Shown here: piece by piece, positions 1-38,390 of the stretch
How positions within the stretch are numbered: position 1 is the stretch's first letter
How the letters are laid out: each line of letters opens with the position of its first letter
Source: Ectobacillus panaciterrae DSM 19096
GTDB lineage: Bacteria > Bacillota > Bacilli > Bacillales > Bacillaceae_G
DNA: 38,390 bases
Assembly (NCBI RefSeq): GCF_000430785.1
Contig: NZ_AUMR01000055.1
Span: forward strand, 1 to 38,390
Reading direction: 5' to 3'
Program-made: the position numbers and the translations under genes
Notes under the pieces: model-generated
The model's database searches: none
What the model was told of the DNA's origin: nothing
Seen by the model: the letters and a program-made list of their open reading frames with translations, nothing else

Positions 1-432
1 GTATTGATTCAGTTAATCCGAGTCACACATGAAGTAGAACATGAACTGACTTCCAAGCTATCGTACTTCGGACTATCCGATCGAAAGTATAAAATCTTAT
101 TATCTTTGTTGAATCATGAGCGTCCTCTTAATCCTTCAGAGTTAGCTGATTATGCAGGAGTTACTCGTTCCACCATAACGGGTTTGCTGGATGGGCTTGA
201 AAAGGATGAATTCATTAGAAAGAGCATGCCCGAGGATCGGAGAAAAACAGCAATTCATGTAACAGAAAAAGGAAGGCAAGTCGTGAACACATTGACTCCC
301 CTTTATGGTACCTATATTACAAACATTTTCTCGAAGATGACCAAAGAGGAACAGTTGCTTTTGATGGATCTACTGGGGAAAATCAAGAGTGGCTTACATT
401 ATGCAAAAGATCATAACGTTTTCCCTACATGA
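1..432 (+). CDS. MarR-family transcriptional regulator (5' end outside window)
   Basis: A winged-helix regulator of the MarR type that binds DNA as a dimer and usually represses a nearby efflux, stress or catabolic gene. Visible are the recognition-helix region (LADYAGVTRSTITGLLDGLE), the wing with the typical DRR triplet (PEDRRKTAIHVTEKG), and a C-terminal dimerisation helix. A TTG codon lies at position 4, but the frame is open to the window edge and a few N-terminal residues of the usual ~145-150 aa look to be missing, so the true start is probably upstream. The ligand and target cannot be told. A hairpin follows at 489-512. The next gene, a hydrolase, lies inside a separate mobile-looking segment and need not be its target. 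Confidence 0.85.
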   Translation, partial: VLIQLIRVTHEVEHELTSKLSYFGLSDRKYKILLSLLNHERPLNPSELADYAGVTRSTITGLLDGLEKDEFIRKSMPEDRRKTAIHVTEKGRQVVNTLTPLYGTYITNIFSKMTKEEQLLLMDLLGKIKSGLHYAKDHNVFPT

Positions 433-488
433 TTTGATTTACTAGGTACGGAATGCTATGAACAAGGCGTTCATGCGTCCGTATAGCC

Positions 489-523
489 AGATAGTTCGGT
501 TCCGTACTATCTAATTCGTTTTT
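489..523 (+). terminator. probable intrinsic terminator of the MarR gene
   Basis: AGATAGTTCGG and CCGTACTATCT form an 11-bp stem with one T-T mismatch and a 2-base turn. A short T run follows (GTTTTT). It starts 57 bases after the MarR stop. Confidence 0.5.
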
Positions 524-633
524 AACTGGATAGTGTTATCATTGTTTTCACCATAAATCCCAAAGCAAAAGGAGCCGTTAGGCCGACTTTTATATATGCC
601 GGTCAATTGGAGTTACGATGTAACTTCATAAAA

Positions 634-671
634 GGGGTAGCACGCACAGTTTAACGTTTTTATACGCTAAA
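634..671 (+). repeat. left 38-bp Tn3-type terminal inverted repeat
   Basis: Starts GGGGTAGCACGCACAGTTTA and ends TATACGCTAAA. It differs from the right copy at two positions. Similarity continues inward for about 15 bases (GGAATCTCAAAA against GGATTCTCAAAA). Confidence 0.7.
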
Positions 672-762
672 GGAATCTCAAAATTGAAGAAACTATTGAT
701 GGCATGAATCAATTATTAATTAAAGCTTTAAAATTACAATATAACCTAAGGAGTGAACAACA

Positions 763-1650
763 ATGGACAAACAGCAACAATTAGAAATTGCCCAAAAATT
801 GCGCATGAACGTCGTCGGTACCGGCTCTGCGCTCAAACCGAGCTCCCTGCCATCCGTGCAAAGGGAAGAAAGAATAATCCCTTCCTCTTTTGGCGGTACC
901 CGTGTGCTGGTATATAAACCTGACAATGCATTATCTGCTCCGCTGCCTGTATACGTCAATATGCATGGAGGCGGCTTTATCTTTGGAAATGCGGACATGG
1001 ATGATGTTTGGTGTAAAGTGATTGCCGATCGTGCCAGTTGTGCAGTGGTAAATGTCGATTACAGGCTTGCGCCAGAGCATAAATTCCCAATCGCTGTTCA
1101 TGAATGTTATGAAGTTGTGAAATGGCTTCATGACCATCCGGAACAATTTTCAATTAACCCCGAAAAAATAGCAGTTGGCGGCCATAGTGCGGGCGGCAAT
1201 CTGGCTGCAGCCGTCTGTTTGTTAAATCGGCAGCGTGATAACGAACTTCCAATTGTCTATCAGATTATCGACTATGCACCGCTCGATTTAGATACTGACC
1301 CGGCTCTAAAACCGACATTCGAGGAAGCTATTCCGGTGGAGTTTGCAAGAACGTTTAATTCTTTATATCTTGAGGCTATGGAAGATGCCCGTAATCCGTT
1401 AGCTTCCCCTATTTTTGCAGAATCACTTCATGGCCTGCCAGAAGCGTTAGTGATCACTGCTGAGCGGGATTCGCTTGCTGCAGAAGGGGAAAAATATGCA
1501 GAAAGATTGAAACAAGCCGGCTTGAGGGTTATGTATAAGCAGTATAAGGGAGTAGCCCATGGATTCACCCATTATGGCGATTTAGTTATAGCAGAAGAGG
1601 CTTGGCACCTTATGAGTGACAAGTTGAGAGAAGCTTTTGCAATGTCTTGA
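763..1650 (+). CDS. alpha/beta-hydrolase fold-3 (hormone-sensitive-lipase-type) esterase
   Basis: A probable cytoplasmic carboxylesterase of the HSL/acetyl-esterase family that hydrolyses short-chain esters. The 295 aa show the oxyanion-hole motif HGGGF at residues 68-72, the nucleophile elbow GHSAGG with Ser142, and likely Asp236 (ERDS) and His266 (AHGF) completing the triad. Length fits the family. The ATG has a good site (AAGGAG, 8 bases upstream). It is the only intact gene between two Tn3-type inverted repeats, so it may have arrived as a passenger. Its natural substrate cannot be inferred. Confidence 0.9.
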   Translation: MDKQQQLEIAQKLRMNVVGTGSALKPSSLPSVQREERIIPSSFGGTRVLVYKPDNALSAPLPVYVNMHGGGFIFGNADMDDVWCKVIADRASCAVVNVDYRLAPEHKFPIAVHECYEVVKWLHDHPEQFSINPEKIAVGGHSAGGNLAAAVCLLNRQRDNELPIVYQIIDYAPLDLDTDPALKPTFEEAIPVEFARTFNSLYLEAMEDARNPLASPIFAESLHGLPEALVITAERDSLAAEGEKYAERLKQAGLRVMYKQYKGVAHGFTHYGDLVIAEEAWHLMSDKLREAFAMS

Positions 1651-1745
1651 TAAACCTCTACGCAACAGTGAAAATTCAAAGCTTGCAATCACCGATGTAG
1701 AACGATTGTCACAATAAATTTCCAATTTGATTACATCTACTTTGC

Positions 1746-1774
1746 GGGTGGTGTCAGCTTCGCTGGTACTACCC
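1746..1774. repeat. hairpin at the IS231-type insertion point
   Basis: GGTGGTGTCAGC and GCTGGTACTACC pair over 12 positions (three G-T) around TTC. The right arm read backwards, GGGGTAGTACCAGC, resembles the tip of a Tn3-family end, which is a known preferred target of IS231-type elements. The IS231-type end begins just after it. Confidence 0.45.
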
Positions 1775-2040
1775 CATCGCCATCAAGGTAAGGCAAAATC
1801 ATATCCCAAAAATGAAAAAAACGCTATTCTTTCAGTAGAATTTCTAGAAAGGATGGCGTTTTTTAATGAATCTTTCTGTCTCAGATGAACTTCACCTTTT
1901 TTCACAGGAATTACAACGACATATGTCACCCCACGCTCTGGAACAACTGGCTTCACCTTAAAATGTCGTGAAAATAGCTTTAAACCTGTCTCAAAGCTCA
2001 TCTCTAAATCAAAAACTCAATTGGAATTAGTAACATTGAG
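1775..2040 (+). pseudogene. IS231-type (IS4 family) remnant: left end, 5' stem-loop and transposase N-terminus
   Basis: The stretch begins with CATCGCCATCAAGGTAAGG, close to IS231/IS4-type ends (CATGCCCATCAACTTAAG as I recall them). A long imperfect hairpin follows (AAAACGC...GCGTTTT, about 1808-1864); IS231 elements carry such a terminator-like loop before the transposase. At 1866 an ATG opens a frame reading MNLSVSDELHLFSQELQRHM, a good match to IS231 transposase N-termini. The frame stops after about 30 codons (LASP, stop) and shifts. The remaining ~90% of the gene and the right IS end are absent, and the remnant runs into the right Tn3-type repeat. Confidence 0.7.
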
Positions 2041-2052
2041 TTTTGAGAATCC

Positions 2053-2090
2053 CTTAGCGTATAAAAACGTTAAAATGTGCGTGCTACCCC
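2053..2090 (-). repeat. right 38-bp Tn3-type terminal inverted repeat
   Basis: On the minus strand it begins GGGGTAGCACGCACATTTTA and ends ACGCTAAG, 36 of 38 identical to the left copy. Just inside, AAAACTCAAT and ATTGAGTTTT (about 2013-2045) form a further inverted repeat. Confidence 0.7.
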
Positions 2091-2216
2091 TTTAAGTAAA
2101 CATCAAAACAGAAAGATTAATAATTAACCCTTATAAATTTATAGCGATTTATTATTTTACTGAATTATTAAAAAATGATACGATATTCACAAAATTATTT
2201 ACATTGGAGGTTATCT

Positions 2217-2270
2217 ATGAAAAATGCAGAAACAATTTTTAGAAGCTATTTCTTCTTTCTCATTGAATAG
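2217..2270 (+). CDS. candidate 17-aa leader peptide upstream of gltP
   Basis: ATG at 2217 sits 7 bases after GGAGG and encodes MKNAETIFRSYFFFLIE before TAG. The run SYFFF is unusual. A 9-bp perfect hairpin (GAAGCTATT at 2242-2250 with AATAGCTTC at 2266-2274) covers the second half of the ORF and its stop. No U run follows, so it is not itself a terminator. gltP starts 81 bases downstream. A leader-peptide role is inferred only from position, ribosome site and overlap with the hairpin. Confidence 0.4.
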   Translation: MKNAETIFRSYFFFLIE

Positions 2271-2351
2271 CTTCAAAAGAGCAAAGGGTTATCTGGCAAT
2301 CGATATAATGTGTGATAATGTTATTAATCTATCGTTTAGGGAGGACAACCT

Positions 2352-3605
2352 ATGAAAAAGTTTTTTGCTTTTCAAGTGTTAATTGCATTGTTTATTGGAG
2401 CACTTATCGGACATTTTTTTCCTGAACTTGGCCAAGCCTTAAGACCAGTTGGCGACGCTTTTATTCATCTCATTAAAATGATTGTTGTACCTATTGTTTT
2501 CACTACTATTGTCATTGGGTCATCAGGCGGCGGAAGCATGAAAAAAATGGGTTCATTAGGACTTAAAACCATTATTTGGTTTGAGTTTATTACCACTCTG
2601 ATTCTAGGTATTGGTCTTTTACTTGCTAACACTTTAAAGCCTGGTGCTGGGCTTAATTTGTCTCATCTTGCCCAGAAAGATATCACAAAATTAAATGAGA
2701 GCGTTTCCAAGGTTGTCGATTTTAAAACGATGCTTGTTAACATCATTCCAAGCAACATTGTTGATGCGATGGCAAAAAGTGATTTATTAGCTGTTATATT
2801 CTTCGCTATTTTATTTGGTGCAGCTGCTGGAGCAATTGGCAAAGCGTCAGAGCCCGCAATGAAGTTTATGGAATCAGTTGCAAATATTATGTTTAAACTG
2901 ACACAAATGGTCATGGTAACTGCACCGATTGGTGTACTCGCTCTCATGGCAGCCTCTGTAGGTCAGTATGGTATCGCCCTTTTAATCCCTATGGCAAAGT
3001 TGATTGGGGTTGTGTATCTTGGGCTTGCTATTGTTATTTTCGGTCTGTTTCCAATGATTGCTTGGTTCTTTAAGATTTCTTACTTTAAAGTGTTTCGAAT
3101 GGTATGGGATTTGTTCCTTATCGCTTTTTCTACAACAAGTACGGAAACCATTCTGCCTCAGTTAATGGATCGAATGGAAGCATACGGTTGTTCGAAACGT
3201 GTTGTTTCATTCGTTATTCCTTCTGGGTTATCACTGAATTGTGATGGTTCGACATTGTACCTTTCTGTTTGCTCTATTTTCTTGGCACAAGCATTTGGCA
3301 TCCCGATGGATTTTGGCCAACAGTTGATTTTAATGGGGGTTCTTGTTGCAACCTCAAAAGGAATTGCTGCTGTTCCATCCGGTTCGCTGGTTGTACTTTT
3401 AGCTACCGCCTCAGCAGTAGGGCTTCCTGTAGAAGGCGTCGCAATTATCGCAGGCATTGACCGCGTGCTGGATATGGCACGTACTGCTTGTAATACACCC
3501 GGACATGCTCTCGCTTGTATTGTGGTTTCGAAGTGGGAAAAAGAGTTCCGTCAGAAAGAATGGATTAATGCTCAAACCGAACAGTCAAGCATTCGACAGG
3601 CATAA
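2352..3605 (+). CDS. gltP: proton/glutamate-aspartate symporter GltP
   Basis: A membrane carrier of the dicarboxylate/amino acid:cation symporter family (DAACS) that takes up glutamate/aspartate with protons. The 417 aa match Bacillus GltP almost throughout: N-terminal FIHLIKMIVVPIVFTTIVIG, the serine/threonine-rich re-entrant loop AFSTTSTETILPQ, the substrate-binding stretch PSGLSLNCDGSTLY, the second loop (AAVPSGSLVVLLATASAVGL), and GIDRVLDMARTACNTPGHA near the end. About eight membrane helices plus two hairpin loops are expected. ATG follows GGGAGG. The gene stands alone, with a candidate leader peptide upstream and a terminator downstream. Glutamate against other dicarboxylic substrates is not settled by sequence. 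Confidence 0.93.
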   Translation: MKKFFAFQVLIALFIGALIGHFFPELGQALRPVGDAFIHLIKMIVVPIVFTTIVIGSSGGGSMKKMGSLGLKTIIWFEFITTLILGIGLLLANTLKPGAGLNLSHLAQKDITKLNESVSKVVDFKTMLVNIIPSNIVDAMAKSDLLAVIFFAILFGAAAGAIGKASEPAMKFMESVANIMFKLTQMVMVTAPIGVLALMAASVGQYGIALLIPMAKLIGVVYLGLAIVIFGLFPMIAWFFKISYFKVFRMVWDLFLIAFSTTSTETILPQLMDRMEAYGCSKRVVSFVIPSGLSLNCDGSTLYLSVCSIFLAQAFGIPMDFGQQLILMGVLVATSKGIAAVPSGSLVVLLATASAVGLPVEGVAIIAGIDRVLDMARTACNTPGHALACIVVSKWEKEFRQKEWINAQTEQSSIRQA

Positions 3606-3650
3606 GATAAAAGGAGCACACATGCTTTTCTTGTTCTCCGTCAAATGTTG

Positions 3651-3680
3651 AGGTGAGGGTCTTCGGACCTCACCCTTTTC
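3651..3680 (+). terminator. intrinsic terminator of gltP
   Basis: GGTGAGGGTC-TTCG-GACCTCACC, a GC-rich stem with one bulged G and a UUCG loop, then CTTTT. It lies 46 bases after the gltP stop. Confidence 0.85.
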
Positions 3681-3713
3681 CAATGTGAATCCCCATCCTT
3701 TTAAACTTTTGGG

Positions 3714-3950
3714 CTAATAAAATCTTGTCTCAAAAGCACTCAAAACTCCTGAAACCAAAGGCATTCCCTTTAAGCACTTTGCTCGAATGTTGATTCCTTC
3801 TAAAAGCCGTTTGAATAGCCATACACAGAACGATTCAGATTCTCTGTCCGCCAGTCTTGGAATTGTCTGAATGACCCTGCTTATTTCAAGGAATCCCGCA
3901 GCTTCGACCCTTTTATAAAATTCCTGTAATTCTCTTTTAACAGGAGGCAT
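3714..3950 (-). CDS. small hypothetical protein (78 aa)
   Basis: Not recognised. The frame reads MPPVKRELQEFYKRVEAAGF and looks like a soluble, mostly helical protein with balanced charge and no membrane segment. ATG directly follows the TAA of a short upstream frame that ends ERWHLNCYLEMGKD (TAA-ATG contact), suggesting coupled translation. No strong ribosome site of its own is seen. It could be the end of a decayed, frameshifted gene rather than a full one. Confidence 0.35.
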   Translation of the reverse strand: MPPVKRELQEFYKRVEAAGFLEISRVIQTIPRLADRESESFCVWLFKRLLEGINIRAKCLKGMPLVSGVLSAFETRFY

Positions 3951-3993
3951 TTAATCTTTCCCCATCTCCAAGTAACAGTTTAAATGCCAACGC

Positions 3994-4212
3994 TCATTTT
4001 CCGAAAGGGGATCCTCTTGTGCATTGTAATAGATATGCTTCATGCGTTTGCACTTCTTGCGGCCATAGTTGTGAAATAGCTATTGCTCCCGTCTCCTCAC
4101 CATATTCCACCGCTCTCTGCAGATAGCGCTTGACGATAGACGTTTTTCTCCGAAAATCGTTTCCACCTTTGTCACCTTCCTCTTTTAATCCCCGAATACA
4201 CGCAACCTCCAT
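3994..4212 (-). CDS. small hypothetical ORF, possibly frameshifted (72 aa)
   Basis: Not recognised. The frame starts MEVACIRGLKEEGDKGGNDF. From about 4065 down to 3953 a second frame on the same strand reads HNYGRKKCKRMKHIYYNAQE and then DPLSENERWHLNCYLEMGKD before TAA. This looks more protein-like than the tail of the annotated frame, so a frameshift near 4065 may separate two halves of one former gene. The following ORF (3714-3950) starts exactly at that TAA. Confidence 0.3.
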   Translation of the reverse strand: MEVACIRGLKEEGDKGGNDFRRKTSIVKRYLQRAVEYGEETGAIAISQLWPQEVQTHEAYLLQCTRGSPFGK

Positions 4213-4410
4213 TCTCTTTACCTGTTTCTCACAATTTAGGTATAAAAAAGGTTATTTATTTCTGCAAATGAAAGTATGTCTGGACCTCAATATATATTTT
4301 AAAGACGCTTTTCTCAGGGGCGTAGGGAAGAACTATAGTCCCCTTTTTATGAGTGGTTTATGGAGGTCAGGGGAATGGCTATGGAAGTCTATTGATTGGA
4401 TTTAAATGAG

Positions 4411-4474
4411 AAAATAACAGAGGAAAAGATAACAGAGATAAACATATCACTGGAATCTTTTCCTCTGTTATTTT
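4411..4474 (-). terminator. bidirectional-looking terminator of the dehydrogenase gene
   Basis: AAAATAACAGAGGAAAAGAT (4411-4430) and ATCTTTTCCTCTGTTATTTT (4455-4474) are perfect 20-bp complements separated by 24 bases. The stem overlaps the stop codon of the minus-strand dehydrogenase. Confidence 0.75.
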
Positions 4475-5489
4475 AAAGGTGAATGCTTCTTGTCAATCTG
4501 ATGTCTTTCATTGTTTGTAGTCCTGGCTTTACTTCCAGCGCAACTATTTTGGCAGTGTTGATAATGATGGATGCTGTTGCTGAGTCGCCGAAAATACCAC
4601 CTGGAACTACAAGCCTTTGCTTCATGTCTCCATCGATTTCTATCGCGTCTTCTGATTCATTAACCGAAGTTGCCATAACAAGGTCAAGCTCGATGTTTCT
4701 TCCATCTTTTGTAGAAGCCTTGGACACTTGGTGAAGACCGATTACTTCTCCGGCTTTCACATCAAAATGAGGCAATGAAAGCGGCTCGTCTGTCACTTTT
4801 GGATTGATAGAGTTTTCTACACTTTCGAGATTGAAGTTAAGACCAGCGGCAAGGAGACGAAGTGATTCTTCAAGGCCAACGTGGCCGATTTTTCCTTCTG
4901 CAGCAAGATTATTAAATTCTTCCTCTGCCATTCCGACTCCTACTTTTTTCTGTAAAGGAAGGCGGCGCTTTTTCACGTCAACACGACGAGTTACGCGTAT
5001 AGATGAGATATCGCTCAGAACAGATGTTAAACTTAATAAGAGCGTATCCATGACATACCCCGGGTTAACGCCTGTTCCGATTACAGTTACCCCTTTTTCA
5101 GCAGCATAGCAATCAATTTCCTTTGACAATTCCGGATAACGGTGCCATGGATAAGAAAGTTGTTCGCAAGTGGAAACAACTGAATAACCGTTGTCCACTA
5201 ATTCTTTGATTTGCGGCCAAACTGTTTGCAAGTTTGAACCAGTAGCATGAATCGCAATGCGCGGATAATCACCGTTTACTTCTACTTCTTTAATAGAAGA
5301 TACAACCCGTATGCCCCGCTTTTCTAATCCTGTTAGTTCGCCGATATCTTTTCCAATCTTATTAGGATCGATATCAACGGCTCCAATTACTTTTCCTCGC
5401 AAATACTCTTCACACTTTTTCAAAATTTCCATTCCGATTGGTCCAAGGCCATATACCACAAGCTCAAAATCTTTTAACGTTTTATCCAT
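4473..5489 (-). CDS. NAD(P)-dependent amine dehydrogenase / DapB-like (2,4-diaminopentanoate dehydrogenase-type)
   Basis: A two-domain oxidoreductase of the DapB-like superfamily, probably cytoplasmic. The Rossmann domain is N-terminal (VVYGLGPIGMEILKKCEEY), followed by an acidic loop (GAVDIDPNKIG) and TGSNLQTVWPQI. The central VIGTGVNPGYVMDTLLL is typical of 2,4-diaminopentanoate dehydrogenase and relatives called dihydrodipicolinate reductase-like. The first frame start is a TTG at 5531 without a ribosome site; the ATG at 5489 (MDKTLKDFELVV) has GGGG/GAAG just upstream and was chosen, giving 338 aa. It is transcribed in the same direction as the LysR gene behind it. No other ornithine-degradation genes are near, so the substrate is open. 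Confidence 0.75.
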   Translation of the reverse strand: MDKTLKDFELVVYGLGPIGMEILKKCEEYLRGKVIGAVDIDPNKIGKDIGELTGLEKRGIRVVSSIKEVEVNGDYPRIAIHATGSNLQTVWPQIKELVDNGYSVVSTCEQLSYPWHRYPELSKEIDCYAAEKGVTVIGTGVNPGYVMDTLLLSLTSVLSDISSIRVTRRVDVKKRRLPLQKKVGVGMAEEEFNNLAAEGKIGHVGLEESLRLLAAGLNFNLESVENSINPKVTDEPLSLPHFDVKAGEVIGLHQVSKASTKDGRNIELDLVMATSVNESEDAIEIDGDMKQRLVVPGGIFGDSATASIIINTAKIVALEVKPGLQTMKDIRLTRSIHL

Positions 5490-5530
5490 ATTATCTTCCC
5501 CTTCGTTCTTAGTATAATGAAATCTTAACA

Positions 5531-5560
5531 AACCAGTATTCTATTTAGAAATACTGGTTT
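5531..5560 (-). terminator. hairpin between lysR gene and dehydrogenase
   Basis: AACCAGTATT and AATACTGGTT pair perfectly (10 bp) around 9 bases. On the minus strand only a broken T run follows (TTTGTTAAGATTTC). It may end the lysR transcript or control read-through into the dehydrogenase. Confidence 0.5.
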
Positions 5561-5612
5561 CTTATACATTAATAACGAAGAGATATAAATTCATCTCGAA
5601 TAATTACTTTTC

Positions 5613-6518
5613 TTATAAATCGATTTTTAGTTTGGAGAGAAGCTCCACCATATATTTCGTATTTTTCCTGATGTATGGGCTTTCTTCCCAAACAGCTGAG
5701 ATAGAGCTCTCCAGTTGAATACCTTCCAAATCCAAACATGTAATCCCTTTAGAATCGATTAGCTGAAACATATCCATGGGCATCAATGTAACAACGAAAT
5801 TATTTGAAACAAGATTCGAGATCGTCAACAACTCGGAACCGCTGCAAATTGTTTTTGGCGTAAAGCCTGCTGTTTCACAGGCTGTTTGAAGCAACTCATG
5901 AAGAGCTGGTGACTGATCCGAATCGTAATGTAAAAAGAAATCATCTTTCAGCTCTTTCAAAGCAATCTTTTGGCGTGAAGCAAGCTTATGATTAGCAGAC
6001 ACAACTGCCATAAGTGGAGACCGTTTAAGCTCCAAATGCTCAATACCCCTTTGATTGATCGAATGGAAGTTGACATGCGTTCGTATAAAACCAATATGAT
6101 ATTCTCTATTTTTGATAAGTTCAGTTGCATGCGCAGAAGTCGTCTCTTTAATGCTGAATTCGATATTTGGAAATTGTTCATGCAGATTTTTCATGATTTT
6201 AGGCAAATAAAGGCTGGCCGCTGATGGGATGGTCGCGATTTTTACAAGATTCGGCATTTCAGCTGAGTTCATTACATTTGAGACTGTGTTTTCGATTTGG
6301 TCAAAGGATGGGGCCACTTTCTCGAACAAATATTTACCTTCCTCAGTCAACTCTACACTTCTCGTTGTACGATAAAGAAGTTTTACTCCAAGCCGTTCCT
6401 CAAGAATATGGATTTGTTGGCTAATTCCGGGTTGGGAGACATGAAGATTCCTGGATGCCTCTGTGAAATTCAACGTGTTGGCAACTTCAATAAAATAACG
6501 AAGGGAAAGTAAATTCAT
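5613..6518 (-). CDS. LysR-family transcriptional regulator
   Basis: A 301-aa LysR-type regulator with the N-terminal winged helix-turn-helix (RYFIEVANTLNFTEASRNLH, VSQPGISQQIHILEERLG) and a C-terminal periplasmic-binding-protein-like effector domain (VKIATIPSAASLYLPKIMKN onward). ATG follows GAGGTGC. It lies 123 bases upstream of the DapB-like dehydrogenase on the same strand and is the likeliest regulator of it. The effector is unknown. Its promoter region touches the end of an IS6-like remnant. Confidence 0.9.
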   Translation of the reverse strand: MNLLSLRYFIEVANTLNFTEASRNLHVSQPGISQQIHILEERLGVKLLYRTTRSVELTEEGKYLFEKVAPSFDQIENTVSNVMNSAEMPNLVKIATIPSAASLYLPKIMKNLHEQFPNIEFSIKETTSAHATELIKNREYHIGFIRTHVNFHSINQRGIEHLELKRSPLMAVVSANHKLASRQKIALKELKDDFFLHYDSDQSPALHELLQTACETAGFTPKTICSGSELLTISNLVSNNFVVTLMPMDMFQLIDSKGITCLDLEGIQLESSISAVWEESPYIRKNTKYMVELLSKLKIDL

Positions 6519-6555
6519 CGTTGCACCTCATATTTTAAAAGATTAATTATATATT

Positions 6556-6577
6556 ATTATAACCAGTTCTGGTGCAA
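6556..6577 (-). promoter_or_regulatory. possible lysR promoter at the edge of an IS6-like end
   Basis: On the minus strand TATAAT lies at 6561-6556. TTGCAC inside the IS6-like end (6577-6572) sits 18 bases before TATATA, so a hybrid promoter using an outward -35 from the element is also possible. Neither assignment is firm. Confidence 0.35.
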
Positions 6578-6745
6578 CCTCGAATGCTGTCAAAATATAT
6601 ACAAAAATATGCGTACAGTTCCGAACATTTAAGTATATTTAAACATGAAAATTCGGAAAATCATACAGAGTTCCGAATAAACGTTTCATTTGACAGAGTA
6701 ATATTCAGGTTACATTAATTGTCCAATTCTTTTTGCACCAGAACC
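6565..6745. mobile_element. 181-bp remnant with IS6/IS240-like terminal inverted repeats
   Basis: Left end AGTTCTGGTGCAACC (6565) and, on the opposite strand, right end GGTTCTGGTGCAAAAAG (6745) point inward. They resemble IS6-family ends (GGTTCTGTTGCAAAG in IS431/IS257; IS240 has similar ends). Nothing coding for a transposase remains in the ~150 bases between. No 8-bp target duplication was seen. It may be a deletion derivative or a MITE. Confidence 0.5.
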
Positions 6746-6819
6746 ACCTAAAGTATCACAACGTTGTTGAAACTGTTGATACAGACTTTCTGGTAACTGA
6801 AAATACTCATTTAAAGTTA

Positions 6820-7253
6820 CTAATCAACTCCCCTTAATCTTGCTTTCGTATCCACTTCAATTCCGTCTAATCGCTTTGTCAAAGTCTTTCTCCAATTACT
6901 TGAGAGTGCATCGATTTCTAGTATCTCTTCTATTGCTTCAAAATTTTTCTTATCCTGATGCATAGTATGATTCGCAAATTCTACAGTTATTTTTCTAGGA
7001 TGTCTTTGTATAATATCAATAGTTGAATGGGTTTCTACCCATCCTTCTTTTAATACTCTAAAATAAAATCCAGTGTAGCCTGTATTTTGAAACCTAATTG
7101 GTAAGTCAGCTACATTATATCTCTTTGCAAGTTTAAAGCAAGGCTGTCTAGGCTGACTTATCTGCACAACTATATGCCAGTTTTCAATTCTTTACCTTTG
7201 TCTTGGACTGTTATAGGCTTTCCTATATTGATTGAGACAATTTCAATTGACAT
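6820..7253 (-). pseudogene. MOSC-domain protein (YiiM-like) with a large internal deletion
   Basis: The start (ATG at 7253 after GGAGG) reads MSIEIVSINIGKPITVQDKG, the normal N-terminus of YiiM-type MOSC proteins, which bind or transfer molybdenum-cofactor sulfur. After KELKTGI a stop appears. A second frame then picks up VVQISQPRQPCFKLAKRYNV, including the conserved cysteine, and runs to a normal C-terminus (WRKTLTKRLDGIEVDTKARL). About 95 central residues are gone and the join is out of frame, so a working protein is unlikely. The deletion lies close to the IS6-like remnant. Confidence 0.8.
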
Positions 7254-7673
7254 TAATACAGAATACCTCCTTTTAATAAGCTCCATATTTTCCCCTGTGA
7301 TCTTCATAAATCCATGTTATGCCACTTCATAAAAGATACCGGAGTCTGTTAATATAACAAGCCCCGTATTTTCTTGTGGTATTCAAACTTCATTCCCTGC
7401 ATCTAAGCTTCTTCACGGCATTTCAACTCTCCTTTTCTGCCCTTGGAAAAAGCATGATAGCATGACAGCCGTTCCATATATGATATAAACGTTGACCGCA
7501 ACAGCCCGGCGATTTAATAAAAAAACTATACGGGATAATGTACACCCTCCTTGTCTTTTATGCTGCATAATGATACTTATTAATTAGAGGAAAAATGATG
7601 CGTGCAAAATCGGACTTATTCTTTTCCTTTTAAATTGTAGTTTCATCTTAATGATAGATCGGAGATACATATC
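7254..7673. other. intergenic region with no supported gene
   Basis: Between the MOSC pseudogene and cls. Short frames with possible ribosome sites exist on the minus strand (for example a 51-codon frame from an ATG near 7566 and a GTG frame after GGAGG), but none resembles a known protein. Treated as non-coding or decayed. Confidence 0.4.
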
Positions 7674-9173
7674 ATGCTAAAACGAAGAATTGAATTCCTG
7701 TTTGTCTTAGTAATGATTGTCGCAGCTTATTTTGTGTTCTTTACACATGTTGCATTTTACTTGAAAGCTGCTTTCATCTCATTTTACATTGCAATTATCT
7801 TAATCAGTGTATATTCCTTAATGCTTGAAAACCGTACGGCCCAGCATACTTTATTGTGGATATATGTGTTAGTGTTCTTTCCGATTTTGGGGTATATATT
7901 TTATCTGTACTCCGGTCAGCTCTCCTTAAAAGGCTATCTATTCAAAAGCAAGCGGGTAAATGATCGGGAATTATTACGTACTATTGAAGCAAGGGATTAT
8001 GAACCGGATTTTTCATCCCTTAACGATCATCAGCGCTGTTTTGCTCAATATTGCGACCGTGCGGCATTGACAATGATGAACAACGCTACACAGACAAACG
8101 TTTTAAAAAACGGGGCAGAAACCTTTGAAGCAATTAAAAAATGCTTAAAAGAAGCACAGCATTTTATTCATATGGAATATTATATTTTCCGTTCTGACCG
8201 GCTCGGCAAAGAAATTATTGATATTTTAATGGAAAAAGCGAAAGAAGGAGTAGCAGTACGATTTTTATATGATGCAATGGGCAGCTTGACGTTTGCAAAC
8301 TCTGATGTGGAAAAAATGAAGAAAGCCGGTATTCAAGTACATCCTTTTTTACCAATCAAGCTTGGCTTTTTTAATCAAAAGTTCAACTTTCGCAATCATA
8401 GAAAAATTATCATTATTGACGGAAAAATAGGATTTGTCGGCGGACTGAATGTCGGGGTGGAATACCTTGGCGAAGATGAGAAAATCGGCTTCTGGCGCGA
8501 TACGCACCTTGCTCTTGAAGGAGCTGCGGTTCAAACCTTACACGCAGTCTTTCTATTGGATTGGGAATATGTCTGCAGCGAATGCTTATTACAAGAAGAC
8601 TCTTATATACAGCCAGCTTCTGCAAAAGAGGATGGATTGGTCCATGTAGTCGCGACAGGTCCTGACACACCCGATATGAGCGATTTCTATTACACAATGA
8701 TTTCATGCGCAACGAAGTCCATTTGGATTGCCTCTCCTTACTTTGTACCTAACGAATCAATTCGAACGGCACTCCGAGTCGCTGCTCGAAAAGGCATACA
8801 AGTACGCATTATGCTTCCTGAAATTAATGATGGTTTTTTAACGCAATACGCAACAAGGTCTTACATTCCAGAGCTACTGCGCTGCGGCATTGAAATTTAC
8901 TTCTATAAAAAAGGATTTATGCACCAAAAGGTTTTGATTGTAGATGGAGATGTCGCTTCTATCGGCACGGCAAATATGGACATGCGCAGCTTTCAATTGA
9001 ACTTTGAAGTAAACGTGTTTTTGATCGGATGCTCTTCCGTGCAAGATTTAGTGACGCATTATGAAGAAGACATAAAGGACAGTGAACGAGTGAGCCCTGT
9101 TCAGTTTTATAAAAGAAGTATGCTTGAACGTTCGAAGGAGTCATTCGCCCGTTTGTTTTCAGGGGTTTTATAA
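7674..9173 (+). CDS. cls: cardiolipin synthase (phospholipase D family)
   Basis: A membrane enzyme that joins two phosphatidylglycerol molecules into cardiolipin and glycerol. Two N-terminal membrane segments (about residues 7-28 and 33-65, LFVLVMIVAAYFVFFTHVAF and VLVFFPILGYIFYLYSG) precede two PLD domains. Each carries an HKD motif: HRKIIIID at 242-249 and HQKVLIVD at 417-424, both followed by GxxN/GTANMD stretches. The length of 499 aa is usual for bacterial ClsA-type enzymes. ATG follows GGAG. It is a single-gene unit closed by a terminator. Confidence 0.93.
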   Translation: MLKRRIEFLFVLVMIVAAYFVFFTHVAFYLKAAFISFYIAIILISVYSLMLENRTAQHTLLWIYVLVFFPILGYIFYLYSGQLSLKGYLFKSKRVNDRELLRTIEARDYEPDFSSLNDHQRCFAQYCDRAALTMMNNATQTNVLKNGAETFEAIKKCLKEAQHFIHMEYYIFRSDRLGKEIIDILMEKAKEGVAVRFLYDAMGSLTFANSDVEKMKKAGIQVHPFLPIKLGFFNQKFNFRNHRKIIIIDGKIGFVGGLNVGVEYLGEDEKIGFWRDTHLALEGAAVQTLHAVFLLDWEYVCSECLLQEDSYIQPASAKEDGLVHVVATGPDTPDMSDFYYTMISCATKSIWIASPYFVPNESIRTALRVAARKGIQVRIMLPEINDGFLTQYATRSYIPELLRCGIEIYFYKKGFMHQKVLIVDGDVASIGTANMDMRSFQLNFEVNVFLIGCSSVQDLVTHYEEDIKDSERVSPVQFYKRSMLERSKESFARLFSGVL

Positions 9174-9182
9174 GGAAAGTAC

Positions 9183-9223
9183 AACAGAGCCGTTCTTAAA
9201 CGAATGACTCTGTTATTCTTTTT
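9183..9223 (+). terminator. intrinsic terminator of cls
   Basis: AACAGAGCCGTTC and GAATGACTCTGTT pair around TTAAAC, followed by ATTCTTTTT, 10 bases after the stop. Confidence 0.8.
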
Positions 9224-9343
9224 CATACATCATGTTCCAAAATATAAAAAGGAATAGCAATATAAAAATGAAGTATCTTGTTATAAGGATACTTATCCGC
9301 TAAACTTAGCAGGAGGCTTCTTTCCTTGAGAGATAGCATTGCT

Positions 9344-9400
9344 TGTGAACTACCTGCCACCTAGCTTCGCTTGAAGAGGAAGACTTCTTTCGGAAAATGT
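9344..9400 (-). repeat. possible IS200/IS605-type end fragment
   Basis: On the minus strand CTTCAAGCGAAGCTAGG leads to GGCAGGTAGTTCAC, which resembles right ends downstream of tnpB genes in Firmicutes. No tnpA or tnpB frame is nearby. It is a resemblance only. Confidence 0.25.
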
Positions 9401-9428
9401 TAAAATTTAAAAGAATGAGGTTGAGAAT

Positions 9429-10526
9429 ATGCCGCAAACAAAAATATTCCGATTCGGCTATGGCATTTTACTGATTTTTCTTATTATCTGGGTAGGAACG
9501 AAAATCGATTTCATCTTTCGCCCAGTAGTCGCCCTTGTACAAACTCTTTTTTCTCCTTTTCTGGTAGCCGGGGTTTTGTATTATTTGTTTCGTCCTCTGG
9601 TGAACTATTTGGAGTCAAGAAAGGTGCGCCGCTCCCTTTCCATATTGCTTATTTACGGAGTGGCCGGGGGGCTTATTACTCTATTAGTTTATCTTCTTGG
9701 TCCAATCTTGCAAAAACAAATTAACAGTTTGGTTCACAACGGTCCAACATTGATTGAATCTGCTCGTGTGAAAATACAAGAATGGCAGCAAAACGAATGG
9801 CTCAATCGTTTCCAAAATAACAGCACCTTGAATTTGGAACAGCTTTCTGAACAAGTATCCAAATATTTATCTTCAAGCTTAAAAAATATTGGAACTAACA
9901 TCGCGAGCTTCATCGGTGTTATTACAAGCATTGTAACGGTATTCGTCACTGTGCCGTTTATTCTATTTTATATGTTGAAAGAAGGAGAAAAAGCTCCTCA
10001 GCAAGTGCTTCGTTTACTCCCTCCCTTACAGCGGAAAAACGGACGCAAAATATTGGCGGATCTCGATGCAGCACTGAGCTCTTATATTCAAGGTCAAATC
10101 TTTGTCAGCATTTGCGTGGGCGTCATGCTTTATATCGGTTATTTAATCATCGGCATCGATTACTCCCTCGTTCTGGCGATTGTTGCGATGTTTACGAATG
10201 TCATTCCATTTCTCGGCCCGATTATCGCAATTATCCCTGCGCTTGTTGTTGCGGTGCTGAATTCACCTTCCATGATTCTCAAGGTGCTCATCGTCATGGT
10301 CGTTGCCCAGCAAATCGAAGGAAATATCATTTCACCGCAAGTTATGGGCAGAACGCTTTCTATCCATCCGCTCACCATCATCTCCATTTTACTTGTAGCA
10401 GGAAGTCTCGGCGGGGTTCTTGGATTAATTCTGGCCGTTCCTATATATGCAGTTCTGAAAGTAGTTGTTCAGCATGCTTATCGTTTGTGGAAGCTTAGAA
10501 AAGAAAAGAACATGGAAAATACCTAA
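9429..10526 (+). CDS. AI-2E family transporter (UPF0118/PerM-type membrane protein)
   Basis: A 365-aa polytopic membrane protein of the AI-2E transporter family. Some members export autoinducer-2, others act as Na+(Li+)/H+ antiporters or have no known role. Two N-terminal helices are followed by a soluble, polar middle part (about 95-150, ESARVKIQEWQQNEWLNRFQ). The conserved C-terminal half has FVTVPFILFYMLKEGEKAPQ, YIQGQIFVSICVGVMLYIGY, the NVIPFLGPIIAIIPA loop and ISPQVMGRTLSIHPLTIIS. Seven or eight helices in all. ATG is preceded by GAGG. The substrate cannot be told. Confidence 0.9.
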   Translation: MPQTKIFRFGYGILLIFLIIWVGTKIDFIFRPVVALVQTLFSPFLVAGVLYYLFRPLVNYLESRKVRRSLSILLIYGVAGGLITLLVYLLGPILQKQINSLVHNGPTLIESARVKIQEWQQNEWLNRFQNNSTLNLEQLSEQVSKYLSSSLKNIGTNIASFIGVITSIVTVFVTVPFILFYMLKEGEKAPQQVLRLLPPLQRKNGRKILADLDAALSSYIQGQIFVSICVGVMLYIGYLIIGIDYSLVLAIVAMFTNVIPFLGPIIAIIPALVVAVLNSPSMILKVLIVMVVAQQIEGNIISPQVMGRTLSIHPLTIISILLVAGSLGGVLGLILAVPIYAVLKVVVQHAYRLWKLRKEKNMENT

Positions 10527-10562
10527 TTTTTTATAATATTCTAAACGAATGGATTTAGTTTT

Positions 10563-10690
10563 GCTATAATAAGTTTAACCATTAGAATCACTTCTTTTCA
10601 TAACATTCTTTCGACGTAAGACATGCCTCCTAGCATGTCTTCTTCTTTTTCTCCATTAACCTTCCTGAACCCCTTTTCTGGTTTCAATTT
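10563..10690 (+). promoter_or_regulatory. structured leader of the copy-1 gene (promoter plus two hairpins)
   Basis: An extended -10 TTGCTATAAT ends at 10570. About 45 bases later AAGACATGC-CTCCTA-GCATGTCTT (10618-10641) is followed by CTTCTTTTT, a good intrinsic terminator. A second small hairpin, AACC (10668-10671) with GGTT (10680-10683) around CCTTTTCT, is followed by a T-rich stretch. The start codon is 160 bases past the first terminator. Position suggests transcription attenuation; the signal is unknown. Confidence 0.5.
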
Positions 10691-10808
10691 TATTTTTTAG
10701 AAGTATCTTGTAATCTTTTTGTTTTCATTTTGCAGGATTTTTATTGTCTTTTATCTAAGAAATATATAAGCAATAAATATTATTACTCTGTGTGGAGGAG
10801 AAAATAAG

Positions 10809-11369
10809 ATGATAATAAAAGACCTGCTTGAAGAATTAAAGAAATCAGATAATACAGTGGCTGCCATTGCAAAAAGTATAGACGGTATTGGAGAAAAGAA
10901 GTTAAGAATTGCCCTTAGAAATGCCGGTTATGAGTTCAGAAATTCTGGGCAAACAGGATGGTACTATACAGCAGAACAAGGGGCAGAACCCTTAGAAAGA
11001 AGCATATTTGAATATATTTCTTCCTCCATTGATACATCTCAAGTCATACAGAGGAAGGCGAAGGTAATACAAACACCAGAAGATGTATTGCCAAGGGAAG
11101 AAACTAGCAATCTCTACCCTATCCCTCCTTTCAGTGAAGAGGAAATAGAAGTATTGAAAGCGCTAGCAAAGGACATGTTGCAAGAAAGAGAAAGGTTCAT
11201 GTTGCATAAAAGGATTATGGAAATTGGAAATGATAAAAGGAACAAGAAAACTTACTCCATTAGTAAGGGAGTTTTAAAGAAATTTGATGCCTTTGCAGAA
11301 GAGAAGAAATTCAATAAATCAGAGCTGTTAGAAGTAGCCCTTTTAGACTTAATGTGCAGATATGAGTAA
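10809..11369 (+). CDS. hypothetical protein with C-terminal ribbon-helix-helix-like region (copy 1)
   Basis: Function unknown. The 186 aa have three parts. The N-terminal ~70 residues (MIIKDLLEELKKSDNTVAAI, LRIALRNAGYEFRNSGQTGW) look like a small helical, possibly DNA-binding domain. A linker of variable length follows (SQVIQRKAKVIQTPE, PIPPFSEEEIEVLKALAKDM). The C-terminal ~45 residues (TYSISKGVLKKFDAFAEEKK, NKSELLEVALLDLMCRY) resemble ribbon-helix-helix proteins of the CopG/Arc kind. ATG follows GGAGG. A paralogue lies at 14409-15008, differing mostly in the linker. Plasmid- or prophage-derived regulators are the closest general comparison; a regulatory role is inference. Confidence 0.75.
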   Translation: MIIKDLLEELKKSDNTVAAIAKSIDGIGEKKLRIALRNAGYEFRNSGQTGWYYTAEQGAEPLERSIFEYISSSIDTSQVIQRKAKVIQTPEDVLPREETSNLYPIPPFSEEEIEVLKALAKDMLQERERFMLHKRIMEIGNDKRNKKTYSISKGVLKKFDAFAEEKKFNKSELLEVALLDLMCRYE

Positions 11370-11456
11370 AAAATCTTACCATACTGCACAGGAGCTTTAC
11401 TGTACTTGAAAATATTAACTTATATAAATCAACAGAGCTTCTGTATGGAGCTATTA

Positions 11457-11482
11457 GAGGGCTTAAAATAGCCCTCTTTTTT
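11457..11482 (+). terminator. intrinsic terminator of the copy-1 cassette
   Basis: GAGGGCT-TAAAAT-AGCCCTC followed by TTTTTT. Confidence 0.85.
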
Positions 11483-11520
11483 ATATTATCTACAAAGGTA
11501 GACCTTTACAGATAATATAA
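11481..11520. repeat. 40-bp near-perfect palindrome
   Basis: TTATATTATCTACAAAGGTA joined directly to its near-complement GACCTTTACAGATAATATAA (17 of 20 positions match). It begins in the T run of the terminator. Neither strand has a T run after it. GTAAAGGTC, part of one arm, recurs at 11554. Role unknown. Confidence 0.6.
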
Positions 11521-11605
11521 ACACCTTATAAAATCAAGGATTTTCATGTTCGTAAAGGTCCAAAATAACTTTACAAACGTCTATTACCACAGAAACATTT
11601 AATCA

Positions 11606-11917
11606 TTAATGATGGTCATGATGTCCAGCGTGATCCTGTGATTCTTTCTGCAATAATTTTAATTCTTCTTCAGAAATTTTTCCTACGATCACTTGTTTAG
11701 TTGGCATAACATGTAAATCATGGGCCGTAACATCTGCCTTAATATAGTATAGACCGTCTTTGTTAAACGTTTTTTCTGCACGATAAATTCCGTCTCCCTC
11801 ATACTGGGCTTCTATCACTTCATGATCTTTATTGTTATCTTTTTTCCATATTTCAAACTGGATATTAGTCGCATTATCTACTTTTTTACCCTCTTGAGTC
11901 AGCTTGATCTTTAACAT
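11606..11917 (-). pseudogene. truncated FixH-like (YtkA-like) domain protein
   Basis: The C-terminal ~100 residues fit the FixH-like/YtkA-like beta-sandwich seen in small Bacillus lipoproteins: LKIKLTQEGKKVDNATNIQF, EIWKKDNNKDHEVIEAQYEG, DGIYRAEKTFNKDGLYYIKA, then HVMPTKQVIVG and a histidine-rich tail (HAGHHDHH). The expected lipoprotein signal and first strand are missing. The open frame continues upstream to 12193 only because it runs through a repeat that also occurs at 18134-18259, so the original 5' end was replaced. The histidine tail hints at metal binding. Confidence 0.7.
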
Positions 11918-11978
11918 CTGTGACAGTTTTTTGGCATATCTAGCACATGACCAGAGAGCCAAAACTCGCACCATTGCA

Positions 11979-12100
11979 GCAATGTATAGAATCCTGCATG
12001 TCTCATAATATCGAAGAGTAAGAGAATCCCTTTCTACAAAAGGATTCTTGACGAAATCCAACTTCCGATAATGATATGTTATGTAAACTTCATATATATA
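11979..12100 (-). repeat. 122-bp repeat with internal hairpin, copy A
   Basis: On the minus strand it matches 18134-18259 along its whole length, with identical blocks such as TTTACATAACATATCATTAT and GGGATTCTCTTACTC. A 10-11-bp hairpin (AGAATCCTTTT/AAAGGGATTCT) is kept in both copies. It forms the 5' junction of the FixH-like fragment. Confidence 0.7.
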
Positions 12101-12214
12101 GGATTTTGTCTCATTTCCAGCTATTGAATCTATTCTTATGTGAAATCTACTTTTAACTATATTAATCGCCGTTCCAATTGCAACTAACAACACATAGAGT
12201 ATAATATCAACGAT

Positions 12215-12247
12215 AAAAAGGTTTCATGAAAGGATGAGGCTTTTTTG
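12215..12247. terminator. AT-rich bidirectional hairpin
   Basis: AAAAAGGTTTCAT and ATGAGGCTTTTTT pair (with G-T pairs) around GAAAGG. T runs are present on both strands. No obvious gene is served; it may be left from a lost gene. Confidence 0.5.
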
Positions 12248-12429
12248 TCATGTTTAAAGTTTCCATAGTTGTTTATTTCCAAGGGTTATAGCTCAGAAAC
12301 CAAAGTAGTGCCTACTTTGGTAAATATACTGTATCTCATATTCTTCATTTGATTTAGGATAAACATACAAGCAAAAGTAATCAACTGTAATAGGGTTGGT
12401 ATTATATTGCAAAAAAAGGAGGTTACTTT

Positions 12430-12834
12430 TTGTCTTTATTTAACAAATATAACAAACCAATCAAGTGTTGCTGCTCTTGTTGCCACTCTAATCCCTGTTG
12501 TTGTTCTCTTCCAGTAGGATCATTTTCATCATTCGGAGGAATACAAGTACCCCCACCTCCATCTCCAAGTCCAATCCCTACAACTAATTTATTGTACTTT
12601 ACTTTTTCTGACGGTCAAAAACTTATATATACAAATGCTGATGGCTTAGCGCAATACGGAACAACTCAGATATTATCACCAAGCGAAGTTTCCTATATTA
12701 ATTTGTTTATTAACGGTATAATTCAACCTCAAACTACTTACCTCGTGCAAGCAGGAGTATTAACGTTGTTAACACCAACAGCACCTGAAGCAGGTATACC
12801 GATAACACTTCAGTTTATCCTAATTAATCATTAA
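12430..12834 (+). CDS. DUF4183 domain protein with Cys-rich N-terminus
   Basis: 134 aa, probably a spore-associated protein of Bacillaceae; DUF4183 members are common there, but function is not established. The N-terminus is very cysteine-rich ([14 protein letters not shown]), followed by a glycine/proline spacer ([13 protein letters not shown]). The DUF4183 domain covers about residues 55-134 with [20 protein letters not shown] and a C-terminal beta strand ([10 protein letters not shown]). The start is TTG, fixed by AAAGGAGG 7 bases before it. It converges on a second DUF4183 gene at 12971-13255 and shares a terminator. Cross-linking of the Cys-rich head into a coat layer is a reasonable guess only. 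Confidence 0.8.
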
Positions 12835-12873
12835 AAAACACGAGTTCTCCTTTTGGAAAAAAACTCGTGTTTT
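12835..12873. terminator. bidirectional terminator between convergent DUF4183 genes
   Basis: AAAACACGAGTT and AACTCGTGTTTT form a 12-bp perfect stem with T runs on both strands, directly after the stop of the plus-strand gene. Confidence 0.8.
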
Positions 12874-12882
12874 CGTACATAA

Positions 12883-12945
12883 CTAGTTTACAACAAATTC
12901 TACGTGAACAGGGACACCTGAGTCGAGCGCAGCTCCGCTTTGTTT
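12883..12945 (-). pseudogene. C-terminal fragment of a third DUF4183 gene
   Basis: On the minus strand the frame KQSGAALDSGVPVHVEFVVN ends at TAG (12885-12883). It aligns with the end of the neighbouring intact protein (GGAALDTATPIIIEFIVN). The remaining ~75 codons are missing. The fragment lies just downstream of the intact gene on the same strand, as if a tandem paralogue was mostly deleted. Confidence 0.7.
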
Positions 12946-12970
12946 TGTTTTTTATAATTGATTCAAATAA

Positions 12971-13255
12971 CTAATTTACAATGAATTCAATTATAATTGG
13001 GGTAGCAGTATCAAGAGCAGCACCACCTACAACAGTTACTGCAGTAGTGGAAAGACCTGTTACAGTATCACTTGTTTGAAGTACACCATTAATATATAAA
13101 TTTACAACCGCAGGTGAAGAAGGAAATGTTGAAGTACCACCAGTATCATTGGTGAAATTTGTATTAGTAAATGTTAAGTCAGCACCTGCAACTGTACCGG
13201 TTGCTGCTGTAGTTGTAAATCTTCTTCCCGCCATGAACGGTTTAACTATAGCCAT
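12971..13255 (-). CDS. DUF4183 domain protein
   Basis: 94 aa, small and rich in Thr, Ala, Val and Gly, made almost only of the DUF4183 domain: MAIVKPFMAGRRFTTTAATG at the N-terminus, VVNLYINGVLQTSDTVTGLS in the core and a beta-strand end (IIIEFIVN). No signal peptide or membrane helix. ATG follows GGAGTGAG. It converges with the Cys-rich paralogue at 12430-12834 and is followed by a paralogue fragment. A structural spore-surface role is likely from the family's distribution but not shown. Confidence 0.8.
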   Translation of the reverse strand: MAIVKPFMAGRRFTTTAATGTVAGADLTFTNTNFTNDTGGTSTFPSSPAVVNLYINGVLQTSDTVTGLSTTAVTVVGGAALDTATPIIIEFIVN

Positions 13256-13474
13256 AAATACTCACTCCTTTCCTTTTTTAATTTATTAGGATTAGGTCTT
13301 TTCTTACAGATCCCGTTAATCAAAATAAGGAAGCTTGTCCTTTTTTACACTTTGTTTGGGAATCTTTCCAAGTAAGCATAAATCCTTTTCCTATTTTATA
13401 TATTTATTCATATATTATATTTTAGAGACGGACAATGACCTACAATATAAACCCAATTACGTGAATAAATAAGT

Positions 13475-13502
13475 AACTACCGATAACACTGATTATGTGA
13501 AC
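13475..13502 (-). repeat. 28-bp motif TTTACATAA...TTATCGGTAGTT, copy 1
   Basis: On the minus strand it reads GTTCACATAATCAGTGTTAT then CGGTAGTT. The same motif is at 15493-15520 (+), and its first 19 bases at 15118-15136 (+). It resembles the start of the A/B repeats (TTTACATAA, 7 bases, TTATCGG). Confidence 0.6.
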
Positions 13503-13505
13503 AAG

Positions 13506-13540
13506 AAATCCCTTCAACTTTACATGAAGGGATTTTTTTT
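13506..13540 (+). terminator. strong orphan terminator
   Basis: AAATCCCTTCA and TGAAGGGATTT pair perfectly (11 bp), then TTTTT. No plus-strand gene lies upstream, so it may end an unannotated transcript. Confidence 0.65.
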
Positions 13541-13573
13541 AGTTTATGAATAGATATGTTGAGTTCCAATAAG

Positions 13574-13724
13574 GGGTACCGCTCCATGTCCATCAAGCTA
13601 ATACTTTGAAATACCCCCAAAACGAAAATTTTATCCCTCTACAGTTATTTCTGAGAATTCGCCTCGTTTTTTTATTTTGGGAAACAACAAATTTCTTAAC
13701 TTGATGGATGTTGGGCACTACCCC
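13574..13724. mobile_element. IS231-type MITE (~129 bp) with diverged 11-bp target duplication
   Basis: Ends CATGTCCATCAAGCTAAT (13585) and, on the other strand, CAACATCCATCAAGTTAAG (to 13713) are inverted and match IS231/IS4-type termini. There is no transposase. Flanks GGGTACCGCTC and GGGCACTACCC differ only by transitions and fit the 10-12-bp, GGG...CCC-type target duplications of IS231. The left flank GGGGTACCGC equals the tip of Tn4430-type Tn3 ends, a known IS231 hot spot. Confidence 0.55.
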
Positions 13725-14149
13725 TGTAAGCATGTTTAGTCCTAATGCTTTTAAATTTCGTTTCTAGCAATCGTTTAGATGTTTTGGTAGTTCTTATTAA
13801 CCAGCAATTAAAACCTCTTAAAACAAACGTTAAGCTCTTTAAACTATAAGAATTAAGTTATATATAAATTTCCACTTTATAACTTGAATGATAGAAAAAC
13901 AAAAAGAGCAAAACCCTAGGATACAAAAGGCTTTACTCTTTCTCGTAAGTTATAAGCTATATAGAATCTTATATAGCTTTAATAATTGAGATTCATTCTA
14001 CACCCATCTCTGGCATCGGCCCCACCTACGCCAAATACCTTGATAGCCACCTGTGCTATCCAACCCATTTCTATTATAACTGAAAGCGGTTACATTGTAA
14101 ATAACAAATATTTTATTTTCATAATATTATTAATAACTAGATTTAGGTT

Positions 14150-14290
14150 TGCTATAATAATTTTAACCTTTAGAATTACTTCCTTGTTTGTGACATTCTT
14201 TCGACGTAAGACATGCAACTCCTATGCATGTCTTATTTATGTTCTTTTCTCTCTATTAACCTTTCTGAATCCCTTTTCTGATTTAAATTT
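14150..14290 (+). promoter_or_regulatory. structured leader of the copy-2 gene
   Basis: Extended -10 TTTGCTATAAT (TATAAT at 14153-14158). Hairpin AAGACATGCA/TGCATGTCTT (14208-14234) is one A-T pair longer than in copy 1. The second hairpin is AATC (14268-14271) with GATT (14280-14283), where copy 1 has AACC/GGTT: both sides changed and pairing is kept. Confidence 0.5.
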
Positions 14291-14408
14291 TATTTTTTAG
14301 AAGTATCTCGCAATTTTTTGTTTTCATTTTGAAGGATTTTTGTTGTCCTTTATCTAAGAAATACATAAGGAATAAATAGTATTTCTTTATATGGGGGGCG
14401 GAAATAAG

Positions 14409-15008
14409 ATGATAATAAAAGACCTACTTGAAGAGTTAGAGAAACCAGAAAACACAGTGGCGGCCATTGCAAAAAACATAGATGGTATTTGCGAGAAGAC
14501 GTTAAGAATTGCCCTTAGAAATGCCGGTTATGAGTTCAGAAATTCTGGGCAAAAAGGATGGTACTATGTAGCTGAGCAAGGAGTAAAACCCTTAGAGAGA
14601 AGTATATTTGAATATATTTCTTCATCCATTGATACAACTCAAGTAATACAGAGGAAGCCAAAAGTAATACAAACGTCAGAAGAAGTATTACCAGAGATAA
14701 CACAAACACCAGAAAAGGGATTCCTAGGGGAAGAAAAAAGCAATATCCGCCCCTACCCTACGCCTCCTTTCAGTGAAGAGGAAATAGAAGTATTGAAAGC
14801 GTTATCAAAAGATATGTTACAAGAAAGAGAAAGATTTATGTTGCATAAAAGGATTATGGAAATTGGCAACGATAAAAGGTACAAGAAAACTTACTCTATT
14901 AGTAAAGGGGTTTTAAAAGAATTTGATGCCTTTGCAGAGAAAAAGAAATTCAGTAAATCGGAACTGGCAGAAATAGCGTTACTAGACGTAATGTGTAGAT
15001 ATGAGTAA
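14409..15008 (+). CDS. hypothetical protein with C-terminal ribbon-helix-helix-like region (copy 2)
   Basis: Paralogue of the 10809-11369 product, 199 aa. An upstream in-frame ATG (14391) lies inside the GGGGGGCGG ribosome site; alignment with copy 1 places the start at 14409. The N-terminal block (AIAKNIDGICEKTLRIALRN) and C-terminal block (KKTYSISKGVLKEFDAFAEK) are strongly conserved. The linker carries an insertion (EITQTPEKGFLGEEKSNIRP) absent from copy 1. Conservation of both ends with a free linker suggests two separate functional domains. No known function is assigned. Confidence 0.75.
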   Translation: MIIKDLLEELEKPENTVAAIAKNIDGICEKTLRIALRNAGYEFRNSGQKGWYYVAEQGVKPLERSIFEYISSSIDTTQVIQRKPKVIQTSEEVLPEITQTPEKGFLGEEKSNIRPYPTPPFSEEEIEVLKALSKDMLQERERFMLHKRIMEIGNDKRYKKTYSISKGVLKEFDAFAEKKKFSKSELAEIALLDVMCRYE

Positions 15009-15092
15009 AACACCTTACCATACTGCACAGGAGCTTTACTGTATTTGAAAACATTAATAAATTAAAAATATGTCTGCTATATGGGGCTATTA

Positions 15093-15116
15093 GAGGGCTT
15101 AAAATAGCCCTCTTTT
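15093..15116 (+). terminator. intrinsic terminator of the copy-2 cassette
   Basis: GAGGGCT-TAAAAT-AGCCCTC-TTTTG, the same hairpin as in copy 1. Confidence 0.8.
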
Positions 15117-15154
15117 GTTTACATAATCAGTGTTATGGAAGGGAGAAGAAAATT

Positions 15155-15262
15155 ATGAAACTTTTGATTGAGCTATTAGGGGCTTTATTTATTTTCTTTT
15201 TTTCTTTTTACATTACTCGAAATAAGCAAACCTCAATAAAAAAACGCAGATCCCGAGGCTGA
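15155..15262 (+). CDS. small single-pass membrane protein (35 aa)
   Basis: ATG lies 9 bases after GGGAGA. The product MKLLIELLGALFIFFFSFYI continues with a basic, polar tail (TRNKQTSIKKRRSRG). One membrane helix covers residues 3-20, followed by a strongly positive C-terminus. A hairpin with CGCAGA/TCTGCG overlaps the stop and may end the transcript. A copy of the TTTACATAATCAG motif lies just upstream (15118-15136). No homologue is recognised. Confidence 0.45.
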   Translation: MKLLIELLGALFIFFFSFYITRNKQTSIKKRRSRG

Positions 15263-15366
15263 AGATAAGGTCTGCGCTTCTCATAAAATATCGGTTAAGC
15301 CACGATATTTATTATATTATGTTAACATTTTTGAATTTTATACATCACTAGATACTTTAAGCATAA

Positions 15367-15400
15367 CAAAAAGGCTTCACGCTTCGTGAAGCCTTTTTGT
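15367..15400. terminator. strong symmetrical terminator
   Basis: AAAAAGGCTTCAC-GCTTC-GTGAAGCCTTTTT: a 13-bp perfect stem with T runs on both strands. Confidence 0.8.
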
Positions 15401-15424
15401 CACTCACATTTACTTCTAGGTTGT

Positions 15425-15451
15425 TGTGAGATGGGAACATCTCACACTTTT
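15425..15451 (+). terminator. second hairpin, weaker T run
   Basis: TGTGAGATG-GGAA-CATCTCACA, perfect 9-bp stem, followed by CTTTT. Confidence 0.55.
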
Positions 15452-15492
15452 AAGATGTTTCAAATTACCTAATTTATACAATAACCTCTTTA

Positions 15493-15520
15493 TTTACATA
15501 ATCAGTGTTATCGGTAGTTA
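15493..15520 (+). repeat. 28-bp motif, copy 2
   Basis: TTTACATAATCAGTGTTATC then GGTAGTTA, opposite in direction to the copy at 13475-13502 and enclosing about 2 kb with it. Confidence 0.6.
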
Positions 15521-15564
15521 ATTAGATTATAAAAAACTCTGACTTTATTTACATTAGAGGCTAC

Positions 15565-16230
15565 TTACGGAACATGTACAGATTTGATATGAGTAAGTTT
15601 CAAATGCATAGTTTCGCCATTTGCAGTTACCAATTCAATTAGGTTATCCTTTACTTTTTTTAGTAATCCAATTTTATCTGGATCTTCCCCCATATCAAAT
15701 ATTACTAGGTTTCCCTCTACTTTTTTTAATTGTTCTTCCCAGGAACGTTGTAAAGGAGTATTAGAAAGTTTAATAGGCAAAGATTCCATACTAAGGGTAT
15801 AAGGTGTAACATTCGGATTGTATAGGGTTAGCCATTTTAAATGATGTAAGGAAATAAGCATAGTTTTGTATACGGGTGTATAAAACACAAGATAATCACT
15901 TAACACATTTGTAATATATCCATGTAATGACTGATTCCCCACAACTTGGATTTCAGTAAAAAGTCCTTTTGCATTCGTTAAAATCGAACGATAGGATATA
16001 GACTTGACTTGTTCAGATAATGAAAATCCAGTAGGCTGACTAATCTCTCCGTTTGTTTTATCACTAAGCTTTATTTTATGGACATGTAATAAAGGAATAT
16101 AAAGATACCTTTGCCCATCAAATAGTACTAAAATATCGTTTCCTACATCAGTGAGTATTCCTTCAAAAAACTTTTCTCCTGTTATTTTCACAATAATTTG
16201 TTTTTTTAGTAATTGCATTATGTTTTTCAA
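15565..16230 (-). CDS. DUF2642-type protein with repeated Sm-like modules
   Basis: 221 aa made of about three beta-rich modules of 55-70 residues. The first (LLKKQIIVKITGEKFFEGIL, LFDGQRYLYIPLLHVHKIKL) has the DUF2642 pattern found in small Bacillus spore-coat-associated proteins. The others (LHGYITNVLSDYLVFYT; KVKDNLIELVTANGETMHLK) repeat the theme 'effect on a surface, does it hold, reads local position', typical of SH3/Sm-like barrels. The start is TTG, placed by AAAGGAG 6 bases before it. No signal peptide. It lies 60 bases downstream of the ArsB-type gene on the same strand. A spore role is inferred from the family. Confidence 0.6.
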   Translation of the reverse strand: MKNIMQLLKKQIIVKITGEKFFEGILTDVGNDILVLFDGQRYLYIPLLHVHKIKLSDKTNGEISQPTGFSLSEQVKSISYRSILTNAKGLFTEIQVVGNQSLHGYITNVLSDYLVFYTPVYKTMLISLHHLKWLTLYNPNVTPYTLSMESLPIKLSNTPLQRSWEEQLKKVEGNLVIFDMGEDPDKIGLLKKVKDNLIELVTANGETMHLKLTHIKSVHVP

Positions 16231-16290
16231 AAAATCTCCTTTCTAAAGATCTTTTATATACAAAACTGTTTTATGATTTTTGATACGCGA

Positions 16291-17646
16291 TTAAGCGAAG
16301 ACGATTTGTATCCAGTTATATAACAAAAATAAAGTTACAATTACTGTTGCTGGAATGACAATCAATGATACGTTTAAATAATCTTTCCATTTCACTTTGA
16401 TCTTATTTTGTTTTAAGATGTGCATCCAGATTAAGGAGGCGAGTGTCCCAATAGGCAGTAACAATGATCCTACGTCGCTTCCGATAATACTTGCAAGATA
16501 CATGGTCTTTAATGTGACAGGATCCAGGTGCATTTCTGTTAACGCAATGGTTCCAATCAACAAGGCTGGATGATTATTAAAAAAGTTAGATAATATGGAG
16601 ACTAATCCGCCCATGATAAAGCTTGCTTCGAATAACCCTTGCTTTACAATCGGTTCGGTTACTTGCAAAAGGAGCGCTGTTAATCCTGAGTTGTGAAGGC
16701 CATAAATGAGCACATACATGGAAAAAGCGAAAATCAGGATGTGCCAAGGGGTTTTTTTCAATATATCAATAGGATTTGTGCGTAAATGGTACCATCTCCA
16801 CACAAGCAACACGAGTGATCCCAATACCGCAACAAACTCAATTGGAATCGCGAAGAAAGATGCGACAAAGAGTGAGCAGCGCATGATAAAAACAAACAGC
16901 AAGATTTTTAACATAAATTTAGTGCGTTGACGTTTGGTTTCAACCGAAATCTGCCCTTTTAACGGATGAAAGTCTTTCGTGAAAAATATGTGTTCAATGT
17001 CATACGCTGAATTAGGTAATTGTTTTGGCAGTTTTCGTTTTACCACTACGTACATCAACCATGACATAAACAACAACCCTAATGATGCCGGTATAAACAT
17101 CATCGCAGTATGCATGTAAAGAGTCATATGAACAATTTTCAATGCAATTAAGTTAACAATATTGCTTACCCCGATTGGAGCGCTTGAAGCTGTGGCAATC
17201 AATGCGCCAGTTAAAAGGTATGGAATTTGTTGATGGGGTTTTAATTGAAGGTTTTTGAGGAGCAGAATTAAAATGGGGGTAGTGATTAAGATACTGCCAT
17301 CGTTATTAAATAACAGTGTCATCAAAAAACATAACAACTGAATATACCAGTATAGACGATAACCTGAACCTTTGGCTAATCCTGCAAGTCGTGCAGCCGA
17401 CCAGTGAAAAAAGCCGAAGCTTTCTAGGATAACAGCCATGACGATCGTTGCGATAATGGTAATTGAGGCGCCGCCAATCTTATGGATAATATCTAGAACA
17501 TCAGTACGAGATACAACGCCTGTTAATAAAATAATCCCTGCGCCAATTGCTGCTGGCCACGCTTCGTTGATGCCCTTCGGTCTCCAAAAGATCACTGCTG
17601 TTGTGATAAGGAACACGAAAACTGAAATCATCATGTGGATAGTCAT
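16291..17646 (-). CDS. arsB: ArsB/NhaD-superfamily anion transporter (ArsB-type)
   Basis: A 451-aa integral membrane protein with about 11-12 helices. It fits ArsB-type arsenite/antimonite carriers: MAVILESFGFFHWSAARLAG near residue 70, FNNDGSILITTPILILLLKN and ATASSAPIGVSNIVNLIALK in the first half, and ILSNFFNNHPALLIGTIALT with SIIGSDVGSLLLPIGTLASL in the second. The paired NNDG/NNHP motifs mark two inverted halves. There is no arsR, arsC or acr3 gene beside it, so arsenite export is a family inference and another anion is possible. The ribosome site GGAAG is rather far (about 15 bases) from the ATG; an internal ATG pair at codons 5-6 is an alternative. Confidence 0.8.
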   Translation of the reverse strand: MTIHMMISVFVFLITTAVIFWRPKGINEAWPAAIGAGIILLTGVVSRTDVLDIIHKIGGASITIIATIVMAVILESFGFFHWSAARLAGLAKGSGYRLYWYIQLLCFLMTLLFNNDGSILITTPILILLLKNLQLKPHQQIPYLLTGALIATASSAPIGVSNIVNLIALKIVHMTLYMHTAMMFIPASLGLLFMSWLMYVVVKRKLPKQLPNSAYDIEHIFFTKDFHPLKGQISVETKRQRTKFMLKILLFVFIMRCSLFVASFFAIPIEFVAVLGSLVLLVWRWYHLRTNPIDILKKTPWHILIFAFSMYVLIYGLHNSGLTALLLQVTEPIVKQGLFEASFIMGGLVSILSNFFNNHPALLIGTIALTEMHLDPVTLKTMYLASIIGSDVGSLLLPIGTLASLIWMHILKQNKIKVKWKDYLNVSLIVIPATVIVTLFLLYNWIQIVFA

Positions 17647-17907
17647 TGTTGTATTGTTTCTTCCTTTCTGGATTTTTTTTGTATCTGCTTGTCCGATATC
17701 TAATCATATTTATATGCAACTCTATCAAAAAAAAGCTAGACATTAGACTAGTTATTCTAATATGTACGTTTGTCCCTTATGCTTTATTTTTGGATAAAAT
17801 GGGTATTTGCCGGTTATATACCATGAATAAAAATGGGGAAATTGTTCAATCCCTTTCTATCTATTTGTATAATATGTTTTATAACAAATAATAGGGGGGG
17901 AAGTACG

Positions 17908-18051
17908 ATGAAGTTCTTAAAAAAGTTTTGTATTATCGGGATTGGATCTAATCTAGTTGTAGTCCTTGCTATGTTTCTCCTTCCTGTTTTTCTTATTACA
18001 GATCATGTTGAATTTTTTGAAAAATTGACATCCTACATTTCAAAAGAATAA
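17908..18051 (+). CDS. small membrane protein (47 aa)
   Basis: ATG follows the strong site GGGGGGGAAG. The product begins MKFLKKFCIIGIGSNLVVVL and has one hydrophobic helix (residues 8-32, ending LLPVFLIT) and a polar tail (DHVEFFEKLTSYISKE). A TATAAT lies at 17868-17873 and a terminator follows 12 bases after the stop, so this is a complete one-gene unit. An earlier in-frame ATG at 17833 has no ribosome site and would overlap the promoter. Function unknown. Confidence 0.55.
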   Translation: MKFLKKFCIIGIGSNLVVVLAMFLLPVFLITDHVEFFEKLTSYISKE

Positions 18052-18063
18052 TTCTACTTATTT

Positions 18064-18092
18064 AAGGCTGCCTATGAAAGGGCAACCTTTTT
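18064..18092 (+). terminator. intrinsic terminator of the small membrane protein gene
   Basis: AAGGCTGCC and GGGCAACCTT pair with one mismatch, followed by TTT. Confidence 0.7.
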
Positions 18093-18133
18093 ATGGTTAT
18101 ATAAGTCAGGTGTTGGAAACTGATGTTGTATAT

Positions 18134-18259
18134 TCTATACATGTGAAATTTACATAACATATCATTATTGGAAGTTCTTTTGTTTCTGGAATCCCTTCAT
18201 ATCAAGGGATTCTCTTACTCTCCGATATTATGAAATATGCAGGGTTTTATACATTACTG
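18134..18259 (+). repeat. ~125-bp repeat with internal hairpin, copy B
   Basis: Matches 11979-12100 on the other strand. The hairpin is GAATCCCTT (18189-18197) with AAGGGATTC (18204-18212). A G-T pair in copy A is G-C here, so pairing is kept. One frame through both copies contains RDSLTLRYYE, reminiscent of the MerR signature, but no further MerR similarity follows. Confidence 0.65.
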
Positions 18260-18358
18260 ATTTAACGCGGGTTTTTAGAGGATCTTTCTATACCTCAAGT
18301 CGACTCAGATTCAATAAATAGATTTATTTTCTCTGAATACTTACGATGAGATGTTACG

Positions 18359-18448
18359 ATGAAGTATAAGCGTGAATTGTTACGAGAAGCACTTGAAAGA
18401 ATTGAACAATCAATGAAATTATTTAAAATAAATATAAATGAAGCATAA
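18359..18448 (+). CDS. short helical ORF (29 aa), probably a gene remnant
   Basis: Reads MKYKRELLREALERIEQSMK then LFKININEA. It looks like the last amphipathic helix of a larger protein. The ribosome site is weak (GATGAG). A hairpin overlapping the stop (18439-18475) acts like a gene end. It follows repeat copy B by 100 bases, so the upstream part may have been replaced. Confidence 0.3.
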   Translation: MKYKRELLREALERIEQSMKLFKININEA

Positions 18449-18475
18449 GATAGTCATTAATCGTCTCATGCTTCA
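18439..18475 (+). terminator. hairpin after the short ORF
   Basis: TGAAGCAT and ATGCTTCA pair perfectly around 21 bases. No clean T run. Confidence 0.4.
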
Positions 18476-18568
18476 TATTACAATCATCCATTTAGTGGTT
18501 CTGGTACAAACACTTGGGGGAAGTATGCAGAGGCGAACAGAGCCAATTAATATAAATGCTGATATCAA

Positions 18569-18607
18569 AGAAAAAAGCACACTCAACTTTATGTTGATGA
18601 GTGTGCT
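18569..18607 (-). terminator. terminator of the pspA-DUF350-DUF4178-DUF4247 operon
   Basis: On the minus strand AGCACACTCA and TGAGTGTGCT pair, followed by TTTTTTC. It lies about 100 bases beyond the last gene. Confidence 0.8.
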
Positions 18608-18710
18608 GATTTTTGTGAGATTTCTTCGGTTACTTGGGTTAAAACTCCCCAAAAAGGGAATCCGTTAGATTTATCCGTTCCTTTTTTATTCCCATCGCAA
18701 AAGCGACTCA

Positions 18711-19496
18711 TTATCTCCGCTTCGTAATCCGCCCTGAGCCGCCTACTTTTGTTTTAGGAGGAGAGTTATTTTTAGGAGGAGAAATACTGGACGATTTCGG
18801 CTTAACATCTGACCCGTCTGAGCTATTAGGAGATTTTATGATTTTTCCTTTATTTTCATCTGACGGTGCAGTCTGACTCTCTTTTTTAATTACGCTGTCC
18901 TTTGAGCCGACAGTTGAACTTGAGGTGCCCGCATTATCACTTCTCTTAATAATAGAGCCGGTTCCTTGCTTAGTTATGGGCGGAAGAGTCTTCTTCTCTT
19001 GCGCAGTCGGCGTATGATAATCAATGACCGGCTTGTGACTTTTACGATCAGTATAGCCGCGGTAATCCCCCTTGTATGACCGATGAGAACCGAATATATC
19101 ATCAAGGATACTTGCTAATATATACCCTTCTAAAAATGAAGGATTATAATTTTGACGCACAAATTCCTTATTGCTTACTTCGATCAGCGTGTCAGATGGT
19201 TTCTCTTTGTCCTTCTGAATGTTATACCATTCGTCAGGATACACAAGAAACATTTGATCGTTATCTTCCTTAGAGCTTTGCTCCGGTTTTTTTTGGTCAA
19301 TCAGTTTTTTAGCTACCTCGGGAACCGATTGATTTTCCGCTCGGTATACAAGCGACTCTTGGTTTCCCTCTTTTAAAACTGATTCCAGCGGATATAAAGA
19401 TTTAACAGATTGATCGCTGCCGCAGCCTGTTAAAATGGAAGCAGCAATTACAACAGCTAAGGCTGCTTTTATAATCCCAAACAGCCATTTTGACAT
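18711..19496 (-). CDS. DUF4247 lipoprotein
   Basis: A 261-aa lipoprotein: signal segment (GIIKAALAVVIAASILTGC) with lipobox LTGC, Cys at residue 25. An extracytoplasmic domain follows (SLYPLESVLKEGNQESLVYR, DDIFGSHRSYKGDYRGYTDR) matching DUF4247. The last ~100 residues are a low-complexity Ser/Pro/Lys/Gly tail (KPKSSSISPPKNNSPPKTKV) ending in basic residues, which may contact the wall or membrane. It is the last gene of the operon, 12 bases after DUF4178. DUF4247, DUF4178, DUF350 and PspA recur together in Bacillales, which suggests a shared envelope-stress job; the biochemical role is unknown. Confidence 0.8.
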   Translation of the reverse strand: MSKWLFGIIKAALAVVIAASILTGCGSDQSVKSLYPLESVLKEGNQESLVYRAENQSVPEVAKKLIDQKKPEQSSKEDNDQMFLVYPDEWYNIQKDKEKPSDTLIEVSNKEFVRQNYNPSFLEGYILASILDDIFGSHRSYKGDYRGYTDRKSHKPVIDYHTPTAQEKKTLPPITKQGTGSIIKRSDNAGTSSSTVGSKDSVIKKESQTAPSDENKGKIIKSPNSSDGSDVKPKSSSISPPKNNSPPKTKVGGSGRITKRR

Positions 19497-19508
19497 AATT
19501 GTGCCCCC

Positions 19509-20015
19509 TTACGTTGCCCGTATCACCTGTACATCTGCAGGCAGAACCGATTCCCCTTCGTACATCATCGTACGGCCTTCCTGCCATTCGATTCTGAGCA
19601 ATTTACGATTATCAGACTGGAATTCCCAAATATGCTGCTCTCCTGATTGCGCAAATGGTGTTCTTCCAGTAACTGAGGCACGGCAAGAATATTGCTCTTC
19701 CATATAATACGCTGTATCCTCCATCTCAATTGTAGTAGGGATTTCGTTGATAGAATCTAATCGCCCGTCAATCGGAGCATACAGCTCATAATATACCTTT
19801 TCCCGATTTTCAATCTTTAAATAGCGTACGGTGCGGCCGTCCTGAAGAGTTAAGAAAATCTCGCTCCGTTCATGCATGCGTGTTTTCCCGATAATTTCAT
19901 AAGTAACCAAGGATACTTCAATAATATCCCCAGGCTCTAACGAAAGCACACTTTTTTCAGCCTTAGGCGGTTCAGGCTTCTTCACAATATTTTTAATGCG
20001 GTTAAATAAACTCAA
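19509..20015 (-). CDS. DUF4178 protein
   Basis: 168 aa, cytoplasmic. After a basic N-terminal stretch (SLFNRIKNIVKKPEPPKAEK) comes a beta-rich DUF4178 domain (LSLEPGDIIEVSLVTYEIIG, TLQDGRTVRYLKIENREKVY, HIWEFQSDNRKLLRIEWQEG). The start is TTG after a GGAGGGGAG site. It lies 21 bases after the DUF350 gene and 12 before the DUF4247 lipoprotein gene. DUF4178 domains often accompany PspA and polyamine-synthase-like genes. Function not established. Confidence 0.8.
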   Translation of the reverse strand: MSLFNRIKNIVKKPEPPKAEKSVLSLEPGDIIEVSLVTYEIIGKTRMHERSEIFLTLQDGRTVRYLKIENREKVYYELYAPIDGRLDSINEIPTTIEMEDTAYYMEEQYSCRASVTGRTPFAQSGEQHIWEFQSDNRKLLRIEWQEGRTMMYEGESVLPADVQVIRAT

Positions 20016-20036
20016 GGACTCGCTCTCCCCTCCATA

Positions 20037-20441
20037 TTATAAACATGCTGCCAAAATAAGGGCGCCAACGATGTGCAAGGAGCCTGCCAAAAGCGCATGA
20101 GCCATACTTCCTTGTACAGTTCCCTCTTCTAAATCCAAACCAATTGCCTTTTTCAAAACAAACTCTGTAATCCTCTCTAGCACAAGCAATATTACAAACG
20201 ATACAAAAGACGCCAGCAGCGCTTGCCACAGATCATTCGACTTGGATATAGATTGTGACAGAATATACCCTTGCGCAAACAGCTTCATAACAAACCGAGT
20301 CGTTACCGCAACATTCCCGTTTTTCATCTCTGTTAAATCTTTGTATTTCGTAAAAATGGAATCAATCCACATCAACAGAAACAGAAGAGCTGCGCCGGAA
20401 GCTGTCCATACCAGCATAGCCAGAACATTCATCCATGTCAT
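20037..20441 (-). CDS. DUF350 membrane protein
   Basis: 134 aa with four predicted membrane helices (NVLAMLVWTASGAALLFLLM; FVMKLFAQGYILSQSI; WQALLASFVSFVILLVLERI; HALLAGSLHIVGALILAACL), as in the DUF350 family, whose role is unknown. The frame is open to an ATG at 20486, but the ATG at 20441 (MTWMNVLAML) has GGAGGGG 7 bases upstream and was chosen. It sits between pspA and DUF4178. A hairpin in the pspA gap may lower its expression relative to pspA. Confidence 0.85.
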   Translation of the reverse strand: MTWMNVLAMLVWTASGAALLFLLMWIDSIFTKYKDLTEMKNGNVAVTTRFVMKLFAQGYILSQSISKSNDLWQALLASFVSFVILLVLERITEFVLKKAIGLDLEEGTVQGSMAHALLAGSLHIVGALILAACL

Positions 20442-20472
20442 TGCGTCCCCTCCATTACACAAAAACAGAGAA

Positions 20473-20509
20473 CCGGCATACCTCATTTGCTTCTTTTCGT
20501 GTATGCCGG
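20473..20509 (-). terminator. intra-operon hairpin between pspA and DUF350
   Basis: CCGGCATAC and GTATGCCGG form a 9-bp perfect stem. On the minus strand a broken T run follows (TTCTCTGTTTTTG). Probably a partial terminator or an mRNA-stability hairpin. Confidence 0.5.
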
Positions 20510-20545
20510 CAACTGTCGTTCATTTATAAATTATGCTCGCATTAA

Positions 20546-21211
20546 TTATTTTCCGTACTGCTTCATAATCTGAGCCAGCTCGTCTTCAACCTCTTTATTT
20601 TTGCTCAGATTTGCAAATTCCTCATCTAAGGACTTTTCTTTCTTGTATATTTCTCCGCTTGCTTCAGCTTCTGCTTCCAGCTGAAGGGCTTTGTCTTCCA
20701 TGCGCTTCAACCCGGCCATTGCTGTGTTGGAATCAAACCCAGCCATCGCTTTGTTGATGTTCTTTTGTGCTTTTGCCGCATTCACGCGCGCTACAAGCGT
20801 TTCACGTTTGTTCTTAAGTTCTGTCACTTGCTTGCGCATTTCCTCTAGTTTCGCACGTAAGTTATCAGCCGCTGCTTTATTTTGTTCATAGCTTGCTTTG
20901 TATTCGTTCACTTTTTGTTCTGCATTCTTCTTTTCTTCTAAAGCACGGCGTGCAAGATCAATATTTCCTGCTTGTACAGCCGTATGTGCTTGCTCTTCAC
21001 GCTTTGCCACAAGTGCGGCTTGCTCTTCATATAATGATTTGAATTTTTTCTCAAGTGCGATTTGCGCAGCTACGCTTTTCTCTGCTTCTTCTACGTCTTC
21101 CTGCATGTCGCGCAAATATTGATCCGTCATTTTAATCGGATCTTCAGCCTTTTCAATTAAAGCATACACATTGGACATAGTTAAATCGCGCAACCGTTTA
21201 AAAATGGACAT
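20546..21211 (-). CDS. pspA: PspA/IM30 family protein
   Basis: A 221-aa coiled-coil protein of the PspA/Vipp1/IM30 (bacterial ESCRT-III-like) family, which assembles on the cytoplasmic face of a stressed membrane and stabilises it. The N-terminal amphipathic helix is MSIFKRLRDLTMSNVYALIE. The long coiled coil (EDVEEAEKSVAAQIALEKKF through NKRETLVARVNAAKAQKNIN) and the C-terminal NTAMAGLKRMEDKALQLEAE are typical. ATG follows GGAGGAA. It heads the operon pspA-DUF350-DUF4178-DUF4247. A second PspA-like gene lies 1.9 kb upstream (23089-23748). Confidence 0.92.
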   Translation of the reverse strand: MSIFKRLRDLTMSNVYALIEKAEDPIKMTDQYLRDMQEDVEEAEKSVAAQIALEKKFKSLYEEQAALVAKREEQAHTAVQAGNIDLARRALEEKKNAEQKVNEYKASYEQNKAAADNLRAKLEEMRKQVTELKNKRETLVARVNAAKAQKNINKAMAGFDSNTAMAGLKRMEDKALQLEAEAEASGEIYKKEKSLDEEFANLSKNKEVEDELAQIMKQYGK

Positions 21212-21347
21212 TGAAAAATTCCTCCTATGAATTAACTAAAATATAAAATTACTTACCTGTATACCAGCATATTACGCCATTTAACAAAAAATTTCTAATA
21301 AAATTTTTAAAATATTGGAAATCCATTGGAAATTCCTTTCTGTCATG

Positions 21348-21517
21348 TTAAAAACGTCTTTTTATAGTGGGGAGAGATCATCCAGCTAAGCGTAGAAGCG
21401 GTCAAACCTTTGTAGTGGTTCATACAAAAGTAAACCAGAGAGAAGAAGCATACCATACTCCCTTTTGGTTACACATCGCACATGGACATGTCGAATTTAT
21501 TATTCCCTTATATGTAG
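21348..21517 (+). repeat. dispersed ~187-bp element, copy 1
   Basis: Core GGGGAGAGATCATCCAGC, AGAAGCGGTCAAACCTTTGT and AAGCATACCATACTCCCTTT are shared with the other copies. The left terminal repeat is degraded and the right end reads TTATATGTAG. It lies between the pspA operon and the M-box promoter. Confidence 0.75.
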
Positions 21518-21611
21518 ATTAATGAACCTCTCCGCTTATTCGCTTCCGCTTCTGGAAGTGAGGATATTCTCGCCTAATTTAGGATAAACAGTTCGTCCCT
21601 TCAAAACCCAT

Positions 21612-21640
21612 TTGACGCACATGCACCCTAATGCTACAAT
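21612..21640 (+). promoter_or_regulatory. sigma-A promoter of the M-box/corA transcript
   Basis: TTGACG (21612-21617), 17-bp spacer, TACAAT (21635-21640). Transcription is expected to start near 21647, just before the riboswitch. Confidence 0.8.
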
Positions 21641-21654
21641 GAAAAAGAATTTAA

Positions 21655-21812
21655 TAGGTCTCTGTTAGGTGAGGCTCCTGTATAGAGAAACGCTGCTGCC
21701 CAAAAATGTCGAGAGACGCCAATGGGTCAACAAGAAGGATCGGATAGAAGGTCTTTTTTAACGTAGCTGGTTTGAAACCTATGCTGTACAGTGCTAAAGC
21801 TCGACGAGGGAG
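21655..21812 (+). promoter_or_regulatory. M-box (ykoK-type) magnesium riboswitch
   Basis: Conserved M-box blocks are present in order: GTTAGGTGAGGCTCCTGTAT, ACGCTGCTGCCCAAAAATGT, GAGAGACGCCAATGGGTCAA, a variable stem with GGTCTTTTTTAACGTAGCTG, then CCTATGCTGTACAGTGCTAA and AGCTCGACGAGG. This RNA folds around Mg2+. When Mg2+ is plentiful the downstream terminator forms and transporter transcription stops. The target here is corA, with a small ORF between. Confidence 0.93.
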
Positions 21813-21830
21813 AGGTGCGCTTGTAATTAT

Positions 21831-21908
21831 AAACTGCTCTGTAATAGGCAGTTTATTCTTCGTGGCTAGACATTAAAACCTTTACTCCTCGAAGAGTAAA
21901 GGTTTTTT
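21831..21908 (+). terminator. riboswitch expression platform: two hairpins
   Basis: AAACTGC/GGCAGTTT (21831-21854) is followed by ATTCTT. A stronger hairpin, AAAACCTTTACTC/GAGTAAAGGTTTT (21874-21905), ends in a T run. The second is the likely Mg2+-controlled terminator. Confidence 0.8.
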
Positions 21909-21930
21909 CATGAACAAAGGAGGTGAGAGC

Positions 21931-22038
21931 ATGGACCCTGATAATCCCCGCTCGTGCAAGTACACAATACAAAGCGAGGCTGCCCATTTCATGCTCCTCA
22001 CTATTTGGAACAAAAATGACGCAAATCGCCTCGCATAA
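21931..22038 (+). CDS. 35-aa leader ORF (MDPDNPRS...) between M-box and corA
   Basis: ATG lies 7 bases after the near-perfect ribosome site AAAGGAGGTG, so strong translation is expected. The product begins MDPDNPRSCKYTIQSEAAHF and ends NDANRLA. The Asp/Pro-rich start resembles MgtL (MDPEPTPLP...) of enterobacterial Mg2+ transporter leaders, where such peptides destabilise the ribosome when Mg2+ is low. The stop is 18 bases before corA. The ORF overlaps RNA hairpins that can hide the corA ribosome site. Regulatory function is inference; it could also be a short coupled gene. Confidence 0.6.
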   Translation: MDPDNPRSCKYTIQSEAAHFMLLTIWNKNDANRLA

Positions 22039-22048
22039 ACCAAAGAGG
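21974..22048 (+). promoter_or_regulatory. alternative hairpins controlling the corA ribosome site
   Basis: CCTC (21996-21999) plus TTTGG (22004-22008) can pair with CCAAAGAGG (22040-22048), which contains the corA Shine-Dalgarno, giving 9 bp with a 4-base bulge. An enclosing stem GCGAGGC (21974-21980)/GCCTCGC (22028-22034) is also possible. The 5' arms lie in the leader ORF, so ribosomes translating it would open them. Confidence 0.45.
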
Positions 22049-22056
22049 TGAACATT

Positions 22057-23028
22057 ATGATTAAAACATATTTATATAATGCAAAAGAACAAAAAATGGA
22101 GCAAAATATTTCATTAAGCAATATTCACTCCTGTTTATCCCATCCTGAAAACTTATTATGGATTGATTTATATGATATAAAAGCCGATGAGCTATATGAG
22201 ATTGCCAAAACATTCGGGTTTCACCCGCTCGCAATCGAGGATTGTCTGCATGACAGCCCAAGAGCCAAAATCGATGACTACGAGCTGTATAAATTTTTCG
22301 TCTTTCACGCTCTTCGATACAATGAAGAAAGCGATAACGAAATTACAACACTGGAATTAAACGTATTCCTTGGCCCTAATTATGTCGTCACCATTCATAA
22401 GCATAAACTGCGTTGGTTAGGACAAATGGACGCTATCTGTTCAGTAAGTGCGAAATATATGAACAGAGGCGCAGACTTTCTTTTGTACACATTAATTGAC
22501 GGGATAACCGATGAATATTTTCCAATACTTGACCGCATTGGCGTCCGGATTGATGAATTAGAAGACGAGATGTATGACGAAGGAGTAAAAGAAGTAACAG
22601 AAGAGTTCTTGGCTCTAAAACGAACCATTATCCTCATACGCCGCGTAATTTTACCGCAGCGAAGAATTTTTTTAACCATTAACAGCCGCTGGAAATTTGA
22701 TATTCAAGAAAGCAATATACCGTTCTACACGGATTTAATTGACCATATAGAACGAATAGTAGATTCTACTGAAACATACCGTGACTTGGTGAACAGTGCC
22801 TTAGAAACCTATTATTCTATTATTAGCGCAAAATCCAGCGAAAAATTAAATGTCTTAACTATCATCTCTACCATTATGCTTCCATTAACATTCGTCACCG
22901 GATTTTTTGGCATGAATGTTCCGTTGCCGTACCAGCACTCTCCCATCGCGACAGTCATCATCTTTGCCAGTCTGATTATACTGACATACGGCATGTGGAG
23001 ATATTTTAAAAAGAATGAACTATTATGA
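22057..23028 (+). CDS. corA: CorA-family magnesium transporter
   Basis: A pentameric Mg2+ channel/transporter subunit of the CorA (metal ion transporter, MIT) family. The 323 aa have a large cytosolic N-terminal domain (LLWIDLYDIKADELYEIAKT, HPLAIEDCLHDSPRAKIDDY), a long stalk helix (FLALKRTIILIRRVILPQRR) and two C-terminal membrane helices. The signature GMN is at about residues 285-287 (TGFFGMNVP). A GTG at 22048 is part of the ribosome site, so the ATG at 22057 after GAGGTG is the start. The gene is controlled by the M-box upstream and probably by the leader ORF, and ends at a strong shared terminator. Confidence 0.93.
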   Translation: MIKTYLYNAKEQKMEQNISLSNIHSCLSHPENLLWIDLYDIKADELYEIAKTFGFHPLAIEDCLHDSPRAKIDDYELYKFFVFHALRYNEESDNEITTLELNVFLGPNYVVTIHKHKLRWLGQMDAICSVSAKYMNRGADFLLYTLIDGITDEYFPILDRIGVRIDELEDEMYDEGVKEVTEEFLALKRTIILIRRVILPQRRIFLTINSRWKFDIQESNIPFYTDLIDHIERIVDSTETYRDLVNSALETYYSIISAKSSEKLNVLTIISTIMLPLTFVTGFFGMNVPLPYQHSPIATVIIFASLIILTYGMWRYFKKNELL

Positions 23029-23051
23029 ATGCCCCATTTCACTTCAACAAT

Positions 23052-23085
23052 AAAGAGCCAATGTTCGCTTGAACATTGGCTCTTT
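23052..23085. terminator. bidirectional terminator between corA and the liaH-like gene
   Basis: AAAGAGCCAATGTTC and GAACATTGGCTCTTT form a 15-bp perfect stem with a GCTT loop, between convergent genes. Confidence 0.88.
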
Positions 23086-23088
23086 GTG

Positions 23089-23748
23089 TTACTTCGCTGC
23101 TTTTAGCTGTTCTAACTCCCTTTGTACCGTTTCTTGCAATTGCGTATCCAAGGATGCAAACTTTGCAGGGCTTGTAAGTTGATGGAAGTAGCTGCTTGCG
23201 GCTGCTTCTGCCTCTATCTTTTGAACGTATTCTTCTACTCTCGCAAACCCCTTTACAGCATTTTCAGTATGGAAGGAAGCCAAAACTGTTTGTCCTTCCT
23301 TAATGGCTCTTGCTGCATGTGCTCTTGATACTAATACAAGCTTTTTATACTGCAGTTCTTGATACTTTTCCCGCAGCTTATCAATTTGCTCGTACAGCAC
23401 GGCAGTCTGCTGCTTCGTGACCTCGTATTGCTCTCGATACATTTTGGCTTTTTCTTCATGAAGAATTTTTTCCTGCAAAGCCAGTTTCGCTATTTCATCC
23501 TCATTTTTAGAAACAGCAAGCTCTGCTTGCCGAGCGCGCTTTGCGACAACCGCTTCTGTCTCGATCACAAGAGTTTCGTATTTCTTCTCCAAATATAACT
23601 GATTTGCCAGCGCGTGCTGTGCTTTTTCTACCTGCTCTTCCATATCGCGAATATATTGATTCAGCATGCTCAAAGGTTTCTCCGCCTTGTCCAGTGCTTC
23701 ATGCACATCAGATAATACAATGTTTCTTACTCGTTTTAAAATACCCAT
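23089..23748 (-). CDS. PspA/LiaH-like membrane-stress protein
   Basis: 219 aa, second PspA/IM30 member in the window. The amphipathic start MGILKRVRNIVLSDVHEALD is followed by a long coiled coil (MEEQVEKAQHALANQLYLEK; EKYQELQYKKLVLVSRAHAA) and the family's FARVEEYVQKIEAEAAASSY near the end. The open frame reaches a start 13 codons earlier, but ATG 23748 has GGAGG 8 bases before it. That start lies one base after the stop of the membrane-protein gene upstream, so the two are translationally coupled, like liaI-liaH of Bacillus subtilis, which respond to cell-wall antibiotics. Confidence 0.88.
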   Translation of the reverse strand: MGILKRVRNIVLSDVHEALDKAEKPLSMLNQYIRDMEEQVEKAQHALANQLYLEKKYETLVIETEAVVAKRARQAELAVSKNEDEIAKLALQEKILHEEKAKMYREQYEVTKQQTAVLYEQIDKLREKYQELQYKKLVLVSRAHAARAIKEGQTVLASFHTENAVKGFARVEEYVQKIEAEAAASSYFHQLTSPAKFASLDTQLQETVQRELEQLKAAK

Positions 23749-23749
23749 A

Positions 23750-24352
23750 TTATTTGTCCTCCTTTGTAATGTTTCTTTCCCACTCATCTAAAATATCGGC
23801 ATTTCTGCTTACTCCCGCATGTACAGGAGACAGAAATGGCTCAACTGTAATATCTTCATTCATACGATTTTTCTTCCAAATTTTATACAGCCAGTAAATT
23901 GCTAAAGCAATTAAAATGAATGGCATGATTGGAAGAAGTGCCAAGAACATAAGGAATGTGCCTGTCCATTTTTTCCACGTGCTGCCGTCTGCACTTTTTC
24001 GTACGAACCAGCCGAGGATGAAAAGAACTAGCCCAAACAGGAACGGAATGAAACCAAATCCTCTATGCTCTCCTCTGTGGTGGAAGCGGTCAGGGCTGAA
24101 TCCTTGCTCAAAAGAATGCGGACCATTGCCTCTGCCTTGCATATGGAACTCGCCTTGTTGAAGAGCCTCAAATCTATTAGCCTCACCTCCCTTATTGAAA
24201 AACGCTTGATGATTCTGATGGATAGCAAAATTACTTCTGTGTCCCCATCCTCCAAAATCAGCTGTGCGAAGGCCAACAAACAGGATGATACTGAGAATTG
24301 GCAATAAGATGAACCATTTCCAAGCTTTGCGTGTTTTTTTCTTAGTTTCCAT
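23750..24352 (-). CDS. membrane protein coupled to the LiaH-like gene (LiaI-like by context)
   Basis: 200 aa. TM1 is at about 12-30 (WFILLPILSIILFVGLRTA). A Gly/His/Phe-rich extracytoplasmic loop of some 65 residues follows (HSFEQGFSPDRFHHRGEHRG). TM2 (GFIPFLFGLVLFILGWFV) and TM3 (FLMFLALLPIMPFILIALAI) follow, with an acidic cytoplasmic tail (NADILDEWERNITKEDK). Start ATG after GGAG. The family is not recognised by sequence; direct coupling to a PspA-like gene suggests it anchors that protein at the membrane, as LiaI does for LiaH. It is longer than LiaI (126 aa) and has a third helix. Confidence 0.65.
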   Translation of the reverse strand: METKKKTRKAWKWFILLPILSIILFVGLRTADFGGWGHRSNFAIHQNHQAFFNKGGEANRFEALQQGEFHMQGRGNGPHSFEQGFSPDRFHHRGEHRGFGFIPFLFGLVLFILGWFVRKSADGSTWKKWTGTFLMFLALLPIMPFILIALAIYWLYKIWKKNRMNEDITVEPFLSPVHAGVSRNADILDEWERNITKEDK

Positions 24353-24772
24353 TATTTCTCCTCCCTTGAATCACGAGACTGCTTCCCTATACAATCACAC
24401 TTTGCTACATCGTTCGGATTGTATACGCCTCGCCCTTCATATTTTTGTGCATTATCATTACTGCAAGCAATTTACTTTCTCTTACCGGTACAAGGACTAT
24501 TATTGAAGAAAAGTCTTAATTTTTGCTTAAGTGATAAAATAAGTAATTATTTTTTTGAAATGAGGAAAGCCTTTTTTAAATGGGCGTAGAGCGCCTGCAG
24601 AGTATAGTAGCGGTCAAAGCCTTTAAGACGCCCTCAACTATGTCTTTTGACTAAGCATATAGATTTATTTTTTATATGTCGTATGCTGTGAGCATGATGT
24701 TCAAAATATCGGAAGTATTGCCGCTACATTTTATAATTTCTTTTCCTTCGGAGAAAAGCTTATAAATCATCT
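24353..24772. other. intergenic region without a supported gene
   Basis: Upstream of the divergent stress gene. No frame with a ribosome site resembles a protein. GGGCGT (24581) and ACGCCC (24628) form a 6-bp inverted repeat. AGCGGTCAAAGCCTTT at 24611 recalls the dispersed element but the rest does not match. Confidence 0.4.
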
Positions 24773-24819
24773 TAAAAAAAAGCCATGCGTACAAAAACGT
24801 GTACGCATGGCTTTTTTTA
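24773..24819 (-). terminator. strong terminator of the metallophosphoesterase gene (TGCGTAC family)
   Basis: AGCCATGCGTAC and GTACGCATGGCT form a perfect 12-bp stem flanked by A and T runs. The core recurs at 26195-26232 and 37888-37930. Confidence 0.88.
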
Positions 24820-24860
24820 ATACGTATTCTTTTATGCAGCCTTTTGCCATAGGAAGTTCT

Positions 24861-25976
24861 TCATCGAAATCGAATAGTAATATCTATAATTTCAGAACGG
24901 CTCGCCAGCCGAATCGGCGGTCCCCATGTTCCAAATCCTGAAGAAACAATAACATGCATTTTCTTCTTCAATAGATAACCCCAATCCAATTCAAATAATC
25001 TTCCTGTAATCCAATGATTAGGAGCAAATTGGCCTCGATGGGTATGACCGCATAATAGAAGGTCAACACCTGCGTCTGCAGCTTTGTCGAACTGATACGG
25101 CTGATGGTCCATCATAATGATAGGGCGTATTACATCTAAATCCGCCAGCAAGGACGTTACGCTTAATCGTCCGTCTGGATCGGCACTTTCTGCGGTTTTG
25201 TCCTTCCTGCCTGCGATATACAAAGCATCATTCACTAGCACAGATTCATCTCTGAGCACACGAATGCCGATTGCATTCATTTGTTTTACGTATTCCTCAA
25301 TATGTCCCCCGTAATATTCATGATTGCCAAGCACTGCATAAATTCCATATGGCGCTTGCAGCTGCTTCATATTTTGAGACATTTGCTTTCGAATAAAAGG
25401 TTCAATAACGTCGTCGATTACATCACCAGGAAGCAAAATCAGATCAGGTTTTAAATCACTCATACGTTCAACCAGCCGTTTCAAATGACGATTGCCCACA
25501 ATATTGCCTAAATGAAGATCGGACGCAACAGCAATTCGCAGCTCTTTCAAATTGTCAGCCTTTTTATCAATGTTCAGTTCATACGTACGTATGACAGGAC
25601 TCCACGCATTCCATGACCCCCGAAGAAGCAAAGAAACAAGCAAGATTATTACGATAGGGCTAATAATAGGAATTGCAGCATTCAAACCCAATTTTTTCAA
25701 AAGCCATGCGGCAAGATCAGCGATAGGAAGTAAAATCAAGGCAAATTCCATTACTGCGAAATAATAAGAACCAATGAACTGGAACAATCTTCCCACCGGT
25801 CCCGGCAGCAGACGAAATCGCCCGAAAAGATAGGACAATGCAATAACCCAAAATAAAACCCAATATACGCTTGACAGGAAAGGGACTTCAAAATAAGAAA
25901 GTACGAAATAACCATGCCAGCCGATATAAAGGTTTACTGCAATATACATAAGTACAATAAGAAAAAACCTCATCAA
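24861..25976 (-). CDS. membrane-anchored metallophosphoesterase
   Basis: 371 aa. About four or five N-terminal membrane helices (residues 1-120) anchor a calcineurin-like phosphoesterase domain (about 140-371). Metal-binding motifs appear in order: SDLHLG, LLPGDVID, LGNHEYYGG and GHTHRGQ. This arrangement matches Bacillus YkoQ/YkuE-type proteins, which act on lipid or wall-associated phosphates outside the cytoplasm; the substrate is unknown. The frame begins with TTG directly followed by ATG (25973); GGAG lies 10 and 13 bases before them, so either may start translation. Single-gene unit. Confidence 0.88.
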   Translation of the reverse strand: MMRFFLIVLMYIAVNLYIGWHGYFVLSYFEVPFLSSVYWVLFWVIALSYLFGRFRLLPGPVGRLFQFIGSYYFAVMEFALILLPIADLAAWLLKKLGLNAAIPIISPIVIILLVSLLLRGSWNAWSPVIRTYELNIDKKADNLKELRIAVASDLHLGNIVGNRHLKRLVERMSDLKPDLILLPGDVIDDVIEPFIRKQMSQNMKQLQAPYGIYAVLGNHEYYGGHIEEYVKQMNAIGIRVLRDESVLVNDALYIAGRKDKTAESADPDGRLSVTSLLADLDVIRPIIMMDHQPYQFDKAADAGVDLLLCGHTHRGQFAPNHWITGRLFELDWGYLLKKKMHVIVSSGFGTWGPPIRLASRSEIIDITIRFR

Positions 25977-25979
25977 GTT

Positions 25980-26456
25980 TCATTAGCTCCTTTTTGTTTT
26001 ATTTTTAGTTCATTCTACTTCATCAATGTAAAAAGCAGTTTCCAAAATTATTTGCTCGCTCTGCACTCATAACAATATCTCCCCATTAAAGAATTTTTTA
26101 ATCCTTATCTTATCAGAAGGAATGATAGGTGAGTACGCACTTCATTTACACAATATCATATCCATAGTACTTTACGCTTATTTTATCTCACACGAAAAAA
26201 CCTTGCGTACTCCCTCTGTACGCAAGGCTTTTCATCTAATATAGACATTTATCATGAACAATTTGCTAGTACATAATGTTTTGTTGGTCTTCCCTGAACG
26301 TTCTTCATCCCTCTTTCAAGTAGTTTTACCCTTAGCAAAAGTTCATTTACCAATACTCTTTCTCACAAAGCATGACCGCTTAAGAACAGGAATCAGAGGG
26401 GCCAAAAGGCAACGGTCCGGAAATTAGCCCAGACCATCATCCGAGGCTGCTTAGAT
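25980..26456. other. intergenic region between ssuD and metallophosphoesterase gene
   Basis: About 480 bases. Apart from the terminator at 26195-26232, nothing recognisable is present. Confidence 0.4.
26195..26232 (-). terminator. terminator downstream of ssuD (TGCGTAC family)
   Basis: CCTTGCGTAC and GTACGCAAGG pair perfectly (10 bp), with a T run on the minus strand (TTTTTTCG). It lies 225 bases after ssuD. Confidence 0.8.
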
Positions 26457-27596
26457 TTACTTTACTGTTTCTGGAGCGTATTGATTCGCAATCATTTCTC
26501 CAACGGGCTGATTGTTTTTTTGACTGACATTGATGGAGTTTCTGTTTTTCAGCGGTAAAAGCGGGAATACTAGCTCTGCAAATTGATACGCTTCTTCTAG
26601 ATGAGGATAGCCAGATAAAACAAATGTATCGATACCTAAATCCGAGTATTCTTTCATTCTCTCTGCCACTTGAATTGGATTACCAACAAGCGCTGTACCG
26701 GCTCCCCCTCGAACGAGCCCAACTCCAGCCCAAAGATTCGGGCTAATCTCTAGTGTCTCTCTTCCTCCTTTATGCAGCTGTAGCATTCTCTGTTGCCCTA
26801 CAGAATCTTGACGGGCTAATGTACGTTGTGCCGCCTCGATCGTATCATTATCGACATATTTAATTAAGCGATCAGCCGCTTCCCATGCTTCTTCTTCTGT
26901 TTCTCTTACAATTACATGTAAGCGAATGCCGAAGCGCACTGTTCTTCCTTCTAGCTCAGCTAAACGGCGAACTTCTTTTATTTTTAGTTCCACCTGTGCA
27001 GGCGGCTCTCCCCATGTTAAGTAAACATCCGTATGTTTTGCAGCCACAGCTTGCCCTGCTGGCGATGATCCCCCAAAATAAATCGGCGGATGCGGATGCT
27101 GAACAGGTGGAAAGAGCAGTTTCCCGCCTTCTATATTCAAATGTTTCCCAGTAAAATGAACTTCTTTCCCCTCCAAAAGATTACGCCAAATGGTTAAAAA
27201 CTCATCTGTTACTTCATAACGTTCATCATGTGCAAGGAATAATCCATCGCCTGCTAATTCGACTGGGTCTCCACCTGCGACTACATTAATAAGAAGACGT
27301 CCGCTTGAAATGCGATCCACTGTTGAAGCCATTCGTGCTGCAACAGACGGAGACATAATTCCTGGACGAACAGCAATAAGAAATTTCAATCGTTCTGTAA
27401 CAGCCGCTAGCGATGAAGCTAACGTCCATGGATCTTCGCATGATCTCCCCGTTGGAATTAATACCCCTGTATATCCAAGTCGATCAGCCGCTTGCGCGAT
27501 TTGACGAAAGTAAGAAAAATCAGCTAAGCGTCCTCCCTTTGTTGTTCCTAAATATCTGCTGTCCCCATGAGTTGGAATAAACCATAAAATTTCCAT
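26457..27596 (-). CDS. ssuD: FMNH2-dependent alkanesulfonate monooxygenase
   Basis: Cleaves alkanesulfonates to aldehyde and sulfite using reduced flavin from a reductase, giving sulfur under sulfate limitation. The 379 aa are typical of Ssu[61 protein letters not shown], the [20 protein letters not shown] segment, [20 protein letters not shown] and [23 protein letters not shown] follows AGGAGTG. It follows ssuB-ssuA-ssuC on the same strand but is separated from ssuC by 450 bases containing the dispersed element, so it may need its own promoter. No ssuE reductase gene is in the window. Confidence 0.95.
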
Positions 27597-27839
27597 TATT
27601 TTTTCACTCCTGTTATAAGTAGTTTTTTAGCTATCTGAACATTATGTTTATCTAACTTTTATCGAATTGCTTATGATTCTTTTTGCTGTAATCGTACTAG
27701 TAGTTGATTAATAGCAGATTTCAGCCTTTTCTCATGACAATAAAACAATGGTGATTGAAAGAATAAACACTAACCATTAGTTAACATATAGATTTAGTTG
27801 GTTTTAAATCTACAACATGCTTCTTTTAATTAATGGTAC
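27597..27839. other. ssuC-ssuD gap, ssuD-proximal part
   Basis: No gene. AT-rich and presumably carries the ssuD leader or promoter. No clear promoter pair was recognised. Confidence 0.4.
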
Positions 27840-28021
27840 ATATATATGAGTGAATTATAAATTCGACATTTTCATGTGCTATGTGTAACCAAAAGGGAGT
27901 ATGGTATGCTTCTTCTCTCTGTTTACCTTTGCATGAACCACTACAAAGGTTTGACCGCTTCTGCACGTCGCCAGATGATCTCTCCCCACTATCAACGGTT
28001 TTTTTATTCACTTGTATATAG
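27840..28021 (-). repeat. dispersed ~187-bp element, copy 2 (between ssuC and ssuD)
   Basis: On the minus strand it starts CTATATACAAGTGAATAAAA and ends near GAATTTATAATTCACTCATA. Both imperfect terminal repeats are intact. The core AGAAGCGGTCAAACCTTTGT is present. Confidence 0.8.
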
Positions 28022-28045
28022 GTTCTTTAAAGTTCAATTTGTTAA

Positions 28046-28915
28046 TTAACTAACATTCTTTCCTTGATAGCTGTCACGCCATTTTAATAATCTAGATTCT
28101 AATACACGAACAAACGAATCAGCCAGCTTTCCGCCAAGAGCAAAAATAATAATACCGACGAAGACAACATCTGTACGGGTAAATTGCCTTGCATCCATAA
28201 TCAGATAGCCGATTCCTTCGCTTGCTCCCATTAATTCCGAAACAACTAACCCCAGCCAAGCAGCGCCAAGCGACAGGCGAACTCCAAGTAAGATGTTTGG
28301 AAGAGCGGCCGGCAAAATCAGCTTTGTTACTTGTTTCCATCGGCTGAACTCCAGAATGCGCGCTACATCAAATAATTTTTTATCTACTCCGCGTATACCT
28401 AGTAATGTATTGACGTATAAAGGAAAAAATGCTCCAAGTGCAATTAACAATACCTTTGATAATTCGCCCAACCCAAACCATAAGATAAATAGCGGGGCTA
28501 ATGCTAAATGAGGGACGGTTCGTAACATTTGCAAAGACGGATCCACAAATTGCTCTGTTTTATTAGAAAGGCCGGTCAACGTCCCGAATAGAAGAGCTAA
28601 ACTTGCACCTAATAGAAATCCAATCAAAGCACGAGTGACACTAACTTTTAGATGTCCGAACAATTCACCGGATTCTATTAATTCCTGAAATGAGTGTAAA
28701 ATATCTAAAGGAGTCGGTAAAACCGTATTAGGCACGTGTAAAAGTGATCCTGCCAATTGCCACACAACTACTACGAGGATTGGTAAAACCAAGCCGCGTG
28801 CTATTACCAGTCCAGGACCATTGAATTTAGTGCTCCTTAACAGTTTAGGGGCAGAATTCCTCCTAATATCACCGACCGAATTAACGGATGGCAATGCTAT
28901 TTTTGCTTTGCTCAT
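28046..28915 (-). CDS. ssuC: ABC transporter permease for alkanesulfonates
   Basis: Membrane subunit of the SsuABC importer. 289 aa with about six helices (GLVLPILVVVVWQLAGSLLH first) and the BPD-type permease EAA loop (EFSRWKQVTKLILPAALPNI, LLGVRLSLGAAWLGLVVSEL). The N-terminal extension of some 40 polar residues is normal for SsuC/TauC-type permeases. ATG follows GAGGTG. It lies 11 bases after ssuA; ssuB-ssuA-ssuC form one tight operon. Taurine- or aliphatic-sulfonate specificity is taken from the adjacent ssuD. Confidence 0.92.
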   Translation of the reverse strand: MSKAKIALPSVNSVGDIRRNSAPKLLRSTKFNGPGLVIARGLVLPILVVVVWQLAGSLLHVPNTVLPTPLDILHSFQELIESGELFGHLKVSVTRALIGFLLGASLALLFGTLTGLSNKTEQFVDPSLQMLRTVPHLALAPLFILWFGLGELSKVLLIALGAFFPLYVNTLLGIRGVDKKLFDVARILEFSRWKQVTKLILPAALPNILLGVRLSLGAAWLGLVVSELMGASEGIGYLIMDARQFTRTDVVFVGIIIFALGGKLADSFVRVLESRLLKWRDSYQGKNVS

Positions 28916-28926
28916 CTTAAATCACC

Positions 28927-29952
28927 TCACTTATTTTGTTCTTCCTTTACTTCTTTTAACGCTTGTTTGATATAAGAATTATCGACTACCTTTGATGTAT
29001 CAATTTTCTTTGTAATGGCTTTAAGAGAATATTGGAAATCCGCGGTATCTTGCTGTGCTTTAATGATATCTTCTGTTATTGGCAGATTAAGAGATTCGTT
29101 GTTTTCAAGTATATGACGCACTATATCCTTATCAATTTTTTTTGCATTTGCATATAAATCGATTGCATCATTGCGGTTTTCTTTTTCAAAAAGACGCGCT
29201 TTTTCGTATACCTTCAGAAAACGTACAACAAGATCAGGATGCTCTTTTGTAAATTGTGTACGCGCAATGACGAAGCCCGGCGAATATACATTCAACGATT
29301 TGCCATCCGCCAATATTCTTGCGTCTTTCTTTAGAGTTTGAAGTGAAATAAAAGGCTCCCAAATAGACCAAGCATCTACTGCTCCTGTTTCAAACGCCGG
29401 CTGCGCTTCATCCGGTTGTAATTGAATGATCTTTACATCCTCCGGTTTTAAACCAGCCTTATCTAATGCACGGTACAATAAATTGAACCCGCTGCTTCCT
29501 TTTGCCACTGCGATTTTTTTCCCTTTTAAATCTTCTAATGTTTTTATTGGGCTGTCTTTACGAACAAGAATCGCGTTTCCTTTAAGCCCGTCGCTTGCAT
29601 TTGCAATTTCTTTAAACTCGATATTCGCCGCTTGCCCTGCAATAACAGGTGAATTACCTACCCCGCCAAAATCCAATCGATTTGCTGCCATTGCCTCAAA
29701 ATGGGGCGGACCGCTTTGAAATACTGTCCATTTTACGTTTACGCCAACCTTAGCGAATTCTTCTTCAAACCAGCCTTTTTCCTTTGCGATTAAAAATGGT
29801 CCTAAGCTTTGTTGAATTCCTATATTGACTGTAACATTCTCTTTCTTTCCTTTCTTCTCATCCGCTTTTGTCGTTTTTGATGCGCATCCGGTTAAAATGG
29901 CCATCATAATTGCTGTAAGTATTAAAACAGAAAACTTCAACTTCTTAATCAC
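28927..29952 (-). CDS. ssuA: alkanesulfonate-binding lipoprotein
   Basis: Extracytoplasmic solute receptor of SsuABC. The signal segment ends in the lipobox LTGC (AIMMAILTGCASK). The mature part follows the NMT1/SsuA pattern: NIGIQQSLGPFLIAKEKGWF, GPPHFEAMAANRLDFGGVGN, LKGKKIAVAKGSSGFNLLYR and ETGAVDAWSIWEPFISLQTL. The frame allows an ATG at 29961, but that codon directly abuts AAAGGAGG. The GTG at 29952 (MIKKLKFSVL), 9 bases after GGAGG, is the better start. Located between ssuB and ssuC. Confidence 0.92.
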   Translation of the reverse strand: MIKKLKFSVLILTAIMMAILTGCASKTTKADEKKGKKENVTVNIGIQQSLGPFLIAKEKGWFEEEFAKVGVNVKWTVFQSGPPHFEAMAANRLDFGGVGNSPVIAGQAANIEFKEIANASDGLKGNAILVRKDSPIKTLEDLKGKKIAVAKGSSGFNLLYRALDKAGLKPEDVKIIQLQPDEAQPAFETGAVDAWSIWEPFISLQTLKKDARILADGKSLNVYSPGFVIARTQFTKEHPDLVVRFLKVYEKARLFEKENRNDAIDLYANAKKIDKDIVRHILENNESLNLPITEDIIKAQQDTADFQYSLKAITKKIDTSKVVDNSYIKQALKEVKEEQNK

Positions 29953-29967
29953 CTTCTCCATCCTCCT

Positions 29968-30735
29968 TTAAATACCTGAACCTTCAACCAACTGAAGCTC
30001 TTCTACTTTTTCAAACTCACTTAGTACCTTTTGTCTGAATTCCTGGAATGATCGACTCGCTCTTTTTCGAGGATGCGGTAAATCGACCGGAATGATGTTG
30101 CTGATTTGACCCGGTCTTGCACTCATGATCACGACACGATCAGCGAGATAAATGGATTCATCTAAGTCATGCGTAACTAGAATCATAGTCGTTTTCTTTT
30201 GCTGCCAAAGCTCTAACAACACGTCCTGTAAATGCGTTCTTGTAAATGCATCAAGTGCAGCAAACGGTTCATCAAGCAGCAGCACTTCCGGATCCCGCAA
30301 TAAGGCTCTCGCAATCGCCACTCGTTGTGACATTCCTCCTGATAGCTCTTTTGGATATGCTTTTTCAAATCCCTTCAATCGTACAATTTCAATGAGTTCA
30401 TCAACTCTGCTGCGTATCTTCAGATCTTTAAGGGGTAAATCAGCAGCAATGTTTTTTTCTACTGTCAGCCAAGGAAAGAGATGATGTTCCTGAAAAATAA
30501 ACCCTTGTTTTATGCTTGGCCCTGCAATTTCTTGGTTATTGATTTTGATGGTTCCTTCATATTCGTTATCAAGACCGGCAATCAGCTTCAACAGTGTACT
30601 CTTGCCGCATCCGCTCGGTCCGATGATGGTTACGAATTCACCTGGTTTCACTTGTAAATCAATATCTTGTAACACTTTTGTTTTTCCCTGCAACTTAACG
30701 AATGTTTTATATAATGACGCCACCGAAACACTCAC
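29968..30735 (-). CDS. ssuB: ABC transporter ATP-binding protein for alkanesulfonates
   Basis: ATPase subunit of SsuABC. 255 aa with Walker [10 protein letters not shown] (39-47), Q-loop ([19 protein letters not shown]), signature [15 protein letters not shown], Walker [14 protein letters not shown] and the switch histidine [16 protein letters not shown]. The start is GTG after GGAGG, 9 bases. First gene of the operon. The leader of about 450 bases upstream carries two attenuator-like modules and a mini-ORF. Confidence 0.95.
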
Positions 30736-30886
30736 TTTGTTTTCCCTCCTTATAAAAATAGAATAGACAATCGTATGACTCTTCTACCGACTGACTGATG
30801 AATATATGTTTTTACATTTTAAATTCCCCCTTCCCTTACACCAATATCACCTTTTCCCATCTGATAACTATGATTAATAAACAAAA

Positions 30887-30936
30887 AAGGCCCTTAACTT
30901 TTTTATAGTTAAGGACCTTCGGTTGCCCGATCAGTC
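30887..30936 (-). promoter_or_regulatory. ssu leader module 2: small hairpin overlapping an intrinsic terminator
   Basis: On the minus strand GAC-TGA-TCGG-GCAA-CCGA-AG-GTC (30936-30914) forms a two-step hairpin. Its 3' arm overlaps the 5' arm of AAGGTCCTTAAC/GTTAAGGGCCTT (30919-30887), a 12-bp terminator with a six-T run. The two cannot fully form together. It sits 150 bases before ssuB. GGGCAACCGA recalls SAM-I riboswitches, but the rest of that fold is absent. Confidence 0.55.
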
Positions 30937-31018
30937 AAGTAAAATTTTAGTATTATCTTGATGATAATAACACTACGCATTATTCCTATAATTTAGCTAT
31001 GAATTGAGAGACAAGATT

Positions 31019-31072
31019 TTAAAACATTATAAAACATTCTCCTCCAACAACTAACAGTAATTTCATTATCAT
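31019..31072 (-). CDS. 17-aa mini-ORF in the ssu leader (MIMKLLLVVGGECFIMF)
   Basis: ATG comes directly after GAGGGGAGAG. The product MIMKLLLVVGGECFIMF has four Met and one Cys among 17 residues. It lies between the two attenuator modules. A leader-peptide reading of sulfur amino-acid supply is conceivable. Short spacing to the purine-rich stretch leaves translation uncertain. Confidence 0.35.
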   Translation of the reverse strand: MIMKLLLVVGGECFIMF

Positions 31073-31100
31073 CTCTCCCCTCATGGTAATTCCAGTAAAC

Positions 31101-31162
31101 GAAAAGGCTCTCACTTCAAGAGAAATCCCCTGAAATCGAGAGCCTCTGGTAGTCCAGTGGGC
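31101..31162 (-). promoter_or_regulatory. ssu leader module 1: small hairpin overlapping an intrinsic terminator
   Basis: GCC-CA-CTGG-ACTA-CCAG-A-GGC (31162-31142) forms a two-step hairpin. Its last GGC is also the start of the terminator stem GGCTCTC/GAGAGCC (31144-31106, extended by ATTTCA/TGAAGT), followed by TTTTCG. The architecture is the same as module 2 with different bases. Confidence 0.55.
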
Positions 31163-31193
31163 ATATTTTTCTGAAAGTTAATTTCTTAACAAA

Positions 31194-31222
31194 AGATTAA
31201 ACTCATTAAACCTATATGTCAA
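31194..31222 (-). promoter_or_regulatory. probable sigma-A promoter of the ssu leader
   Basis: Minus strand TTGACA (31222-31217), 17-bp spacer, TAATCT (31199-31194). The transcript would begin just before module 1. Confidence 0.6.
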
Positions 31223-31263
31223 GTATGAATTTATATATCTTTTATCTTCCTTTCTCCTAAAAA

Positions 31264-31305
31264 TGGAAAGCCCTATCTGAATATAATTTCAGACAGGACT
31301 TTCCA
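31264..31305 (-). terminator. terminator of tatC
   Basis: TGGAAAGCCCTATCTGAA and TTCAGACAGGACTTTCCA pair with two mismatches. On the minus strand TTTTTAGG follows. About 45 bases beyond the tatC stop. Confidence 0.82.
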
Positions 31306-31347
31306 GCTAAATACATACTGTTTTATGCAATATCAATATTGTTTGAC

Positions 31348-32070
31348 TTACATGCCAAAGTTCCTTTTCATTCGTTTCTTATAACCTAAATTCGATAATA
31401 AGACGCTGCACTCATACAGCAGAATTAATGGAATAGATACAGATATATGAGACACAAAGTCTGGCGGAGAAATACAACATGCAATAACTACAAGAATAAA
31501 ATAAGCATATCTCCTTGCTTTTTTTAGGTAGGCAGGTTCAACTATCCCAATAGTAGTAAGAAACATAATAATTACGGGCATATCGAAACAAACAGCAAAC
31601 GGAACAATAAGATTAAAAATGAAACCGAAATACTTGTCTACCGTATACATTTCATTAAACATATCTTTCCCCAAAAAATTAATGAAGTGAAAAATATTAG
31701 GCATAACAAAGAAATAACCGATCAGCAACCCTATTACAAATAATAAGAACAAAAATGGAATATAAGCCAAAGCGGCTTTTCTCTCATGAGCATGCAATCC
31801 CGGTCTTACGAATAACCAACATTGTAAACACGCTATAGGAATTGTAAAGGCTAAAGCGGCTATTCCTGAAAGAGAGAAGTAAATCCACAAGATATCGCTA
31901 GGTCCTAACACTGTTAACTTAAATGGTAAGTCTTTAATTAAAAACTTATAGATGTCCCCTACATATACAAAACCTAGAATCAGAAAAATAAAGAAACATC
32001 CCAGAGTAATGAAAAGGCGCTTCCTTAATTCCTCTAAGTGTTCTAAAATGCCCATTTCCCTCTTATTCAT
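31348..32070 (-). CDS. tatC: Sec-independent protein translocase subunit TatC
   Basis: 240 aa with six membrane helices, the receptor subunit of the twin-arginine pathway that binds RR-signal peptides of folded proteins. Family marks are the N-terminal LEHLEELRKRLF, the cytoplasmic ERKAALAYIPFLF after the second helix, FGFIFNLIVPFAVCFDMPVI and the C-terminal ISPPDFVSHISVSIPLILLY. ATG follows AAGGAGC. No tatA gene is adjacent and no Tat substrate gene is nearby, so it probably works with a TatA encoded elsewhere. Own terminator; single gene. Confidence 0.93.
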   Translation of the reverse strand: MNKREMGILEHLEELRKRLFITLGCFFIFLILGFVYVGDIYKFLIKDLPFKLTVLGPSDILWIYFSLSGIAALAFTIPIACLQCWLFVRPGLHAHERKAALAYIPFLFLLFVIGLLIGYFFVMPNIFHFINFLGKDMFNEMYTVDKYFGFIFNLIVPFAVCFDMPVIIMFLTTIGIVEPAYLKKARRYAYFILVVIACCISPPDFVSHISVSIPLILLYECSVLLSNLGYKKRMKRNFGM

Positions 32071-32359
32071 TTTGTTTGCTCCTTAGTATGCAGAAGAATA
32101 ACCTTATCATTTATATGCTCTCTTCTTCATATTTTATCCCTTTAATACTCTGTTGCCTTTATGAATATTGTTTCACTCCTTTTTTAATTAGTCAATTCCT
32201 CTATATGACAATACAGTGAAAAATTCGCGTGAAGAATGTATCTGTATATCTAACTAGTTTCTTCAACGTTTCACACTTCATCTCTCAAATTGCACTGTTT
32301 ACGATCCAACTTGGGCCATTTACTATCTATATAAGTCCACTTTGTTATTCCGACATATC
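32071..32359. other. intergenic region upstream of tatC
   Basis: No supported gene. AT-rich; it carries the tatC leader and merges into a partial copy of the dispersed element. Confidence 0.4.
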
Positions 32360-32476
32360 TATCGTTTGCCACATAGAACAAAAGAGAAACCGCGCTCGCT
32401 TCCTCTCTCTCTCCCTGCATGGGCCACGAAAAGGGTTTGACCGCTTCTGCGCTTAGCCGGATGATCTCTCCCCCCT
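32360..32476 (-). repeat. dispersed ~187-bp element, copy 3 (partial, diverged)
   Basis: On the minus strand GGGGAGAGATCATCCGGCTA is followed by AGCGCAGAAGCGGTCAAACC and a diverged second half. Neither terminal repeat is recognisable. Confidence 0.65.
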
Positions 32477-32566
32477 AAAAGAAAAGTTTTATGTCGATTT
32501 TTTTAGTTGCATTTATATAAACTTCAATTTTATGCTGAATCTATAAGTCAGTTATATACAAAATGT

Positions 32567-32603
32567 GAACACCCCCTTCAGTTCAAAGCTGAAGAGGGTG
32601 TTC
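32567..32603 (-). terminator. terminator downstream of mntH
   Basis: GAACACCCCCTTCAG and CTGAAGAGGGTGTTC pair over 15 positions with one mismatch, 135 bases beyond the mntH stop. The T run is weak. Confidence 0.65.
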
Positions 32604-32737
32604 TAGTATCATAGATATATTGCCTACCAATAATGATAACTTGTGTCACCTAAAAATTTAAAGGATATGCACTTGTTTTCTATTTCTACCTTTTAGTTTT
32701 CTTTACTATTTGCATCAGAACCGGTTTTTTCGTTCTT

Positions 32738-34105
32738 TTATCCAAAAAAGGTTTGATACAACAGATATGCATTCAATCCGGCAATCACAATCGTCACGAT
32801 CCAGGCCAAGATGGACAGCCAGCGTTTGTTAACGAATTCGCCCATCTTTTCTTTGTCACTGGTGAACTTTACTAATGGAATCACAGCAAATGACAGCTGT
32901 AACGATAGGATGACCTGACTTAAGATCAAGAGCTGAGCCGTTCCACTTTCGCCGTAGATAGCTGTGACGATAACTGCAGGGATAATCGCGATAAGTCGCG
33001 TAATCAATCGACGCAGCCATGGCTTTAGGCGAATGTTCAAGAAGCCTTCCATAACAATTTGACCAGCCAGTGTTCCTGTCAGTGTAGAGTTTTGGCCTGA
33101 TGCAAGCAGAGCTACTCCAAACAAAACACTGCCAATTGTTGTACCAAGCACTGGCGTCAACAGGTTATAAGCATCACCAATCTCTGCAACTCCTGTCATA
33201 CCGGCCTTATGGAACGCAGCTGAAGAAAGGATAAGAATCGCCGCGTTGATGAAAAGAGCAAACAGCAGGGCAACTGTTGAATCGATAGTAGCGTACCGGA
33301 TTGCCTCACGTTTTCCGAGACTGGTTTGCTCATACTGTCTCGTTTGTACGATGGAAGAATGCAAATAGAGATTATGCGGCATCACCGTCGCGCCTAAAAT
33401 TCCAATGGCGATGTAGAGCATTTCCGGATTTTGAATGATCTCCGTGCTCGGCACAAATCCGCCTAGGATTCCACTGATATTCGGCTTTGCCAAAAACAGT
33501 TCAACGGCGAAGCATAGACCAATTGTAGCAATTAAAGCGATAACGATAGATTCAATGTAGCGAAATCCTTTATTTTGCAACAGCAGGACAAGCATGACAT
33601 CGAAGGCAGTTAGGATGACACCGTATAGCAGAGGAATGTTGAACAACAGATTTAACGCAATGGCCGACCCGATTACCTCCGCCAAATCGCAAGCGGCAAT
33701 CGCTAGTTCACACAAAAACCAGAGAACCATCGCTACAGGTTTGCTGTAATGGTCGCGGCACGCCTGCGCTAAATCCCTTCCTGTGACTATTCCCAATTTA
33801 CCGGCCAACGCCTGCAGAAGAATTGCCATCAGGTTGGAGATCATGATAACAGACAACAGAGTGTAGCCAAACATGGAACCCCCGGCCAAGTCGGTGGCCC
33901 AGTTTCCCGGGTCCATATAGCCTACAGCTACCAGATAACCAGGCCCTGCAAAAGCCAAAAATTTCCGCAGCCATGATCCCGATTTCGGCACGTGAAGAGA
34001 TCGATATACTTCTTGAAGAGACGGCTGCTCACGTGATTTTCGCCAGCCTTTCTCTTCGTTTATGGCCTCTTTTGCGGCCAATGTGTTTGCATGCTCCTTA
34101 ATCAT
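32738..34105 (-). CDS. mntH: Nramp-family Mn2+ transporter MntH
   Basis: Proton-coupled manganese importer with 11 membrane helices, 455 aa. The helix-1 metal motif [13 protein letters not shown] and the helix-6 motif [18 protein letters not shown] are intact. The consensus transport loop region ([20 protein letters not shown]) also fits. An N-terminal polar extension of some 50 residues precedes helix 1. ATG follows AAAGGAGATG. Two sites resembling MntR operators lie upstream, so repression by Mn2+-MntR is likely. Confidence 0.95.
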
Positions 34106-34158
34106 ATTCTCATCTCCTTTTATTTCTTATCCTCACATTTGATGGTGCAAGTAAATTA

Positions 34159-34177
34159 TTTTTCCTTAACGCAACTT
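34159..34177 (-). promoter_or_regulatory. MntR-box-like site 1
   Basis: Minus strand AGTTGCGTTAAGGAAAAA, close to the MntR operator of Bacillus mntH as I remember it (TTGCCTTAAGGAAA). It lies 54 bases upstream of the mntH start. Confidence 0.5.
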
Positions 34178-34257
34178 TTAGATAAAAAAATAAATCCCAT
34201 AAAAGCATATGCAGTTGAAAAAAAGCAGGTGCACACCTTTTTTGATATAAGCTATAT

Positions 34258-34277
34258 TTTTTTCCTAAGCGCAACTT
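34258..34277 (-). promoter_or_regulatory. MntR-box-like site 2
   Basis: Minus strand AGTTGCGCTTAGGAAAAAA, a second version exactly 100 bases further upstream. A TATAAT lies about a dozen bases before it on the same strand, so the site would overlap the transcription start. Confidence 0.5.
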
Positions 34278-34337
34278 TATGAAGTTATTATATTTGCTCC
34301 TCTTCCAAAAGTAAATTAAAACTTTGCTAGAGTTTGC

Positions 34338-34506
34338 TATATACAAGTGAATAAAAAAACATCTTTTTATAGCGGGGAGAGATCATCCGGCGATGTGCAG
34401 AAGCGGTCAAACCTTTGTAGTGGTTCATGCAAGTAAACCAGAGAGAAGAAGCATACCATACTCCCTTTTGGTTGCACATAGCACATGAACATGTCGAAAT
34501 TATTCT
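34338..34506 (+). repeat. dispersed ~187-bp element, copy 4 (upstream of cadC)
   Basis: Starts CTATATACAAGTGAATAAAA. The core matches copies 2 and 5 closely (GATCATCCGGCGATGTGCAG, AGCATACCATACTCCCTTTT). The right terminal repeat is degraded after ATGTCGAAAT. Confidence 0.8.
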
Positions 34507-34568
34507 TCTCTGCCCGCACCCTTAATTATTTAATTTCAAAAAATTCCAATAATATTTTATAACTTTCG

Positions 34569-34630
34569 TTGACACATTAAAAATGAGAAGCATATAATAA
34601 AAGCAAACATATGAATGTTTGTTCATATAT
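34569..34630 (+). promoter_or_regulatory. cadC-cadA promoter and operator
   Basis: TTGACA (34569-34574), 18-bp spacer, TATAAT (34593-34598). The inverted repeat ATATGAA-TGTTTG-TTCATAT (34609-34628) covers the expected transcription start, a typical ArsR/CadC-family operator position. Metal binding should release the repressor and start transcription. Confidence 0.8.
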
Positions 34631-34652
34631 TCAATTACAAAAGGTGGTATTT

Positions 34653-35033
34653 ATGACTGAAGATAAATTAGAAACTTGCACTGACTCCTGCAGTCAAACT
34701 ATCATTCATGAGGAAGTTGTTGAAAAAGTAAGAGCAACCATCCCGAATGATGAAAGTCTCAGCGATGTAGCAGAGCTGTTTAAAGTCTTAGGAGATCGCA
34801 CAAGAACTCGTATTTTACATGCTTTGTTTGAAACCGAAATGTGCGTTTGCGATTTGGCATACTTGCTGGGCATGACACAATCATCCATTTCCCATCAGCT
34901 TCGTGTATTGAAGCAGGCTAAGCTTGTGAGGAATCGTAAGGAAGGCAAAGTCGTATATTATTCGTTGGCCGACGACCACGTTAAGTCCATTTTCGAGCAA
35001 GCTTTTGAACATGTGAACGAGGATCAGAAGTAA
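34653..35033 (+). CDS. cadC: ArsR/SmtB-family metal-sensing repressor, CadC type
   Basis: 126 aa winged-helix repressor. The recognition region has the metal motif EMCVCDLA (Cys64, Cys66) followed by QSSISHQLRVLKQAKLVRNR and the wing KEGKVVYYSL. Together with N-terminal Cys9 and Cys13 this reproduces the four-Cys alpha3N site of CadC, which senses Cd/Pb/Zn. The C-terminal DDHVKSIFEQAFEH could supply an alpha5 site. An in-frame ATG at 34611 lies inside the operator and has no ribosome site; the ATG at 34653 after AAGGTGG was chosen. Cotranscribed with cadA, 20 bases apart. Confidence 0.88.
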   Translation: MTEDKLETCTDSCSQTIIHEEVVEKVRATIPNDESLSDVAELFKVLGDRTRTRILHALFETEMCVCDLAYLLGMTQSSISHQLRVLKQAKLVRNRKEGKVVYYSLADDHVKSIFEQAFEHVNEDQK

Positions 35034-35053
35034 TCCCGAAGGAGAGAAGAAAC

Positions 35054-37423
35054 ATGGAGAAGACAGCTAGGCGGCAACTTGTGTTGGATGGATTGGATTG
35101 TGCCAGTTGCGCTGCGAAGATAGAAAACGGTGTAAAGCAAATTAATGGAATCTCTTCCTGTTCCGTGAATTTTGTAAACAAAACAATGACGCTAGAGACA
35201 GAACAATCCAATGAAGAGGCTATCATCTCAGATACAAAACAATTAATAAAAAAGCTCGAACCTCATATTCAGGTGAAGGAAAAACATGTAAAAGCATCAT
35301 CTCCAAATAAACAAGTGTTCTTGTTAAAAGGACTTGATTGTGCCAACTGCGCAGGTAAAATTGATGCGCAGGTAAAACATATTGATGGCGTAGCGGAGAG
35401 CGGATTAGATTTCGTCTCCAAGAAACTGACGATTGAAGTGGCGGATCCAAAGCAAATGGATACAGCCACCGAGCAAATGAAAGCTATCGTCAAGCGATTG
35501 GAGCCGGATGTCGAAGTTGTGGCTTTGACCAAGGAAAATCATGCGGCTGACCATGAGCAAGACCACGGTGCCGGAGAAACGAAAAAGATTTTATGGAAGC
35601 TTGGAGTCGGAGGTATACTGACAGCTATCGCTGCTTTTGCAAACCTTCCTCAAATGGCTGAACTTGCATTGTTTGTTGTTGCGTATTTGATTGCAGGCGG
35701 CGACGTAGTTGTACGCGCATTCAAAAATATCACGCGCGGTCAGGTTTTTGATGAAAACTTCCTGATGGCTCTGGCAACTCTAGGGGCATTTGCCATTAAG
35801 CAGTTCCCTGAAGCGGTTTCGGTTATGCTCTTTTACCAGCTTGGCGAGCTGTTCCAGAGCATCGCGGTCAACCGTTCCCGAAAATCTATCAGCTCCTTGA
35901 TGGATATACGACCGGACTATGCCAACTTGAAAATCGGGAATGAAACAAAGCAAGTATCTCCGGAAGACGTAAACATCGGCGACCTTATTATCGTCAAGCC
36001 AGGCGAAAAAGTTCCTTTGGACGGAAAAGTCGTGGATGGCACTTCCCTGGTAGATACATCCGCACTCACCGGTGAATCCGTACCGCGTGAAATCGAATCA
36101 GGTAGTGAGATTTTAAGTGGTTTCATTAACAAAAATGGTGTGCTAACTATTGAAGTAACAAAAGAATTCGGGGAATCCACAGTCTCTAAAATCTTGGATC
36201 TTGTTCAAAATGCAAGTAGCCGCAAAGCGCCTACGGAAAACTTTATTACGAAATTCGCTCGTTACTATACCCCGGGTGTAGTGATTACTGCAGCTGCGCT
36301 GGCTTTCATTCCGCCTCTCATCATTGAAGGTGCAACGTTCTCCGACTGGATTTATCGTGCATTAGTGTTTCTAGTAATTTCTTGTCCATGTGCGCTTGTT
36401 GTCTCCATCCCTCTCGGCTTCTTCGGGGGAATCGGAGGCGCCTCCAAGAGCGGGATACTCATTAAGGGAAGTAACTATCTTGAAGCCCTCAACGACGTGA
36501 AATATGTAGTATTTGATAAGACCGGTACATTAACAAAAGGCGTATTTGATGTAACTGGTATTCATCCAGTTGGAGAGATTACACAAGAAGAGCTATTACA
36601 GTATGCTGCATTTGCAGAAATCCACTCTAATCACCCGATTGCCCTTTCCATCCGAAAAGCATATGGAAAAGACATCGATGAAGAAGCGATTCAGAACTAC
36701 AATGAGATTTCCGGCCATGGTATCCAAGTGACCGTTGCCGACAAAGAGATTTTGGCCGGCAATGCAAAACTCATGAAAAAAGAGAACATCACTTTCGACC
36801 ATCAGGAAGCAACCGGTACGCTGGTTCATGTGGCCGTTGATAAGCAATATACAGGTTTTATTGTGATCTCTGATGAAATCAAGGAAGATTCTGCCGAAGC
36901 TATTCGTTCCCTCAAGGAACTTGGTGTAAAGAAAACCATCATGCTGACAGGCGATGCGAAGTCGGTCGGTGAAGCTGTAGGACAGCAACTCGGATTAGAC
37001 GAAGTCCATGCAGAGCTTCTCCCACATCAAAAAGTAGAAGAAATTGAAAAACTGGATGTACGAAAGTCACCGAAAGAAAAGCTCGTTTTCGTCGGCGACG
37101 GCATTAACGATACACCCGTTTTGGCAAGAGCTGACGTAGGATTCGCGATGGGCGGACTCGGATCTGACGCTGCGATTGAAGCTGCCGACGTCGTAATTAT
37201 GACAGATGAACCGTCTAAAATCGCCTCCGCCATCAAAATTGCGAAGCGCACGCGTACTATCGTGTGGCAAAATATCATCTTTGCGTTAGGTGTTAAAGGG
37301 ATATTCCTGCTTTTGGGCGCGCTTGGGTTCGCTACGATGTGGGAGGCTGTATTCTCAGATGTCGGTGTAACTGTTCTGGCTGTATTGAATGCTATGCGCG
37401 TATTAAATGTAAAGAATATATAA
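35054..37423 (+). CDS. cadA: heavy-metal (Cd2+/Zn2+/Pb2+) P1B-type ATPase
   Basis: A 789-aa membrane efflux pump. Two N-terminal HMA domains carry GLDCASC (about 13-19) and GLDCANC (about 94-100). Eight membrane helices follow. Helix 6 has SCPCALV (Ser443-Cys444-Pro-Cys446), the phosphorylation site is DKTGT at Asp488, the P1B HP motif is NHPIA and the hinge is GDGINDTP at 681-688. The actuator has TGES. These mark the Zn/Cd/Pb group rather than the copper group. Duplicated HMA domains are somewhat more than the single one in staphylococcal CadA. ATG follows AAGGAG. Regulated by the cadC product; a terminator follows. Confidence 0.95.
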   Translation: MEKTARRQLVLDGLDCASCAAKIENGVKQINGISSCSVNFVNKTMTLETEQSNEEAIISDTKQLIKKLEPHIQVKEKHVKASSPNKQVFLLKGLDCANCAGKIDAQVKHIDGVAESGLDFVSKKLTIEVADPKQMDTATEQMKAIVKRLEPDVEVVALTKENHAADHEQDHGAGETKKILWKLGVGGILTAIAAFANLPQMAELALFVVAYLIAGGDVVVRAFKNITRGQVFDENFLMALATLGAFAIKQFPEAVSVMLFYQLGELFQSIAVNRSRKSISSLMDIRPDYANLKIGNETKQVSPEDVNIGDLIIVKPGEKVPLDGKVVDGTSLVDTSALTGESVPREIESGSEILSGFINKNGVLTIEVTKEFGESTVSKILDLVQNASSRKAPTENFITKFARYYTPGVVITAAALAFIPPLIIEGATFSDWIYRALVFLVISCPCALVVSIPLGFFGGIGGASKSGILIKGSNYLEALNDVKYVVFDKTGTLTKGVFDVTGIHPVGEITQEELLQYAAFAEIHSNHPIALSIRKAYGKDIDEEAIQNYNEISGHGIQVTVADKEILAGNAKLMKKENITFDHQEATGTLVHVAVDKQYTGFIVISDEIKEDSAEAIRSLKELGVKKTIMLTGDAKSVGEAVGQQLGLDEVHAELLPHQKVEEIEKLDVRKSPKEKLVFVGDGINDTPVLARADVGFAMGGLGSDAAIEAADVVIMTDEPSKIASAIKIAKRTRTIVWQNIIFALGVKGIFLLLGALGFATMWEAVFSDVGVTVLAVLNAMRVLNVKNI

Positions 37424-37428
37424 CATCC

Positions 37429-37472
37429 AAGAAGCCAACCATCACTCAGTATCATGTGGTTGGCTTCTTTTT
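37429..37472 (+). terminator. intrinsic terminator of cadC-cadA
   Basis: AAGAAGCCAACCA and TGGTTGGCTTCTT pair perfectly, followed by TTT, 6 bases after the cadA stop. Confidence 0.88.
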
Positions 37473-37481
37473 ATATAATTT

Positions 37482-37668
37482 CTATATACAAGTGAATAAA
37501 AAAACCGTCTTTTGATAGTTGGAAGAGATCATCTGGCGACGTGCAGAAGCGGTCAAACCTTTGTAGTGGTTCATGCAAGGGCAAACCAGAGAGAAGAAGC
37601 ATACCATACTCCCTTTTCGTTGTACATAGCACATGGACAAGTCGAATTTATAATTCACTCATATATAG
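37482..37668 (+). repeat. dispersed 187-bp element, copy 5 (most complete; downstream of cadA)
   Basis: Terminal repeats CTATATACAAGTGAAT and ATTCACTCATATATAG are inverted, 13 of 16 identical. The core is as in the other copies. It has the same direction as copy 4, so the two flank cadC-cadA as direct repeats 3.1 kb apart. An open frame (37512-37697) runs through it but is not convincing as a gene. Confidence 0.82.
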
Positions 37669-37887
37669 AAGGGCCTTCCTCTTCGTATTACTCATGAGGA
37701 AGCCTTCATTTTTAACGGAAACTACAGGATTCTCATTTTAAAAAGAAGCATATAGCAATTTGCTCTATTCCCTATCTCGGGAGTATCCTTAAAAATGCAC
37801 GAACAACTATCCATTCTTTTTCTGTTACATGGTTTGCTGTGTCATACGTCCACTCTAACAAACTGCCGGTTGTTTCATTTGATACAC

Positions 37888-37930
37888 AAAAAGCCCTGCG
37901 TACAAGCTCCCATTGTACGCAAGGCTCTTT
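37888..37930 (-). terminator. terminator of the minus-strand ORF (TGCGTAC family)
   Basis: GCCCTGCGTACA and TGTACGCAAGGC pair (one mismatch). TTTTTGTG follows on the minus strand, 2 bases after the stop of the ORF at 37932-38054. Confidence 0.8.
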
Positions 37931-37931
37931 C

Positions 37932-38054
37932 CTATCTGCTCTTCTCTGCAGCCTCCTGCTTAAAGAAACTCTTCATCGCATTGAACACATCTGCTTTTTG
38001 TTTCAGGATATAATAACGGAAATTTTCTTCGTGGATATTCTTGTACGCGGACAT
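37932..38054 (-). CDS. small ORF or C-terminal gene remnant (40 aa)
   Basis: Reads [20 protein letters not shown] then [20 protein letters not shown]: an amphipathic, helical, charged sequence that looks like the end of a real protein. The frame stays open upstream for about 17 more codons ([14 protein letters not shown]) to a stop, with no clear ribosome site at the ATG. A terminator directly follows. Most likely the tail of a decayed gene. The parent family is not recognised. Confidence 0.4.
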
Positions 38055-38279
38055 TAGCGTACTGTGTCGATTATATTGGTATAGCGAGCCAGGATATACC
38101 CGAAATTATTAGTATGTCCGCTTTACCTATCATTAATACATACTTTTCTTTCGCAGGATTTTAAATCAATTGAAAAATCATTAGTCCCTAGTATCGCGAA
38201 TGCAAATTCCGCCAATTTTTTATTAACCCAAGTGAAGAAAATATGGTACGCTTGCTTTCATTGCATAACTATATAAATG
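38055..38279. other. intergenic stretch without a supported gene
   Basis: AT-rich, with no convincing frame. It may contain the decayed upstream part of the ORF at 37932-38054. Confidence 0.35.
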
Positions 38280-38390
38280 ATTTGTAATTTCGACGTTTTC
38301 ATTTGCTATTTCGAACAAAACGGCATGGGCACTTACTTCCTCTCTCTGGTTTACCCTTGCATGGACCAAGGGTTTGACCGCTTCTGCACG
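38280..38390 (-). repeat. dispersed ~187-bp element, copy 6 (cut by the window end)
   Basis: On the minus strand it begins CGTGCAGAAGCGGTCAAACC and continues with a diverged version of the second half (GGTAAACCAGAGAGAGGAAG). The left part lies beyond the window. Confidence 0.7.

Follow-up and report, generated by a model that had tools for sequence, protein, structure and literature searches.

Descriptions of the M-box usually stop at its terminator, through which this textbook riboswitch is taken to act alone. In the intergenic leader mgtQ of Salmonella mgtB, a short ORF with a strong Shine-Dalgarno (SD) sequence, Asp2 and Glu5 are reported to impede the ribosome, and the mgtB SD is released through alternative stems (PMC8092293), while ribosomes are lost at EPDP in E. 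coli MgtL under low Mg2+ (PMC11282234). E. coli corA has a leader, corL, whose expression and that of corA are inversely related (PMC11552253), and in M. tuberculosis the pe20 M-box is followed by a conserved small ORF, Rv1805A, with a conserved N-terminal Pro (PMC12810186). Ribosomes of B. subtilis stall on Asp-Pro reporters (PMC11381351), and a published corA RNA motif is reported only from Gammaproteobacteria and metagenomes (PMC6429828).

We compared with these systems the corA locus of Ectobacillus panaciterrae DSM 19096, which lies in a 38,390-nucleotide stretch of contig NZ_AUMR01000055.1 (hereafter the window; Table 1). The locus has the aptamer and terminator of the M-box family RF00380 and adds a second element after the terminator. 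Like mgtQ, with its acidic codons 2 and 5, this leader is a short ORF with a strong SD; there, and by prediction here, the SD of a Mg2+ transporter gene is masked or exposed by alternative stems, a translational action (PMC8092293). With MgtL-mgtA of enterobacteria it shares an acid/Pro start (EPDP in MgtL) in the leader ORF of a Mg2+ transporter (PMC11282234, PMC11552253), but MgtL works by Rho-dependent termination, whereas the predicted corA-leader switch bears on the SD. The corL-corA pair is alike in having a leader ORF, there Mg2+-dependent, before a corA gene, and differs in its Rho dependence, UUG start and fewer acid/Pro residues; the term M-box has 0 occurrences in the available text of that paper (PMC11552253). 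The mycobacterial case likewise places an M-box before a small ORF, but there the uORF is itself under translational control of the M-box, no role is assigned to its peptide, and the gene is neither CorA nor MgtE (PMC12810186).

Table 1. Features of the corA locus in the window (region 21612-23028)
Feature	Position	Strand	Evidence
Sigma-A type promoter TTGACG-17-TACAAT, TG before -10	21612..21640	+	consensus match only
M-box (ykoK) Mg2+ riboswitch aptamer	21654..21818	+	RF00380, 138.4 bits, E 2.4e-31
Predicted intrinsic terminator hairpin with T run, 3' of M-box	21875..21906	+	fold -15.7 kcal/mol, z -5.43
Leader ORF MDPDNPRSCKYTIQSEAAHFMLLTIWNKNDANRLA, acid/Pro codons 2-6	21931..22038	+	ORF list; start conserved in relatives
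Element A, GCGAGGC, leader codons 15-17; predicted anti-sequestrator pairing with C	21974..21980	+	modelled fold, coevolution
Element B, predicted to pair with Z, placing A in the loop	21988..22007	+	modelled fold, coevolution test
Element C, predicted to pair with A (SD free) or D (SD hidden)	22026..22034	+	modelled fold, coevolution
Element D, corA Shine-Dalgarno GAGGTGA	22045..22051	+	sequence, model
corA	22057..23028	+	Pfam PF01544, 220.3 bits; orthologs

An earlier sequence-only reading of this DNA had listed a promoter, an M-box, a terminator, a 35-codon ORF and corA 18 bases further on, all of which were confirmed, the promoter by consensus match only. That match by itself is weak proof, since a pattern scan picked up two promoter-like sites in the region, where shuffled sequence yields 5.2 on average. 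The aptamer, the only M-box found in the whole genome, scored far above the gathering score of 44 bits. The terminator hairpin between aptamer and gene, predicted by folding, is missing from the pattern-scan list of the region. The leader runs from its ATG behind the SD AAAGGAGGTGA to a stop codon at 22036-22038. On either side of corA, at 20546-21211 and 23089-23787, lie minus-strand genes that by look only are PspA-like coiled-coil genes.

Orthologs of this CorA at 75-89% identity are patchily distributed, occurring in 15 of the 397 genomes of the order (its own included), with Ectobacillus antri (88%) the nearest named relative found; identity drops to about 20-35% for every other full-length CorA match within the order. 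A contig scan with this single protein reached only relatives of at least 75% identity (14 loci). A strongly initiated ORF occupies the same place in Ectobacillus, Fictibacillus, Domibacillus, Bacillus sp. PAMC26568 and Priestia, including a P. megaterium plasmid, and mostly starts M[GD][TAP]D[DGNS]P, the exceptions being G003, where V replaces M, G402, which reads VSSDDP, and G006, which reads MSVGDSVPIP. A motif search for this start gave 23 matches in the 397 genomes. Of these, 12 are leaders ahead of corA and one (L068) is a leader lacking corA; the other 10 fall at unrelated sites, in part within coding sequence. The orphan leader, at L068 1514-1664 in genome G230, has its ORF and RNA elements intact, and the corA behind it stops after eight codons. 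Judged by sequence rather than by Rfam, the M-box is missing but the leader present in Priestia and F. macauensis, and both are missing from the Terribacillus loci and from Virgibacillus sp. 7505; in these last (L037, L038, L040-L042 and L044) a promoter-like stretch overlaps TAGTGACTATAG upstream of corA, as if the gene were protein-regulated.

Beyond the order, searching 398 genomes across the phylum added 27 with a CorA ortholog at 49-58% identity, and class-level searches found orthologs in 32 of 63 and 44 of 113 genomes. The clade is nearer to these distant genomes than to the other CorA proteins of Bacillales (about 30%). This affinity, together with the patchy distribution and the plasmid-borne leader-corA cassette, suggests horizontal transfer; that cassette (L085, Priestia megaterium plasmid pPmC-129-3, 36601-40569) has no M-box.

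Leaders of the distant relatives start with MEPIP or MDPIP, MDDPYP, MEESP, MADPDP and others. We counted as a leader an SD-led ORF of 12-60 codons that starts 55-175 nt before the gene, ends at most 40 nt inside it and encodes an acidic residue followed by Pro within its first residues. Duplicates by the last 110 nt were removed (122 to 112 upstreams) after two loci had been left out, L105 because it lacks the CorA start and L125 because it has 40 nt of upstream sequence; the table of loci omits L032, which duplicates L005, as well as the orphan L068. This rule picked out 77 of the 112 unique CorA upstreams, a count rather than a probability as relatives are not independent; shuffled upstreams averaged 4.0 and never exceeded 8. 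Among paralog CorA upstreams 0 of 23 qualified, and only six had any SD-led ORF. Since SD-led ORFs of any kind are common (101 of 112, against 60.1 in shuffles), only the acid..P start carries weight. Residue permutation retained the motif in 8.1 of 101, which, unlike the upstream shuffles, is not a clean null, the motif ORF having been preferred where there was a choice. The figure of 77 is an underestimate because the rule misses some visible cases, namely L100, L141, L146, L150 and L155 (MEESP kind), L160 (MEEPYRQ), and L094 and L096. In these last two, the IDPIP-reading leaders have a good SD followed by an apparent ATA or ATC start, which may serve as a weak start codon.

The sequence-only reading had called for a test of codon-level conservation in relatives, and the acid/Pro start of the ORF proved to be conserved. 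For the codon test, loci were taken by taxon and the ORF was chosen blind by start codon, SD and position only. In the class of G562 (32 genomes matched, one without usable upstream) 30 of 31 such ORFs start acid..P, as do 10 of 10 in family f123 and 18 of 25 loci in the order's clade, six of the others being of the Terribacillus kind without any ORF. Across the 26 distinct starts of the class of G562, codons 2, 3 and 5 have entropies of 0.2-0.5 bits at positions 1 and 2 and 1.1-1.95 at position 3; Pro5 is written CCA seven times, CCT seven, CCC five and CCG five, and the acidic residue is Glu 19 times and Asp six. Codons 2-4 and 6 of f123 are invariant at positions 1 and 2 and variable at position 3. 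The order's clade gives a weaker contrast (Asp4 and Pro6 in 10 of 13 distinct starts), its non-conforming starts including picks that miss the leader's start as well as the divergent G006. In another codon table the groups were chosen by the motif itself, so that zero entropies at positions 1 and 2 arise partly by construction. To judge by these codon patterns, selection acts on the acid/Pro start at the peptide level.

A start so rich in Pro might instead mark an attenuator like that reported for mgtP, in which the ribosome waits at Pro codons when charged tRNA-Pro is scarce, and Pro does stand at codon 3 in 24 and at codon 5 in 24 of the 26 distinct, blindly picked starts of one class. Yet the acidic residue is equally constant (25 of 26 at codon 2) and survives the loss of Pro (MEESAYRR, MDDCHRRS, MDGCYRRS, MEDGHRRC, MEDAGCGD), the genes behind the leaders are Mg2+ transporters, and the available text on mgtQ reports that its Pro codon is not required (PMC8092293); we regard this explanation as improbable. 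The leaders that keep the acidic start without Pro (L137, L157, L161, L165, L170 and L172; MEDAGCGD, MDDCHRRS, MEESAYRR and others) bear on the question of acid versus Pro importance.

Past about codon 8 the leader peptides diverge in sequence and length, and element B is read in different frames. The strong leader SD and the wide retention of the ORF would also suit a functional small protein, such as a transporter regulator, but likeness is confined to about the first 6-8 residues of peptides that in Bacillales run from 18 to 42 codons, and NCBIfam models matched none of the 10 leaders tried, which makes this a very remote prospect. The window's peptide, queried without its Met, matched nothing in Pfam or NCBIfam; leaders of this length are too short to decide descent from MgtL or mgtQ.

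The modelled accessibility of the corA SD swings by 5.07 kcal/mol with ribosome position, whereas 600 dinucleotide shuffles averaged -0.55 (sd 1.02) and reached no more than 3.70; this swing and the conserved ORF start place the features of the locus beyond chance. The model contains mutually exclusive structures of the mgtQ type that hide or free the transporter SD, a contrast that is weaker with the whole leader folded. In it, pairing of A with C would leave the corA SD free, and pairing of C with D would hide it. The stem GCGAGGC/GCCTCGC, which the sequence-only reading had thought possible, has both partners present (the second at 22028-22034), and A:C pairing coevolves among the leaders when the A and C windows are set by position only, a test in which 23 of the 77 leaders were lost to a C window too short and 12 more as redundant. 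A further coevolution test, with A and C chosen by folding, is partly circular. As for that reading's other pairing, the sequences CCTC (21996-21999), TTTGG (22004-22008) and CCAAAGAGG (22040-22048) all occur, but the model has B paired to the start of the leader, and CCTC..TTTGG with the corA SD was set aside as the main switch.

Low Mg2+ would hold ribosomes at leader codons 1-6 and so open the transporter's SD, by analogy with the enterobacterial leaders; pause and drop-off would give the same prediction while initiation stays frequent. Under plain translational coupling, a rival reading, a ribosome finishing the leader would melt C:D, the same or a new ribosome would read corA, and the acid/Pro start would merely tune the flow. 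The modelled SD does open in many loci as the ribosome nears the stop codon, and the leader stop codons fall 5-63 nt ahead of corA or within an overlap of at most 23 nt with it. Coupling would make element A superfluous, yet A:C coevolves, and it leaves unexplained why acid/Pro codons are held at the peptide level; on balance we think it unlikely. A tunnel-type arrest peptide, stalling late over B and freeing A for C, is hardly credible: masking B with a ribosome partly opens the SD in some modelled loci, but B lies at varying distances from the conserved start, and the residues around it are not conserved. The best explanation as a whole, and in our judgement a likely one, is a second, ribosome-read Mg2+ switch at the leader beneath the M-box. 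The double reading of Mg2+ that the sequence-only reading had proposed, by RNA folding and then by the ribosome at the leader ORF, is thereby supported in part, sensing by the ribosome being argued from mgtQ and MgtL. The corA leader appears to work like mgtQ, probably without common descent.

Short SD-led ORFs with an acidic/Pro start upstream of a Mg2+ transporter, the MgtL/mgtQ type of arrangement, recur before CorA and MgtE, two unrelated transporters, in many Gram-positive bacteria. We surveyed 139 M-box loci, five of which had no gene under the assignment rule used. Control ORFs of the fetched loci gave 35 matches in 310, a weak test because Mg2+ transporters were left in the control set: by eye, 32 of the 35 belong to CorA, MgtE or the NRAMP-like L294 and three to other genes. 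At L205, L216, L244, L249, L250, L253 and seven other loci the M-box precedes an ABC-permease-like protein, mostly of 561-573 aa, with a median of 71 nt from aptamer to gene and no leader; the first 120 residues of one representative had no Pfam match.

A search of open-licence papers returned, among the matches listed, no description of acid/Pro leaders of CorA or MgtE in Bacillota, in line with the sequence-only reading, which knew of no Firmicute case with both layers; the nearest described case among these matches is the mycobacterial M-box uORF (PMC12810186), going by its available text. We think it rather probable that Bacillota have a ribosome-based Mg2+ sensor of their own that arose independently of MgtL: an acid/Pro leader coupled to an RNA switch of five parts (Z, A, B, C and D), standing before the unrelated CorA and MgtE and free to combine with the M-box. 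Many genes of the textbook M-box type would then be checked twice, by RNA folding and afterwards by the translating ribosome. If the leader works in this way, much M-box control in Bacillota would have a hidden second stage with the ribosome as Mg2+ sensor, and destabilisation of ribosomes by acid/Pro nascent chains, known in enterobacterial leaders, would be a sensing principle in another phylum, perhaps independently.
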